A stretch of DNA of 64,000 nt from Halomonas sp. THAF5a (lineage in GTDB: Bacteria; Pseudomonadota; Gammaproteobacteria; Pseudomonadales; Halomonadaceae), in NCBI RefSeq assembly GCF_009363755.1, contig NZ_CP045417.1, positions 2,542,001 through 2,606,000 on the forward strand, given 5' to 3'. Each line of letters begins with the position of its first letter. Position 1 is the stretch's first letter. Position numbers and translations under genes: made by a program. This document shows, one piece after another, positions 1 to 64,000 of this stretch. Below the pieces are notes generated by a model that searched no databases, was not told the origin of the DNA, and saw only the letters and a list, made by a program, of their open reading frames with translations.

Positions 1-11
1 TGTCGAGTCAT
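1..11 (-). CDS. murG: murG start (partial, cut by window edge)
   Basis: An ATG overlaps the ftsW stop codon in an ATGA arrangement and reads Met-Thr-Arg before the window ends. In dcw clusters the gene after ftsW is normally murG, the lipid II-forming GlcNAc transferase, and the same 4 bp overlap is used repeatedly in this operon. The identity rests on gene order alone, because only three codons are visible. Confidence 0.45.
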
Positions 12-1231
12 GAGGTGCTTCCTTGTCGCTTGCCGGAGGGCGGCGCCTTGCCGGGTCCCGCCCGCCGGGCCGTGGGGCGCGCGCGCCGTCGGACCTCGCG
101 GGTCTCGATGTCGATGCGCAGCAGCAGGGCGACCATCATGCTGCTCACCACCAGGCTCGAGCCGCCATAGCTCAACAGCGGCAGGGTCAGGCCCTTGGTG
201 GGCAGCATGCCGGTGCTCACGGCGATGTTGATGAAGGCCTGGGCGCCGAGCACCAGGGCGAAGCCGTAGCTCACGTAGGCGGCGAAGGCCAGGCCGGCGA
301 GCTCGGCGCGGCGCCCCACCGCCATGGCCCGCCAGATCAGCAGGGCGAAGAGCCCCACCACGGCGATCGCGCCGACCAGGCCGAGCTCCTCGGCGAGCAC
401 CGCGAAGACGAAGTCGGTATGGGCCTCGGGCAGGTAGAAGAGCTTCTGCACGCTGTTGCCGAGCCCCATGCCGAGCCAGTGGCCCCGCCCGAAGGCGATC
501 AGTGCCTGGGTCAGCTGGTAGCCGCTGGCGAACTGGTCGGCCCAGGGGTCGGCGAAGCTGGTCAGGCGCGCCATGCGATAGGGCTCGGCGACCGCGGCCA
601 GGGCGCCGATCGCCCCGACCAGCAGCAGCAGCACCAAAAAGCGCCCCCAGGGCGCCCCGGCCATCAGCAGCATGCCCATCACCGCGCCGGTCATCACCAC
701 CACGGCGCCGTAGTCGGGCTCGAGGATCAGCAGGCCCGCCACCACGGCCATCACCGCCAGGGGGCGCAGGAAGGCGCCCCACTCGCGGCGCACCTGGGGC
801 AGGAAACGCTCCAGGTAGCCGGCCATGTAGAGGATCAGGCAGAACTTGGCGACCTCGGAGGCCTGCAGGTTGAAGGGCACGCCGGGCAGCGACAGCCAGC
901 GCCGGCTGCCGTTGACCTCGCGCCCCACCAGCAGCACCAGCGCCAGCAGCGCGAGGCCCACGAGCAGCAGCAGAGGGCCGTTGGCCCTCCACCAGGCCAT
1001 CGGCACGCGCAGGGCCAGCCCTCCGGCGACCAGCGCCGCCAGCAGGAAGACACCGTGGCGCAGGCTGAAGTACCAGGCGTTGCCGGTGAGGCTCGAGGCG
1101 ACCTCGCTGGACGCCGAGGTCACCATCACCCAGCCGATCAGCAAGAGCGAGAGCGCCGCCAGCACCAGCCAGCCATCGAAGGGCTGGTCGGCGGTGCTGA
1201 GCCGCCCCTTGAGACGCGCCAGCCGGCTCAT
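8..1231 (-). CDS. ftsW: FtsW, SEDS-family septal peptidoglycan glycosyltransferase
   Basis: This 407-residue polytopic inner-membrane protein is close to the usual length of about 400. SEDS proteins polymerise lipid II, and FtsW works with FtsI at the division septum. Visible family marks are the conserved loop ending in QASEVAKF near residue 125, the stretch with LPEAHTDFVFA and EELG around 265-280, and LLSYGGSSL near residue 350. The C-terminal tail is basic and cytoplasmic. Its start overlaps the murD stop by 4 bp (ATGA), so translation is probably coupled. It is part of the minus-strand dcw operon. Confidence 0.95.
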   Translation of the reverse strand: MSRLARLKGRLSTADQPFDGWLVLAALSLLLIGWVMVTSASSEVASSLTGNAWYFSLRHGVFLLAALVAGGLALRVPMAWWRANGPLLLLVGLALLALVLLVGREVNGSRRWLSLPGVPFNLQASEVAKFCLILYMAGYLERFLPQVRREWGAFLRPLAVMAVVAGLLILEPDYGAVVVMTGAVMGMLLMAGAPWGRFLVLLLLVGAIGALAAVAEPYRMARLTSFADPWADQFASGYQLTQALIAFGRGHWLGMGLGNSVQKLFYLPEAHTDFVFAVLAEELGLVGAIAVVGLFALLIWRAMAVGRRAELAGLAFAAYVSYGFALVLGAQAFINIAVSTGMLPTKGLTLPLLSYGGSSLVVSSMMVALLLRIDIETREVRRRARPTARRAGPGKAPPSGKRQGSTS

Positions 1232-2604
1232 GGCGTCGTCTCCGCCCGCGCCAGCACCGCCCCGCGGAAAGCCTCGCCGCGGGCCTGGTAGTCGCGGAAC
1301 TGATCGAGGCTCGCGCAGGCCGGCGAAAGCAGCACGCAGTCGCCCGGCGTGGCGATCTCGGCGGCCCGGGCCATCGCCGCCTCCAGGTCGTCGACCCGGC
1401 TCACCGGCAGCCGCCCCGCCAGGGCCTGCGCGAGGCGCTCGGCGTCGCGCCCGAAGAGGACCGCCTCGCGGCCATGGCGCGCCAGCGGCGCCGCCAGGGG
1501 GCCGAAGTCGGCACCCTTGCCGACCCCGCCGGCCAGCAGGATCAGCCGGCCCTCCAGCGTCGGCCCCAGCCCCGCGATGGCGGCCAGGGTCGCCCCGACG
1601 TTGGTGCCCTTGGAGTCGTTGATCCAGCGCACGCCGTCGATCTCGGCCACCAGCTCACCGCGATGGGCCAGGCCGGCGAAGCGCTTGAGCACCGCGCGCA
1701 TCGCGGCGAGCGGCAGCCCCAGCCGGGTGCCCATCGCCAGGGCGGCTAGGGCGTTGGCCTGGTTGTGGCGGCCGGGCAGGCGCACGTCGGCGGCAGCCAT
1801 CAGCGGCGTCTCGCCGTGCATCAGCCAGTCCGCGCCCCGGTGACGCCCGATCCCCCACTCCTCCGCCACGGGGGCGGCGGTGGTGAAGCGATCCTCGGCG
1901 GGCAGCGGCGTGGCCGGCCAGGTCATGGGATCCTCGGCATTGACCACGGCGTGGCGGGCACCGCGGAAGACGCCGAGCTTGGCGGCGCGGTAGCCGGCCA
2001 TGTCGCCGTGGCGATCGAGGTGGTCCTCGGAGAGATTGAGGAAGGCCGCCGTCTCGGCGCCGAGCGACGGCGTGGTCTCGAGCTGGAAGCTGGAGAGCTC
2101 CAGCACGAAGAGCTCGGCCTCGGGCGCCTCGGCCAGCAGGTCCAGGGCCGGGGTACCGAGGTTGCCGCCCACGGCGACGCGCATGCCGGCCTCGCGGGCC
2201 ATCTCGCCGACCAGGGTGGTGACCGTGGACTTGGCGTTCGAGCCGGTGATGGCGGCGATGGGCGCCCGGGCCGCGCGCACGAAGAGCGCGATCTCTCCGA
2301 CCACCAGCGGCTCGCCGGAGGCCGGGCGGGTGCGCCCGGCGAGCGCGGCGAGCCCGGGCGTCGCCGGGTCGACCCCCGGGCTCAGCACCACCTCCTCGAC
2401 CTCGCCGAGGTCGAGCTCGGTGAGCGGCCCGCCGTGGAAGGCGATGCCCGGGTGGGCGGCGCGGAAGTCCTCGAGCCCGGGCGGCGCGGCGCGGGTGTCG
2501 GCGACCATGAAGGGCACGCCGAGCCGGCTCAAGTGGCGACAGATGGCCCGCCCGGAGAGCCCGAGCCCGACCACCAGCGTCACTCCCTTCGGCACCTTGT
2601 GCAT
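1228..2604 (-). CDS. murD: MurD, UDP-N-acetylmuramoyl-L-alanine:D-glutamate ligase
   Basis: This cytoplasmic Mur ligase of 458 residues adds D-glutamate to UDP-MurNAc-L-Ala using ATP. The N-terminal Rossmann-like domain starts with VVGLGLSG. The ATP-binding P-loop reads GSNAKST, with Ala where many Mur ligases have Gly. The central-domain motif NLSEDHLDRH and the C-terminal NDSKGTN and LAGGVGKG motifs follow, then SPACASLDQF near the end. Length and motif order are normal. It overlaps ftsW by 4 bp and lies 37 bp after mraY in the same operon. Confidence 0.96.
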   Translation of the reverse strand: MHKVPKGVTLVVGLGLSGRAICRHLSRLGVPFMVADTRAAPPGLEDFRAAHPGIAFHGGPLTELDLGEVEEVVLSPGVDPATPGLAALAGRTRPASGEPLVVGEIALFVRAARAPIAAITGSNAKSTVTTLVGEMAREAGMRVAVGGNLGTPALDLLAEAPEAELFVLELSSFQLETTPSLGAETAAFLNLSEDHLDRHGDMAGYRAAKLGVFRGARHAVVNAEDPMTWPATPLPAEDRFTTAAPVAEEWGIGRHRGADWLMHGETPLMAAADVRLPGRHNQANALAALAMGTRLGLPLAAMRAVLKRFAGLAHRGELVAEIDGVRWINDSKGTNVGATLAAIAGLGPTLEGRLILLAGGVGKGADFGPLAAPLARHGREAVLFGRDAERLAQALAGRLPVSRVDDLEAAMARAAEIATPGDCVLLSPACASLDQFRDYQARGEAFRGAVLARAETTP

Positions 2605-2641
2605 CTTGCGCTCCTTGCGGATGGCGATCGGCCCGCGGCGA

Positions 2642-3724
2642 TCAGCGGACCTTGAGGGTGGCCAGGCCGATCAGCACCAGCACCACGGTGATGATCCAGA
2701 AGCGCACGATGACCCGCGGCTCCGGCCAGCCCTTGAGCTCGTAGTGGTGGTGCAGCGGCGCCATGCGGAAGATGCGCCGCCCGGTGAGCTTGTAGGAGCC
2801 CACCTGCAGGATCACCGAGACGGTCTCCATGACGAAGATCCCGCCCATGATGAACAGCACCACCTCCTGGCGCACGATCACCGCGACCACGCCGAGGGCC
2901 GCGCCCAGGGCCAGCGCCCCCACATCGCCCATGAAGACCTGGGCCGGGTAGGTGTTGAACCACAGGAAGCCGAGGCCCGCCCCGGCGATGGTGGCACAGA
3001 ACACCGCGAGCTCCCCGGCCCCGGGAATGAAGGGGATCTGCAGGTAGTCGGAGAAGACCGTGTTGCCGCTCGCGTAGGCGAACACCGCGAGGCCCATGGC
3101 CACCAGCACCGTGGGCATGATCGCCAGGCCATCGAGGCCATCGGTGAGGTTGACCGCGTTGGAGCTGCCGACGATCACCAGGTAGGTCAGCACCACATAG
3201 AAGACGCCCAGCGGCAGCACGAACTCCTTGAAGACCGGCACGATCAGGCTGGTCTCCACCGGGGAGGCCGCCGTGACGTAGAGCAGCACCGCCGCCGAGA
3301 GGCCGATCACCGACTGCCAGAAGTACTTCCAGCGCGCGGGCAGGCCCCGCGGGTTCTTCTCAACCACCTTGCGGAAGTCGTCGACCCAGCCGATGGCGCC
3401 GAAGCCCAGGGTCACGCCCAGCACCAGCCAGACATAGTGGTTGGTCAGGTCGCCCCACAGCAGGGTACTCACCGCGATGGCCATCAGGATCATGGCCCCG
3501 CCCATGGTCGGCGTGCCGGCCTTGGAGAGATGCGACTGGGGACCGTCGTCACGCACCGCCTGGCCGATCTGGCGCTCCACCAGGCGGCGGATCATCAGTG
3601 GCCCAAGCCACAGGCAGAGCACCAGGGCGGTCAGGGTGCCCAGGATCATGCGCAGGGTCAGATAGTCGAAAACGTTGAAGGCGCTGTGAAATTGCGCCAG
3701 GAAGTCAGCCAGAAAGAGCAGCAT
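2642..3724 (-). CDS. mraY: MraY, phospho-MurNAc-pentapeptide translocase
   Basis: MraY transfers phospho-MurNAc-pentapeptide from UDP to undecaprenyl phosphate, making lipid I in the inner membrane. The product is 360 residues, the standard size, with about ten hydrophobic segments. Catalytic motifs are visible: VDDFRK near residue 115, [10 protein letters not shown] near residue 192, GDVGALALG near residue 266 and the HHHYELKGW signature near residue 325. It starts 9 bp after murF and is followed by murD, as in the E. coli cluster. Confidence 0.97.
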
Positions 3725-3733
3725 GTAGTGCGT

Positions 3734-5101
3734 TCACCTTGAAGCATCCGCGCGCAGGGCGGCCACGACGTGTTCCATGCCGGCGCTGCGCGAGCCCTTG
3801 ACCAGCACGCTGGCCCCGGGCGGTAGATGGTGGAGGACGTGGCGCGTGAGCGCCTCCCGATCGTCGAAATGGGTCCCGCCTTCGCCGAAGGCCTGGCTGG
3901 CCGGCCGTGCCGGCGCGCCCAGGGTACCCAGGAAGTCGATGCCCCGTTCCCGCGCATAGTCGCCGAGCTCGGCATGCAGCCGGTCGGACTCGCCCCCCAG
4001 TTCTCCCATGGCGCCGAGCAGGCACCAGTGCGGCCCGGGCAGCGTCACGAGGACATCGAGCGCCGCCTTCACCGCGCCGGGGTTGGCATTATAGGTATCG
4101 TCAAGCAGCCGGGTGCCGTTGAGGCCCTCCACGGTGCTCAGCCGGCCCGGCATCGGCGCCACCGCCGCGAGCCCGGCCAGCACCTCGGCCTCGGCAAGGC
4201 CCATGGCCAGGGCCGCGGCCGCGGCGGCCAGGGCGTTGGCCACGTTGTGGCGTCCCATCAGGGCCAGCCGGACCCGGCCGATCTCGCGGCCGTCCCGGAC
4301 AAGCGTGAAAGCATAGCGTCCGAGGGCGTCGCAGGCCAGCGCCACGGCGTGCACGCGCGCCCTCGGATCGAGCCCGAAATCGAGCACCTCCCGAGGCGCG
4401 GCGAGGCTCGCCCAGGTGGCGAAGAAGGCGTCGTCGCGATTGAGCACCGCCACCCCGTCGTCGGGCAGGCCGGCCAGTATCTCGGCTTTGGCCTGGGCGA
4501 TGCGTCCCGTGCCGCCGAACTCGCCGACGTGGGCGCCGGTCACGTTGGTGATGATCGCCACCCGGGGCAGGGCCAGGGCCGTGGTCCAGGCGATCTCGCC
4601 GAGGTGGTTGGCGCCGAGCTCCACCACCGCCTGGCGGTGGTCGTCGTCGAGCTCGAGCAGCGTCAGGGGCGCGCCGATGTCGTTGTTGAGGTTGCCCCGG
4701 GTGGCGAGCGTCGGCGCCCGCCGGCCCAGCAGGGTGGCCAGCATCTGCTTGACGGTGGTCTTGCCGCTGTTGCCGGTGACGGCGACCAGATCGCCCCGCC
4801 AGGCCCGGCGCCGCGCCCGGGCGAGCAGGCCCAGGGCGAGGCGGGTATCGGGCACCACCAGCTGGGGCAGCGGGTCGTCCACCGGGCGCTCGACCAGCGC
4901 CGCCACGGCGCCGGCCTCCCGCGCCTGGGTCATGAAGTCATGGGCATCGAAGCGCTCGCCGACCAGGGCCACGAAGAGCGCCCCGGGGGCGAGGCGCCGG
5001 GTATCGGTGACGATGGCATCGACGGCGGCCTCCTCGGCGGGCCGGGCCAGCCCCAGGGCGGCCGCGATATCGGACAGGGTCCCGAGGCCGACGCCGCTCA
5101 T
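3734..5101 (-). CDS. murF: MurF, UDP-MurNAc-tripeptide:D-Ala-D-Ala ligase
   Basis: MurF adds D-Ala-D-Ala to the UDP-MurNAc-tripeptide in the cytoplasm. I chose the ATG at 5101, giving 455 residues. It overlaps the murE stop as ATGA and begins directly with the Mur N-terminal domain, whereas the reading frame extends upstream only through murE sequence. The P-loop is TGNSGKTTVK, and LDDTYNANP marks the C-terminal nucleotide and substrate region. It is translationally linked to murE upstream and separated by 9 bp from mraY. Confidence 0.95.
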   Translation of the reverse strand: MSGVGLGTLSDIAAALGLARPAEEAAVDAIVTDTRRLAPGALFVALVGERFDAHDFMTQAREAGAVAALVERPVDDPLPQLVVPDTRLALGLLARARRRAWRGDLVAVTGNSGKTTVKQMLATLLGRRAPTLATRGNLNNDIGAPLTLLELDDDHRQAVVELGANHLGEIAWTTALALPRVAIITNVTGAHVGEFGGTGRIAQAKAEILAGLPDDGVAVLNRDDAFFATWASLAAPREVLDFGLDPRARVHAVALACDALGRYAFTLVRDGREIGRVRLALMGRHNVANALAAAAAALAMGLAEAEVLAGLAAVAPMPGRLSTVEGLNGTRLLDDTYNANPGAVKAALDVLVTLPGPHWCLLGAMGELGGESDRLHAELGDYARERGIDFLGTLGAPARPASQAFGEGGTHFDDREALTRHVLHHLPPGASVLVKGSRSAGMEHVVAALRADASR

Positions 5102-6606
5102 CGCGCGCTCTCCCCGGCCCGCCCCGCCAGGCCGCGCTCGGCCTCGGCGAGGTCGGAGAAGGCGTGGCGCACGCCCGCCACCTCCTGGTAGTCCTCGTGG
5201 CCCTTGCCGGCGATCAGGATCACGTCGTCGGGGGCGGCCTCGGCCAGCACCCGGGCGATGGCCGCGCCGCGCCCGTCGATCTCGTGCACCTCGACGTCGG
5301 CGGCCTCGTCCAGGCCCGCGAGGACCTCGGCGCGGATCGACTCGGGGGCCTCGCCGCGGGGGTTGTCGTCGGTGACCACCAGCACGTCGGCATGGCGCGC
5401 CGCGGCCGCGGCCATCAGCGGGCGCTTGCCGCTGTCGCGGTCGCCGCCGCAGCCGAACAGGCACCACAGCCGTCCGCTGCCCGGCAGGTGCGCGCGCAGT
5501 GCCGACAGGGCATTGTCCAGGGCATCCGGCGTATGGGCGTAGTCGATGACGACCGTGGGCGCCCCCGGGCGCGACAGCGGCGCCATGCGCCCGGGCACCG
5601 GGGCAAGCGCGGCCGCGGCCGCGAAGAGCGCCTCGAGGGGGTGGCCCAGGCCGTGCAGGGTGGCGATGGCCAGCAGCACGTTGTCCAGGGTGAATCGCCC
5701 CATCAGCGCGAGTTCCAGCTCGCGCTCGCCCTCGGGCGTGGCGATCAGCGCACGCTGACCCTCGGGCCAGGCGAGCCAGTCGACGACGCGCAGGGTCACC
5801 GCCTCGTCCTGGCCCACCGCCAGCACGCGCGCGCCGCGATGCACGCCGGCGAGCATCAGCCGCGCCAGGGGGTCGTCGCCGTTGACCACCGCGAGCTCGA
5901 GCTCGCGGCGGCGGAACAGTCGCGCCTTGGCGGCGGCGTAGGCCGCCATGCTGCCGTGGTAGTCGAGGTGGTCACGGCTCAGGTTGGTGAACACCGCCGC
6001 CCGCACGCTGGCGCCGTCGAGACGCCCCTGCTCCAGGGCGTGGGAGGAGGCCTCCATGGCGACCCGCGTCACTCCCTCGGCGGCCAGCTCGCCGAGCGCC
6101 GCCTGCAGGGCCAGCGGTCCCGGCGTGGTCAACCGGCCGGCCGTCAGGGCGCCGGGGCGGCCATGGCCCAGGGTGCCGATCAGCCCCGCCTCCACGCCGA
6201 GGGCCTGGCTCAGCTCGGCCAGGTAGTGGGTCACCGAGCTCTTGCCGTTGGTGCCGGTCACGCCGATCAGCTCCAGCGTCGCCGGCACGCCGAACAGCAC
6301 CCGCCCGAGCTCCCCCTGGGCCTCGCGCAGCCCCGCGAGCCACAGCACGCGGGAGTCCTCTGGGCCCGGCCGGCCATCGTCGTGGGCCAGCACCAGCGCC
6401 GCCCCGGCGGCCAGCGCCTGGTCGATGAAGTCGCGGCCGTCGACCGTCACGCCGGGCACCGCGACGAAGACGTCGCCCACGCCGACTCGGCGGCTGTCGA
6501 GAACCAGGCTCGCGGGATCGGGCAGGCCGACGCCCTCCAGGGCATCGCGGCAGTCCGGCCACAGGCCGACCAGGCCCGCCTCGAGTCGCTCGGCACTCAG
6601 CTGCAT
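5098..6606 (-). CDS. murE: MurE, UDP-MurNAc-dipeptide:meso-diaminopimelate ligase
   Basis: This 502-residue Mur ligase adds the third amino acid of the stem peptide. The P-loop GTNGKSS lies near residue 115 and NLSRDHLDYHG follows in the central domain. The motif DDNPR near residue 410 is the established signature for meso-diaminopimelate, so the cell wall should be of the Gram-negative DAP type. The ATG at 6606 is preceded by AGGAGA at a suitable distance; the open frame upstream lies in ftsI. It starts 22 bp after ftsI. Confidence 0.96.
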   Translation of the reverse strand: MQLSAERLEAGLVGLWPDCRDALEGVGLPDPASLVLDSRRVGVGDVFVAVPGVTVDGRDFIDQALAAGAALVLAHDDGRPGPEDSRVLWLAGLREAQGELGRVLFGVPATLELIGVTGTNGKSSVTHYLAELSQALGVEAGLIGTLGHGRPGALTAGRLTTPGPLALQAALGELAAEGVTRVAMEASSHALEQGRLDGASVRAAVFTNLSRDHLDYHGSMAAYAAAKARLFRRRELELAVVNGDDPLARLMLAGVHRGARVLAVGQDEAVTLRVVDWLAWPEGQRALIATPEGERELELALMGRFTLDNVLLAIATLHGLGHPLEALFAAAAALAPVPGRMAPLSRPGAPTVVIDYAHTPDALDNALSALRAHLPGSGRLWCLFGCGGDRDSGKRPLMAAAAARHADVLVVTDDNPRGEAPESIRAEVLAGLDEAADVEVHEIDGRGAAIARVLAEAAPDDVILIAGKGHEDYQEVAGVRHAFSDLAEAERGLAGRAGESAR

Positions 6607-6628
6607 CTCGTCTCTCCTGGCATTGCCA

Positions 6629-8344
6629 TCATGGGTCCTGCGCCCGGGCGTCCGGGGGCACGTCGAGCAGGCGCAGGGCGTTGCCGGCCACACGGGAGAA
6701 GACCGGGGCCGCCACCGCCCCGCCGTAGTAGCTGTCGCCCCGCGGGTGGTCGATCATCACCACGGTGACGATCCGCGGGTCCGAGACCGGGGCGATGCCG
6801 ACGAACAGGCTGCGATAGGCCCGCGCCTGGTACCCGCCGGCGGCGGTCTTGCGCACGGTGCCGGTCTTGCCGGCGACCCGGTAGCCCGGCACCAGGGCCC
6901 GGCGCGCGCCGGTGCCCGGCGCGACGACCCGGTCCATCATCCCGAGCACCCGCCGGGCCACGTCCGGGTCGATCACCGGCTCGCCGACCGGGGGCTCGGC
7001 CAGCTTGAGCAGCGAGGGCGGCAGGCGCTGGCCGTCGTTGGCGATGGCGGTGAAGGCGCTGGCCAGCTGCAGCGCCGAGACCGACAGGCCGTAGCCGTAG
7101 GAGAGCGCCGCCCACTGGCTGCTCGACCAGCGCACCGGGGCCGGGATGCTGCCGGTGGCCTCGCCGGGGAAGCCGGTGCCCGGGCTCTGCCCGAGCCCCA
7201 GGGCGCGGTAGGTGGCCGGGATCACCGGCTCGTCGAGGCGCAGGGCCAGCTTGGACATGCCGACGTTGGAGGATTTCTCGAGGATCCCGGCCAGGTCCAG
7301 CTCGCCGTAGTTGCGAATATCCTTGATGGTGAAGCGATCGATGACCATCCAGCCGGGCGAGGTGTCGACCACCGTCTCCGGCGCGACCCCGCCATGCTCG
7401 ATCATCGCCGCCATCGCCAGGGGCTTCACCACCGAGCCCGGCTCGTAGGTGTCGACGATGGCGCGGTTGCGCAGCCCCTGGGGATCGAGGCCGGCGCGGT
7501 CGTTGGGGTTGTAGGAGGGCTGGTTGGCCATGGCCAGCACCTCGCCGGTGCGGGCATCGAGCATCACCACGCTGCCGCCGTCGGCGTCGTGTTCACTGAC
7601 CGCCGCCTTGAGCTCGCGATAGGCCATGTACTGCAGCCGCTGGTCCAGCGCCAGGGTGAGATCGCCGCCGGGCTGCGCCTCCTGCAGGAGCGCAAGGTCG
7701 CGCACCAGGCGCCCGCGCCGGTCCTTGAGCACCCGGCGCTTGCCGGGCACCCCGGCGAGATAGGGCTGATAGGCGAGCTCGAGCCCCTCCTGGCCCTGGT
7801 CGTCGATATTGGTCACCCCCAGCAGCTGGGCGCTCACCTCGCCGGCCGGATAGTAGCGCTTGTACTCCTCCCGGGCATGCACGCCGGGCACGCGCAGGGA
7901 AAGCACCCGCTGGGCCGCCTCGGGCGTCATGCGGCGACGCAGGTACATGAACTCGCGGGTCGCGTAGCGCGCGATGCGCTCGTTGAGGGTCTCGAGGTCC
8001 TGGCCGAGGGCGTTCGCCAGCATCAGGCGCTGGATGTCGTCGTCCGGCAGATCCTGGGGATTGGCCCAGAGCGTCACCACCGGCGTGGAGATGGCCAGCG
8101 GCTCGCCGTGGCGGTCGGTGATCATCCCGCGATGGGCGGGAATGGTGTCGGTGCGCAGGGTGCGGGCATCGCCCTGCCCCTGCAGGAAGGGGCGGTCGAA
8201 GACATGCAGGTCGACGATGCGCCCGGCGAGCAGCGCCAGGCCCAGCAGCACCAGGCCCATCATCATCCGGTAGCGGGCCTGGCCCATGGGCGCCGTGGGC
8301 GGGGGGCGACGCGGCGTCACGCCGCTGCGTGCCTCACCGCTCAT
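6629..8344 (-). CDS. ftsI: FtsI (PBP3), septal peptidoglycan transpeptidase
   Basis: This class B penicillin-binding protein of 571 residues is the transpeptidase partner of FtsW at the division site. It has a single N-terminal membrane anchor (about residues 27-42), a non-catalytic dimerisation domain, and a transpeptidase domain. All three active-site motifs are present: SVVK within YEPGSVVKP, SSN within KSSNVGMS, and KTG within AGKTGTVRK. The ATG at 8344 overlaps the ftsL stop as ATGA. A longer frame upstream only reads through ftsL and is rejected. Confidence 0.96.
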   Translation of the reverse strand: MSGEARSGVTPRRPPPTAPMGQARYRMMMGLVLLGLALLAGRIVDLHVFDRPFLQGQGDARTLRTDTIPAHRGMITDRHGEPLAISTPVVTLWANPQDLPDDDIQRLMLANALGQDLETLNERIARYATREFMYLRRRMTPEAAQRVLSLRVPGVHAREEYKRYYPAGEVSAQLLGVTNIDDQGQEGLELAYQPYLAGVPGKRRVLKDRRGRLVRDLALLQEAQPGGDLTLALDQRLQYMAYRELKAAVSEHDADGGSVVMLDARTGEVLAMANQPSYNPNDRAGLDPQGLRNRAIVDTYEPGSVVKPLAMAAMIEHGGVAPETVVDTSPGWMVIDRFTIKDIRNYGELDLAGILEKSSNVGMSKLALRLDEPVIPATYRALGLGQSPGTGFPGEATGSIPAPVRWSSSQWAALSYGYGLSVSALQLASAFTAIANDGQRLPPSLLKLAEPPVGEPVIDPDVARRVLGMMDRVVAPGTGARRALVPGYRVAGKTGTVRKTAAGGYQARAYRSLFVGIAPVSDPRIVTVVMIDHPRGDSYYGGAVAAPVFSRVAGNALRLLDVPPDARAQDP

Positions 8345-8667
8345 GGCTGGATGACCTCGACTTCGTCGATATCGGGCAGGCGCATCTCGAGGCGCTGCTG
8401 GGCCAGGCGCTCGATGCGCGCCGGCGAGGACCAGGCGCTCTCCTCGAGCAGCAGCTGGCCCCACTCGGTCTGCAGCTGCTGCTGCTCGCGCTCGAGCACC
8501 TGCAGGCGGGCGTACTGATCGCGGGTCAGGTGGCTGGTGGTGATCACCCCGATGGCCGAGGCCAGGCAGGCCGCCAGCAGCAGCATGACCAGCAGCAGCG
8601 CCCGTGACGCACCGAGGCGCACGGGCCACCCGAAGGAAGAGGTTACCGCAGAGCGTCCCTGTGCCAT
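8341..8667 (-). CDS. ftsL: FtsL, divisome bitopic protein
   Basis: This small protein of 108 residues has a short cytoplasmic N terminus, one membrane span (about residues 23-43) and a periplasmic coiled coil rich in Gln, Glu and Leu. That is the standard build of FtsL, which joins FtsB and FtsQ and activates FtsWI. Its position between rsmH and ftsI is diagnostic, since the sequence family is weakly conserved. It follows rsmH by 8 bp and overlaps ftsI by 4 bp. Confidence 0.9.
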   Translation of the reverse strand: MAQGRSAVTSSFGWPVRLGASRALLLVMLLLAACLASAIGVITTSHLTRDQYARLQVLEREQQQLQTEWGQLLLEESAWSSPARIERLAQQRLEMRLPDIDEVEVIQP

Positions 8668-8675
8668 GGCGAGCC

Positions 8676-9632
8676 TCAGTACCGCTTGCGCGCTACACGC
8701 ATCACCGCACTGCGCGCCCGGGGGTTCTCCTGCACCTCCTCGGCGGAGGGCCGGCGCGCCTTCCCCAGCGACTCGAGGCGCCGCTTGAGCTGGTCGTCGC
8801 GGAGCGGGACGCCCCGCGGCAGGTCGGTGTCGCCACGCACGTGGTCGCGGATGAAGCGCTTGACCCGGCGATCCTCCAGCGAGTGGAAGCTGATCACCAC
8901 CAGGTGCCCGCCCGGGGCGAGGGCCTCGAGGGCCGCGTCGAGGGCGGCATCGAGCTGCTCCAGCTCGCCATTGACCTGGATGCGCAGCGCCTGGAAGACG
9001 CGGGTCGCCGGGTGCTTGCCCTTCTCCCAGGCGGGATGGGCGGTCTTGACCACCTCGGCGAGGTCCGCGGTGCGCGTGAAGGGGCGCTCGACGCGGCGCG
9101 ACACGATGGCCCGGGCCAGCCGGCGGGCATAGCGCTCCTCGCCGTAGCCCTTGAAGACCCGCACCATCTCGCCCTCGTCGGCACGGGCCAGGAAGGCGGC
9201 GGCGCTCTCCCCCTGCTCGGGGTCCATGCGCATGTCGAGCGGGCCGTCGCGCAGGAAGCTGAAGCCGCGTTCGGGATCGTCGAGCTGGGGCGAGGAGACG
9301 CCGACGTCGAGCAGCACCCCGGAGAGCCGGCCGTGCAGGCCGTGGCGCTCGCTGATCTCGCCGAGGCGGGCGAACTCGCCGCGTTCGATGGCGAAGCGCG
9401 AATCGGTGAGGGTCGCCGCCTCGGCGATCGCCTGGGGATCGCGATCGATAGCCAGCAGCTGCCCATCGGGGCCGAGCCGCTCGAGGATGGCACGGGAGTG
9501 ACCGCCGCGACCGAAGGTGCCGTCGAGGTAGATCCCGTCGGGATCGTGGATCAGCGCCTCCACGGCGCCATCGAGCAGCACGCTGGCATGACGAAAGCCG
9601 CGGGCGGGCTGTTCAGGGGCGGATGGCGGCAT
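8676..9632 (-). CDS. rsmH: RsmH, 16S rRNA C1402 N4-methyltransferase
   Basis: RsmH (formerly MraW) methylates N4 of C1402 in the ribosomal P site using SAM. The product is 318 residues, the usual length. The SAM-binding motif [10 protein letters not shown] lies near residue 40, [13 protein letters not shown] near residue 107, [10 protein letters not shown] near residue 218, and [12 protein letters not shown] near residue 265. It is the first protein gene of the dcw cluster here. No mraZ lies upstream; the next feature, 52 bp away, is the 3' end of rnpB. Confidence 0.96.
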
Positions 9633-9684
9633 GCGCTTCTCGATGGCAGGGACATGAAGGCCGTTCGCGACGGCGGTGTTCGAA

Positions 9685-10049
<365 letters not shown>

Positions 10050-10055
10050 GCGGCA

Positions 10056-10084
10056 AGGATACCAGCGCCCGGGCGCCGCCTCAA
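10056..10084 (-). promoter_or_regulatory. Predicted sigma-70 promoter of rnpB
   Basis: TTGAGG (10079-10084) and TATCCT (10056-10061) are separated by 17 bp on the minus strand and would start transcription at about 10049, the deduced RNA 5' end. The -35 element overlaps the rsmI stop codon, so rnpB has its own promoter embedded in the end of the upstream gene. Confidence 0.7.
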
Positions 10085-10938
10085 TGACCGTCCTTGAGCG
10101 CCTGGGCCCGGGCATACCACTCCTTCTTGACGCCCCCCAGCACTCGCGCCGTCACGGCGGCGACCTGCTTGACGCCCACCCCCTCGGCAAGCAGGGCCGT
10201 GAGCAGGGCATCGGCCTCCACCGCCGAGCGCTCGGTGTCGTCGCGGCGCTCGGCCCCGGCCACCATCACCACGAACTCGCCGCGGGCCTGGTCCGGGTCC
10301 GCCACCATGCGCTCGAGCAGCGCCCGGGGCGTGCCGTCGAGGAAGGTCTCGAAGGTCTTGGTCAGCTCCCGGGCCAGCACCACCCGGCGCTCGCCGAGGA
10401 CGGTATCGAGGTCGGCCAGGGTGTCGCGGACCCGGTGGGGCGACTCGTAGAACACCAGGGTCTCCTCGCGGGCGGCGAGCGACTCCAGCCGGGCGCGACG
10501 CGGTCCTCCCTTGGCGGGCAGGAAGCCCTGGAAGAGGAAGCGGTCGGTGGGCAGTCCCGCCGCGCTGAGGGCCGCGACCAGGGCGCAGGGGCCCGGGAGG
10601 GGCACGATGCGGCGCCCTCGGGCTCGGAGCTCGCGCACCAGCACGAAGCCCGGATCGCTGATCAGCGGCGTGCCGGCGTCGGAGACCAGGGCGACGTCCT
10701 CGCCGGCGGCGAGTCGGGCGTCCAGGGTATCGACCCGCGCGGCCTCGTTGTGCTCATGAAGCGAGAGCATCGGACGCGACAGGCCCAGGTGGCGCAGCAG
10801 TCGGCCGCTGTGACGGGTATCCTCGGCGGCGACCAGCGCCACCTCGCCGAGCACCCTGGCGGCCCTCGGGCTCAGGTCGTCCAGATTCCCAATCGGCGTG
10901 GCGACCACGTACAATGAACCCGCAGGCGTATCGGACAT
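10081..10938 (-). CDS. rsmI: RsmI, 16S rRNA C1402 ribose 2'-O-methyltransferase
   Basis: RsmI is a tetrapyrrole-methylase-fold enzyme that methylates the ribose of C1402, the same nucleotide that RsmH modifies on its base. The protein is 285 residues from the ATG at 10938. The frame continues upstream, but that part lies in the divergent lpoA region and is not RsmI-like. Motifs are VVATPIGNLDDLS at the N terminus, VSDAGTPLISDPG near residue 85, PLPGPCALVAALS near residue 110 and FYESPHRV near residue 160. A C-terminal region of about 40 residues follows. It is divergent from lpoA, as in E. coli. Confidence 0.95.
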   Translation of the reverse strand: MSDTPAGSLYVVATPIGNLDDLSPRAARVLGEVALVAAEDTRHSGRLLRHLGLSRPMLSLHEHNEAARVDTLDARLAAGEDVALVSDAGTPLISDPGFVLVRELRARGRRIVPLPGPCALVAALSAAGLPTDRFLFQGFLPAKGGPRRARLESLAAREETLVFYESPHRVRDTLADLDTVLGERRVVLARELTKTFETFLDGTPRALLERMVADPDQARGEFVVMVAGAERRDDTERSAVEADALLTALLAEGVGVKQVAAVTARVLGGVKKEWYARAQALKDGH

Positions 10939-10996
10939 CTCGGCTCCTGGATGCTCTGATGGGACGGTCTGGATCATGGAAACAAGGGAAGGAATC

Positions 10997-12731
10997 ATGA
11001 AGATCTCGTTACGCGGCCCGCTGGCCGCCGCGCTCACGGCGCTGCTCCTCGCGGGCTGCGGTTTCCAGCCGGGCCTCATCGAGCGCCAGCCCGATGCCGA
11101 CCCCGCGCAGCTGCTCGAGCAGGCCGAGCAGCAGGCGCCGGAGCAGGCGGCCCTCTCCCGCCTGGAAGCGGCCGACATCCTAGCACGCCGGGGCGATCGC
11201 ACCCAGGCGCTGGAGGTCGCCAAGCAGGTCGACGACAGCCGCCTCACGCGCGAGGCCCGAGTGCGCTGGGCGCTGCGGCTCTCCGAGCTGGGCGAGGCCG
11301 AGGGCGATCCCTGGGCGGTCATCCAGGCCGGGCAGCTGCTCGACGAGATCGAACTGCCCCGCGAGGCCTCGCTGACCCTGCGCGAGCGCCTCGCCCGGGC
11401 GCTGGGCGAGGCCGACGAGCCCCTCGCCGCCGCCCGGGCGCTGATCCGGGTGCAGGCCGCATCCGAGCGCGAGGACCTCAACGATGCGATCTGGGCGCAG
11501 CTCTCCCGCCTCGACCGCCGCGAGCTCGACGCGCTGGGCGACGATGGCGATGCGCTGAGCGCCGGCTGGGTCGCCTTGACCGAGCTGGTGCGCTCGACCG
11601 GCAGCGACATCCAGCGCCTCTTCGCGCGCCTCGACGACTGGCGCGTGCGCTATCGCGGCCACCCCGCCGCCCGCCGCCTGCCCGCCGAGATCACCGCCCT
11701 GGGCGAGCTGCGCGGCCAGCGGGTCGATCACATCGCCGTGCTGCTGCCGGAGTCCGGCCCCCTGTCGACCATCGCCGAGGCGACCCGCCAGGGCATCCGC
11801 ACCCATCACCTGGCGGGCGTCGACAGCGGCGCCCAGCTGAGCTTCCTCGACAGCAGCAGCGGCAACATGGAGGCCCTCTACCAGGAGGCCAAGGCCCTCG
11901 GCGCCCAGGTGGTGATCGGACCGCTGGACAAGGACGTCGTCAGCCGGCTGGAACAGCGTGACCGGGTGCCGATGCCGACCCTCGCCCTCAACTACGGCCG
12001 CGGCGAGCGCAACCAGGCCAAGGGCCTCTTCCAGTACGGCCTCTCCGCCGAAGACGAGGCGCGCCAGGCCGCCCAGCGCGCCCACGCCGACGGCCATCGC
12101 CTCGCCTCCCTGCTGGTGCCGGACAACGACTGGGGCCGCCGCGTGGGCGAGGCCTTCTGGAACACCTGGCGCGAGCTCGGCGGCGAGGTGGCCAACGCGG
12201 TCCGCTACAACCCGGGCGCCCCCGCCACCGAGAGCGCCAAGCGGGCGGCCACCAACCCCAAGCCGGACATGCTGTTCCTGCTGGCCCTGCCCGACTATGC
12301 CCGCCAGGTGCCGCCTAACCTGGACTACGCCTACAGCGGCGACCTGCCGATCTACGCCACCTCACACCTCTTCGAGGGGCGCCTGCAGCCGCGCCTGGAC
12401 GCCGACCTCAACGACGTGATGTTCGCCGACATCCCCTGGCAGATCCCCGACGCGGCGGTAGGCGGCGTGGAGGCCCTGCCCTTCCTCGCCAGCTACCGCG
12501 AGCTGCGCGACGAATCCAACTCGACGATGTTCCGGCTGATGGCCATGGGCGTGGACGCCTACGAGCTGGCGCTGCGCATGCCGCAGCTACAGGCGATCGG
12601 CGGCACCGAGCTGTTCGGCGCCACCGGTACCCTGAGCGCCGAGGACGACGGTCGCATCCAGCGCCGCCTGCCGTGGGCCCGGTTCGTCGATGGCGTGCCC
12701 CAGCCGGTTATCGCACCCAAGGTGTTCGGCG

Positions 12732-12748
<17 letters not shown>
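10997..12748 (+). CDS. lpoA: LpoA, outer-membrane lipoprotein activator of PBP1A
   Basis: The 583-residue protein begins with a lipoprotein signal ending in the lipobox LLAGC, so it should be lipidated and sent to the outer membrane. An N-terminal helical TPR-like half is followed by a C-terminal half with a periplasmic-binding-protein fold starting at HIAVLLPESGPLS. That is the LpoA (YraM) build, known to stimulate PBP1A across the periplasm. The ATG at 10997 is preceded by GGGAAGGAA; an in-frame ATG seven codons earlier would precede the signal peptide and is less likely. Confidence 0.9.
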
Positions 12749-13731
<983 letters not shown>

Positions 13732-13735
13732 CACC

Positions 13736-14314
13736 ATGACCAAGACCTCTCTGCTCTCCCCCTTGCTGCTCAGCCTGACCCTGGCGCTTGCCGGCTGCAC
13801 CGCCGTCACCGGCGTCACCAACCCCGGCACCATCGACGAGAACTACGGCGAGCGCACCTTCGGCACTCAGGTCGAGGACCAGAGCATCGAGACCAAGATC
13901 GCCCACAACCTGGGCCGCACCGATGCCCGCCTGGGCGATGCCCGCATCAACGTCGACAGCTTCAACGGCGTGGTGCTGCTCACCGGTCAGGTGCCCAGCG
14001 ACGAGCTCAAGAGCACGGCCGAGCGGGTCGCCGGGGCGGTACGCAACGTGCGCGAGGTGCATAACGAGCTCGCCGTCGCCGCCAACCTGCCCGCCAGCCA
14101 GCGCCTCGCCGACACCTGGCTGCGCACCCGCATCAACTCCCACCTGGTCGCCAACCAGGAGATCGATTCGGGCCGCGTGCAGGTGATCACCGAGAACGAC
14201 AGCGTCTACCTGATGGGCATCGTCACCCGCAGCGAGGCCGAGCGCATCGTGCAGGCGGTCTCCGGCCTCGGCGGCATGCAGCGCATCGTCAAGGTCTTCG
14301 ACTACCTCGACTGA
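13736..14314 (+). CDS. dolP: DolP (YraP), BON-domain outer-membrane lipoprotein
   Basis: The 192-residue product has a lipoprotein signal with the lipobox LALAGC, followed by two BON domains (about residues 45-112 and 120-190). DolP in E. coli supports outer-membrane integrity and BAM function at division sites. Order and domain content fit that family. It starts four bases after the SIS-domain gene, so the two are probably one transcript. A very long hairpin follows downstream. Confidence 0.9.
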   Translation: MTKTSLLSPLLLSLTLALAGCTAVTGVTNPGTIDENYGERTFGTQVEDQSIETKIAHNLGRTDARLGDARINVDSFNGVVLLTGQVPSDELKSTAERVAGAVRNVREVHNELAVAANLPASQRLADTWLRTRINSHLVANQEIDSGRVQVITENDSVYLMGIVTRSEAERIVQAVSGLGGMQRIVKVFDYLD

Positions 14315-14350
14315 CGCCCGACGCGGGACGAAAGCCCCGGGGCGTCACGC

Positions 14351-14394
14351 CCAACGCAAGACGGCAGGCCCAAGGGCCTGCCGTCTTGCGTTGG
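14351..14394. terminator. Long perfect hairpin between convergent dolP and sspB
   Basis: Two arms of 21 bases (14351-14371 and 14374-14394) are perfect inverted copies separated by only AA. Neither side has a T tract. It lies between convergent genes and reads the same on both strands, so a two-way transcription stop is the simplest role. Its length and perfection are unusual. Confidence 0.6.
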
Positions 14395-14469
14395 AGTGCC
14401 ACGAACGCGGTGATCCGCGTTCCGACAGCCGTCGTCCGGAGAGCTATGCCGACCGGGGACGACGGCGAC

Positions 14470-14931
14470 TCACTTGACGACCCGCAGGGCGGGACGCCCC
14501 TTGGGCGGGCGAGCCTCGTCGCTCTCGACCTCGCCGTCGCCGGCCTCGTCGGTGCTCTCCACCTCGCTCAGGGGCGAGGCATCGTCCGCGGCTTCCGTCT
14601 CGTCGGCCTCGACCGGCATCACCGGCTCATGGCCGAAGACCATGCCCACCCCGTTCTCCCGAGCGTAGATGGCGATCAGCGCCTCCATGGGCACCATGAT
14701 CTGCATGGGCTGCCCGCCGAAGCGAGCCGAGAAGCTGACGGCCTCGTTCTCCATGGCGAAGTCGCGAATGGCGCTCGGCGCCAGATTCAGCACGATCTGG
14801 CCGTTCTGGACGAACTGGCGCGGCACCTCCACGCCCTCCTGCTCGGCATCGACGACGATATAGGGCGTCAGCTCGTTGTCCAGGAGCCACTGATACAGGG
14901 CCCTGGCCATATAGGGACGGCTCGAATGCAT
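14470..14931 (-). CDS. sspB: SspB, ClpXP adaptor for ssrA-tagged proteins
   Basis: SspB delivers ssrA-tagged stalled products to the ClpXP protease. The product is 153 residues. The folded substrate-binding domain covers about residues 1-110, beginning SSRPYMARALYQWL. A flexible acidic linker follows, then a C-terminal tail ending RPALRVVK, which matches the known ClpX-docking motif. The start at 14931 fits the conserved N terminus; the frame runs further upstream without family similarity. It follows sspA by 56 bp. Confidence 0.94.
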   Translation of the reverse strand: MHSSRPYMARALYQWLLDNELTPYIVVDAEQEGVEVPRQFVQNGQIVLNLAPSAIRDFAMENEAVSFSARFGGQPMQIMVPMEALIAIYARENGVGMVFGHEPVMPVEADETEAADDASPLSEVESTDEAGDGEVESDEARPPKGRPALRVVK

Positions 14932-14987
14932 GGTTGGCCCTCCTGTGGGGTACCCCCGGACCGGCCGGGGGAGAAATACCGGGTGGA

Positions 14988-15614
14988 TCAGGCGCGCATC
15001 TCGCGCTCGTTCTCGCTCAGGGCGGCCTTGAAGCCATCGCGCTCGAAGACCCGCTCCATGTAGTTCAACAGCGGCTTGACCTGCTTCTCGGGCAGCTCGA
15101 TGCCAAGCTCCGGCAGGCGCCAGAGGATCGGCGCCAGGCAACAGTCCACCAGCGTGAACTCGTCGCTCATGAAGTAGGGCATGTCCTCGAAGATCGGCGA
15201 GATGCCGACCAGGCTCTCGCGCAGCTCCTTGCGCGCCTTCTCCACGTCCTTCTTGGCGCCGCTCTGGATCTGCTCGACCAGCGGACACCATTCGCGTTCG
15301 ATGCGGTGCATCCACAGGCGGCTCTTGGCACGCGCGACGGGATAGACCGGCAACAGCGGCGGATGCGGGAAGCGCTCATCCAGGTACTCCATCATCACCT
15401 TGGATTCGTAGAGCACCAGGTCGCGATCGAGTAGCGTGGGCACGCTGTTGTAGGGATTGAGGTCGGCAAGCTCCTCGGGGCGCTGCTCGTCGCTCACCTC
15501 GACGATGTCCACGGCCACGCCCTTCTCGGCGAGCACGATGCGCACACGATGACTGAAATGGTCATCTCCCCCGGAGTAGAAGATCATCGACGACCGCTTG
15601 GCCACTACACCCAT
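14988..15614 (-). CDS. sspA: SspA, stringent starvation protein A
   Basis: SspA has a glutathione-S-transferase fold but acts as an RNA polymerase-associated regulator in E. coli and Pseudomonas. The 208-residue protein shows the thioredoxin-like N-terminal domain, with [13 protein letters not shown], then the helical C-terminal domain with [17 protein letters not shown]. It is followed by sspB, the usual pairing. The 145 bp upstream contain the petABC terminator and room for its own promoter. Confidence 0.93.
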
Positions 15615-15698
15615 GAAACAATCCTCGCATCAGTTCGTGCCGGGATGATAACACGCTCGCCCCCGTCTTGAGGGCAATCGTGCGGCCCGGTATCGGGC

Positions 15699-15737
15699 AA
15701 AAAGCATCGGGGCGCACGGCCAGTGGCCATGCGCCCC
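15699..15737 (-). terminator. Rho-independent terminator of petABC
   Basis: On the minus strand, GGGGCGCA (15730-15737 read in reverse) pairs with TGCGCCCC, with an extended GGCC inner stem, and is followed by a run of five T residues at 15699-15703. It lies just after the petC stop and before sspA. Confidence 0.8.
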
Positions 15738-15759
15738 GCGGTGCACTGTCGCTGGCGGA

Positions 15760-16530
15760 TCAGTGAATGTCGCGCCAGTACTCGCGCTTGAGCAGGTAGG
15801 CGATGACACCGAAGATGAAGATGAAGATCAGCACCTTGGGCCCCAGCGACTGGGCCTGCAGCTTGGACGGCTCGCCGGCGTAGGCCAGGAAGTTGGTGAG
15901 GTCGTAGATCGCCTCCTCGAACTCCTCGGGCTCCATCTGGCCGGGCTTCGTCACCTGCAGCGTCTCGCAGGACTGGTACTTGCCACTCAGCGGGTCCAGC
16001 TCGGCGCCGTCGACGGGCTTGTCGCTGGCGGCACAGACCTTCTCCTGCACCCCCTGCAGCGGCTCCAGCACGTTGGGCATGGCGACCAGCGGGAAGACCA
16101 CATTGTTGACGCCCGTGGGACGCTCCGGGTCCTTGTAGAAGCTCAGCAGGTAGGTATAGATCCAGTCGGTGCCACGCAGGCGCGCCTCGAGGGTGAGATC
16201 CGGCGGCGCGGCGCCGAACCAGCTCTCGGCATCGCCGCTGTCCATGGCGATGTGCATCTGGTCATTGAACTTCAGGGCATCCGAGAAGATCAGGTTGTCC
16301 TCGACCAGCCCCTGGGGCATGTCCAGGTCCTGGGCCGCACGGGAGAAGCGCTGGTGCTCCATGGAGTGGCAGCCCATGCAGTAGTTCACGAAGAGCTTCA
16401 TGCCGTTCTGCAGCGACGCCTTGTCGTCGAGGTCCGGATTCATCTCCTCGAGGTGGACGCCTCCGCCGCCGGCGGCGAACCCGACCATCGGCACCAGCGC
16501 GAAGAGCAGTGCGAACAGTTGCTTTTTCAT
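15760..16530 (-). CDS. petC: Cytochrome c1 of the bc1 complex
   Basis: Cytochrome c1 carries electrons from the Rieske centre to cytochrome c. The product is 256 residues with an N-terminal signal peptide ending FAA, the haem-binding motif CMGCH near residue 52, a probable axial methionine within LVAMPNVLEP, and a C-terminal membrane anchor (about residues 228-247). The start at 16530 shares one base with the petB stop (TAATG). The open frame upstream is inside petB and is not used. Confidence 0.95.
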   Translation of the reverse strand: MKKQLFALLFALVPMVGFAAGGGGVHLEEMNPDLDDKASLQNGMKLFVNYCMGCHSMEHQRFSRAAQDLDMPQGLVEDNLIFSDALKFNDQMHIAMDSGDAESWFGAAPPDLTLEARLRGTDWIYTYLLSFYKDPERPTGVNNVVFPLVAMPNVLEPLQGVQEKVCAASDKPVDGAELDPLSGKYQSCETLQVTKPGQMEPEEFEEAIYDLTNFLAYAGEPSKLQAQSLGPKVLIFIFIFGVIAYLLKREYWRDIH

Positions 16531-17789
16531 TAGCCAGTCACCCTTTCCGGTACGGGTTTGGTCTTCTCCAGCCGGGTATAGATCGGCATCAGCAGGAAGA
16601 AGGCGAAATAGAGCGCGGTGCACAGCTGGGCGACCAGGGTCCGCGTCTCGGTAGCCGGCAGCACGCCGAGCACGCCGAGGATCACGAAGCTGACGGCGAA
16701 CAGCAGCAGCATCACCTTGGAGATCCACCCCTTGTAGCGCATGGAGCGCACCGGGCTCTTGTCCAGCCAGGGCAGCACGAAGAGGATGGCGATCGCGGCC
16801 CCCATCACGATGACACCGAGGAACTTGGCGTCCAGGCCGAACAGCGAGAAGGTGATCGCGCGCAGCATCGCGTAGAAGGGCGTGAAGTACCACACCGGGG
16901 CGATGTGATCCGGCGTCTTCAGCGGGTTGGCCGGCTCGAAGTTCGGCTTCTCGATGAAGTAGCCGCCGCCTTCCGGGAAGTAGAAGATCACCACCGCGAA
17001 GACGAACAGGAACACGGCCACGCCGACGATATCCTTCACCGTGTAGTACGGGTGGAAGGGAATGCCGTCCAGGGGCTTGCCGGTCTCGTCCTTCTTCTTC
17101 TTGATGTCGATGCCATCGGGGTTGTTGGAACCGACCTCGTGCAGGGCGATGATGTGCAGCACCACCAGCGCCAGGATCACGATGGGCAGGGCCACCACGT
17201 GCAGGGCGAAGAAGCGGTTCAGGGTGATGCCGGAGATCAGGAAGTCACCGCGCACCCACTGGGCCAGGTCCGGGCCGATGGCCGGAATGGCGGAGAACAG
17301 CGAGATGATGACCTGGGCGCCCCAGTAGGACATCTGGCCCCAGGGCAGCAGGTAGCCCATGAAGGCCTCGGCCATCAGCGCCAGGTAGATGGTCATGCCG
17401 AAGATCCAGACCAGCTCGCGGGGCGCCTTGTAGGAGCCGTAGAGCAGGCCGCGGAACATGTGCAGATAGACCACGACGAAGAAGGCCGAGGCCCCCGTGG
17501 AGTGCATGTAGCGGATCAGCCACCCCCACTCCACGTCGCGCATGATGTACTCGACCGAGGCGAAGGCGCCCTCGGCGGAGGGGTTGAAGCTCATGGTCAG
17601 CCAGACGCCGGTCAGGATCTGGTTGACCAGCACCAGCAGGGCCAGCGACCCGAAGAAGTACCAGAAGTTGAAATTCTTCGGCGCGTAGTACTTGGACAGG
17701 TGGTCCTGCCACATCTGGGTGGCGGGGAAGCGGTCGTCGACCCAGCGCATCAGGCCGCGCTCCGCCTTGGCCTTGTTCGGATTACCCAT
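16530..17789 (-). CDS. petB: Cytochrome b of the bc1 complex
   Basis: This 419-residue integral membrane protein binds both b haems and forms the quinol oxidation and reduction sites. Paired haem-ligand histidines sit in membrane helices (RYMHSTGAS and YLHMFRG; ALHVVALP and VVLHIIALHE). The Qo-site tetrapeptide usually written PEWY reads PVWY here, a variant known in beta- and gammaproteobacteria. It overlaps both petA and petC by one base, so the operon is tightly coupled. Confidence 0.96.
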   Translation of the reverse strand: MGNPNKAKAERGLMRWVDDRFPATQMWQDHLSKYYAPKNFNFWYFFGSLALLVLVNQILTGVWLTMSFNPSAEGAFASVEYIMRDVEWGWLIRYMHSTGASAFFVVVYLHMFRGLLYGSYKAPRELVWIFGMTIYLALMAEAFMGYLLPWGQMSYWGAQVIISLFSAIPAIGPDLAQWVRGDFLISGITLNRFFALHVVALPIVILALVVLHIIALHEVGSNNPDGIDIKKKKDETGKPLDGIPFHPYYTVKDIVGVAVFLFVFAVVIFYFPEGGGYFIEKPNFEPANPLKTPDHIAPVWYFTPFYAMLRAITFSLFGLDAKFLGVIVMGAAIAILFVLPWLDKSPVRSMRYKGWISKVMLLLFAVSFVILGVLGVLPATETRTLVAQLCTALYFAFFLLMPIYTRLEKTKPVPERVTG

Positions 17790-18382
17790 CAGGCAGACTC
17801 CTCATCTTCGCCGACAGTGATCAGCACGTCGCTGTCGAAGCGGTAAGGTGGCACTTCGAGGTTGGTCGGCGCCGGCACGTTGGCGAACACCCGGCCCGCC
17901 AGGTCGAAGCGTGAGCCGTGGCAGGGGCAGAAGAAGCCACCCGGCCAGTCACCCACGTCGACGCTGCCCGGTTCGGGACGGAACAGCGGCGAGCAGCCCA
18001 GGTGGGTGCAGATGCCGATCAGCACGCCGATCTCGGGCTTGATGGAGCGCATCGGCCCCTCCACGTAGGCCGGCTGCTGGGGAACGCTGGAGTCCGGATC
18101 GGCCAGCGTCGAAGGATCGATTGCCTCGGTGCGCTCGATCATCTCCGGTGACCGGTTGAGGATCCACACCGGCTTGCCGCGCCACTCCACGGTCAAGCGC
18201 TGCCCGGGCTCGAGCTTCGACACGTCCGCCTGCACGGGCGCACCCGCCGCTCGCGCCTTGGCGCTCGGCTGCCAGGAAGCTACAAAGGGGACCGCTACCC
18301 CGACGGCACCCACCGCACCCACGACGGTGGTGGCGCCTACGAGGAAACGGCGCCGACCCTTGTTTACGCCGTTATCTGCCAT
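17789..18382 (-). CDS. petA: Rieske iron-sulfur subunit of the bc1 complex
   Basis: The 197-residue protein starts with a twin-arginine type N terminus (GRRRFLVGA) that doubles as the membrane anchor. The [2Fe-2S] cluster motifs CTHLGC near residue 128 and CPCHGS near residue 151 are intact. It is the first gene of petABC. The TGATG junction with petB couples translation. GGGAGA lies ahead of the ATG. Confidence 0.96.
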   Translation of the reverse strand: MADNGVNKGRRRFLVGATTVVGAVGAVGVAVPFVASWQPSAKARAAGAPVQADVSKLEPGQRLTVEWRGKPVWILNRSPEMIERTEAIDPSTLADPDSSVPQQPAYVEGPMRSIKPEIGVLIGICTHLGCSPLFRPEPGSVDVGDWPGGFFCPCHGSRFDLAGRVFANVPAPTNLEVPPYRFDSDVLITVGEDEESA

Positions 18383-18481
18383 TTTCAGATTTCTCCCATC
18401 GACTTACCCGCTGTTCCATCACGAGCAGTGAATCCCCCGCGACCACGGATATCAAATGCGCACTATGTTAAAAAATCGCGT

Positions 18482-18516
18482 CGCCCCGCACAAGGAAAGG
18501 TTCCCTGTGCGGGGCG
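18482..18516 (-). terminator. Second hairpin between rpsI and petA
   Basis: Eleven-base perfect arms (CGCCCCGCACA and its complement) enclose a 13-base loop with further pairing. On the minus strand a run of six T residues follows seven bases later. It probably backs up the first rpsI terminator. Confidence 0.6.
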
Positions 18517-18540
18517 CTATCCGGTGACAAATTCTTGATC

Positions 18541-18578
18541 CCAAACAAGAAACGCCCAGGTCGCGGGACCCGGGCGTT
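18541..18578 (-). terminator. Rho-independent terminator of rplM-rpsI
   Basis: On the minus strand AACGCCC pairs with GGGCGTT (18551-18578), followed at once by TTCTTGTTT. It lies about 20 bases after the rpsI stop codon. Confidence 0.8.
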
Positions 18579-18600
18579 GGTAAGCGGCAATACGTGCGTA

Positions 18601-18990
18601 TCAGCGCTTGGAGAACTGCGGGCGACGACGCGCCTTGCGCAGACCGATCTTCTTACGCTCGACCTGGCGGGCGTCACGGGTGACGTAGCCGGCCTCGCGC
18701 AGCTGGCTGCGGAAGTCCTCGTTGTACTCCATCAGGGCACGGGTAATGCCGTGACGGATGGCGCCGGCCTGGGCGCTGCCGCCACCGCCCTTGACGGTAA
18801 CGTAGACGTCGAACTGGCCGAGGGTCTCGGTCAGCTCGAGGGGCTGACGAACCACCATGCGGCCGGTGACGCGACCGAAATACTGGTCCAGCTCACGGCT
18901 GTTGACGGTGATCTTGCCGGTGCCCGGCTTCAGGAAGACGCGCGCGGTAGAGGTCTTGCGGCGCCCGGTACCGTAATACTGCTGTGTCAT
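18601..18990 (-). CDS. rpsI: 30S ribosomal protein S9
   Basis: S9 is 129 residues, normal for the family, and ends in the conserved basic tail [11 protein letters not shown], whose last residues contact P-site tRNA. The N terminus reads [19 protein letters not shown]. It lies 13 bp after rplM, and the two form the usual L13-S9 operon, closed by a terminator. Confidence 0.98.
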
Positions 18991-19003
18991 GGCGAAGACT
19001 CCC

Positions 19004-19432
19004 TCAGATGTTCAGTTCTTGCGGCTGCTGGGCAGCGTGCGGATGCTCGGTGCCGGCGTAGACCTTGAGCTTCGAGTACATGGCACGGCCCAGGGGACCC
19101 TTCGGCAGCATGCCCTTGACGGCGGACTCGATGACACGCTCCGGTGCGTGGGCGATCATCTTCTCGAAATTCATGGAGCGCAGGCCGCCCGGATAGCCGG
19201 TGTGGCGGTAGTAGGTCTTGGCGTTGACCTTGTTGCCGGTGACCTTCACCTTCTCGGCGTTGATCACGACGATGTAGTCGCCGGTATCGACGTGCGGGGT
19301 GAACTCCGGCTTGTGCTTGCCACGCAGGCGGCGAGCGATCTCGGTGGCCAGGCGACCGAGTGTCTTGTCCGCAGCGTCGACGACGAACCAGTCGCGCTGG
19401 ACGGACTGCGGCTTGGCAGTGAACGTCTTCAT
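19004..19432 (-). CDS. rplM: 50S ribosomal protein L13
   Basis: L13 is an early-assembling large-subunit protein. From the ATG at 19432 it is 142 residues, identical in length to E. coli L13. Conserved stretches are [20 protein letters not shown], then [10 protein letters not shown], and [11 protein letters not shown]. The open frame extends about 50 codons further upstream, but that part lacks similarity and lies in the leader region. Confidence 0.98.
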
Positions 19433-19584
19433 GGGTGAATCACCATTAGGATGTATTGGGTTCTGCCGCCGGAAATCCGGCATGGAACCGTCCCTATTCT
19501 TCTTGGTTGCCCGCCCCGAGGGACGCGACAACGGTCGAGCGAGCGCGCATTCTACACGAGCCGTGCCCCGGAGGGGAAGAGGCA

Positions 19585-20775
19585 TCAGGGCTTGTGCGGC
19601 AGCGCCAGGTAGTCGTGGGACTGCATCTCCTGCAGCCGCGACAGGGTGCGCTGGAACTCGAACTCCAGGCGCCCGTCGCGATAGAGCTCCTCGGCCGGCA
19701 CTTCGGCGGACATCAGCAGCTTGACGCCGCGATCATAGAACTCGTCGACCATGTTGATGAAGCGCCGGGTGCGATCGTCGGTCGCCCCGCTCATGCGGGT
19801 GACGTTGGAGACCAGCACGCTGTGGAATTCACGCGCCAGCTCGATGTAGTCGTTCTGGCTGCGCGGCCCGTCGCAGAGCTCGCTGAACTCGAACCACACC
19901 ACGTCATCGTGCAGCCGACGGGTGTGCAGCACGCGGTGATTGATCTCCAGCGGCGCGCCCTCCTCCCCCTCGTGACCGGCGATCTCGCGGAAGCTGCGGG
20001 CGAGCTCGATCTCGGCCTCGGCGTCGAGCGGGGCGTGGAAGATCTCGGCACGCTCCAGCACGCGCAGCCGGTAGTCGACCCCCGAGTCGACGTTGACCAC
20101 CTCGCAGTGGCGCTCGAGCAGGTCGATGGCAGGCAGGAAGCGCGCCCGCTGCAGGCCGTCCTTGTAGAGCTCGCCAGGCACGATATTGGAGGTCGCCACC
20201 AGCACCACGCCATGCTCGAAGAGCGACTCGAGCAGGTTGGCCAGGATCATGGCGTCGGTGATGTCCTTGACGAAGAACTCATCGAAGCAGATCACCCGCG
20301 CCTCGGCGGCGAACTTGGCGGCGATCAGCGAGAGCGGGTTCCTCTCGCCCTTGTAGTGCTCGAGCTCGTTGTGCACCCGCTGCATGAAGCGGTGGAAGTG
20401 GGTGCGCATCTTCTCGGGGAAGGGCAGCGTCTCGAAGAAGGTGTCCATCAGGTAGGTCTTGCCGCGACCCACGCCGCCCCAGAAGTAGAGCCCGTTGACG
20501 GCCGGCACCGCCGGCTCAGCGGACGCCTCGCGCCCGCCCCGGCCGAACAGCCCCGCCACCCGCGAGGCGAGCCCGCCGCCACGCTTCGGCGGCGCCACCC
20601 GCTCGGGCGGGGTCGCCACCAAGTCGTCGAAGAGGCGCTGTAGGTGCGCCACGGCCTGCTCCTGGGCCGCGTCATGCTGGAAGTCATGGCGCTCGAGATC
20701 GGCGCGGTAGCGGCTCATCGGGGTCTGGGGCCGGCGCGACTCGCGGGCGGTCGCGGGGGAGTGCGTCTCGCTCAT
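19585..20775 (-). CDS. zapE: ZapE, cell-division AFG1-family ATPase
   Basis: ZapE is an AFG1-like P-loop ATPase that associates with the Z ring in E. coli under stress and low oxygen. The product is 396 residues. Walker A reads [13 protein letters not shown] near residue 100, Walker B reads [11 protein letters not shown] near residue 162, and the sensor region VATSNIVP follows near residue 195. An insertion of about 30 residues rich in Gly, Arg and Ala precedes Walker A. It is divergent from the yhcB homologue. Confidence 0.93.
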
Positions 20776-20815
20776 GGGGATTCCTGCTCGCCTTTCCTCG
20801 GGCTATGGCGAGAGG

Positions 20816-20821
20816 ATTATA
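20816..20821 (-). promoter_or_regulatory. Possible -10 element of zapE
   Basis: A perfect TATAAT lies about 40 bases ahead of the zapE start on the minus strand. No good -35 hexamer is found at 16-18 bp. Confidence 0.4.
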
Positions 20822-20859
20822 CGCATCCCGCCGGCCCATGACATGCGCCTCCTCCCGCA

Positions 20860-20890
20860 TTGACCCGGCACGCGGGCTCGCCTCTATAAT
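20860..20890 (+). promoter_or_regulatory. Predicted sigma-70 promoter of the yhcB homologue
   Basis: TTGACC (20860-20865) and a perfect TATAAT (20885-20890) are spaced by 19 bp, longer than the optimum of 17. The deduced start is about 55 bases ahead of the GTG codon. Confidence 0.6.
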
Positions 20891-20951
20891 AGGGCCGCGG
20901 CCGCGCGGCGGCCGGCACGCACAGGGCCATTGCTCCAGGGAGACGCACAAC

Positions 20952-21386
20952 GTGGATGAGACCAACATCAGCTGGGTGCTGGCCGCCGCTTGCCTGCTGG
21001 CCGGCATCGGGATCGGAGCACTGGGCTACCACCTGCTCAACGCCAGCGCCGGCAACGCCCAGCGGCTGCGCCGGCGCCTCGCCGAGCGCGAACGCGCCCT
21101 GGCGGACCTCAAGGACGGCCTGGGCGAGAGCCTCGAGCGCATCGGCCAGCTCGCCGAGACCCTGCGCCGGGAGAGCCAGAGCCTCGAAGAGGAGGCCGCG
21201 ACCGCCAGCACCACCCTGGGCGCCCCGTCGCTTCGCCGCCAGGCCATGGATGCCGCCACCCCCGCCGAGGACGAAGCGGAACCCTCCATGCCTCGCGACT
21301 ACGCCGACGGTAACCGCGGCACCCTCTCCGAGGACTTCGGCCTCAAGCCGCCCGAGGAAGGCGCGGCCCAGCCGCCACGCTACTGA
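20952..21386 (+). CDS. YhcB/ZapG family (DUF1043) inner-membrane protein
   Basis: The 144-residue product has one N-terminal membrane span (about residues 6-25, ending in GIGIGALGYHLL), a coiled coil rich in Arg, Leu and Glu, and a low-complexity C-terminal tail. That is the architecture of YhcB/ZapG, an inner-membrane protein linked to envelope growth and division. I chose the GTG at 20952: CAGGGAGA precedes it at good spacing, the conserved part starts there, and no in-frame ATG is nearby. The location next to zapE and degS fits the family. Confidence 0.82.
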   Translation: MDETNISWVLAAACLLAGIGIGALGYHLLNASAGNAQRLRRRLAERERALADLKDGLGESLERIGQLAETLRRESQSLEEEAATASTTLGAPSLRRQAMDAATPAEDEAEPSMPRDYADGNRGTLSEDFGLKPPEEGAAQPPRY

Positions 21387-21413
21387 GCCACCACGCCCGG
21401 CGCCCCCCCTCAT

Positions 21414-21449
21414 ACGCCCCGGCCCAGCCCCGGCCCAGCGCCGGGGCGT
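21414..21449. terminator. Hairpin between convergent yhcB and Nif3 genes
   Basis: ACGCCCCGGC and GCCGGGGCGT form a perfect 10 bp stem around a 16-base loop, in the 82 bp gap between convergent genes. It lacks a T tract on either strand, so efficiency is uncertain. Confidence 0.45.
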
Positions 21450-21468
21450 CGTCGTGGCGAGCGCCGGA

Positions 21469-22230
21469 TCAGGCCGGATTGTCGATATCGACGAAGCGGT
21501 GCTCGACCCCGCCCTCGGCGGCCAGCCGCTCGCCCAGCGCCTGCACCCCGTAGCGCTCGGTGGCATGGTGGCCCGCGGCCAGGTAGTGGATGCCTAGCTC
21601 CCGGGCCAGGTGGGTGGTGCGCTCGGAGATCTCGCCGGAGATGAAGGCGTCGGCCCCCGCCTCCCAGGCGGCGGTGATCATGTCCTGAGCGCCGCCGGTG
21701 CACCAGGCGACCCGGCGGATCGCCCCACCTCCCGGCGCCTCGATCAGCAGCGGTTCACGCTCGAGCGTCTCGCCCACCTCGCGGGCCAGCCCGGCGGCGT
21801 CGAGGTCGCGCGACGGCTCGCCGAGCCACACCAGACCCTCGCCCAGCGCCCCGTCGGCGCAGCCGGTCACGGTGAACCCCAGCCGCCGGCCGAGCTCGGC
21901 GTTGTTGCCGAGCTCGCGATGGGCGTCCAGCGGCAGGTGGTAGGCCAGCAGGTTGATGTCATGGGCGAGCAGCGTCGCCAGGCGCCGGCGCTTCATGCCG
22001 GTGACGGCGACCGGCTCGTTCTTCCAGAAGTAGCCGTGGTGGACCAGCAGCAGGTCCGCCTGCCACGCCACGGCCTCGTCGAGCAGCGCCTGGCAGGCCG
22101 TCACGCCGCTCATCACCCGGGTCACCCGTTCGCGGCCGGCCACCTGCAGGCCGTTCAGGGTGTAGTCCTTGAAACGCTCGGGCTCGAGCAGGCGGTCGCA
22201 GGCGGCGACCAGGTCGTCTCGGTTCGTCAT
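21469..22230 (-). CDS. Nif3-like dinuclear-metal hexameric protein
   Basis: The 253-residue protein belongs to the Nif3/YbgI/DUF34 family, hexameric proteins binding two metal ions, with links to GTP cyclohydrolase-like folds; the function is unknown. Metal-ligand motifs are visible: LLVHHGYFW near residue 60, AYHLPLDAH near residue 96, and AGHHATERYG near residue 218. The start at 22230 begins directly with the family N terminus; the longer frame lies in the divergent promoter region. It is divergent from degS. Confidence 0.9.
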   Translation of the reverse strand: MTNRDDLVAACDRLLEPERFKDYTLNGLQVAGRERVTRVMSGVTACQALLDEAVAWQADLLLVHHGYFWKNEPVAVTGMKRRRLATLLAHDINLLAYHLPLDAHRELGNNAELGRRLGFTVTGCADGALGEGLVWLGEPSRDLDAAGLAREVGETLEREPLLIEAPGGGAIRRVAWCTGGAQDMITAAWEAGADAFISGEISERTTHLARELGIHYLAAGHHATERYGVQALGERLAAEGGVEHRFVDIDNPA

Positions 22231-22333
22231 GCAGCCTCCAGGCGCGGTCGGGTTGGCGATGTTACAATCCGCCCAGTGTAACCAGCGGGCGGAAGCCCCG
22301 CGACCCAGCATCGTCGACAAGGACTCCCGCCGC

Positions 22334-23563
22334 ATGCGACGCACCCTGCTCCCCTACCTCTGGCCCGTGCTGATCGGCGTGCTGGGGGCCATCGTGCTGC
22401 TCAACGCCTTCCCTCAGCTGATCGGGCGCCATGGGTCGAGCCCCGCACCCACGGCCACTGCCCCCTACGACGCTGCGCCGGACCCCGGCGCCGAGCCGGC
22501 CGAGCCCCGGGACGCCCCCGAGGTGCGCCAGGCCGAGCCGCTGACCCGCCAGCAGGGACCGGTGAGCTATGCCGAGGCGGTGTCCCGCGCCGCCCCGGCG
22601 GTGGTCAACGTCTACTCCTCCCGGGTGGTCGAGCGGGAGGAGCACCCGCTGATGTCCGACCCCTTCTTCCGCCAGTTCTTCGGCGACGAGACGCCCCGCC
22701 GGCAGCGCATGCTGTCGAGCCTCGGCTCCGGCGTGATCGTCAGCGAGGACGGCTACGTGCTGACCAACCACCACGTGATCCGCGGCGCCGACCAGATCCA
22801 GGTCGCGCTGCGCGACGGGCGCGAGACCCTCGCCAAGGTGATCGGCACCGACCCGGAGAGCGATCTCGCCGTGCTGCGCATCGAGCTCGACGCCCTGCCG
22901 GTGATCGAGCTCACCGACACCACCCAGATCGCCATCGGCGACGTCTCGCTGGCCATCGGCAACCCCTTCGGGGTCGGCCAGACGGTGACCATGGGCATCA
23001 TCAGCGCCACCGGGCGCAGCCACCTCGGCCTCAACGCCTACGAGGACTTCATCCAGACCGATGCCGCCATCAATCCCGGCAACTCGGGAGGCGCCCTGGT
23101 CAACGCCGAGGGGGCGCTGATCGGCATCAACACCGCGATCTTCTCACGCTCCGGCGGCTCCCAGGGCATCGGCTTCGCGATCCCCGCCAACCTCGCCCGC
23201 AGCATCCTCGAGGAGCTGGTCGTCAAGGGACGGGTCGTGCGCGGCTGGATGGGCATCGAGGCCCAGGAACTCAACCGGGAACTGGCCGCCTCGTTCGGCC
23301 TCGACACCCCCATCGGCGTGGTGATCGCCGGGGTGGTGCCGAACGGCCCGGGCGACCGTGCCGGCCTGCAGCCCGGCGACGTGCTGCTGGAGGTGGACGG
23401 CGAACCGGTGCTGGACCCTCGCCAGACCATGAGCGACATCGCCGCGGTGGCGCCCGGCACCCGCTTGCCGCTGACGGTGGTGCGCGGCGGCGAACGCCGC
23501 GAGATGAGCATCGAGCTGGGCGAGCGGCCGACGCCGTCGGTGGGCCGCCCCGACCCGCGCTGA
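22334..23563 (+). CDS. DegS/AlgW-type periplasmic serine protease
   Basis: This HtrA-family protease of 409 residues is anchored by one N-terminal membrane span (about residues 8-30) and carries one PDZ domain after the protease domain, the arrangement of DegS/AlgW rather than two-PDZ DegP. The catalytic triad is His147 (TNHHV), Asp177 (ESDLAV) and Ser251 (GNSGGA). DegS-type proteases start sigma-E release by cutting the anti-sigma factor RseA/MucA. An unusually long Pro/Ala/Glu linker (about residues 35-72) separates anchor and protease. Confidence 0.9.
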   Translation: MRRTLLPYLWPVLIGVLGAIVLLNAFPQLIGRHGSSPAPTATAPYDAAPDPGAEPAEPRDAPEVRQAEPLTRQQGPVSYAEAVSRAAPAVVNVYSSRVVEREEHPLMSDPFFRQFFGDETPRRQRMLSSLGSGVIVSEDGYVLTNHHVIRGADQIQVALRDGRETLAKVIGTDPESDLAVLRIELDALPVIELTDTTQIAIGDVSLAIGNPFGVGQTVTMGIISATGRSHLGLNAYEDFIQTDAAINPGNSGGALVNAEGALIGINTAIFSRSGGSQGIGFAIPANLARSILEELVVKGRVVRGWMGIEAQELNRELAASFGLDTPIGVVIAGVVPNGPGDRAGLQPGDVLLEVDGEPVLDPRQTMSDIAAVAPGTRLPLTVVRGGERREMSIELGERPTPSVGRPDPR

Positions 23564-23600
23564 GGGCGACACGCCCGACCGAGCCACGCCCCCGAAACGC

Positions 23601-23638
23601 CGAGGGCCCCGCCGGATGGCGGGGCCCTCGTGTGTTTT
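23601..23638 (+). terminator. Rho-independent terminator of the degS gene
   Basis: A perfect 13 bp stem (23601-23613 with 23618-23630) around a GGAT loop is followed by TGTGTTTT. It lies between the convergent degS and hisD genes and probably serves both. Confidence 0.85.
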
Positions 23639-23670
23639 GCCTCCGGGTTGCGTCCGGGTCGCCCGCCTGC

Positions 23671-24993
23671 TCAGGGCTTCAAGCGATACTCCGCGGAGCG
23701 CGCGTGGGCGGTCAGCGACTCGCCCCGCGCCAGGGTCGAGGCGATCTTGCCAAGCTCGCCGGCGCCGTCGGCGGAGCAGTGGATGATCGAGGAGCGCTTC
23801 TGGAAGTCGTAGACCCCGAGCGGCGAGGAGAAGCGTGCCGTCCCCGAGGTCGGCAGCACGTGGTTGGGCCCGGCGCAGTAGTCGCCCAGCGCCTCGGCGG
23901 TATAGCGCCCCATGAAGATGGCGCCGGCGTGGCGCACCTCGGCAAGCCACCCCTCGGGATTGGCCACCGAGAGCTCCAGGTGCTCCGGGGCGATGCGGTT
24001 GATCAGCGTCACCGCCTCGTCGCGATCCCGGCAGCGAATCAGTATGCCGCGACGCGCGAGCGACTCGCGCACGATCGCCGCCCGCTCCAGGGTCGGCAGC
24101 AGCCGGGCGATGGCCTCCTCCACCGACGCCAGGTGCGCCTCGTCCCAGCTGACCAGGATCGCCTGGGCGTCCTCGTCGTGCTCGGCCTGGGAGAAGAGGT
24201 CCATGGCCAGCCAGTCGGGATCGGTGCCGCCGTCGGCGACCACCAGGATCTCCGAGGGACCGGCGATCATGTCGATGCCCACCTGGCCGAACACCGCGCG
24301 CTTGGCGGTGGCGACGTAGATGTTGCCCGGCCCGACGATCTTGTCGACCCGCGGCACCGTCTCGGTGCCGAAGGCCAGCGCCGCCACCGCCTGGGCGCCG
24401 CCGAGGGTGAAGACATGATCGACCCCGGCCAGGTAGGCGGCCGCCAGCACCAGCTCGTTGAGCACGCCGTCCGGGGTCGGCACCACCATGACGATCTCGC
24501 GCACCCCGGCCACGTGGGCGGGAATGGCGTTCATCAGCACCGAGGAGGGATAGGCCGCCTTGCCCCCCGGCACATAGATGCCGGCGCGATCCAGCGGCGT
24601 GACCTGCTGGCCGAGTACGCTGCCGTCCGCCTCGGTGTACTGCCAGGAGGCGGGCTTCTGGTGCTCGTGGTAGACCCGAATGCGTTCGGCGGCCGCCGCG
24701 AGCGCCTCGCGCTGCTCGGCCGGCAACCCCTCGTAGGCCTCGCGCAGGCGCACCTCGCCCAGCGTCAGCTCGGCCATGGAGGCGACGTTCAGGCGGTCGA
24801 AGCGATTGGAGTACTCGATCAGCGCCGCATCGCCCCGCGCCCGCACCTCGGCGAGGATCTCGTCGACGCGCTGCTGGATCACAGCGTCGGAGACGCCTTC
24901 CCAGGCCAGCAGGTGATCCAGGCGGGCATCGAAGTCGTCCTGCTCGGTCGACAGCCGGGTGATGTCGACGCCGGCGGTGGGGGATTCGCTCAT
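23671..24993 (-). CDS. hisD: HisD, histidinol dehydrogenase
   Basis: HisD carries out the last two oxidation steps to histidine with NAD and a catalytic zinc. The product is 440 residues from the ATG at 24993. Family motifs are [40 protein letters not shown] (metal and substrate ligands) and [16 protein letters not shown]. It follows hisG, with a 71 bp gap, in the minus-strand series from mlaF. hisC, which follows in Pseudomonas, is absent here. Confidence 0.97.
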
Positions 24994-25064
24994 GGCAAGG
25001 CTTCCTCTGGGATCAGGGTTCGTCGCATCGGGGCGGCGGTGGACACGCTCGCCCACTGGCCGGG

Positions 25065-25727
25065 CTAGGAGGCCGTCAGGGTCGCGTCGTGGCGCCGCGC
25101 CGCCACGGCCTCCTGGAGGCGGGCGAGCAGCGGCTTGAGCCGGGCGTGCTTCATGGTCATCGCGGCCTTGTTGACCACCAGCCGGGTACTGATCGGGGCG
25201 ATCAGTTCGCGGGGCTCCATGCCGTTGGCCCGCAGGGTGTTGCCGGTATCGACGATGTCGACGATCTCGTCGGCCAGGTTCATCAGCGGGGCGAGCTCCA
25301 TGGCGCCGTAGAGCTTGATCACCTCGGCCTGGATGCCCTGCTCGGCATAGTAGCGCCGCGCCACGTTGACGAACTTGGTGGCCACCCGGCGCCGCGCCCG
25401 GGCCGGCTCGGCGCCGGTGATGCCGGCGGTCATCAGCTTGCAGCGGGCGATCTCCAGGTCGAGCGGCTCGTAGAGGCCCTCGACGCCGTGTTCGAGCAGC
25501 ACGTCCTTGCCCGCCACGCCGAGGTCCGCCGCACCCAGCTGCACATAGGTCGGCACGTCGGTGGCCCGGATCACCACCAGCTTGACGTCCGGCAGGTTGG
25601 TGTCGAAGAGCAGCTTGCGGCTCTTGCCCAGGTCCTCGGCCGGGGTGATGCCGGCATCGGCCAGCAGCGGCAGGGTCTCGTCGAGAATGCGGCCCTTGGA
25701 GAGGGCCAGGATCAGTTGCTTGCTCAT
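25065..25727 (-). CDS. hisG: HisG, ATP phosphoribosyltransferase catalytic subunit (short form)
   Basis: HisG starts histidine synthesis by joining PRPP and ATP. From the ATG at 25727 it is 220 residues, so it lacks the C-terminal regulatory domain of the long form of about 300. The N terminus [18 protein letters not shown] and the PRPP-binding stretch [15 protein letters not shown] are typical. Short-form enzymes require the HisRS-like partner HisZ for activity and feedback control; no hisZ lies in this window. Confidence 0.96.
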
Positions 25728-25747
25728 GGGTCTCGCCTGTTGTCGGC

Positions 25748-27022
<1,275 letters not shown>

Positions 27023-27277
27023 TCAGGCCCCCTGCTGGTCGGTGGCGGCCTGCCACTGCTGCGGCGTGTAGGTCTTGATGCTCACCGCGTGCAGGGCGCC
27101 GGAGGCGATCTCCTCGGTCAGCGCGCCGTAGATCATCTGCTGGCGCTTGACCGGCGAGAGCCCCGCGAAGACCTCGCCCACGGCGATGACCTGGAAATTG
27201 CAGCCTTCGCCCTGAATGTGAAACTCGCAGCCGTCGAGTCGGTTCTCGAGCAGCGCCTTGACGTCACTGGGTTGCAT
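27023..27277 (-). CDS. ibaG: IbaG/YrbA, BolA-family protein
   Basis: This small BolA-fold protein of 84 residues is found beside murA in many gammaproteobacteria. BolA proteins usually act with monothiol glutaredoxins in Fe-S handling, and IbaG is linked to acid response in E. coli. The helical motif LSPVKRQQMIYGAL and the terminal SIKTYTPQQW are diagnostic. The start at 27277 matches the family; the open frame has eight extra codons upstream. Confidence 0.93.
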   Translation of the reverse strand: MQPSDVKALLENRLDGCEFHIQGEGCNFQVIAVGEVFAGLSPVKRQQMIYGALTEEIASGALHAVSIKTYTPQQWQAATDQQGA

Positions 27278-27316
27278 GGAACCGGCACTCCTGTGGTTCA
27301 TCGATTCGTCGCGGAC

Positions 27317-27350
27317 ACGCCCCCGGGCCCGCCAGGGCCGGCGGGGGCGT
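27317..27350. terminator. Possible hairpin between mlaB and ibaG
   Basis: Nine-base perfect arms (ACGCCCCCG and CGGGGGCGT) enclose a 16-base loop in the 139 bp gap after mlaB. There is no T tract. It could weaken transcription between the mla genes and ibaG-murA-hisGD. Confidence 0.35.
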
Positions 27351-27416
27351 CCCGTCGTGGCAGAACATGGTAAAGAAAAGCGCCGCGCTTGGCGATGGCA
27401 AGGGCGCGGAACGACG

Positions 27417-27755
27417 TCAGGCGGACTCGACGTCCCCCAGGGGCAGCAGGGTGTCGAGCCCGGCGACCCGGGTCAGGCGCGCAAGCGGCGGCGAGAGCCG
27501 CACGCAGGCGACCTCCACGCCCGCCCGGCGCGCCCGGCGGGTCCACTCCAGCAGCACGCTGAGCGCGGCGCTGCTGACGCGGCCGACCCCGCTCAGGTCG
27601 AAGATCACCTCGCTGCCCGCCGGCCGGGCCGCCAGCCAGTCGCGGCCGGCCCGGGACAGCGCCGCGGCCACCCCGAAGCCGACCTCCCCGGTGACCGCCA
27701 GGCGCCGCCCATCGGCCTCCAGGCGAGAGCCGTGGCGCTCGAGCAGCACGTTCAT
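27417..27755 (-). CDS. mlaB: MlaB, STAS-domain subunit of the Mla transporter
   Basis: The 112-residue protein is a single STAS domain, with the strand-turn DLSGVGRVSSAALSVLL around residues 53-69. MlaB is the small cytoplasmic subunit that binds the MlaF ATPase in the phospholipid transport complex at the inner membrane. The start at 27755 overlaps the mlaC stop as ATGA. It is the last gene of mlaFEDCB. Confidence 0.9.
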   Translation of the reverse strand: MNVLLERHGSRLEADGRRLAVTGEVGFGVAAALSRAGRDWLAARPAGSEVIFDLSGVGRVSSAALSVLLEWTRRARRAGVEVACVRLSPPLARLTRVAGLDTLLPLGDVESA

Positions 27756-28402
27756 GCGCTGCCGCCCTCCTCCAGCTCCTCGACGGCCAGGTCCGGCGAC
27801 CAGCCGTCGATCACCGCGTCGTAGTCGCGGCCGTTGTCGCGCATGGCCTGGTCGAACTGGTTGCGGAAGGTCAGCCCGAGGTTGATGCCGTTGACGATGA
27901 CGTTGACCACCTTCCACTGGTCGTCGTCCAGGCGCAGGGAGTAGCTCACCGGATAGACGGTGCCATCGCTGGCCACCACCTCCATGGCCACGCTCGCCTG
28001 GTCGTCGAAGCGCGAGGCCTGCTGGTTGTCGAGCACGCGGATCTCGCGGTACTCGAAGGTCACCAGCCCCTTGGCATAGGTGTCGATCAGCGTCTCGCGG
28101 AAAGTCTCGACGAAGCGCGAGCGCTGCTGCGGGGTCGCGTTGCGGAAGTAGCGGCCCATCACGCTGGCACCGATGTAGCGGAAGTCGGCCACGTCCTCGA
28201 GGCTGTCGTCGACGATGGCCTCGAGCTCATCGAGGTGATCGACGAAGTACGACTCGCGCCCCTCGATGCGGGTCATCAGGTCATCGATGCTGTCGCGGAT
28301 CATCTGCTCGGGGCGCTGGTCGGCCTGGGCGGCCATAAGTGGCAGCGCCGCCAGCAGCAGGCAGAGCCCGAGGAACAGGGCGCGCAGGGGAATCGTCTTC
28401 AT
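27752..28402 (-). CDS. mlaC: MlaC, periplasmic phospholipid-binding protein
   Basis: MlaC ferries phospholipids across the periplasm between the MlaA complex in the outer membrane and MlaFEDB. The 216-residue protein has a cleavable signal (hydrophobic core to about residue 24, ending MAAQA) and the Ttg2/MlaC fold: FRYIGASVMGRYFRNATPQQ, then TLIDTYAKGL and WKVVNVIVNGINLGLTFRNQF. It lies 4 bp after mlaD. Confidence 0.95.
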   Translation of the reverse strand: MKTIPLRALFLGLCLLLAALPLMAAQADQRPEQMIRDSIDDLMTRIEGRESYFVDHLDELEAIVDDSLEDVADFRYIGASVMGRYFRNATPQQRSRFVETFRETLIDTYAKGLVTFEYREIRVLDNQQASRFDDQASVAMEVVASDGTVYPVSYSLRLDDDQWKVVNVIVNGINLGLTFRNQFDQAMRDNGRDYDAVIDGWSPDLAVEELEEGGSA

Positions 28403-28406
28403 GTCG

Positions 28407-28871
28407 TTACTCCTTGACCATGCTGGTCACGAACTGCTGGATGAGCTCCTCCAGCACCAGGGCCGATTGGGTGTCGCGCAGGGTGTCGCCGTCGCCGAGG
28501 GTCTCGGGGGCGCCGCCCACCGAGAGACCGACATACTGCTCGCCCAGCAGGCCCGCGGTGAGGATGGCGGCGGTGCTGTCCTCGGGCAGCTGCCCCTCGA
28601 GCTCGCCGTCGAGCTCCATCACCACCCGCGCATCGTACCAGTCGGTATCCAGCTCGATGCTCTCGACCCGCCCCACGGTGACCCCCGCCATGGTGACCCG
28701 GGCACGCGGCTTCAGGCCGCCGATATTGGCGAAGTTGGCCTCGAGCCGGAAGGTCTCGCTGGGCACGCTCAGGCTGAGCCCGCTGACGCGCAGCCCCAGG
28801 AACACCAGGCCCAGGATACCGGCCAGCATGAACAGGCCGACCCCGAGCTCCATCGTCTTGCTGCGCTTCAT
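28407..28871 (-). CDS. mlaD: MlaD, MCE-domain subunit of the Mla transporter
   Basis: The 154-residue protein has one N-terminal membrane span (about residues 8-28) and one MCE domain, with LEANFANIGGLKPRARVTMAGV in the expected place. MlaD forms a periplasmic hexameric ring that guides lipids to or from MlaE. Length matches the short MCE proteins of gammaproteobacteria. Confidence 0.95.
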   Translation of the reverse strand: MKRSKTMELGVGLFMLAGILGLVFLGLRVSGLSLSVPSETFRLEANFANIGGLKPRARVTMAGVTVGRVESIELDTDWYDARVVMELDGELEGQLPEDSTAAILTAGLLGEQYVGLSVGGAPETLGDGDTLRDTQSALVLEELIQQFVTSMVKE

Positions 28872-28887
28872 CCGTTTGCTCCGAACA

Positions 28888-29670
28888 TCAGGAAAGCTCT
28901 CCGAACATCAGGGCGGTGAGCACGAAATCCAGGCCCAGTACCGCCAGAGAGGAATAGACCACCGTGCGGGTGGTGGCACGCGAGATGCCTTCCGAGGTGG
29001 GAATCAGGTCGTAGCCCTGGAAGACCGCGATCCAGGTCACCACCAGGGCGAACACCAGGCTCTTGATCAGGCCGTTGACGACGTCGTCGACGAACGCGAC
29101 GCTCGCCTGCATGTTCCCCCAGTAGGAACCCTCGAACACCCCCAGCCACTGGACGCCGACCAGCTGGCCGCCCCACACCCCGACCACGCTGAAGCCGATG
29201 GTCAGCAGCGGCAGGGCCACGAAGCCCGCCCACAGGCGCGGGGCGATCACCCGGCGCAGCGGGTCGACGCCGATCATCTCCATGCTGGTCAGCTGCTCGG
29301 TGGCCTTCATCAGGCCGATCTCGGCCGTGAGGGCGGAACCGGCACGCCCGGCGAAGAGCAGCGCCGCCACCACCGGACCCAGCTCGCGCAGCAGCGACAG
29401 CGCCACCATCTGGCCGAGCGCCTGCTCGGCGCCGAAGTCGACCAGGATGGTATAGCCCTGCAGGGCCAGCACCATGCCGATGAAGAGCCCGGAAACCAGC
29501 ACGATGGCCAGCGACATCACGCCGACGAAGTGCATCTGGCGCACCCAAAGGCGCAGGCCCTCGCGACTCGGCACCCCCACCGCCGACTGGCCGAGGAAGA
29601 TCCCGGCCCGACCCAGGGCCTCCATCACCTCGCAGCAGCGGTGCCCCAGGCGGCGAATTCGCTCGATCAT
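28888..29670 (-). CDS. mlaE: MlaE, permease subunit of the Mla transporter
   Basis: The 260-residue integral membrane protein belongs to the MlaE permease family. It has an N-terminal amphipathic stretch and about five spans, plus the conserved cytoplasmic loop [18 protein letters not shown] and [21 protein letters not shown], which contacts the ATPase. The start overlaps the mlaF stop as ATGA, as expected for a complex assembled from neighbouring genes. Confidence 0.96.
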
Positions 29671-30479
29671 TGCGGCCCCCCGCTGCCCAGGATGTCGGCG
29701 TGGAAGTCCCTCGCCGGGTAGTGAAACGGCACCGGGCCATCCGGCTCGCCATGCATGAACTGACTGACCCGCGGATCGCGGTCAGCATCGAGGCTCGCCG
29801 GCGTGCCATGGGCCATCACCTGGCCGTCGGAGATCACGTAGACGTAGTCGGCGATGGAGAGCGTCTCCTTGATGTCGTGGGAGACCACCACGGCCGTCAG
29901 CCCCAGGGCCTCGTTGAGGCGCTTGATCAGCTGCACCAGCACGCCCATGGAGATCGGGTCCTGCCCGGCGAAGGGCTCGTCATAGAGGATCAGCTCCGGG
30001 TCCAGGGCGATGGCCCGGGCCAGCGCCACGCGCCGCGCCATGCCACCGGAGAGCTCCGAGGGCATCAGCCCGCGGGCGCCGCGCAACCCCACCGCCTGGA
30101 GCTTCATCAGCACCAGGTCGCGGATCATCGCCTCGGGCAGGTCGGTATGCACCCGCAGCGGAAACGCCACGTTCTCGTAGACATCCAGGTCCGAGAACAG
30201 CGCCCCGCTCTGGAAGAGCATGCCCATCCGCCGGCGCAGGCCGAAGAGATCGCGGCGCGACAGCGCATGGACGTCCTGGCCATCGATACGCACGCGACCG
30301 GCGTCGGGGATGAGCTGGCCGCCGATCATCTTGAGCAGGGTGGTCTTGCCGGTGCCGCTGGGGCCCATGATGGCGGTGATCTGTCCTCGCGGAATGGCCA
30401 GGTCGACGCCACGGAAGATCTCCTTCTCGCCGCGGGAGAAGTGCAACCCCGCCACTTCCACGAAGGGGGAGTCCGTCAT
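29667..30479 (-). CDS. mlaF: MlaF, ATPase subunit of the Mla transporter
   Basis: This ABC ATPase of 270 residues powers phospholipid transport with MlaE, B and D. Walker A is GPSGTGKTT, the signature [14 protein letters not shown], and Walker [14 protein letters not shown]. The C-terminal extension of the family, which interacts with MlaB and a neighbouring subunit, is present. I chose the ATG at 30479 because GGAAG precedes it and the length then matches E. coli MlaF. An in-frame ATG 17 codons upstream is possible. Confidence 0.94.
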
Positions 30480-30637
30480 TTCATCAGCTTCCTTCGCAAA
30501 ATCAGCGTCCTTCGCCAAATTGTCGAACATCGTATCCTAACCCTGCCCCGGCGCGCCAGCGCCCCGATGACGCCCCTTGCACCGCCGGGGCCCGCCATGT
30601 TCAATGTGCGCCCTTCACTCCCCGCTCGGATCTCGCC

Positions 30638-31588
30638 ATGCTGGTTCCCCTGCTGATCGTGTCGCTCGGTTTCATCGGCCTTCTGTGGAGCGCGGACCGT
30701 TTCGTCGGCGCCGCCGCCGCCACCGCCTGGCGGGCCGGCATGAGCACCCTGCTGGTCGGCATGACCATCGTCTCGCTGGGCACCTCGGCCCCCGAGGTCG
30801 TGGTGTCGGTGATGGCCTCCCTGGACGGCGTGCCGGACCTGGCCGTCGGTAACGCGCTGGGCTCCAACATCGCCAACATCGCCCTGGTGCTGGGCGTGAC
30901 CGCCCTGGTCGTGCCGATCCCGGTGCGCTTCTCCATCGTGCGCCGGGAACTGCCGCTGCTGCTCGGCGCCACGGGCCTGGCCGGCTATGCATTGGCCAAC
31001 GGCCACCTCGACCGTCTCGACGGCGCCCTGCTGCTGGTGCTGCTGGTGTTCAGCCTCTGGTGGCTGTTTCGCGCCGACACCCCGGACGACGAGGACGGCG
31101 GCGAGATCCCGGGCATGCCCCTGGGCCAGGCCCTGGCCTGGCTGCTCGGCACCCTGGTGATCATGATCGCCAGCTCCCGGGCCCTGGTGTGGGGCGCCAG
31201 CGAGCTCGCCCGCGGGCTCGGTGTCAGCGAGCTGACCATCGGCCTGACCGTGGTGGCCATCGGCACCAGCCTGCCGGAACTCGCCGCCTGCGTCGCCAGC
31301 GCGCTGAAGCGCCACCACGACCTGGCGATCGGCAACGTCATCGGCTCCAACCTCTTCAACATGCTGACCGTGCTGCCGGTGCCCGCCCTGCTCGCGCCGG
31401 GGGCCACCGACCCCGCCGCGGCCGGGCGCGACTATCCGATCATGCTGCTGCTGACCCTGGCCCTCGGCGCGCTGCTGCTCTGGAACCGGCGCGGCCGGCT
31501 CGGGCGGCTGCCCGGCGGCCTGCTGCTGCTCGCCTACCTCGGTTACCTGGCCTGGCTGGGCAGCGCCGGCCTCGCCCCCACGGCCTGA
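30638..31588 (+). CDS. yrbG: YrbG-like calcium/sodium antiporter
   Basis: This 316-residue protein of the cation/Ca2+ exchanger superfamily has about ten membrane spans in two inverted halves. Each half carries the ion-binding repeat: SLGTSAPEVVVS near residue 46 with GNALGSNIAN, and AIGTSLPELAAC near residue 208 with GNVIGSNLFN. The actual ion exchanged is inferred from the family. As in E. coli, it is divergent from mlaF and heads the kdsD-kdsC-lpt series. Confidence 0.9.
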   Translation: MLVPLLIVSLGFIGLLWSADRFVGAAAATAWRAGMSTLLVGMTIVSLGTSAPEVVVSVMASLDGVPDLAVGNALGSNIANIALVLGVTALVVPIPVRFSIVRRELPLLLGATGLAGYALANGHLDRLDGALLLVLLVFSLWWLFRADTPDDEDGGEIPGMPLGQALAWLLGTLVIMIASSRALVWGASELARGLGVSELTIGLTVVAIGTSLPELAACVASALKRHHDLAIGNVIGSNLFNMLTVLPVPALLAPGATDPAAAGRDYPIMLLLTLALGALLLWNRRGRLGRLPGGLLLLAYLGYLAWLGSAGLAPTA

Positions 31589-31629
31589 CCCCCTTGAGTG
31601 AAACCTGACAACGGGCAACAATCACCGCC

Positions 31630-32625
31630 ATGACCAACGACACCCCCTCCGCGGCCGGCACCTCCCTCCTGCGCGACAGTGCCCGCCGCACCCTGGAACT
31701 GGAGCAGCAGGCCGTGGCGGCCCTGGCCGAGCGCCTCGACGACGCCTTCGACCACGCCTGCCGGCTGATCCTGGCCTGCCGCGGCCGCGTGGTGGTCACC
31801 GGCATGGGCAAGTCGGGCCATATCGCCGGCAAGATCGCCGCGACCCTGGCCAGCACCGGCACCCCGGCCTTCTTCGTGCATCCCGGCGAGGCCAGCCACG
31901 GGGACCTGGGCATGATCACTCGCGGCGATGTGGTGCTGGCACTCTCCAACTCCGGCGAGACCGCCGAGGTCACCGCCCTGCTGCCCCTGCTCAAGCGCAT
32001 GGGCACGCCGCTGATCAGCATGACCGGTCGCCCGGATTCGACCCTGGGGCGCCATGCCGACGCCCACCTGGATGCCGGGGTCGAGCGCGAGGCCTGCCCG
32101 CTGGACCTGGCGCCGACCTCCTCCACCACCGCCGCCCTGGCCCTGGGCGACGCCCTGGCCGTGGCGCTGCTCGAGTCCCGCGGCTTCACCGCCGAGGACT
32201 TCGCCCTCTCCCACCCCGGCGGCAGCCTCGGCAAGCGCCTGCTGCTGCGGGTCGCCGACCTGATGCACGAGGGACACCGCCTGCCCGCGGTCCCCCTGGG
32301 CAGCCCGCTGCGCGATGCGCTGCTGGAAATCACCCGCCAGGGCCTGGGCTTTACCTGCGTGGTGGATGACGACGGCCGCCTGGCCGGGGTCTACACCGAC
32401 GGCGACCTGCGCCGCACCCTCGACCAGCACAGCGATCTCTCGGGCCTTACCGTCGACGACGTCATGACCCGCCCCGGCAAGCGCATCGCCCCCGACACCC
32501 TGGCAGCCGAGGCGGTGCGCCTGATGGAGGACGGGCGCATCTCGGCGCTGGCCGTGGTCGACGCCGACGGCCGACCGATCGGAGCCCTGCACATGCACGA
32601 CCTGCTCTCGAGCGGCGTCATCTGA
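31630..32625 (+). CDS. kdsD: KdsD, D-arabinose-5-phosphate isomerase
   Basis: KdsD converts ribulose-5-phosphate to arabinose-5-phosphate, the first step to Kdo of LPS. The 331-residue protein has an N-terminal SIS domain (TGMGKSGHIAGKIAATLAST and FVHPGEASHGDLGMI, then LSNSGETAEV) and two C-terminal CBS domains (about residues 210-325). The Ser-Gly-x-Ser-type sugar-phosphate loop is intact. It is followed by kdsC after 46 bp. Confidence 0.96.
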   Translation: MTNDTPSAAGTSLLRDSARRTLELEQQAVAALAERLDDAFDHACRLILACRGRVVVTGMGKSGHIAGKIAATLASTGTPAFFVHPGEASHGDLGMITRGDVVLALSNSGETAEVTALLPLLKRMGTPLISMTGRPDSTLGRHADAHLDAGVEREACPLDLAPTSSTTAALALGDALAVALLESRGFTAEDFALSHPGGSLGKRLLLRVADLMHEGHRLPAVPLGSPLRDALLEITRQGLGFTCVVDDDGRLAGVYTDGDLRRTLDQHSDLSGLTVDDVMTRPGKRIAPDTLAAEAVRLMEDGRISALAVVDADGRPIGALHMHDLLSSGVI

Positions 32626-32671
32626 CGTCGGCTCGACCACCCGCCTCGCCCGCTACTCGACTGGAGACACC

Positions 32672-33244
32672 ATGAGCCTCGCCCCACCCCAGCCACACCG
32701 CCCCCTCGACGACGGCCCGCTGGTCGACCGCCTGCGCCATGTCCGCCTGCTGGCCATGGACGTCGACGGCGTGCTCACCGACGGGCGCCTCTACTTCCAG
32801 GCCGACGGCCTCGAGGTCAAGGCCTTCCACACCCTCGACGGCCATGGCATCAAGCTCGTCCAGCGCGCCGGCATCGCGGTGGCACTGATCACCGGGCGCG
32901 ACTCGCCGATGGTCAGCCAGCGCGCCGCCGCGCTGGGGATCCAGCATGTCTTCCAGGGCGCCGAGAAGAAGCTCGTCGTGCTGCGCGAGCTGTGTGCCCG
33001 GCTGGGCCTCGCCCTCGAGCAGGTCGCCTACTGCGGCGATGACATGCCCGACGTGGCCGCCATTCGCCGGGCCGGGGTCGGCATCAGCGTGCCCGGCGCG
33101 CCGGCCTACATCCGCGACCAGGCCGACTGGATCACCGAGGCCGCAGGCGGCCACGGCGCGGTGCGCGAGATCTGCGACACCCTGCTGCAGGCCCAGGGGC
33201 ACTGGGACGCCGTGCTCGACACCTACCTCCACGGCGCGAGCTGA
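32672..33244 (+). CDS. kdsC: KdsC, Kdo-8-phosphate phosphatase
   Basis: This HAD-superfamily phosphatase of the C0 cap-less type, 190 residues, removes phosphate from Kdo-8-P. Motif I is AMDVDGVLTDG near residue 30, motif II is LITGRDS near residue 73, motif III includes the lysine in GAEKKL, and motif IV is YCGDDMPD near residue 130. Its place between kdsD and lptC is conserved in Pseudomonas and E. coli. It is followed 3 bp later by lptC. Confidence 0.96.
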   Translation: MSLAPPQPHRPLDDGPLVDRLRHVRLLAMDVDGVLTDGRLYFQADGLEVKAFHTLDGHGIKLVQRAGIAVALITGRDSPMVSQRAAALGIQHVFQGAEKKLVVLRELCARLGLALEQVAYCGDDMPDVAAIRRAGVGISVPGAPAYIRDQADWITEAAGGHGAVREICDTLLQAQGHWDAVLDTYLHGAS

Positions 33245-33247
33245 GCC

Positions 33248-33832
33248 ATGGGCCTGCCGCGCCCGGGCTTTCGCACCGGCCTGGTCCTGCTGCTGCTCGC
33301 CCTGGGGGGCGGGCTGGCCGTGCTCGACCTGCAGGAGGCGCCGGCACCCGGCCCCGTGCCGGGCGACGGCTCGGGCGAGCCCGACTACTACCTGGAGGAC
33401 GCCCGCCTGACGCGCTTCGATGCCTCGGGCGAGCCGCATCAGCGCCTCGACACGCCGCGCCTGACCCACACCCCCCACGATGACGTCACCCGCCTTGCAC
33501 GGCCCGAGGGACGGCTACTGGACCGCTCGGGCCGGGTCTGGCTCGCCAGCGGCGACCACGGCACCCTGGGCGCAGGGGGCAACCCGCTGACCCTGACCGG
33601 CGACGCGCGCCTGCTGGCCCCGGCGGAGCGCTGGCAGCTCGACACCGAGGTCCTGCATTTCGACGCCGACCGCGGCCATGCCTGGAGCGAGACCCCGGCG
33701 CTGCTTCGCCAGCCGCCCCAGCGGATGCGCGGCAAGCGCTTCGACGCCTGGATCCATGACAACCGCGCCCGTCTGACCGACAATGTGCGCGGCCACCATC
33801 CGCCCGACACCCGCGAGGACCCCGAGTCATGA
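33248..33832 (+). CDS. lptC: LptC, inner-membrane LPS transport protein
   Basis: LptC is a bitopic protein joining the LptB2FG extractor to the LptA bridge. The 194-residue product has one N-terminal membrane span (about residues 8-26) and a periplasmic beta-jellyroll with [17 protein letters not shown] near residue 46, typical of LptC. The C-terminal tail is hydrophilic. Its stop overlaps the lptA start by 4 bp. Confidence 0.9.
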
Positions 33833-34359
33833 TGCGAGCCTTCTTCGCCCCCCTGCTGACCCTCGGCGTCATCGGCCTGCTGCTCGGCAGCTCTCCGGCC
33901 CTGGCCCTCGAGGGCGATGCCAGCGCCCCGATCCAGGTCGAGGCCGACCGCCTCGACCTCGACGACCGCGCGGGCACCGCCGTCTATACCGGCGACGTGG
34001 AGATCCAGCAGGGCAGCATGCAGCTGACCGGCGCACGGGTCGAGATCCAGCGCAACGACCAGGGCCAGCTGACCCGGGCCACCGCCACCGGCGAGCGTGC
34101 CTACATCGAGCAGCGGCCCGCCCCGGACGAACCCCTGGTACGCGGCTGGGGTCGCACCGTGGTCTATCACGTCGCCGAGCGTCGCATCGAGCTGATCGAC
34201 CGCGCCGAACTCCACCAGGGCGGGGACACCTTCGATGGCGGCTACCTCGAGTACTTCCTCGACCGTCGCGTCGTCCAGGCGCGCGCCGACGCCCAGGGCG
34301 TCGGGGAGCGCCAGCGCGTGCGCATGACCCTCGAACCCGAACAGCAGGATGGGCCGTGA
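33829..34359 (+). CDS. lptA: LptA, periplasmic LPS transport bridge protein
   Basis: The 176-residue protein has a signal peptide ending SPALA. The OstA/LptA jellyroll begins [20 protein letters not shown] and continues with [20 protein letters not shown]. LptA oligomerises to carry LPS across the periplasm to LptDE. It overlaps lptC by 4 bp and lptB by 1 bp, so the three are translated together. Confidence 0.94.
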
Positions 34360-35084
34360 TGAAGACCCTGAGGGCCGAACACCTGGCCAAGAGCTACAAG
34401 CGCCGCCGGGTGGTGCAGGACATCAGCCTCTCCATCGAGCAGGGCCGGATCGTCGGCCTGCTCGGTCCCAACGGGGCCGGCAAGACCACCTCCTTCTACA
34501 TGATCGTCGGCCTGGTGCGCGCCGATGCCGGCGCGGTGCATATCGACGACCGGGACCTGTCGACGGCGGCCATGCACGAGCGCGCCCGGGCCGGCATTGG
34601 CTACCTGCCCCAGGAGGCCTCGATCTTTCGCAAGCTGTCGGTCGCCGACAACATCATGGCGATCCTCGAGACCCGCCGCGACCTCGACCGCGCCGGCCGC
34701 CAGCGCCGGCTCGAGGAGCTTCTCGAGGACTTCCACGTGACCCACATCCGCGACAACCTTGGCATGAGCCTGTCCGGGGGCGAGCGCCGCCGCGTGGAGA
34801 TCGCCCGGGCGCTGGCCACCGAGCCCGCCTTCATCCTCCTCGACGAACCCTTCGCGGGGGTCGACCCGATCTCGGTGGGCGAGATCAAGGGCATCATCCG
34901 CCAGCTCAAGGCGCGCGACATCGGGGTGCTGATCACCGACCACAACGTGCGCGAGACCCTCGACATCTGCGACACCGCCTACATCGTAGGCGACGGCCGC
35001 ATCATCGCCGAGGGAGATGCCGAGGCGATCCTCGCCAACCAGCGGGTGCGCGATGTCTACCTGGGTCAGGACTTCCGCCTCTGA
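34359..35084 (+). CDS. lptB: LptB, ATPase of the LPS export complex
   Basis: This cytoplasmic ABC ATPase of 241 residues drives LPS extraction by LptFG. Walker A is GPNGAGKTT, the signature is [15 protein letters not shown], Walker B is [12 protein letters not shown], and the switch histidine is in TDHNVRETL. The start at 34359 overlaps the lptA stop as TGATG. The frame is open further upstream, but only through lptC and lptA sequence. Confidence 0.97.
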
Positions 35085-35150
35085 CCGTCCGATCGATCGC
35101 AATACCCTGATGCACATGTCGTTATTCGCCTACGGCATGCTGCTTGCGCA

Positions 35151-35166
35151 TGGCACGATTGTTGCT
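35151..35166 (+). promoter_or_regulatory. Sigma-54 (-24/-12) promoter in front of rpoN
   Basis: TGGCACG-N4-TTGCT matches the established sigma-54 promoter consensus at every defined position, with GG and GC separated by exactly 10 bp. It lies 72 bp upstream of the rpoN start codon, in the correct direction, in the gap after lptB. Transcription would start near 35177. It suggests that sigma-54 acts on its own gene, by activation or by occlusion. Confidence 0.75.
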
Positions 35167-35238
35167 AATTCTTCGGTTGCACCTCCCGCACCCAGCCGCT
35201 AGGGTGGAAATTTTCGGCACGTCGAGGGAACTCCTCTC

Positions 35239-36657
35239 ATGGCCATGAAGGCTTCCCTGCAGCTTCGCGTCGGCACCCAGCTGACCATGACCCCCCAGCT
35301 CCAGCAGGCCATTGCCCTGCTGCAGCTCTCGACCCTGGACCTGCGCCAGGAGATCCAGCAGGCGCTGGAATCCAACCCCTTGCTGGACGTCGAGGAGGAG
35401 TTCGGCGAACAGGCGGTGAGCGAGACGCCCGACGACGACTGGGCCAGCGAGATTCCCGACGAGCTCAGCACCGACAGCGACTGGTCCGATACCTATCAGG
35501 ACCTGGGCGGCGCGCCCGCCGGCGGCGAGGCGCCGGACTTCGAGCGCCAGGCCGCGGGCCAGAGCCTCCAGGGGCACCTCGCCTGGCAGCTGGCGATGAC
35601 CGACCTGGACCCGCAGCAGATGCGCATCGCCGAGAGCCTGATCGACGCCGTCAACGCCGACGGCTACCTCATCCAGCCCCTGGACGAGATCCGCGACGGC
35701 CTCAAGGCCCAGGGCCTCACCGGGCTGCGTGGCCGGGAGGTCGAGCAGGTGCTGCTGCGCCTGCAGCAGTTCGAGCCCACCGGCGTCTTCGCCCGCGACC
35801 TGCGCGAGTGCCTGCTGCTGCAGCTCGCCACCCTGCCCGACGACACCCCGCTGCTGCCCCAGGCCCGGCGCCTGGTGCGCCAGTTCCTCGAGGCGCTGGC
35901 CGGCGATGACCGCCGCCTGCTCAAGCGCCGCCTCGGCCTCGACGACGACGCCCTCGATACGGCGATCGGCCTGGTGCGATCGCTGGATCCACGCCCCGGC
36001 AGCGCCTTCGGCGAGGGCGACAGCGACTACGTGATCCCCGACTTGGTCGCCCGCCACACCCACGAGGGCTGGCAGGTAGAGCTCAATCCCGAGGCGATGC
36101 CACGCCTGCGCATTCAGCCCGACTACGCCGCCCTGATCCGGCGCGCCGACAAGAGCGCCGACAACCAGTTCCTCAAGGACCACCTGCAGGAGGCGCGCTG
36201 GCTGATGAAGAGCCTCGCCAGCCGCAACGACACCCTGCTGCGGGTGGGCCGCGAGATCATGGCCCGCCAGCTCGACTTCCTGGAGCACGGCGAGGAGGCC
36301 ATGAAACCGCTGATCCTGGCCGATATCGCCCAGGTCGTGGAGATGCACGAATCGACCATCTCGCGGGTCACCACCCAGAAATTCATCCATACGCCGCGCG
36401 GCATGTTCGAGCTCAAGTACTTCTTCTCGAGCCAGGTGGGCGGCGGCAGCGGCGAGGGCGACGCCCACTCCAGCACCGCCATCCGCGCGCGGATCCGCAA
36501 GCTGATCCAGGACGAGCCGCCGCGCAAGCCGCTCTCGGACAGCCGGCTGGTCGCCCTGCTCGACGAGGCCGGCATCAGCGTGGCCCGGCGCACGGTGGCC
36601 AAGTATCGCGAAGGGATGGGCATCCCCTCCTCCAGCGAACGAAAGCGGCTGAGATGA
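35239..36657 (+). CDS. rpoN: RNA polymerase sigma-54 factor
   Basis: This 472-residue sigma factor recognises -24/-12 promoters and needs AAA+ activators. Region I is the Gln/Leu-rich N terminus (LTMTPQLQQAIALLQLS, then LRQEIQQALESNPLL). An acidic region II follows, then the core-binding domain, a helix-turn-helix near residues 360-380 (HESTISRVTTQK) and the RpoN box ARRTVAKYRE near the C terminus. It is followed by hpf-ptsN-rapZ-ptsO, the standard rpoN neighbourhood. GAGGGA precedes the ATG. Confidence 0.98.
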   Translation: MAMKASLQLRVGTQLTMTPQLQQAIALLQLSTLDLRQEIQQALESNPLLDVEEEFGEQAVSETPDDDWASEIPDELSTDSDWSDTYQDLGGAPAGGEAPDFERQAAGQSLQGHLAWQLAMTDLDPQQMRIAESLIDAVNADGYLIQPLDEIRDGLKAQGLTGLRGREVEQVLLRLQQFEPTGVFARDLRECLLLQLATLPDDTPLLPQARRLVRQFLEALAGDDRRLLKRRLGLDDDALDTAIGLVRSLDPRPGSAFGEGDSDYVIPDLVARHTHEGWQVELNPEAMPRLRIQPDYAALIRRADKSADNQFLKDHLQEARWLMKSLASRNDTLLRVGREIMARQLDFLEHGEEAMKPLILADIAQVVEMHESTISRVTTQKFIHTPRGMFELKYFFSSQVGGGSGEGDAHSSTAIRARIRKLIQDEPPRKPLSDSRLVALLDEAGISVARRTVAKYREGMGIPSSSERKRLR

Positions 36658-36826
36658 GGCCCCTGTTCGGCCTCCCGCGGCGCCGAAATGACCAGGCCCC
36701 ATCCCTGCGCAAACGGTTGAATTGACGCCGTTCGCACCGCGCCACACCGCCCCCGACCGAGGGGGTATGCAGGACGCTAAAAAGGGTTACAATCGACCCA
36801 CACCCCGAAAGAGCAAGGAGCGTGTC

Positions 36827-37135
36827 ATGCAAGTCAACATCACCGGCCATCATGTGGAACTGACCGACGCACTGCGTGACTATGTGCAGGAAAAACTGAC
36901 CCGCGTCGAGCGTCACTACGACAACATCACCAACGTGCAGGTCACCCTCTCCGTCGAGAAGGAGCGCCAGCAAGCCGCCTGCACCCTGCATGCCGCCGGT
37001 GCCGACCTCCATGCCGAGGCCATGGAGAACGACATGTACGCCGCCATCGATGCCCTGGCCGACAAGCTCGACCGCCAGCTGGTCAAGCACAAGGAAAAGG
37101 CCCAGGCCCGCGCCCAGGGCGCCGGCGCGCGCTGA
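36827..37135 (+). CDS. hpf: Short ribosome hibernation promoting factor (HPF/YhbH)
   Basis: The 102-residue protein starts MQVNITGHHVELTDALRDYV and keeps the S30AE fold pattern through NVQVTLSVEKERQQAACT. The length is that of short HPF, which with RMF forms inactive 100S ribosomes in gammaproteobacteria. AAGGAG precedes the ATG at 36827. The 169 bp gap to rpoN holds a weak hairpin and a TACAAT at 36790 but no convincing full promoter. Confidence 0.94.
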   Translation: MQVNITGHHVELTDALRDYVQEKLTRVERHYDNITNVQVTLSVEKERQQAACTLHAAGADLHAEAMENDMYAAIDALADKLDRQLVKHKEKAQARAQGAGAR

Positions 37136-37142
37136 CGCCATC

Positions 37143-37628
37143 ATGACACTGGACGCCATCCTGCCCCCCGAGCGCACCCTCTTCGATGTGCCCGGGGGAA
37201 GCAAGAAGCGGGTGCTGGAGTTCTTCAGCACCTTCATCGCCCAGAACACGCCCAGCCTCGACAGCCAGGAGGTCTTCAGCCGCCTGATCGGCCGCGAGCG
37301 GCTGGGCAGCACCGGGATCGGCCACGGGGTGGCCATTCCGCATGCCCGCAACCCGCACTGCAAGGCCCCCATCGCCGGCTTTCTCAAGCTGGCCGAGCCG
37401 GTGGACTTCGACGCCATCGACGGGGAACCGGTGGACCTGGTCTTCGTGCTGCTGGTGCCCGAGGAGGCCGACGAGGCCCACCTCGCCCTGCTGGGGCAGG
37501 TCGCCGGCGTCATGAACGACGCCGACACCCGTGGGCGCCTGCGCCACAGCACGAGCCAGCGGGAACTCCATGAGCACCTCATGGAGGCCATACGCCAACA
37601 GGCCCCGAGCGGCCGTCAGGGCGGCTGA
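37143..37628 (+). CDS. ptsN: PtsN, EIIA of the nitrogen PTS
   Basis: PtsN is a regulatory PTS EIIA protein that takes phosphate from NPr and controls potassium and other functions rather than sugar uptake. The product is 161 residues from the ATG at 37143. The phosphorylated histidine is His67 in GHGVAIPHARN, and LLVPEEADEAHL follows. It lies 7 bp after hpf and 43 bp before rapZ, the conserved order. Confidence 0.95.
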   Translation: MTLDAILPPERTLFDVPGGSKKRVLEFFSTFIAQNTPSLDSQEVFSRLIGRERLGSTGIGHGVAIPHARNPHCKAPIAGFLKLAEPVDFDAIDGEPVDLVFVLLVPEEADEAHLALLGQVAGVMNDADTRGRLRHSTSQRELHEHLMEAIRQQAPSGRQGG

Positions 37629-37671
37629 CCCCCGGGGCACCGCCCGCCCCTACGCGACCAGGAGACCCCGC

Positions 37672-38586
37672 ATGCAGCTCGTGATCATCAGTGGCCGGTC
37701 GGGTTCCGGCAAGTCGATCGCGCTGCAGGCGCTGGAGGACCTGGGCTACTACGCCATCGACAACCTGCCGGCCATGCTCCTCGGGCCGCTGGTGGACGAA
37801 CTCCAGCAGGGCAAGAGCCTGCGCTCCTCCATCGCCGTCAGCATCGATGCGCGCAACCTGCCGGACGCCCTGGCGCGCTTCCCGGAGCTCCTCGACGACC
37901 TGCGCGCCCGGGAGCTCGCCTGCCAGGTGGTCTACCTGACCACCGATGCGCGGATCCTGCTGGAGCGCTACTCCCATACCCGCCGCCGCCACCCCCTCAC
38001 CCGCGACAGCGACATGAGCCTGGCCGAGGCGATCGATACCGAGGAGCAGGCCCTCTCGGAGATTCGCGACCTCGCCGATCTGGTAATCGACACCACCCGG
38101 CTCTCGGTGCACGAGCTGCGCGGGCGCATCACCGACCAGGTGGCGGGCCATCGCGCCGAGCAGATGACGCTGACCGTGGAGTCCTTCGGCTTCAAGCGCG
38201 GCGTGCCGCTGGATGCCGACATCGTCTTCGACGCCCGCTGCCTGCCCAACCCCTACTGGGATCCTGAGCTGCGCGACGCGACGGGACGCGATCCCAGCAT
38301 CGTCGCCTTCCTCGACGGCTACCCGGTGGTCGCCGAGATGCACGACGATATCCTCGCCTGGGTGGAACGCTGGCTGCCGCACTATCGCACCAGCCAGCGC
38401 AGCTACCTGACCGTGGCCGTCGGCTGCACCGGCGGCCAGCACCGCTCCGTCTACCTCGCCGAGCGGCTGGCCGCCCACCTGGCATCGCGGCACGCCGGGG
38501 TGCGGCTGCGCCATCGCGAGCTGGGCGTGCAGGTCACCCTCCCCGATGCATCGGCGGGTGACGACGCGCCGCAGGAAGGAGGCTGA
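37672..38586 (+). CDS. rapZ: RapZ, RNase adaptor / nucleotide-binding protein
   Basis: The 304-residue protein has Walker A GRSGSGKS at residues 8-15. The C-terminal domain of the family has VGCTGGQHRSVYLAERL and a preceding FKRGVPLDADIVFDARCLPNP. In enterobacteria RapZ delivers GlmZ sRNA to RNase E to set GlmS levels, and so amino-sugar supply for the envelope. Whether the sRNA partners exist here is unknown. The start at 37672 follows AGGAGA. Confidence 0.95.
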   Translation: MQLVIISGRSGSGKSIALQALEDLGYYAIDNLPAMLLGPLVDELQQGKSLRSSIAVSIDARNLPDALARFPELLDDLRARELACQVVYLTTDARILLERYSHTRRRHPLTRDSDMSLAEAIDTEEQALSEIRDLADLVIDTTRLSVHELRGRITDQVAGHRAEQMTLTVESFGFKRGVPLDADIVFDARCLPNPYWDPELRDATGRDPSIVAFLDGYPVVAEMHDDILAWVERWLPHYRTSQRSYLTVAVGCTGGQHRSVYLAERLAAHLASRHAGVRLRHRELGVQVTLPDASAGDDAPQEGG

Positions 38587-38589
38587 GGC

Positions 38590-38859
38590 GTGCCGAGCCG
38601 CAAGCTGACCCTGACCAACCGCCGCGGCCTGCATGCCCGCGCCGCCACCAAGCTGGTGCAGTGCTGTCAGCCCTTCGACGCACGGGTCACCGTGCACCGG
38701 GACGGCCAGCAGGCGGACGCCGGCAACATCATGTCGCTGCTGATCCTCGCCGCCCCCTGCGGCACCGAGCTCGAGGTGCACACCCAGGGCGCGGAGGCCG
38801 ACGCGGCCCTCGAGGCGGTCGCCGCCCTCTTCGAGGCCCGCTTCGACGAGGACGCCTGA
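38590..38859 (+). CDS. ptsO: PtsO (NPr), HPr-like phosphocarrier of the nitrogen PTS
   Basis: This 89-residue HPr-fold protein carries the phosphoryl acceptor His15 in NRRGLHARAATKLV. It passes phosphate from EI-Ntr (PtsP) to PtsN. The start is GTG at 38590, with GGAGG ten bases upstream. It begins 3 bp after the rapZ stop and closes the rpoN-hpf-ptsN-rapZ-ptsO series. Confidence 0.94.
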   Translation: MPSRKLTLTNRRGLHARAATKLVQCCQPFDARVTVHRDGQQADAGNIMSLLILAAPCGTELEVHTQGAEADAALEAVAALFEARFDEDA

Positions 38860-38927
38860 GTGGCAACCGCCGGGCGCAGGATCATGCCGCCACAAGAAAT
38901 GCCATTCACCCTTTTGAAGCCTCATCT

Positions 38928-39467
38928 ATGGAACTGATCCAGAGTGGCAAGTATTCCCTTGTCCACTATGACGCCGAGCGAGACCACTTCATCAAGACCT
39001 TCCAGCCGAAGACCTTCGACCGCCTGCGTTACGCGCTGCGCATTCGTCCCTACCCGGGGCATAACGTCGTCCTGATAGCGAAGCGCCTGGAGGCACTCGG
39101 CATCGCCACGCCGACCATCGTCGAGACGCAACGATACCGCTCGGTGACCGAGAACATTCGCGGCACCCCCCTGAAGCGGCTCATCCTGGATTCACCCATG
39201 CTTCAGGAGCAGTACCTGGATGCGCTGACAGCCTTCGACCACCACGGCATTCATTGTCGTGGCCTGCATACCAACAATTTTCTGGTCCGTGACGAGCGCC
39301 TGTTTGCCATCGACCTCGATGCCTACAAGGCACCTCGCTGGCTGCGTTACTCTCGCCGCGAGTATCTGGACTGCCTGAGACGCTCCCTGAAGGGTGAGGA
39401 GGCGTTCCTCTTCGCGCGTCTGCTTGAACGGCTGGGCCTGGACGAGCACTATCAACCGCTGAGATGA
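38928..39467 (+). CDS. Small kinase-fold protein, LPS-kinase / 'toluene tolerance'-like
   Basis: The 179-residue protein looks like a short member of the LPS/Kdo-kinase (InaA/WaaP-like) group, in which Pseudomonas proteins are labelled toluene tolerance. It has a phosphotransferase core of GIHCRGLHTNNFLV followed by LFAIDLDAYKAPRW, the positions of the catalytic loop and metal-binding Asp. An upstream KRLEALGIATPTIVE matches that family's pattern. No N-terminal glycine loop is clear. Base composition is visibly lower in G+C than both neighbours, suggesting later acquisition. The role is inferred; activity is not assured. Confidence 0.65.
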   Translation: MELIQSGKYSLVHYDAERDHFIKTFQPKTFDRLRYALRIRPYPGHNVVLIAKRLEALGIATPTIVETQRYRSVTENIRGTPLKRLILDSPMLQEQYLDALTAFDHHGIHCRGLHTNNFLVRDERLFAIDLDAYKAPRWLRYSRREYLDCLRRSLKGEEAFLFARLLERLGLDEHYQPLR

Positions 39468-39484
39468 GCGTCTCCAGGCCCAGC
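39431..39484. terminator. Inverted repeat across the kinase-like gene and pmbA ends
   Basis: GCTGGGCCTGGA (39431-39442) and its perfect complement (39473-39484) flank the stop codon of the kinase-like gene and lie 5 bases before the pmbA stop. The 30-base loop is long for a terminator and no T tract follows, so the role is uncertain. Confidence 0.35.
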
Positions 39485-39489
39485 ATGGC

Positions 39490-40830
39490 TCAGCCGCCGG
39501 CCACCACCATCTCGTCGATCAGCCAGCTGCCGGTGTGGATGCTGCCGCGGGTGTCGGTATCGTTCCCCACGCCGGCGAGCCCCTGGAACATCGTCTCGAG
39601 GTTGCCGGCGATGGTGAACTCCTCCACCGGATGCTGGATCCTGCCGTCCTCGACCCAGAAGCCCGCCGCCCCGCGGGAGTAGTCGCCGGTCACGCCGTTG
39701 ACGCCCTGCCCCATCAGCTCGGTGACCAGCACGCCGCGGCCCATGCGCTCGAGCAGCGCCTCGCGGCTCTGAAGCGGCGCGGTGATGCGCAGGTTGCGGG
39801 CGCCGCCGGCGTTGCCGGTGGTCTCGAGGCCCAGTCGACGGGCGCTGTAGGCCGAGAGCATGTAGCTCGCCAGGCGACCGTCGCGGACGAAGACGTTGTC
39901 ACGGGTCTGCACGCCATCGTTGTCGAAGGGCGAGCTCGCCATGGCCCCGACCTCCATGGGACGCTCGCCGAGGCTGAACCACTCGGGGAAGAGCGGGTCG
40001 CCGAGGCGGTCACAGAGGAAGGAGGCCTCGCGGAACAGCGCCCCGCCGGCGATGGCGCTCATCAGGTGGCCGACCAGGCCGCTGGCCAGGGTCGGGTCGA
40101 AGAGCACCGGCATGCGCCCGGTGGCCGGGCGCTTAGCCCCGAGGCGGCTCAGGGTGCGTCGGGCGGCGCTCTCGCCGACCGCCTCGGCGGCCAGCAGGTC
40201 GCGGGGATCCCGGGCGCTGGTGTAGTCGTAATCGCGCTGCATGCCACTCTCGTCCTCGGCGATCAGCAGGCAGGAGAGCGAGTGGCGGCTGCCGCGCTGG
40301 CTGCCCAGGAAGCCGTGGCTGTTGGCGTAGACGCGCACCCCCTCGCCGCTGGAGAGGCTCGCCCCGTCGGAGCTCTTGATGCCCGCCACGCCGCGGCCGG
40401 CCGCCTCGCAGCGCAGGGCGAGCTCGGTGGCCTCGTCGATGGAGAGCGGCCAGGGATGGTGGACCTCGAGGTCGGGCAGGTCGGTCGCCATCAGTACCGC
40501 GTCCGCCAGGCCCGAGGCCGGGTCCTCGCCGGTGTGGCGGGCGATGGAGAGCGCCTTCTCGACCGCGGCGCGCACCGAGGCCTCGCCGGCATCGCTGGAG
40601 GAGGCGCTGCCCTTGCGCTGCCCCACGTAGACGGTGACGGCGATCCCCTGGTCCCGGGACAGCTCGACCGTTTCCACCTCTCCCTCGCGGACGCTGACGC
40701 CGACGCCCTGGTCGACGCTGGCCCCCACCTCGCAGGCCTCGGCCCCGAGCTGGCGTGCCAGGTCCAGGGCCATCCGGGCGCGACTCTCCAGCAGGGCCTG
40801 CTGGGCGGCGGCATCGAAAGCCTGTGTCAT
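39490..40830 (-). CDS. pmbA: PmbA/TldE, subunit of the TldD-TldE metalloprotease
   Basis: PmbA (TldE) pairs with TldD as a heterodimeric protease that degrades unfolded peptides and matures some modified peptides. The 446-residue protein shows the shared modulator-of-gyrase fold, with GQGVNGVTGDYSRGAAGFWVE near the C terminus and TGNAGGARNLRI before it. Unlike TldD it lacks an HExxxH zinc site, as expected. It is on the minus strand, divergent from darP. Confidence 0.94.
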   Translation of the reverse strand: MTQAFDAAAQQALLESRARMALDLARQLGAEACEVGASVDQGVGVSVREGEVETVELSRDQGIAVTVYVGQRKGSASSSDAGEASVRAAVEKALSIARHTGEDPASGLADAVLMATDLPDLEVHHPWPLSIDEATELALRCEAAGRGVAGIKSSDGASLSSGEGVRVYANSHGFLGSQRGSRHSLSCLLIAEDESGMQRDYDYTSARDPRDLLAAEAVGESAARRTLSRLGAKRPATGRMPVLFDPTLASGLVGHLMSAIAGGALFREASFLCDRLGDPLFPEWFSLGERPMEVGAMASSPFDNDGVQTRDNVFVRDGRLASYMLSAYSARRLGLETTGNAGGARNLRITAPLQSREALLERMGRGVLVTELMGQGVNGVTGDYSRGAAGFWVEDGRIQHPVEEFTIAGNLETMFQGLAGVGNDTDTRGSIHTGSWLIDEMVVAGG

Positions 40831-40947
40831 GTACGTCTCTCCTTACTCGGCCGACCGGTCGCCGGCCCTCAAGATGGTGCATTGTCCAGCCCCGTACCGC
40901 GGGCTGATATACTGGCGCGATTCGATCCCCGACGAAGTGGAACCGGC

Positions 40948-41454
40948 ATGACCCAGGATGACCTCTCCCCGGCCGACGAGCGGCCCAGCAAGTCCCAGCT
41001 CAAGCGCGAGATGCAGGCCCTGCAGCAGCTCGGCGAGCAGATCATCGCCATGAGCGATGCCCAGCGCGCGCGCTTCCCCCTCTCCGACGACCTGCTGGCC
41101 GCCGTGGAGGAGACCGGGCGCATCAAGGCCCGCGAGGCCCGCCGCCGCCACATGCAGTACGTCGGCAAGCTGATGCGCGGCGAGGACCTCGACGGCATCC
41201 AGGCGGTGTTCGACGAGATCGAGAACGAGAAGCTGCGCCGCGACCACGCCTTCCACCGCCTCGAAAAGTGGCGCGACCGGCTGATCGACGAGGGCGACGA
41301 CGCCGTCGAGGCCTTCGTGGCCGAGTTCCCCGACGTCGAGCGCCAGGCCCTGCGCCAGCTGATCCGCAACGCCCGCCGCGAGCGCGACCAGGGCAAGCCG
41401 CCGACCAACGCCCGCCGGCTCTTCAAGCTGATCCGGGACGGCGCCGGCCTCTAA
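40948..41454 (+). CDS. darP: DarP (YjgA), ribosome-associated protein
   Basis: The 168-residue helical protein is rich in charged residues. It has the UPF0307 pattern: SKSQLKREMQALQQLGEQI at the start, GRIKAREARRRHMQYVGKLM in the middle and RQLIRNARRE before the end. In E. coli the protein associates with late 50S assembly intermediates and assists large-subunit maturation. As in E. coli it lies next to pmbA on the opposite strand. Confidence 0.93.
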   Translation: MTQDDLSPADERPSKSQLKREMQALQQLGEQIIAMSDAQRARFPLSDDLLAAVEETGRIKAREARRRHMQYVGKLMRGEDLDGIQAVFDEIENEKLRRDHAFHRLEKWRDRLIDEGDDAVEAFVAEFPDVERQALRQLIRNARRERDQGKPPTNARRLFKLIRDGAGL

Positions 41455-41456
41455 AG

Positions 41457-41543
41457 CAAAAAGCTTGAAGCCTGAAGCTGGAAGTCACCACTTCACGCCT
41501 TCCAGCTTCCAGCCGCGAAGCGGCGCTCTTGCCGCTTCAAGCT

Positions 41544-41546
<3 letters not shown>
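41457..41546. repeat. Nested inverted-repeat element between darP and tldD
   Basis: An outer pair of perfect 11-base arms (AAGCTTGAAGC at 41461-41471 and its complement at 41534-41544) encloses an inner pair (GAAGCTGGAAG at 41474-41484 and complement at 41499-41509). A third hairpin, GAAGCGGC with GCCGCTTC, lies at 41517-41538. The outer right arm reaches the tldD stop codon. The sequence style matches dispersed AAGCTTGAAGCTGGAAG-type intergenic repeats seen in gammaproteobacteria. It probably also stops transcription of both convergent genes. Confidence 0.65.
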
Positions 41547-42994
<1,448 letters not shown>

Positions 42995-42998
<4 letters not shown>

Positions 42999-45900
42999 TC
43001 GGCACTTTCCAGAGCGATCCGCGGCGAGGTCCAGGGGCCCTGCACGCGATAGTGGATTCGGGTCACGCGGTCGATGGCATCCCCGAACAGCTTGTCGGCG
43101 ATGAACAGGGCGCCGCCCACCACCGGGGCGCCGGCCAGCACCGCCGCCAGCGGCAGGTTGTTGCTCACCGGCACAGTGACCGACAGGCGCTGATCGAGTT
43201 CCCGGCGCGCCAGGTCGACGCTGCCGTTCAGGGTGAAATGGGTTGCCGGCCCCTCGATCTCCACCGGACCACGGGTTTCCAGTACCCCACCATACAGGGT
43301 GGCGGCACCGCTGACACGATCGAAGGCGGTCCCGCGGCCGGTGACATCGGAGAAATCGAGGCGCAGGCGACGCAGCAGGTTGTCGACGTTGAGCAGCCCG
43401 ACGACCCGCGCCGAGGGCGACTCCAGGTTGACGAAGCGCCCATCGCGCAGCATCACCTCGAGGCTGCCCTGGGAACGCGGCAGGGCGAACTGCCAGGGCG
43501 CCCCGGGCCACGCCAGCTGGCTCTTCACGCGGGTCTCGGTGTTCCTCACGGCCACCGGCTGGTCGAGGGCCGCCAGGGCACTGCCCAGGTCGCCGCCGGA
43601 GAGGTCGAGCCGGGCGCGAGTCAAGCTGTCGCCGGCGCCGCTCGCCTCCCAGATCAGCTGGCCACCGGCCTCGATCTCGCCGAGCGACAGCGCCAGCGGA
43701 TCGATCACCAGGCGGTCGGACGTGGCACGCCAGCGACCGTCGAAGTGGCCGAGCCGCGCCCCGCGCCAGGCCATGTCGGCGATGCGCAGCCGCCCGTCCG
43801 GCAGCGACGAGAGCCCCGCCGGCAACGGCGCGGCCTCGACGGGCAGCGCGAGCTCGTCGAGCAGCTGGCCGCCGTCCGCCGCCGGGGCGACCAGCGCATC
43901 CAGCGAGAGGCGGTCGAGGGCGATGTCCAGTGGCGCCGCCTGGGCGGGCCGATAGCTGAGGCGCCCACCGGCCAGGCTGCCGTCCACGCCGAGACGCCAG
44001 CCGTCGGCGGTGCCGTCGCCCTCCACGACCAGCGAGCCCAGGCAGCGCTGGTCGAGCTGCAGGCAGTCGGTCTCGAGGCTGAGCGCGGTGAGCGTGGAGG
44101 GGTTGCCGGCCGAGGCGGGCTCGACGCCGGCCAGCAGCGGCGACAGGGCGCGCGCCCAGGGCGCCACCGCCAGCCGTGGCAGGTAGGCATCCAGCGTCCA
44201 GCCGGGCCGGCCGGCCCAGTCGGGGGGCGTCAGGTGCCCCAGCCACGCCTGCCCTCGACCCGGGCCGCCGTCCGCGGACGCTCGCCAGCGCAGTCCGAGC
44301 CGATCGCCCAGGCGCCCGTCGACCCGCCCTTCGGCCAGGTCGACGTCCAGTCGCAGGGGGCGCACGGCCGCGCGGGTCTTGCCCAGTGGCGCCGGCAGCT
44401 CGATCGCGAGCCCCTCCAGGCGGCTGTCGAGGCGCAGCGCGGCGCCCGCCTCCCCGATCGCCAGGCGCCCCTGCCAGGGCAGGCGGCCCTCCATCACGGC
44501 GTCGAGACCGGCCACCCCGCTCCAGGCGGACAGCGCCGAGACCTCGGCCGTGCCGGAGAGGTCGAGCCCGCCGGCCAGGGTGTCGATGTCGGCGACCACG
44601 GGGCCGCCCAGCAGGCGAGCGCTCACTCTCCCCTCCAGGCCGCCCTGCTCGCCGCGCTGGCGCCAGGCGAGCGGCCCCTCGACGCCTTCGAAGGCGAGCC
44701 CGAGGGGCTCATGGACGAGACGGGCGAACCCCGCCTCGGTCTCGATGTCCAGCGTCAGGGCCTCGGGCGCATCGAGGTCCAGGGCCAGGTCCAGGCGGCC
44801 GGTCGCCCGGCCCTCGGCCCGCCAGGGCGCGACCGCCTCGATGCCCTCGGCGGGCAGCGCCAGCAGGTAGCGGCGCAGGGCATCGCCCCCGGCCGCGAGG
44901 TCGCCGCTGACCGCGAGCCGCTCCTCCTCGAGGGTGACCGTCCCCGCCGAGGCCTCGACGCCCAGGCTGTCGGCGGCGTCGACGCGGGCCGTGAGCGCCT
45001 CGTCGACCACCGACAGGTGTCCCCGGATGCCCTCGAGGCGCGGCCAGCCGGGGGCGATGGGCAGGCGTCCGTCAACGACGCCGAGATCGAGCCGCAGGGT
45101 GGGATCGGGCCTCGCCCCCTCTCGCGCCAGCGGCACGTGCAGCCGCAGTGCCCCCTCGGGCACCCGGCCGGCAGCGCCCTCGGCCAGCCACTCGGTCAGC
45201 GCCGGAGGCAGCACGCCCACCGGCAGCCAGTCCGTGAGCGGGGTGTCGACGGCGTCCACGTCGGCGAAGTCGAGCTGCAGCCCGAAGCCGCCGCGCCGTT
45301 CGCCGCCGACCGAGAGCCCGAAACCACCCTCGACCCGCGCCCCGTTCCACTCGACCTCGAGGTCGCGGCCGCTGACGAAGCTGCGCGGGCCGTCATACGC
45401 CCAGTCGATCACCCCACGGGCCCGGTCGAGGTCCATCGGCGCGCCGAATACCTCCGGGAAGTGCAGCCGGGACGCACGCCCGGCGAACTCGACGTGGCCC
45501 GACAGGTCCTCGGACTCCACCCAGACGTCCAGCGGCCCGCCGCCGGGCGCCTGCTCCCAGGGCGACACCGCCACCTCGGTCGCCGCCGCCCGGGCCCGCC
45601 AGTGGCCCGCCTCGCGCCCCAGCCCCAGCGCCGTGACCCGCCCGCGGGGATCGAGGCTGTCGATGACCCGGGCCAGGGCCTCGGGCAGCGGCAGCCGGTC
45701 GCGCCAGGCGGCCAGGGCCCCCAGGTCGAACTCGCTGGTGGTGAGCCACCAGCCGTCCGCCTGGCTGCGCACCTCCCAGAAGCGCGGCACCGCCGGTCCC
45801 GCATCATCGCGCTGCCCCTCGGGACGGGCCCAGTCGGCACTCTGGGCATCGGTCTCGATCCACGCCTGCCAGCCGTCGTCGTCGCGCCGCCACTGGCCGC

Positions 45901-46837
45901 TTGCGGTGGCCTGCTTGAGCACGATGGCCTGGGGCACCTCCTCGGCGCTCGCCGTCGGCTGGCGCAGCGCCAGCAGCGGCGCCTCCAGGTCGGCGCGCAG
46001 GTCGGCGAGGGCGCCTTGATGCCAGCGCCCCCAGAGCCGCGCATCGCCGCTGACCGTCTCCAGGCGCAGGGCACTGCCGTAGCCCAGCACCTCCGAGAGC
46101 CCCAGCAGGCTCTTGAGGCGCATGTCGGCCTGCAGCGCGGCACTGAAGTCGCCGAGTCCCGAGGCCCCGGGCTGCAGCTCCATCACCGCGCGGATGGCGT
46201 GATCCTGCTGGCCCTCGACGAACACCTCGCCCTCGAGGTGGGTGCGACGCTCATCGCCGGTCATCACCAGGCGCGGCGCCGTCAGCACGGCGCGCTGCTT
46301 CTGGCCATGCAGCACCAGGCGAACGTCCTCGACCCAGGCGCTCTGGCGCAGCAGCATGCCCACCCAGAAGTCGAGGCGGTCGAGGTCGAAGGTGCTCTCG
46401 GGAATCAGTTCGGGGGGCAGCTCCGCGGGCTTGGGCCACTGCCAGCGCCCGTCCGGGTCCTGATAGAGGTGCACGGTGACGCCCCGCACCCGGGCCGCGG
46501 CCACCCGGGGCATGCCGGTGGCGAGGCTGGCGAGGCTGTCCAGGCGCAGCTGGGCGCGCTCCACCTCGAGCAGCGGCACGTCACCGAGGCCCTCGCGGGA
46601 GCGGATGTAGAGGCCCTCGACCTCGAGGTGGGGATCCAGCCGGGCGAGGCCGGCCGTGACGTCATCCAGGGCCACCTCGGCATTGAAGCGGGTCGAGAGC
46701 AGCCGCTCCAGGGCGCCGGTCTGCTCGTCCAGCAGGAACGGCAGGCCCCGCAGCGCTACGACCAGCACCGCCAGCAGGGCCAGCGACACCGCCACCAGGG
46801 TCAACAGCCAGCGAAGGGTCAGGCGCGCCGCGGACAT
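42995..46837 (-). CDS. yhdP: YhdP, AsmA-like phospholipid transport protein
   Basis: This very large protein of 1280 residues has one N-terminal membrane span (about residues 10-29) and a long periplasmic repeating-beta region typical of AsmA-like bridge proteins (DUF3971 and AsmA2 parts). In E. coli, YhdP, TamB and YdbH together move phospholipid to the outer membrane. Length matches the family's usual 1260-1300. The C-terminal LVINPLRLSLGE-like segments and the final channel-like repeats are present. It lies 4 bp after rng. Confidence 0.93.
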
Positions 46838-46841
46838 GGGC

Positions 46842-48305
46842 TCACATCAGCACGATGTCGTACTGCTCCTGGGAGTAGTGGGTCTCGACCTGGAAGCGGA
46901 TGGTCTTGCCGATGAACTCCTCGAGGTCGGCCACGGCGGCGGACTCCTCGTCGAGCAGCCGGTCGACCACCGACTGGGAGGCCAGCACCGCGTAGGTCTC
47001 GGCATTGTAGGCCCGCTCCTCGCGCAGGATCTCGCGGAAGATCTCGTAGCAGACCGACTCGGGCGTCTTCAGGGTGCCCCGCCCGGCGCAGGTCGGGCAG
47101 GCCTCGCAGAGCGTCTGCTCGAGGCTCTCCCGGGTACGCTTGCGGGTCAGCTGGACGAGCCCCAGCTCGGTGACGCCGGTGCACTTGGTCTTGGCGTGGT
47201 CGCGCTCCAGCGACTTCTCGAGCATGCGCAGCACCTGGCGCTGGTGCTCGGGCTCGTCCATGTCGATGAAGTCGATGATGATGATGCCGCCGAGGTTCCT
47301 GAGGCGCAGCTGGCGGGCGATGGCGGTGGCGGCCTCGAGGTTGGTCTTGAAGATCGTCTCCTCGAGGTTGCGGTGCCCCACGTAGCCGCCGGTATTGACG
47401 TCGATGGTGGTCATCGCCTCGGTGGGATCGATGACCAGATAGCCGCCGGACTTCAGCTGCACCTTGCGCCCCAGCGCCTTCTGGATCTCGTCCTCGACGC
47501 TGAACAGGTCGAAGATCGGACGCTCGCCGGCGTAGTGCTCGATGCGCTCCGCCGCCGCGGGCATGAACTCCTTGGCGAACTCGATCAGCTTGACGTAGTT
47601 CTCCCGGGAGTCGATGCGCACCTTCTCGATATCGTCACGCATCACGTCGCGCAGGGTGCGCATGAACAGCGGCAGGTCGTCGTAGACCACGCTGGGCGCC
47701 GCCGCCGTCACCTGGCGCTCGCCGACCCGGCGCCACAGGCGCAGCAGGAAGTGCATGTCGGCGGAGAGCTCCTCCAGGGTGACGCCCTCGGCGGCGGTGC
47801 GCACGATGAAGCCGCCGGTGACCTCCAGCTGCTGCTCGCCCGCCGCCGCCTCGACCAGGCCCCGCAGCCGCTCGCGCTCGGCCTCGTCCTCGATTCGCTG
47901 GGAGACCCCGTGATGGGGCGAGTCGGGCATGTAGACCAGGTAGCGCGACGGCACCGACAGGTGGGTGGTCAGTCGCGCGCCCTTGGAGCCGATGGGGTCC
48001 TTGGTGACCTGCACCACCAGGGCCTGCCCCTCGTGGAGCAGCTGGGCGATGGAGACCTGCTCGTCGGCCGGCGTGCCCGGCGGCATCACCTCGTGGGCGT
48101 GGATGAAGGCGGCGCGGTCGATGCCGATGTCGATGAAGGCCGCCTGCATCCCCGGCAGCACCCGCACCACCTTGCCCTTGTAGATATTGCCGACGATGCC
48201 GCGTCGCCGGGCCCGCTCGATGAAGGCTTCCTGCAGCACGCCGTTCTCGACGACGGCGACCCGGGTCTCCATCGGTGTCAGGTTGATGAGTACTTCACCG
48301 CTCAT
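46842..48305 (-). CDS. rng: RNase G
   Basis: RNase G is the short RNase E homologue that helps 16S 5' maturation and mRNA decay. The 487-residue protein has an N-terminal S1 domain (GNIYKGKVVRVLPGMQAAFIDIG), the catalytic DNase I-like region with IIIIDFIDMDE, and the zinc-link motif CPTCAGRG near residue 408. There is no long C-terminal scaffold, which separates it from RNase E. It sits between maf and yhdP as in E. coli. Confidence 0.97.
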   Translation of the reverse strand: MSGEVLINLTPMETRVAVVENGVLQEAFIERARRRGIVGNIYKGKVVRVLPGMQAAFIDIGIDRAAFIHAHEVMPPGTPADEQVSIAQLLHEGQALVVQVTKDPIGSKGARLTTHLSVPSRYLVYMPDSPHHGVSQRIEDEAERERLRGLVEAAAGEQQLEVTGGFIVRTAAEGVTLEELSADMHFLLRLWRRVGERQVTAAAPSVVYDDLPLFMRTLRDVMRDDIEKVRIDSRENYVKLIEFAKEFMPAAAERIEHYAGERPIFDLFSVEDEIQKALGRKVQLKSGGYLVIDPTEAMTTIDVNTGGYVGHRNLEETIFKTNLEAATAIARQLRLRNLGGIIIIDFIDMDEPEHQRQVLRMLEKSLERDHAKTKCTGVTELGLVQLTRKRTRESLEQTLCEACPTCAGRGTLKTPESVCYEIFREILREERAYNAETYAVLASQSVVDRLLDEESAAVADLEEFIGKTIRFQVETHYSQEQYDIVLM

Positions 48306-48388
48306 GCGGATATCCTTGTCCGAAAAGATCTGGCGCCATTATGACATAGCGCGCCGCGCCGTCCCGTGCCGCGATCAACGCCCCGGCA

Positions 48389-48973
48389 CTAGGCCATATA
48401 CCAAAGCGGCACGCCCTGGCGGGCGAGCAGGTTGGCGGTCTCGTAGAGCGGCAGCCCCACCACCGCCGAGTGGCTGCCCTCGATGTGCTCGACGAAGACC
48501 GCGGCCAGGCCCTGGATGGCGTAGCCGCCGGCCTTGTCGGCGGGCTCGCCGGTGGCCCAGTAGGCGGCGAGCTCGGCCTCCGTGATCGCGCGCATGAAGA
48601 CCCGGGTGGTCACGCAGGCACTCAGCACGCCGGCGGGACCGGTGACCGCCACCCCGGTCAACACCTCGTGGCGACGACCGGAGAGCGAGCGCAGCATCGC
48701 CAGGGCCTGCTCGCGGTCCGCCGGCTTGCCGAGGATCTCGCCGTCACGCACCACGGCGGTGTCCGAGCCCAGGGTCGGCAGGTCGCTCAACCGCGCGCCG
48801 GCGAGTGCCTTCTCCCGGGCCAGGCGCACCACATAGTCGGCCGCCGGCTCCGAGGGCCGCGGCGTCTCGTCGAGGTCCACCGGGCGCACGTCCACCGTCA
48901 CGCCGATCGAGGCGAGCAGGTCGCGACGGCGCGGGGAGGCCGAGGCCAGGCAGAGCACGGGGTCGTCGGTCAT
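48389..48973 (-). CDS. Maf-family nucleotide pyrophosphatase (YhdE type)
   Basis: Maf proteins hydrolyse non-canonical or canonical nucleoside triphosphates (YhdE acts on dTTP/UTP). The 194-residue product has the N-terminal signature [12 protein letters not shown], then GSDTAVV and [13 protein letters not shown], and [26 protein letters not shown] near the C terminus. The ATG at 48973 opens directly with this signature; 17 codons of open frame upstream are not conserved. It follows mreD. Confidence 0.93.
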
Positions 48974-49031
48974 GGCGGCTCCAGGTCGGATGGACGAAGA
49001 AAGGGCGAAGGAAACAGTGGGCAACGCGAGG

Positions 49032-49520
49032 TCAGTCGCGGGCGTGCCGACGGCCCAGCGCCTCGAACAGGGTGGTGAGCCAGGGCCAGAGCAGCGCCCC
49101 GATCAGCGCGGGCAGCAGGAAGGAGAGGTGCATCAGGAAGGGCCCGAACAGGGTGCGCAACCACTGCTCGGCCAGCTGGACCGTGCCCAGCAGCACGAAG
49201 ATCAGCACCGCCTGCTGGACCAGCGAATAGGCCCGGAAGCGCGAATAGACCAGCGCGCAGAGGAAGGCCAGCAGCGACAGCAGCAGCGCGTTCTGACCGA
49301 GCGGCGCGCCCTCGATCAGGTCCACCAGAAGGCCCAGCACGAAGCCGTGCAGGACGCCGACCCGCAGGGGCTCGCGCATGCACCAGTAGATCAGCATCAG
49401 GCCGAGCCAGTCGGGGCGCCATACCTGCCAGCCGTCGGCCAGCGGCATCACCTGCAGGCAGAGCGACAGCAGCAGCGTGAACCAGACCCACAGCAGGTTG
49501 GCGGGCGGGGACGTGGCCAT
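49032..49520 (-). CDS. mreD: MreD, rod-shape membrane protein
   Basis: The 162-residue protein has about five membrane spans and belongs to the elongasome with MreB and MreC, where it helps set rod shape. The motif [22 protein letters not shown] is typical. The start at 49520 shares one base with the mreC stop (TGATG). Confidence 0.93.
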
Positions 49521-50434
49521 CAGCGCGTCTCCTCGTTGGCCGGGGCTCCACCCACGGCCCGCGCCGCCTCGAGGGCCGGGGCGGCGAGTTCGCCCTCGGA
49601 GGGCGCGACGGGCCTGGCGGGGGGAAAGAGCAGCAGGAAGTGGCGCGAGCGCTGCAGCTGGGCGACGGGCGCGGCGGTGACCCGGGCGAAGGGCTCGCCC
49701 GGGTCGTGGATCACCGAGGAGACCCGCGCCACCGGATAGCCCGCCGGGAAGCGCCCGCCCAGCCCCGAGGTGGTCAGCAGGTCGCCCTCGCGGATGTCGG
49801 CCGTGTCCGGCGCGTGCTGGACGTTGAGGGCATCGTAGCTGCCCACCCCCTGGACGACGAAGCGCAGGCCGTTGCGATTGATCTGCACCGGCAGGGCGTG
49901 GCTGGCATCGGCCAGCAGCAGCACCCGACTGGAATAGGCTGAGGTCGCGGTGATCTGGCCGACCAGTCCCGAGGCGTCGAGCACCGGCTGGCCCACGTAG
50001 ACGCCGTCGCGGCGGCCACGATCGATCACCATCTGATGGGTGAAGGGGTCGGGGTCCAGGGACAGCAGCTCGGCGGTGATGTAGGGGATGTCGCGCTCCC
50101 GGGTCGCCGCGAGCAGCTCGCGCAGCCGCACGTTCTCGGCCGTGAGGCTGGCCATGCGCTGCACCCGATGCGAGAGCGTCAGGATCTGCTCGCGGAGCCG
50201 GCGGTTCTCGTCGACCAGGGCGCGCTGCTCGGAGAGTGCCAGCGCCCCCCAGTTGAGGACGTCGCTGGGCAGGCTGACCACCCACTGGATCGGCGCCACC
50301 AGGGTCGACAGCTGGGCCCGGACGGGCTCCATGCGCGTGAAGCGCGCGTCGGCAAACATCAGGGCCGCGGCCAGCATCGCACACAGCAGCATGCGATAGC
50401 CCGGCAGCGGTCCGTGCGAGAACAGCGGTTTAAT
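49520..50434 (-). CDS. mreC: MreC, rod-shape protein, probably from an ATT start
   Basis: MreC is a bitopic periplasmic scaffold of the elongasome: one membrane span, a coiled coil (about residues 70-115 with RRLREQ) and a beta-rich C-terminal domain. The first in-frame ATG is at 50392 and gives 290 residues, but that start removes the cytoplasmic N terminus. Fourteen codons upstream the sequence reads ATT AAA CCG CTG TTC, matching the family start (M)IKPLF. AGGGGG stands six bases before the ATT. No ATG, GTG or TTG occurs between an upstream stop and this codon. I therefore place the start at ATT, 304 residues. Confidence 0.85.
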   Translation of the reverse strand: MKPLFSHGPLPGYRMLLCAMLAAALMFADARFTRMEPVRAQLSTLVAPIQWVVSLPSDVLNWGALALSEQRALVDENRRLREQILTLSHRVQRMASLTAENVRLRELLAATRERDIPYITAELLSLDPDPFTHQMVIDRGRRDGVYVGQPVLDASGLVGQITATSAYSSRVLLLADASHALPVQINRNGLRFVVQGVGSYDALNVQHAPDTADIREGDLLTTSGLGGRFPAGYPVARVSSVIHDPGEPFARVTAAPVAQLQRSRHFLLLFPPARPVAPSEGELAAPALEAARAVGGAPANEETR

Positions 50435-50466
50435 GAGCGACCCCCTGCATCAGGCCAGCGCCTCCG

Positions 50467-52005
<1,539 letters not shown>

Positions 52006-52023
52006 TCACGGAGCCCAGGGCCC

Positions 52024-53484
52024 ATGCATGACAAGACACTGACGGAACTCGCCGCCAGCCTCGCGGCCGGCGAGTTCTCCAGCCGCGAGCTCACCGAGAG
52101 CCTGCTCGCGCGCATCGAGCGCCTCGACGGCGAGATCAACAGCTTTATCACCGTGACCCCGGAGCAGGCGCTGGCCGCCGCCGATGCCGCCGACGCGGCC
52201 CGCGCCCGGGGCGAGGCCGGCCCGCTCACCGGACTGCCACTGGCGCTCAAGGACATCTTCTGCACCACCGGCGTGAAGACCAGCGCCGGCTCGAAGATGC
52301 TCGACAACTTCGTGGCGCCCTACGACGCCACCGTGGTCGAGCGGCTCAATGCCGCCGGCGCCGTGAGCCTGGGCAAGACCAACATGGACGAGTTCGCCAT
52401 GGGCTCGTCCAACGAGAACAGCTTTTTCGGGCCGGTGAAGAATCCCTGGGACACCGCGGCGGTGCCCGGCGGCTCCTCCGGCGGCAGCGCCGCCGCCGTG
52501 GCCGCGGGTCTGGTGCCCGCCACCCTGGGCACCGACACCGGCGGCTCGATCCGCCAGCCGGCCGCCTTCTGCGGCATCACCGGCCTGAAGCCTACCTACG
52601 GGCGCGTCTCGCGCTACGGCATCATCGCCTACGCCTCGAGCCTCGACCAGGCGGGCCCCATGGCGCGCACGGCCGAGGACTGCGCCCACCTGCTCGGCGC
52701 CATCGCCGGCCATGACCTGCGCGACTCCACCAGCGTGGCGCGCGGCGTGCCGGACTACACCGCCGAGCTCGACGCGCCCCTCGCGGGACTCAAGATCGGC
52801 CTGCCGACCGAGTACTTCGGCGAGGGCCTCGACCCCGAGGTCGAGAGCGCCGTGCGCGAGGCGATCCGCGTCTACGAGTCGCTGGGTGCCACGGTGCGCG
52901 AGGTGAGCCTGCCGCACACCCACTTCGCCATCCCCGCCTACTACGTCATCGCCCCGGCGGAGGCTTCCTCCAACCTGGCGCGCTACGACGGCGTGCGCTT
53001 CGGCCACCGCTGCGAGGCCCCCACCGACCTCACCGACCTCTACCTGCGCAGCCGCGCCGAGGGCTTCGGCGAGGAGGTCAAGCGGCGCATCCTGATGGGC
53101 ACCCACACCCTCTCCGAGGGCTTCTTCGACGCCTACTACAAGAAGGCCCAGCAGGTGCGCCGGCTGATCCGCCAGGACTTCCTCGACGCCTTCGACGAGG
53201 TCGACGTGCTGATGGGCCCGGCCTCGCCGACCCCGGCCTTCGACCTGGGGGCGAAGAAGGATCCGGTCTCGATGTACCTGCAGGACATCTACACCATCGC
53301 CATCAACCTGGCGGGCATCCCCGGCATCAGCGTGCCGGCCGGCTTCGCCGGCGGCCGCCCGGTGGGCCTGCAGGTCCTCGGCACCCACTTCGCCGAGGCG
53401 CGGCTGCTCAACGTCGCCCACCAGTTCCAGCAGGCCACCGACTGGCACCTGCATCGTCCCGCTCTCGCCGAGGAGTCCCTGTGA
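52024..53484 (+). CDS. gatA: GatA, amidase subunit of Asp/Glu-tRNA amidotransferase
   Basis: GatA hydrolyses glutamine to supply ammonia for converting misacylated Glu-tRNA(Gln) or Asp-tRNA(Asn). The 486-residue amidase-signature protein has the full Ser-cisSer-Lys site: Lys76 in LALKDIF, Ser151 in [10 protein letters not shown] and Ser175 in [10 protein letters not shown]. The presence of gatCAB shows that the organism uses the indirect route for at least one amide tRNA. It overlaps gatB. Confidence 0.97.
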
Positions 53485-54938
53485 TGCAATGGGAAACCGT
53501 GATCGGGCTGGAGGTCCACGTCCAGCTCGCCACCCGTTCCAAGATCTTCTCCGGCGCCTCGACCGCCTTCGGCGCCGAGCCCAACAGCCAGGCCTGCGCC
53601 GTCGACCTGGGCATGCCCGGCGTGCTGCCGGTGCTCAACGAGGCCGCCGTGGCCATGGCCGTGCAGTTCGGCCTGGGCATCCACGCCGAGATCCCCGAGG
53701 TCTCGGTGTTCGACCGCAAGAACTACTTCTACCCGGACCTGCCCAAGGGCTACCAGACCAGCCAGATGTATCACCCCATCGTCGGCCCCGGCGAGGTGGA
53801 GATCACCCTGGATGACGGCAGCACCAAGGCCATCCGGGTCCACCACGCCCACCTCGAGGAGGACGCCGGCAAGTCGCTCCACGAGGACTTTCACGGCATG
53901 ACCGGCATCGACCTGAACCGCGCCGGCACGCCGCTGCTCGAGATCGTCTCCGAGCCGGACATGCGCTCGGCCAAGGAGGCCGCGGCCTACCTCAAGGCGA
54001 TCCACTCCATCGTCACCTACCTCGGCATCAGCGACGGCAACATGGCCGAAGGCTCGATGCGCTGCGACGTCAACGTCTCGGTACGCCCCAAGGGCCAGGC
54101 CGAGTTCGGGACCCGCGCCGAGATCAAGAACGTCAACTCCTTCCGCTTCGTCGAGCGGGCCATCGCCTTCGAGGTGGAGCGCCAGATCGAGCTGCTCGAG
54201 GATGGCGGCGAGGTGGTCCAGGAGACCCGCCTCTTTGATCCCGAGCGCGACGAGACCCGCAGCATGCGCACCAAGGAGGAAGCCAACGACTACCGCTACT
54301 TCCCCTGCCCTGACCTGCTGCCGGTGGTGCTCGACCAGGCCTACGTCGATCACCTGCGCGACAACCTGCCGGAGCTGCCCGCCGACAAGCGCGCCCGCTT
54401 CCAGGACGCGCTGGGACTCTCCGCCTACGACGCCGGCGTGCTCTCGGCGAGCCGCGAGATGGCCGAGTTCTTCGAGCGGGTCAAGGACGTCTGCGGGGAT
54501 GCCAAGCTGGCCGCCAACTGGGTCCAGGGCGAGCTTTCCGGCGCCCTGAACCGCGAGGGCCTGCCGATCCAGAACAGCCCCGTCTCGGCCGACCAGCTGG
54601 GCGAGCTGGTCGCCCGGGTGAAGGACGAGACCATCAACGGCAAGGCCGCCAAGCAGGTCTTCCAGGCGCTGTGGAACGGCGAGGGCGAGAGCGCCGACGC
54701 CATCATCGAGGCCAAGGGCCTCAAGCAGGTCACCGACACCGGCGCCATCGAGGCGATGATCGACCAGGTGATCGCGGACAGCCCCGCCCAGGTGGCCCAG
54801 TACCGCGACGCCGAGCCCGACAAGCGCGGCAAGATGATCGGCTACTTCGTCGGCCAGGTGATGAAGGCCTCACGAGGCACCGCCAACCCCCAGCAGGTCA
54901 ACGCCCTGCTCAAGGAAAAGCTCGACGCCCTGTGCTGA
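53484..54938 (+). CDS. gatB: GatB, kinase/transamidase subunit of Asp/Glu-tRNA amidotransferase
   Basis: GatB activates the misacylated tRNA with ATP and transfers ammonia to it. The 484-residue protein begins [16 protein letters not shown], has [17 protein letters not shown] and the zinc- and metal-site region, then a C-terminal YqeY-like tail. I chose the ATG at 53484, which shares one base with the gatA stop. A GTG one codon earlier (53481) is also possible. Confidence 0.96.
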
Positions 54939-54943
54939 GCATC

Positions 54944-54966
54944 GGGGCGGGCCTCGCGCCCGCCCC
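54944..54966 (+). terminator. Hairpin after gatB
   Basis: GGGGCGGGC pairs perfectly with GCCCGCCCC around a five-base loop, starting 5 bases after the gatB stop. No T tract follows, so it may be a weak or Rho-assisted stop. Confidence 0.55.
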
Positions 54967-55063
54967 TCGATTCAGCGACCGGAGCCACGGCAGACAGCGT
55001 CGACGCATGGCGGCGAGCCCCACCGCGACCGCCACCCCGCCGCGTACCCTCCGAGCCGACGGC

Positions 55064-55234
55064 TCAGGCCTGCTTCAGTTTCTCGATCTCCTCACGCAGC
55101 GCTTCCGCCTCCTCGGTCAGCGAGGCGTTGGCCCGCATGTCGCCGTTTCGGGCGGCCAGCATCGCCTGCTCGAGCTTCTCCTCGTACTGCTTCTGAAGCT
55201 TCTTCTGCGGGTCGGTCTTGAAGAGTCCGAACAT
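55064..55234 (-). CDS. Small coiled-coil protein, DUF6435-like
   Basis: The 56-residue protein begins MFGLFKTDPQKKLQKQYEEK and then forms a charged amphipathic helix rich in Glu, Ala and Leu to its end. This matches the small family named DUF6435 in gammaproteobacteria, of unknown function. CAGGAGACAG precedes the ATG at 55234. An in-frame ATG 18 codons upstream lacks a ribosome site. There is no signal peptide, so it is probably cytoplasmic. Confidence 0.8.
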   Translation of the reverse strand: MFGLFKTDPQKKLQKQYEEKLEQAMLAARNGDMRANASLTEEAEALREEIEKLKQA

Positions 55235-55297
55235 GGGTCTGTCTCCTGTTGGCAGGTTTCCAACCAGCCTACGCCATATCCTATACAAACTCTATAC

Positions 55298-55313
55298 AGA
55301 ATTATCATTCTGC
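55298..55313. promoter_or_regulatory. Palindrome in the AT-rich upstream region of the DUF6435-like gene
   Basis: CAGAAT-TATC-ATTCTG is a perfect inverted repeat 64-79 bases upstream of the small gene. Two direct copies of TGTATAG, 11 bp apart (minus strand, 55282-55299), lie between it and the gene. The layout suggests an operator and promoter, but I cannot name the regulator. Confidence 0.35.
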
Positions 55314-55722
55314 ATTAACCCTTATGACGCCCCCTCCCCCTCTGGTCGGACGCGACTGCCGGCGCCTGGACGCTCCCCAGCTAAGCCCTCTGCCGGGATT
55401 CGGCGTCTGCCCATGGCGTAGACGCCTTCCCCCTCACTGCCCCCGACGGGAAATGATCATCGATCCGCCTAGCGATATTCCTCGTGCCGCACGGAGTGAC
55501 CGGCCCCACACCTTCCCTAAGACCTGGGCCCTTTCCGCAAGCTGACTGCGCGCGGCCATTCGGCGAAAGCATCGTCATAAGGGACTCATTCACGCGCTGT
55601 GAACGCCGTCTTTTCGCTGATGATATCCTTGCCTGACCCTCGTTCGCCGACTTTCAGACACCGCCCAGAGCCACCTCGAGCGTCTCGACTTTTGACAACC
55701 CGCCCCTGCCTTGAGACTATCC
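55314..55722. other. Non-coding gap, no recognised gene
   Basis: I see no credible gene, tRNA or repeat in these 400 bases. The only structure is a 7 bp inverted repeat (GGCGTCT / AGACGCC, 55402-55426). Base composition falls here, marking the left border of the lower-G+C LacI-symporter-PHP cassette. Confidence 0.5.
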
Positions 55723-55740
55723 TATGCAAAATTTTGCATA
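55723..55740. promoter_or_regulatory. 18-bp perfect palindrome upstream of the LacI-type gene
   Basis: TATGCAAAATTTTGCATA is a perfect 18 bp palindrome. It overlaps the -35 region of a probable promoter for the regulator gene, which is where a repressor would act. Its centre is AATT rather than the CG usual for LacI-family sites, so the binding protein may be a different family. Confidence 0.5.
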
Positions 55741-55760
55741 AAAGCGGCGCCTGATATAAC
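55733..55760 (+). promoter_or_regulatory. Possible promoter of the LacI-type gene
   Basis: TTTGCA (55733-55738) and TATAAC (55755-55760) are spaced by 16 bp. The palindrome at 55723-55740 covers the -35 element. A leader of about 145 bases would precede the start codon. Confidence 0.4.
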
Positions 55761-55910
55761 CATAGGCAGTCACCCCATCGAGGATCGGCTTAGCAGATCG
55801 CAAGGCTCGCGCACCGGCCGGCAGGGAAAAAGTCCTGGCGTCCATCACTTCCCCGATGTCGGCTTAGTAACGGCGCACTACCGCCACCCTATCATCGACT
55901 GGTGTGAACG

Positions 55911-56939
55911 ATGGAAAAACCCAAGAGAGCAGGTGTCAGGGAAGTCGCCAAGCTGGCCGGCGTGTCCGTTGCAACGGTCTCTCGGGCACTCAACACCCCA
56001 AATAAAGTGTCGGACACCACGGTCGAGAGAGTACGCAAGGCCGCCGACCATCTCAATTTCATACCCAACAGCTCGGCCAGGGCGCTCTCCAGCAGCCGAA
56101 CCAGGTCGATCGGCATCGTGATCCCGACGCTGGAAAACCTGACATTCGCTAAGTTCATTGATGCGCTTGAAAGCGCCTTGTCAGCAAAAGATTACAACCT
56201 GGTCGTCTCTACCACACAAAAGGGAAAAATCCCCGAGAGCGAAAAAATAAGGAGGCTGGTCAACATCGGCGTAGAGGCCTTGATCCTCCCCGGCGCGAGC
56301 CATAGCAAGGAAAGCATCGATTACCTGAAAAAACTATCGATCCCATGTATCTACAGCAGCATCTACAGCCAGAGCCCATCGTCGACCACCATCGGGTATG
56401 ACAACTACAACCTGGCGAAAGAACTGGCCAGGCACCTGATTGACCTAGGGCATGAACGCATTGCCATCCTGTCGGGCCAGATTGACAACAATGACAGGGC
56501 TCATCTTCGCTACCAGGGCGCGCGAGCTGAAATCGACAAGCTCACCTCTTCGGATAGCCGACTCGATCGGTTTGTCGATATATCGACGAGTGCGGCACAC
56601 CAAGCAGTCACTCTGCTTTATGACCATGAGAAGGCATGCCTCAGAAACAACATCACAGCGCTACTCTGCCTCAGTGATGTCCTGGCCATCGGCGCCCTGT
56701 TTTCCCTCGAGAAGTTAGGCTTGCACGTTCCCGACGATGTCTCCGTGGTAGGCTTCGATAACATCGAGATGTCGGAGTTTACCAACCCGCCATTGACGAC
56801 CATTGATCTTCCCGTACACGATATGGGCACGAAGATTGCTGATGAAATCATTGCCCACCTGGAAACCGGCAAAGCCATCAACTCACAGCTGTTAGAGGCA
56901 CAGTTGATCATCCGCGAGAGTTCTGGACCGGCATGCTGA
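55911..56939 (+). CDS. LacI-family transcriptional regulator
   Basis: The 342-residue protein has an N-terminal helix-turn-helix, VREVAKLAGVSVATVSRALN, a hinge helix with SSARALSSSRT, and a periplasmic-binding-protein-like sensor domain from GIVIPTLENL. These are standard LacI/GalR features, so it probably represses until a small ligand binds. The ligand is unknown. Composition is clearly lower in G+C than the rest of the window. It is convergent with the symporter-PHP operon, whose promoter carries a LacI-style operator, so it is the likely regulator of that operon. Confidence 0.92.
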   Translation: MEKPKRAGVREVAKLAGVSVATVSRALNTPNKVSDTTVERVRKAADHLNFIPNSSARALSSSRTRSIGIVIPTLENLTFAKFIDALESALSAKDYNLVVSTTQKGKIPESEKIRRLVNIGVEALILPGASHSKESIDYLKKLSIPCIYSSIYSQSPSSTTIGYDNYNLAKELARHLIDLGHERIAILSGQIDNNDRAHLRYQGARAEIDKLTSSDSRLDRFVDISTSAAHQAVTLLYDHEKACLRNNITALLCLSDVLAIGALFSLEKLGLHVPDDVSVVGFDNIEMSEFTNPPLTTIDLPVHDMGTKIADEIIAHLETGKAINSQLLEAQLIIRESSGPAC

Positions 56940-57029
56940 ATCGAGCATGCTCCTCCATCAACGACCGGGTCATCCGCCCCCATCGCGCAATGCTTACTCC
57001 GGCTGGATGGCGCTGCCAGACCCTGCTTC

Positions 57030-57053
57030 GATACAGTGTTCAGGCACCGTATC
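57030..57053. terminator. Possible hairpin between convergent lacI-type and PHP genes
   Basis: GATAC-A-GTG and CAC-C-GTATC pair around TTCAGG. The repeat overlaps the PHP-gene stop codon. No T tract is seen. Confidence 0.35.
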
Positions 57054-58089
57054 AATCCCCCCATGAAGGCCCATAGACGGGCTGTAACCACGCACGTTTC
57101 AGGGAGTTGGACGGTGACTCTGCCTGAAACCTGATATATTTCCAATTGCCCTGCAGCGTAAAGTCCCACTCGCTGCTTACATCCGATGCTTTCTCTCGCC
57201 GCAACGCAAATTCTGAGCCATTTTCCTCGTAGACCACAGCGCTCCACTTTACCCCTTCGTCGGCGTTCAGATGAAAGCGATACCGTTCCCCATCAAACTG
57301 CATCTCCAGGGGGCTCTCACCAAGTGTTACCCCTGTGCTCGCATAAAAGTTTCCCTTCCTGATGTTATCGACGATATCTTTTCCATTCTTGCGACTGAAG
57401 ACCATCAGATAGCCCAGCGGGGAAAAGTTTTCATACACATAGGCTTCCCGATAAAACTCGTCGTTGCCGGCAAAGCCGAAACACCGGTACCCGCGACACA
57501 GCAGATCATCCCAGCACGGCTCGCTGAAGTCCGGGGAGTAACGCCTTGCCCCCAGGTGCTCTTCCAGGACGGAAAGTCCATTGTATACTTCTATTCCCAG
57601 CACATTGAGATCGGAAAGTCGTTCACAGGGATCAAGAAGTGCAGAACGAATACGGGGCCACTCCCCTCCCGCTCGTGGCCTCGTGCTCTCGAAGAAACAT
57701 GGATGGCAACAGATGGACACCCCCCCCTTTCCTCCAACCGTCAAGACATGCAGGTATTTCGCGGCCTCCCCTTGAAAATATCCACCCTCGTAACCCCCAT
57801 TGTCTATCGTATCGTTCTGCAGCTCTCGCCCGGGGATAATAACGATATCCTCTCGCTCCTCACCCTGCGAAAAGGTATCGATCGACTCTATATATGGGTG
57901 AACCGACGTACAGATGAAGTCAAAGCAAAAGGGTTCCAGCCTCGACCTTTCGATAACCCACTCCCTCTCTCCACCATGATCCCTGTCCATGGAAATATCA
58001 TCATGAAAATCTTCATCCGTATGCACATGAATATTGCCTTTCAGCCATCTTTCCTCGCCATGGCATGATGTCTCTACGCTGTGCTTCAT
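57052..58089 (-). CDS. PHP-fold metallohydrolase, CehA/McbA-like
   Basis: The 345-residue protein starts its domain with LKGNIHVHT (His21, His23), the PHP-type first metal motif. Further likely ligands are His64 (TSVHP), Glu89 (PGRE), His129 (CCHP), Glu167 (GIEVYNG) and Asp210 (GND). The usual final DxH is replaced by GNDEF, so one ligand differs. A C-terminal beta-rich region of about 90 residues follows. The layout resembles CehA/McbA-type hydrolases; the substrate is unknown. It is the second gene after the symporter. AGG precedes the chosen ATG at 58089; a GTG lies two codons upstream. Confidence 0.75.
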   Translation of the reverse strand: MKHSVETSCHGEERWLKGNIHVHTDEDFHDDISMDRDHGGEREWVIERSRLEPFCFDFICTSVHPYIESIDTFSQGEEREDIVIIPGRELQNDTIDNGGYEGGYFQGEAAKYLHVLTVGGKGGVSICCHPCFFESTRPRAGGEWPRIRSALLDPCERLSDLNVLGIEVYNGLSVLEEHLGARRYSPDFSEPCWDDLLCRGYRCFGFAGNDEFYREAYVYENFSPLGYLMVFSRKNGKDIVDNIRKGNFYASTGVTLGESPLEMQFDGERYRFHLNADEGVKWSAVVYEENGSEFALRREKASDVSSEWDFTLQGNWKYIRFQAESPSNSLKRAWLQPVYGPSWGD

Positions 58090-58170
58090 GACCACCTCGA
58101 TAAAGGCCGACAGCCGGAGAACAGCCGTCGACCCACTACGATTATCAATTAAAGAAGAGAGATACCACTC

Positions 58171-59622
58171 TTACACCGCGTCAGTAGCATCGGAGAAGGA
58201 AGGAGAAACTTGCTCTTGTCTTCCTGACCAGTAAAACGCTCTCACATCCTCTCTGACTCCATGCTCACTCATCAGGCTCACGACCAGAAGCGAAAGAAAA
58301 GAGATGATGAAACCAGGGTAAGCGGGGTCGATACTATCAACAAACAGAGGCCATACTGCCGTTGTGCTGAGAGCCAGCGCCATACTGGCGATACAGCCTT
58401 TCGAGGTCACACGCTTCCAGAACATGACGGCGAGGAAGGGGAAGATCAGTGTCGTGGCTGAAATCCTGAGAGCCCACTGGTACATGGAAATGATATCGGT
58501 CATCAAGAATGCCACGCCTAGTGACAGCAAGGATATGACAACCACACTAATCCTTGCGGAACGCATTTTCTGGGCTTCCGTCGCATTCTTGTTGACAAAA
58601 TTACCGTACAGGTCATGTGCCAGGTTGGAGCTTCCCTGGAGGATATAGGAGTCCGCCCCGGTCATGAGCGCCGACATCAGGCCCACGACCACCAGCCCGC
58701 CAAGCGCCGGATGCAGCAACTCCATGGTGACAAAGGAGAACACGAGATCCGGGGAAGTTTCCAGGGGGACAAATTGCCGAGCCAGGACACCAATGCAGTA
58801 GGGAAGGAAGGAGATGACGATCACGATCCCAAAGCCGCTGACGCCAGCCCTGATCGCCACATCTTCTGTTTTCGATGCAAAGATCCGTTGCCAGGTAGAC
58901 TGCCAAACGAGGTAGAAGGGAGCAACCGTCAAGGCGAATGTCACGACCTCCCAGGTCTTACCAGAAGGAATAGGGACCAGATACTCTCGATCCGTATTTA
59001 TCAGGGCTGCATCTATACCGCCAGCATACTGGACAGCAAAATAGGCCAGGACGACGATGCCAGCTATGACGATGACGCTCTGTAATGCGTCGGTCACGAT
59101 CGTGGCCTCGAGGCCACCCAAGATCGTGAACCCTAGGATCAGGGCGAAAGACAGTAATATTGCAAGGTCGAGCTCAACTCCGAACACGACATTGAAAACC
59201 GTGCTCATCCCGACCATTTGCAATGCGGTCGCAGGCACCGAATAGACAAAGGCAGAAAAGATGGATGGCAACAGGCCGGCGCGGCGCCCAAACCTACGTG
59301 AAAAGAGATCGGCCAGTGTGTACAGCTTCTGCCGTCTCAAGGGACGGCTGAAAAAGACGATCAGCAACAGGCTGACAAAGATTCCCGGCAGAGCGAACAT
59401 GAAATAGCCGGAAACCCCTTTGGAAAACCCCATTCCGACCCACCCAATAAAGGCAGCAGCACCACACCAAGTGCTGATAATCGTGCCGGTGATCTTCCAG
59501 TAGCTCATGTTCCAGCCAGCGATCAGGTAGGCATCGGAAGTTTTTACCTTGAGAAAGTAATATCCCCCTATCAAGAACATGAAAGAAAAATACACCACGG
59601 TGTATGTGTAATACCATTCCAT
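58171..59622 (-). CDS. Sodium:solute symporter (SSS family)
   Basis: The 483-residue protein has about 13 hydrophobic segments. Its N-terminal part, with SDAYLIAGWNMSYWKITGTIIS and TWCGAAAFIGWVGMGFSKG, then the middle TILGGLEATIVTDALQSVIV, is typical of the solute:sodium symporter family. Such proteins import sugars, amino acids, carboxylates or compatible solutes; the substrate here cannot be read from sequence. The ATG at 59622 follows TGGAG. It precedes the PHP gene by 81 bp in the same direction, which suggests import followed by hydrolysis. Confidence 0.9.
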   Translation of the reverse strand: MEWYYTYTVVYFSFMFLIGGYYFLKVKTSDAYLIAGWNMSYWKITGTIISTWCGAAAFIGWVGMGFSKGVSGYFMFALPGIFVSLLLIVFFSRPLRRQKLYTLADLFSRRFGRRAGLLPSIFSAFVYSVPATALQMVGMSTVFNVVFGVELDLAILLSFALILGFTILGGLEATIVTDALQSVIVIAGIVVLAYFAVQYAGGIDAALINTDREYLVPIPSGKTWEVVTFALTVAPFYLVWQSTWQRIFASKTEDVAIRAGVSGFGIVIVISFLPYCIGVLARQFVPLETSPDLVFSFVTMELLHPALGGLVVVGLMSALMTGADSYILQGSSNLAHDLYGNFVNKNATEAQKMRSARISVVVISLLSLGVAFLMTDIISMYQWALRISATTLIFPFLAVMFWKRVTSKGCIASMALALSTTAVWPLFVDSIDPAYPGFIISFLSLLVVSLMSEHGVREDVRAFYWSGRQEQVSPSFSDATDAV

Positions 59623-59662
59623 AGCGACTCCAGATATCTTTCTATATTGTTTGCAAGCTGGA

Positions 59663-59676
59663 TGTAACCGGTTACA
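59663..59676 (-). promoter_or_regulatory. LacI-type operator of the symporter-PHP operon
   Basis: TGTAACCGGTTACA is a perfect 14 bp palindrome with a central CG, the style of LacI/GalR-family operators. It lies 41-54 bases upstream of the symporter start and directly at the predicted transcription start, where repressor binding would block initiation. The regulator at 55911-56939 is the obvious candidate. Confidence 0.75.
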
Positions 59677-59683
59677 CGAAAAC

Positions 59684-59711
59684 AGAATAGCCCACAATCC
59701 CGCCTTGTCAA
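59684..59711 (-). promoter_or_regulatory. Predicted sigma-70 promoter of the symporter-PHP operon
   Basis: On the minus strand a perfect TTGACA (59706-59711) is followed after 16 bp by TATTCT (59684-59689). The start would fall near 59677, at the edge of the operator. Confidence 0.65.
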
Positions 59712-60202
59712 AACCTTTTTCCTCTTCCTCCGCTGGAGTCGGCTACAACGGTGATGAGCGGATATCGTTAATGCAAGGCATCACTCAATTAAACGGGGCT
59801 AAGGGGCAGCCCCTGGAGACGGCCGGCGCCGCGAACGTCGAAGGCTTCGCGAAAAGACACCCTCCACCATGTCCGTCAGCCCCTTGCTTCGGGCGCGCGG
59901 GTGGCACGGCGAGCGAAGGACATGACGGCCCTCGGGAAAGGGGTCGCCCTGCGAGGCGGGCAGTGTGTAGAGAGGCTGCCGGCAGCCCCCTGCCGGCGCC
60001 GAAGAGGAGAAACAAGGCGGAACCGGAGAGGGTCGAGATCATCGTGGACGATACGCAGGTCGCCCACAGGCCAACCGCAAGGACCGCGTCCGGGCCGGAC
60101 AGCCGCCTATCGACGAGGCGGCACGGGAAAGTTCTCGCCCTCGGGTGGCAAGCGTCATCCAAGGGCGGCGAGCCATACCGTCAGGCTTCGCCTGCCCTGC
60201 CT
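59712..60202. other. Non-coding region with several GC-rich hairpins
   Basis: I found no convincing gene here. Short open frames lack ribosome sites and family likeness. Visible structures are GGGGCT/AGCCCC (59795-59813), a strong 8 bp stem GCCGGCAG/CTGCCGGC with a CCCC loop (59978-59997), and palindromic CGAAGGCTTCG (59839-59849). G+C returns to the host level near 59790. It may hold a structured RNA or the remains of a lost gene. Confidence 0.4.
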
Positions 60203-60248
60203 GACACGACCGCGCCCCGGTCATCTCTGGCCGGGGCGCGGTCGTGTC
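60203..60248. terminator. Long perfect hairpin after the glycine-zipper gene
   Basis: Perfect 18-base arms (60203-60220 and 60231-60248) flank a 10-base loop, 26 bases after the glycine-zipper gene's stop codon. No T tract follows. It resembles the long hairpin at 14351-14394 in having very long perfect arms. Confidence 0.6.
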
Positions 60249-60273
60249 GGAGAGTGGCGCGGGGAAACGGCGC

Positions 60274-60828
60274 TCAGGTCTCCCGGGAGGCGACGGCGTC
60301 CCACTGGGGCCGCCCCTCCTCGAGCAGCACCCGGTCGCCCTGGGGCCGGTGATCCAGGCGGGTGGTCTGCACCGCCTCGCCGTGACGCCAGGTCACCTCG
60401 TAGCCCGTGGTCTCCTCACGGGTATCGACCACCGTCTCGCACTGCCGCTGGGTGGTGGTGGTCGTCTGGCCGGCTTCGACGCGACGCTGCACCTCACGGC
60501 CCGCCAGGCCCCCGCCGATGGCGCCCGCCACGGTGGCAATCTTCTTGCCGCTGCCGCCGCCCACCTGGTTGCCCAGCAGGCCACCGACGATGGCACCGGC
60601 CGCCGTGCCGACGACGCTGTGCGGATCGCGGGTCGGCGCCTGCTGCTGCACGACCACGTCCCGGCACACCTCCCGCGGGGTCTCCACGGTGCGGGTCAGG
60701 GTCTCGACGTTGGTGATCTGGGCGTACTCGGGCCCCCGCTGCGCGTCCTGGACCTGCCAGGCCCCGAGGGCGATGCCGCCCAGGCCCAGCACGGCCAGGG
60801 TGGAGCCCACCACGATCGACTTGCTCAT
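60274..60828 (-). CDS. Glycine-zipper 2TM-domain envelope protein
   Basis: The 184-residue product has an N-terminal hydrophobic signal or anchor (about residues 5-24). Near residues 75-112 lies a glycine-zipper region, GTAAGAIVGGLLGNQVGGG followed by AGAIGGGLAGREVQ, as in outer-membrane proteins of the SlyB/RcnB-neighbour type. The C-terminal part has CETVVDTREETTGYEV, a pattern common to such proteins. AGGAGG precedes the ATG at 60828. The function is unknown; a role in envelope integrity is likely from the family. Confidence 0.8.
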   Translation of the reverse strand: MSKSIVVGSTLAVLGLGGIALGAWQVQDAQRGPEYAQITNVETLTRTVETPREVCRDVVVQQQAPTRDPHSVVGTAAGAIVGGLLGNQVGGGSGKKIATVAGAIGGGLAGREVQRRVEAGQTTTTTQRQCETVVDTREETTGYEVTWRHGEAVQTTRLDHRPQGDRVLLEEGRPQWDAVASRET

Positions 60829-60963
60829 GTTCACCTCCTGGAGGACGCGGCTGCGCCTCATGACGGTCACCGGGAGATGCGTGACGAAAAAAAGGTGCGA
60901 TGGCGAGGGCGCCTCCTGCGTCCCCGCGGATCGTCCCAGTATAGGGGGCCGATGCACCGGACT

Positions 60964-61899
60964 TCAGCCCCTCCCCGCAGGTTTCACAATCCCTGCCCCG
61001 CTGTCGGCAGACGACGACAGCACAGGCACGATCGCCTGGCCAGCGCAGTGGCGTGCACAGAGCGCCTCCAGCCAGGCACGGCTCGGGCCGACCTGGTTGA
61101 AGGAGTAGACGTGAAGGCCGGCGAACCCGCCGGGGTCGTTCAGCGACGGCCAGAGCCCGTGCAGCAGCGCCTCGGGGCGGTACACGGCCGGGCGCAGCAG
61201 CCGCCCGAGCAGCCCCCGCTGGCGACCCAGCGCCCGGGTCGAGGGTCCGAGGCCGATGCGCAGGGCCACGGAGAGCAGCCGGGCATGGGCGATCACGCCG
61301 GGAATCCCCGCATAGACCGGCAGCGATAGTCCCCCGGCGCGCTGACGGCGCAACCAGTCGAGCAGCGGCGCCGACTCGAAGCACATCTGGGTGACCGCGT
61401 AGTCGGCGAGCCGTGCCTTGGCATCGAGGTCACGCTGCAGCAGCCCGGCCTCGAGCTGCCCGTGCCCTTCCGGATAGGCCGGCACACCGAGCCGCGCCGG
61501 CCGGCCGGGAAGCCGTGACAGGGCCTCGAGCAGCGCCAGGCCGTCGGCATAGTCGCCCGCCGGCCGGGGGGCATCGCCGCCCACCACGAAAGCCTCGTCG
61601 ATCCCGGCGGCCGCCAGACGCCCCGTGATCCCCTCCAGGTGAGCGTGGTCGCGCACCAGGCGGGCGGCGAGGTGAGGCACCGTGCAGAAGCCCTCCCGGG
61701 CGAGCCACTCCGCCGCCTCGAGGGTCCGCTCGATGCCGTGACGCGGCGAGCAGGTCACCGTGACCCAGGCCCCGGGGGGGAGCTGGTGGGCGGCCTCGGC
61801 CAGGGTCGACAGGGGCAGCAGCTCGTAGCGCGGCCGGGCCAGGGCCAGGCACCCCCGGCACCGCTCCTCCGGGGGCGTGGCACGGCACAGGTTGTTCAT
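60964..61899 (-). CDS. MetF-like methylenetetrahydrofolate reductase family protein
   Basis: The 311-residue protein has features of the MTHFR TIM barrel: VTVTCSPRHGIERTLEAAEW near the N terminus, VPHLAARLV, VVGGDAPRPAGDY, and DYAVTQMCFESAPLLDWL near residue 190. The family reduces 5,10-methylene-THF with FAD, or runs in reverse in methyl-group oxidation. The N terminus has a short Cys motif (CRGCLALARP) not seen in E. coli MetF. It begins 3 bp after the DmdA-like gene, so it probably handles the methyl-THF that gene makes. Confidence 0.8.
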   Translation of the reverse strand: MNNLCRATPPEERCRGCLALARPRYELLPLSTLAEAAHQLPPGAWVTVTCSPRHGIERTLEAAEWLAREGFCTVPHLAARLVRDHAHLEGITGRLAAAGIDEAFVVGGDAPRPAGDYADGLALLEALSRLPGRPARLGVPAYPEGHGQLEAGLLQRDLDAKARLADYAVTQMCFESAPLLDWLRRQRAGGLSLPVYAGIPGVIAHARLLSVALRIGLGPSTRALGRQRGLLGRLLRPAVYRPEALLHGLWPSLNDPGGFAGLHVYSFNQVGPSRAWLEALCARHCAGQAIVPVLSSSADSGAGIVKPAGRG

Positions 61900-61902
61900 G
61901 GG

Positions 61903-63099
61903 TCAGCCCTTGGGGATGTCCTTGCGCGGATCGTGGAACGGCTTTTGCACCACCACCGCCTCCTGCATGCCGGTATTGGCCTCGATGCGCAGCGGCGTGC
62001 CGAGCTCGGCGTGGGAGATCGGCACCATGGCGTAGCCGATGTTGCGCTCCTGGCGCGGTGAGCGAGTGGCCGAGGTCACCTTGCCGATCAGCGCCCCGCT
62101 GCTGTCATGGACGGGGAAGACGTCGACCATCGAGCCGTCGGTGAAATAGCCGATGCTCGGGCCGTCGATCTCCACGCCCACCAGCTTGCGCGAGACCCCT
62201 TCGGCCTTGATGCGCTCCAGGGCCGCGCGGCCGACGAAGTCGTCATCGCCGCGCAGGTCGACCATCCAGTCGTAGCCCATGCCCACCTCGAAGGGGTTGG
62301 TGTCGTACCAGATGTCGCAGCCGAAGGCGAGGATCCCGCCCTCGATGCGGCGGATGTGGCAGGGGCCGATCACCTGCATGCCGTGGGGCCGTCCCGCCTC
62401 GAAGACCCGCTGCCAGAGGGCCTCGCCATAGCGGGTCGCCTCGCGCAGGTAGATCTCGTAGCCGATCTCGCCGGAGTAGCCGGTCCGCGAGATCACCACC
62501 GACATGCCGTCGAGCTCCGCCTCCATCAGGTGGTAGTAGGGCATCTCCAGCACCCGCTCGCCGAACAGGTCGACCATCACCGACTTGGCCAGCGGCCCCT
62601 GGACCTGCACCGGCGCCACGTCCACCTCGCGGATGGTGACGTCCAGGCCGGCGTGGTAGGCGAGCCCCTGACACCAGAGCAGCACGTCGCTGTCGGCCAG
62701 CGAGAGCCAGAAGCGATTCTCCTCGATGCGCAGCAGCACCGGGTCGTTGATGATGCCGCCGTCATCGGCGGTGACGAAGACGTACTTGCACTGGCCGACC
62801 TGGCAGTGGCGCATGTCCCGCGGCACCAGCCGCTGGGTGAAGGTGAAGGCGTCGGGGCCGCTGATCTCGATCTGGCGCTCCACGCCCACGTCCCAGAGGG
62901 TGACGCCCTGCACCAGCGCCCAGTACTCGTCGACCGGGTCGGTGTAGAGGCGCGGATGGTAGTGATGGTTGTAGACGCTGTACTTGCGCACCCCGTGGCG
63001 CCGGGAAGCGTAGAAGAAGGGCGACTTGCGGATCCGCGGATAGAGCAGGATCTCCGGTGCCGCCTGGGTGTGGTCGAGGCTTTCGATGACCTGGGACAT
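61903..63099 (-). CDS. GcvT/DmdA-family tetrahydrofolate-dependent demethylase
   Basis: The 398-residue protein has the GcvT (aminomethyltransferase) fold. Its sequence pattern is close to DmdA, the dimethylsulfoniopropionate demethylase: VYNHHYHPRLYTDPVDEY, LWDVGVERQIEISGPDA, NDPVLLRIEENRFWLSLADS, then RTGYSGEIGYEIYL. It may demethylate DMSP or another methylated osmolyte, passing the methyl group to THF; the substrate is not certain. The ATG at 63099 follows GGAGAGACGAAC. It is followed by the MetF-like gene and is divergent from an FAD oxidoreductase. Confidence 0.8.
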   Translation of the reverse strand: MSQVIESLDHTQAAPEILLYPRIRKSPFFYASRRHGVRKYSVYNHHYHPRLYTDPVDEYWALVQGVTLWDVGVERQIEISGPDAFTFTQRLVPRDMRHCQVGQCKYVFVTADDGGIINDPVLLRIEENRFWLSLADSDVLLWCQGLAYHAGLDVTIREVDVAPVQVQGPLAKSVMVDLFGERVLEMPYYHLMEAELDGMSVVISRTGYSGEIGYEIYLREATRYGEALWQRVFEAGRPHGMQVIGPCHIRRIEGGILAFGCDIWYDTNPFEVGMGYDWMVDLRGDDDFVGRAALERIKAEGVSRKLVGVEIDGPSIGYFTDGSMVDVFPVHDSSGALIGKVTSATRSPRQERNIGYAMVPISHAELGTPLRIEANTGMQEAVVVQKPFHDPRKDIPKG

Positions 63100-63389
63100 G
63101 TTCGTCTCTCCTGTGCTGATGCGAGGCCCTGCCAAGCGGCCTCGTGGCGGATGCCGAAAGGCCGTTCATGCCCTCGAAGCTAGTCCCCCGCGCCTGCGGC
63201 CACGCCGCCAGCGGCGACGGGCACTTTGGTCCCAGCGACACGCGGCGCCGCTTTTCCCGCCCCGCCGACGGCGCGCGCTCGAGGCTGGTCGCCGCGGGAC
63301 AAGAACCGGTCGGCCAGAGCAAACGGGCGGCGGCGGCCTGTCTTATGGTGAAGCCAACGGCGGCGAGCCATCGGCAGTGGAGAACGGCC

Positions 63390-64000
63390 ATGACGACACT
63401 TCCCAAGCACGCAGACGCGGTGATCATCGGCCAGGGCGGCATCGTCGGCGCCTCGGTGGCCCACCACCTGATCGAACAGGGCTGGACGAACCTGGTGGGG
63501 CTCGAGAAGTCCGCCATCCCCTCGGACATCGGCTCGACCTCCCACGCCTCGGACTTCTGCTACATGACCGCCCACGACAAGATGTCGTGCTATACCACCA
63601 CCTACAGCCGGGCGTTCTACGAGCGCCGGGGGCATTACCAGCGGGTGGGCGGGCTCGAGATCGCCCGGGTCGGCGACGAGGCGCGGCTGGCGGAGCTCAA
63701 GCGCAAGGTCGCCTCGGGCAAGGCCTTCGGCACCCGCGCGAGGATGATCGGCCCGGACGAGGTCGTCGAGCGCTTCCCGCTGCTCGAGCGCTCGCTGGTG
63801 TTGGGCGGTCTCTGGGATCCGGACGCCGGGCTGGTGGTGCCCCGCTCGCAGCGGGTCGCCGGCGAGCTGATCGAGGAGGCGGTGGCCTCGGGCCACCTCC
63901 AGGCCTTCGCCGACACCCCGGCCATCGACATCGACGTCGAGGCGGGCCGAGTACGCGGCGTCATGACGGCCCGCGGCTATATCGCCACCCCGGTGGTGAT
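63390..64000 (+). CDS. FAD-dependent oxidoreductase, DAO/sarcosine-dehydrogenase-like (partial)
   Basis: The gene runs off the right edge; 203 codons are visible. The N terminus holds a Rossmann dinucleotide motif, AVIIGQGGIVGASVAHHL, as in the D-amino-acid-oxidase superfamily. GSTSHASDF follows, where dimethylglycine and sarcosine dehydrogenases have their FAD-linked region. Such enzymes oxidise N-methyl groups and pass formaldehyde to THF, often with a fused GcvT domain further on. GGAG precedes the ATG at 63390. It is divergent from the DmdA-like gene with 290 bp between. Confidence 0.85.
   Translation, partial: MTTLPKHADAVIIGQGGIVGASVAHHLIEQGWTNLVGLEKSAIPSDIGSTSHASDFCYMTAHDKMSCYTTTYSRAFYERRGHYQRVGGLEIARVGDEARLAELKRKVASGKAFGTRARMIGPDEVVERFPLLERSLVLGGLWDPDAGLVVPRSQRVAGELIEEAVASGHLQAFADTPAIDIDVEAGRVRGVMTARGYIATPVV

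Follow-up and report, generated by a model that had tools for sequence, protein, structure and literature searches.

Local catabolic regulons of the LacI family consist of a regulator gene with one adjacent operon and a short palindromic site near its promoter; according to PMC4052901, the sites of 1251 of 1303 transcription factors are even palindromes and 1173 have a CG centre. Among PHP proteins, the CehA/McbA family (NCBIfam profile NF038032) is characterized by a PHP-type domain with HxH, GxE, and HP motifs and by the hydrolysis of esters or carbamates, and the phosphoesterases RNase AM and CV1693 have a three-metal site; according to PMC9410882, the third Mn of RNase AM is held by Asp20, His45, and His257 and a sulfate touches all three metals.

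The locus considered here lies in a stretch of 64,000 nucleotides of Halomonas sp. THAF5a (the window) and combines a LacI-family regulator with an SSS symporter and a divergent PHP-type protein. It shares with the LacI regulons the single adjacent operon and the short palindromic site near the promoter; unlike them, the partner genes do not resemble sugar genes and the regulator is convergent with the operon. An earlier note on this DNA recognised no described pathway with exactly this set, and no description of a LacI-SSS-PHP set was found among open-access titles and abstract starts; PMC4237134, considered as a possible mention, deals with unrelated genes, its "LacI" string belonging to the word "lacisaponensis". 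The whole locus is read as a horizontally acquired, substrate-induced uptake-and-hydrolysis cassette, with a probability of about 0.6.

Layout, composition, and recurrence of the gene trio

The regulator gene on the plus strand (55911-56939) converges with a minus-strand operon in which the SSS symporter precedes the PHP hydrolase. The features, in window coordinates, are the following:

55249..60205, no strand: segment in place of the puu cluster of relatives (limits of blastn similarity to relatives)
55692..55722, plus: possible lacI promoter, TTGACA at 55692 and a weak second hexamer (read from the sequence; the promoter scan gave no call)
55723..55740, no strand: perfect 18-bp palindrome TATGCAAAATTTTGCATA, 170 bp before lacI, unique in its own genome
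55911..56939, plus: LacI-family regulator, 342 aa (PF00356, 64.9 bits, cut-off 27; PF13377, 106.3 bits, cut-off 26.5)
57052..58089, minus: divergent CehA/McbA-like PHP-type hydrolase with a C-terminal beta-sandwich (profile and predicted structure)
58171..59622, minus: SSS symporter, 483 aa, first gene of the operon (SSF domain PF00474, 155.5 bits, gathering cut-off 22.8)
59663..59676, no strand: predicted LacI operator TGTAACCGGTTACA (palindrome conserved at symporter promoters)
59684..59711, minus: operon promoter TTGACA-16-TATTCT (comparison of three copies; promoter scan)

The most likely start of the symporter is ATG 59622, with GGAG ahead, and not TTG 59697; that of the hydrolase is preferably ATG 58089, with GAGG ahead, over GTG 58095. 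The regulator has the architecture that defines its family, an N-terminal LacI HTH followed by a periplasmic-binding-like effector domain.

The base composition of the unit differs from that of the flanking genes, as had been claimed: the G+C content of 55723-59711 is 0.529 versus a mean of 0.685 (sd 0.041) in 340 overlapping 4-kb windows that sample 20 x 20 kb of the single-contig 3.8-Mb host genome, and GC3 is 0.58-0.67 in the cassette genes versus 0.88-0.96 in the neighbours GatA, GatB, MTHFR-like, and DmdA-like. Eleven of the 340 sampled windows have a G+C of 0.56 or less, and ten of these belong to a single other region (L083, 2.38-2.40 Mb). The copies in Oceanisphaera (0.567 versus 0.598 in the flanks) and in the Cobetia-like genome G030 (0.613 versus 0.622) are near the values of their flanks, and the cassette thus matches these hosts better in composition. 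The DmdA-like and MTHFR-like genes (60964-63135) were considered as functional partners, a candidacy weakened by the finding that one or both adjoin GlyZip in 4 of 20 cassette-free loci of relatives (L051, L052, L054, and L056).

About 5.8 billion protein sequences were searched, with comparison restricted to those that have short words in common with the query; nine close relatives of the PHP protein emerged (44-58% identity), after which the matches drop to E = 3e-7. With the alignment of this clade, members were found in 3 of 250 genomes of the family (the host G000, G030, and G068), in 1 of 341 of the order and 1 of 369 of the class (each time the host's own, with one weak partial match besides), and, at E 1e-20, in 1 of 398 of the phylum (again its own), these sets being overlapping; in the genus of G030, 2 of 6 genomes carry it. 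A pattern scan of genome contigs yielded one locus, in Oceanisphaera psychrotolerans (L005), and a contig scan with the window PHP protein alone found none, such scans being non-exhaustive in that they overlooked known clade members, for example Marinobacterium P0006. Viral contigs contained no relative; one 28.8% partial match is located on an Agrobacterium plasmid.

The complete trio, in the same order and orientation, is present in three of the four readable PHP-clade loci, namely the window, L005, and L011 of the Cobetia-like G030, a count that leaves out Oceanimonas, Marinobacterium rhizophilum, P0005, and P0007-P0009, for which no locus was read. The identities to the window copy in L005 and L011 are, respectively, 58% and 55% for LacI, 76% and 73% for the symporter, and 58% in both for the PHP protein. 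The proposal of the earlier note that regulator, transporter, and PHP protein form one unit is supported by this recurrence in two further genera, and the search for co-occurrence elsewhere that it had called for was successful. The fourth locus, in the Cobetia-like G068 (L012), retains the PHP gene with a GNAT gene next to it, the symporter and the regulator being absent within its 19 kb. A transaminase and a dehydrogenase beside the Cobetia-like copy were also tried as partners; their case is weakened, the same pair occurring with LysR in all four cassette-free genomes of the genus.

The genomic site and its counterparts in relatives

In blastn comparisons with 20 loci of relatives, the similarity of the left flank ends at 55248 in the longest-reaching matches (55252 in L065) and resumes on the right at 60206. 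Each locus is the stretch that follows gatB; 61 genomes of the genus have gatB matches, and 20 of them, mostly those of highest GatB identity, were used. Of these loci, 17 are long enough to be read and three are too short. In 17/17 of the long loci, gatB is immediately followed by a PuuR-like gene, and a gene for a PuuC-like aldehyde dehydrogenase comes further on; the puu aminotransferase is found at an identity of at least 80% in 15 and of 41-42% in two, the PuuA-like ligase in 15, and the PuuD-like hydrolase in 14, all these names being best NCBIfam matches of which four of five fall below the curated cut-offs. The order gatB-PuuR-PuuC-aminotransferase-PuuD-PuuA-GlyZip is common to all eight loci (8/17) that reach GlyZip. 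None of the five puu genes was found in the gatB-GlyZip interval of the window, and the closest PuuA counterpart in the rest of the host genome is 38% identical. Because relatives carry puu genes at this position and the window has none there, the cassette stands where a puu cluster has been lost.

The Cobetia-like copy also has a counterpart: in G057 the LysR and XRE-cupin genes are adjacent where G030 holds the cassette, which represents a direct empty site, the single one among the cassette-free genomes of that genus since the other three have different genes after LysR. In Oceanisphaera the trio is found in a third genomic context, and its occurrence in three different surroundings suggests a mobile unit. 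Given the puu cluster of relatives at its site and the empty-site counterpart of the Cobetia-like copy, the comparison of gene orders indicates that the cassette is acquired; the gain from elsewhere proposed in the earlier note is supported by both the composition and these replaced or empty sites.

No tRNA gene was found between 48000 and 64000, and none of 11 families of short direct repeats gave convincing flanking repeats. A hairpin at 60203-60248 shows two sub-threshold matches to Rfam miRNA families, which are taken as chance.

Promoter, predicted operator, and regulator

Upstream of the symporter gene, the three complete copies have in the same order a TTGACA box, a 16-bp spacer, a -10-like hexamer (TATTCT in the window, TAAAAA in L005, and TAGATT in L011), 7 bp, and a palindrome or near-palindrome (TGTAACCGGTTACA in the window, TGTAACCGATTACA in L005, and TGTAACGGGTTACA in L011, the partners differing from the window by at most one mismatch), so that the start of the -35 box is exactly 35 bp from the 14-bp operator in all of them. 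The even palindrome with a central CG that is typical of LacI sites is present in TGTAACCGGTTACA and TGTAACCGATTACA, the central pair of L011 being GG; the distance from the operator to the symporter ATG is 172 bp in L011 versus 54-61 bp in the other two copies. The 3.8-Mb genome contains a single exact copy of TGTAACCGGTTACA and two other places that differ from it by 2 mismatches, and sites within 2 mismatches were found neither in a 400-kb sample nor in the six amidohydrolase-linked loci described below nor in L012. In mononucleotide shuffles of the upstream regions of the two partners, a site within one mismatch of that of the window arose 2 and 4 times per 100,000. The promoter scan by itself is at chance level, with 2 sites found versus 2.5 expected from shuffles, and for this reason the argument for promoter and operator rests on their conservation across genera. 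Since the predicted operator stands at a fixed promoter spacing in all three complete copies, there is good, if indirect, evidence for control of the SSS-PHP operon by the LacI protein, and the location of the site just past the -10 box would fit repressor action.

The operon promoter and operator claimed in the earlier note are retained as a predicted LacI-type site at identical spacing in 3/3 copies, but not as the palindrome at 55723 from which the unit had been said to start. The latter, TATGCAAAATTTTGCATA, is a different palindrome that precedes lacI; it is single in the host genome, where the next-best place has 3 mismatches, and its 16-bp core has no copy at 3 or fewer mismatches in 29 other loci scanned. 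It was rejected as the operator of the SSS-PHP operon, being not conserved, devoid of a central CG, and upstream of lacI. Autoregulation of lacI is not supported either, because no good operator copy precedes the lacI genes of the three cassettes (best 6, 7, and 3 mismatches). The segment AGVSVATVSR, which we take to favour TGTAA half-sites as in GalR, is identical across the three cassette LacI proteins.

The PHP-type protein, the symporter, and the proposed function

Pfam gives no match for the window PHP protein or for any of the eight other clade members scanned. The CehA/McbA profile NF038032 matches residues 16-330 with 37.2 bits versus a cut-off of 80, and clade members P0006 (39.7) and P0004 (42.6) score similarly; the non-clade proteins P0016 and P0014 reach 111.1 and 98.3. 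The clade has in common with CehA/McbA the PHP-type domain and its motifs and differs in an extra stretch of about 10 residues with the invariant Asp37, in V or I at the SDH aspartate (Asp65) in 10/10 members versus D in 66/66 other alignment rows, and in E or D at the DAH histidine (position 213) in 10/10 versus H in 66/66. The protein is related to the CehA/McbA hydrolases but, scoring below the cut-off and lacking these two residues, is not a typical member of the family. The other likely metal ligands are H23, H25, H131, and D212, present in 10/10 clade members, and E91 and H66, in 9/10.

Structure prediction, advised in the earlier note, was carried out with AlphaFold on 76 sequences (a 10-sequence version was poor, with a pLDDT of 65.5) and gave a model with a PHP domain having the distorted barrel that this fold requires. 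The nearest solved folds to the model are the PHP phosphoesterase-like 3e38, 2anu, and RNase AM; the first of these, BVU_3505, is a two-domain PHP-like protein with 15% identity to the cassette protein, and a sequence search of the PDB gave a chance match only. When the third-metal ligands of RNase AM are mapped by sequence, the clade keeps in register only the His45-equivalent (9/10): the His257-equivalent is missing in 10/10 and the Asp20-equivalent (SDG aspartate) is out of register in 10/10. In 7/10 members, the window protein not among them, the next position holds an Asp, and the invariant Asp37 is near. On this mapping, the third-metal site looks altered and activity is not assured.

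Close homologues of the symporter (E 1e-120 or better) are present in 8 of 250 Halomonadaceae genomes, two of which, the window's and G030, have the PHP gene. The remaining six loci (L021-L026) contain LysR, SSS, Amidohydro_3, and CobW genes in 6/6 and an M20 hydantoinase/carbamoylase-family amidase in 5/6, the family names deriving from Pfam and NCBIfam scans of the L022 copies only. This LysR-M20 amidase-SSS-Amidohydro_3-CobW cluster resembles the cassette in having a related symporter (63-67% identity to that of the window) beside metallo-amidohydrolases; it differs in that LysR replaces LacI and in being without a PHP gene or an operator match within 2 mismatches. In a 61-row tree built from nine loci and 52 of 120 listed homologues, with genomic context read for the loci only, a single branch of six rows, supported at 100/100, unites the cassette symporters and separates them from those linked to amidohydrolases; it takes in one Zobellella entry, whose context was not read.

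The following mechanism is proposed. The LacI repressor, bound to TGTAACCGGTTACA just downstream of the -10 box, would block the SSS-PHP operon; binding of an imported small compound, or of a product made from it, would release this block. The SSS symporter would bring in this compound together with Na+, a coupling expected from its family, and the PHP protein would cleave it, acting as a metal-dependent hydrolase whose metal site is altered; the products would feed central metabolism. The bond cut would most likely be that of an amide, ureide, or carbamate (C-N or ester), and a substrate of this kind is favoured because related symporters adjoin amidohydrolases in 6/6 of the other loci in the family. 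The analogy concerns transporters of 63-67% identity that may move another compound.

PHP proteins are classically phosphatases or nucleases, and the phosphoesterase-like folds nearest to the model agree with a cassette that imports and cleaves a small organophosphate or phosphodiester; this is considered unlikely in view of the changed third-metal ligands, and we know of no SSS symporter that takes up phosphate esters. Some SSS proteins carry sugars, and the operon might serve a sugar or sugar derivative, with LacI sensing the carbohydrate, SSS importing it, and the PHP protein removing an acyl, carbamoyl, or phosphate decoration. Such a role would agree with the sensing of sugars by most characterised LacI-family regulators, as reported in PMC4052901, but is judged improbable since the ORF lists, inspected by eye, showed no recognisable sugar kinase, isomerase, or glycosidase immediately next to any of the three complete cassettes, and the related symporters accompany amidohydrolases. 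The changed ligand positions are also what a non-catalytic PHP protein would show, either a metal-poor binding protein or a regulator of the transporter, and PMC5636811 offers a precedent in E. coli PolIII alpha, whose PHP domain is inactive after loss of metal residues (5/9 altered); the other likely metal ligands, however, are invariant or nearly so despite identities of 41-58% to the window protein, and this explanation is given very little weight.

The reading as a substrate-induced uptake-and-hydrolysis cassette remains the preferred one. Counted against it are the PHP gene of G068 with no symporter or regulator nearby, and the operator distance and GG centre of L011. Tentatively, and with less than even confidence, the PHP clade may be seen as an enzyme family of its own, whose metal site has been rebuilt, probably to hold two metals, and whose reaction is neither that of CehA/McbA nor that of the PHP phosphatases; together with the symporter and LacI it would form a mobile catabolic module that serves the use of a natural compound from saline habitats and has replaced polyamine-breakdown genes of the host.

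Regulator-transporter-hydrolase modules are of a common kind; this one stands out by its rare and divergent PHP clade, by a promoter/operator geometry that different genera share, and by cleanly taking the place of a polyamine cluster. Since the module is compact and probably self-regulated, ligand, substrate, and enzyme could be identified together by growth or reporter screens. A rare PHP clade beyond the reach of Pfam models would in this way obtain its first function; the work would also test how PHP chemistry shifts when the third metal site changes, and would show the exchange of whole nutrient-use modules at one site in these bacteria.

Sequence left of the cassette

The PuuR-like gene that follows gatB in the relatives is gone at this place, yet one stretch is retained that is about 80–86% identical, in 12 of the 20 relatives' loci, to the end of this gene and the sequence beyond it:

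55030–55248, at most 219 bp without evident gene

No Rfam family was found for this stretch. Closer to the regulator gene lies a second feature:

55723–55740, perfect 18-bp palindrome TATGCAAAATTTTGCATA, shortly 3' of a TTGACA box, with lacI downstream

The palindrome is present in a single copy in a scan of the whole genome, and its core had no match in the 29 other loci scanned. Elsewhere in this genome another palindrome, TGTAAGCGCTTACA, occurs in two identical copies (G000:C1:2803708 and 2807224) separated by 3.5 kb, which are possibly operators of a different LacI-family regulon. The genome also contains another low-G+C stretch (sample L083, G000:C1:2380001-2400000), longer than that of the cassette and as low as 0.50 per 4 kb.

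Neighbours of related symporter and PHP genes

In six other family loci with a related symporter (L021–L026), from scattered Halomonadaceae, a LysR–M20 amidase–SSS–Amidohydro_3–CobW cluster is kept, L026 being without M20; the NCBIfam matches, taken from the L022 copies, include the ergothioneine-utilisation models ErtE and ErtD, both under cut-off. In both Cobetia-like genomes the PHP locus is adjoined by a GNAT acetyltransferase gene:

L011:12476–12955, beside the complete set
L012:10891–11322, beside the PHP gene without symporter or regulator

No such gene was found in L107, L105, the Oceanisphaera cassette locus (L005) or the window.

Gene pair to the right of the cassette

60964–63135, MTHFR-like protein adjoining a DmdA-like GcvT-family protein

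The former scores far under the NCBIfam cut-offs and the latter reaches 328 bits against a cut-off of 410. One or both genes are close to GlyZip, the gene right of the puu cluster, in 4 of the 20 relatives' loci, and the pair is perhaps involved in methyl-group catabolism.
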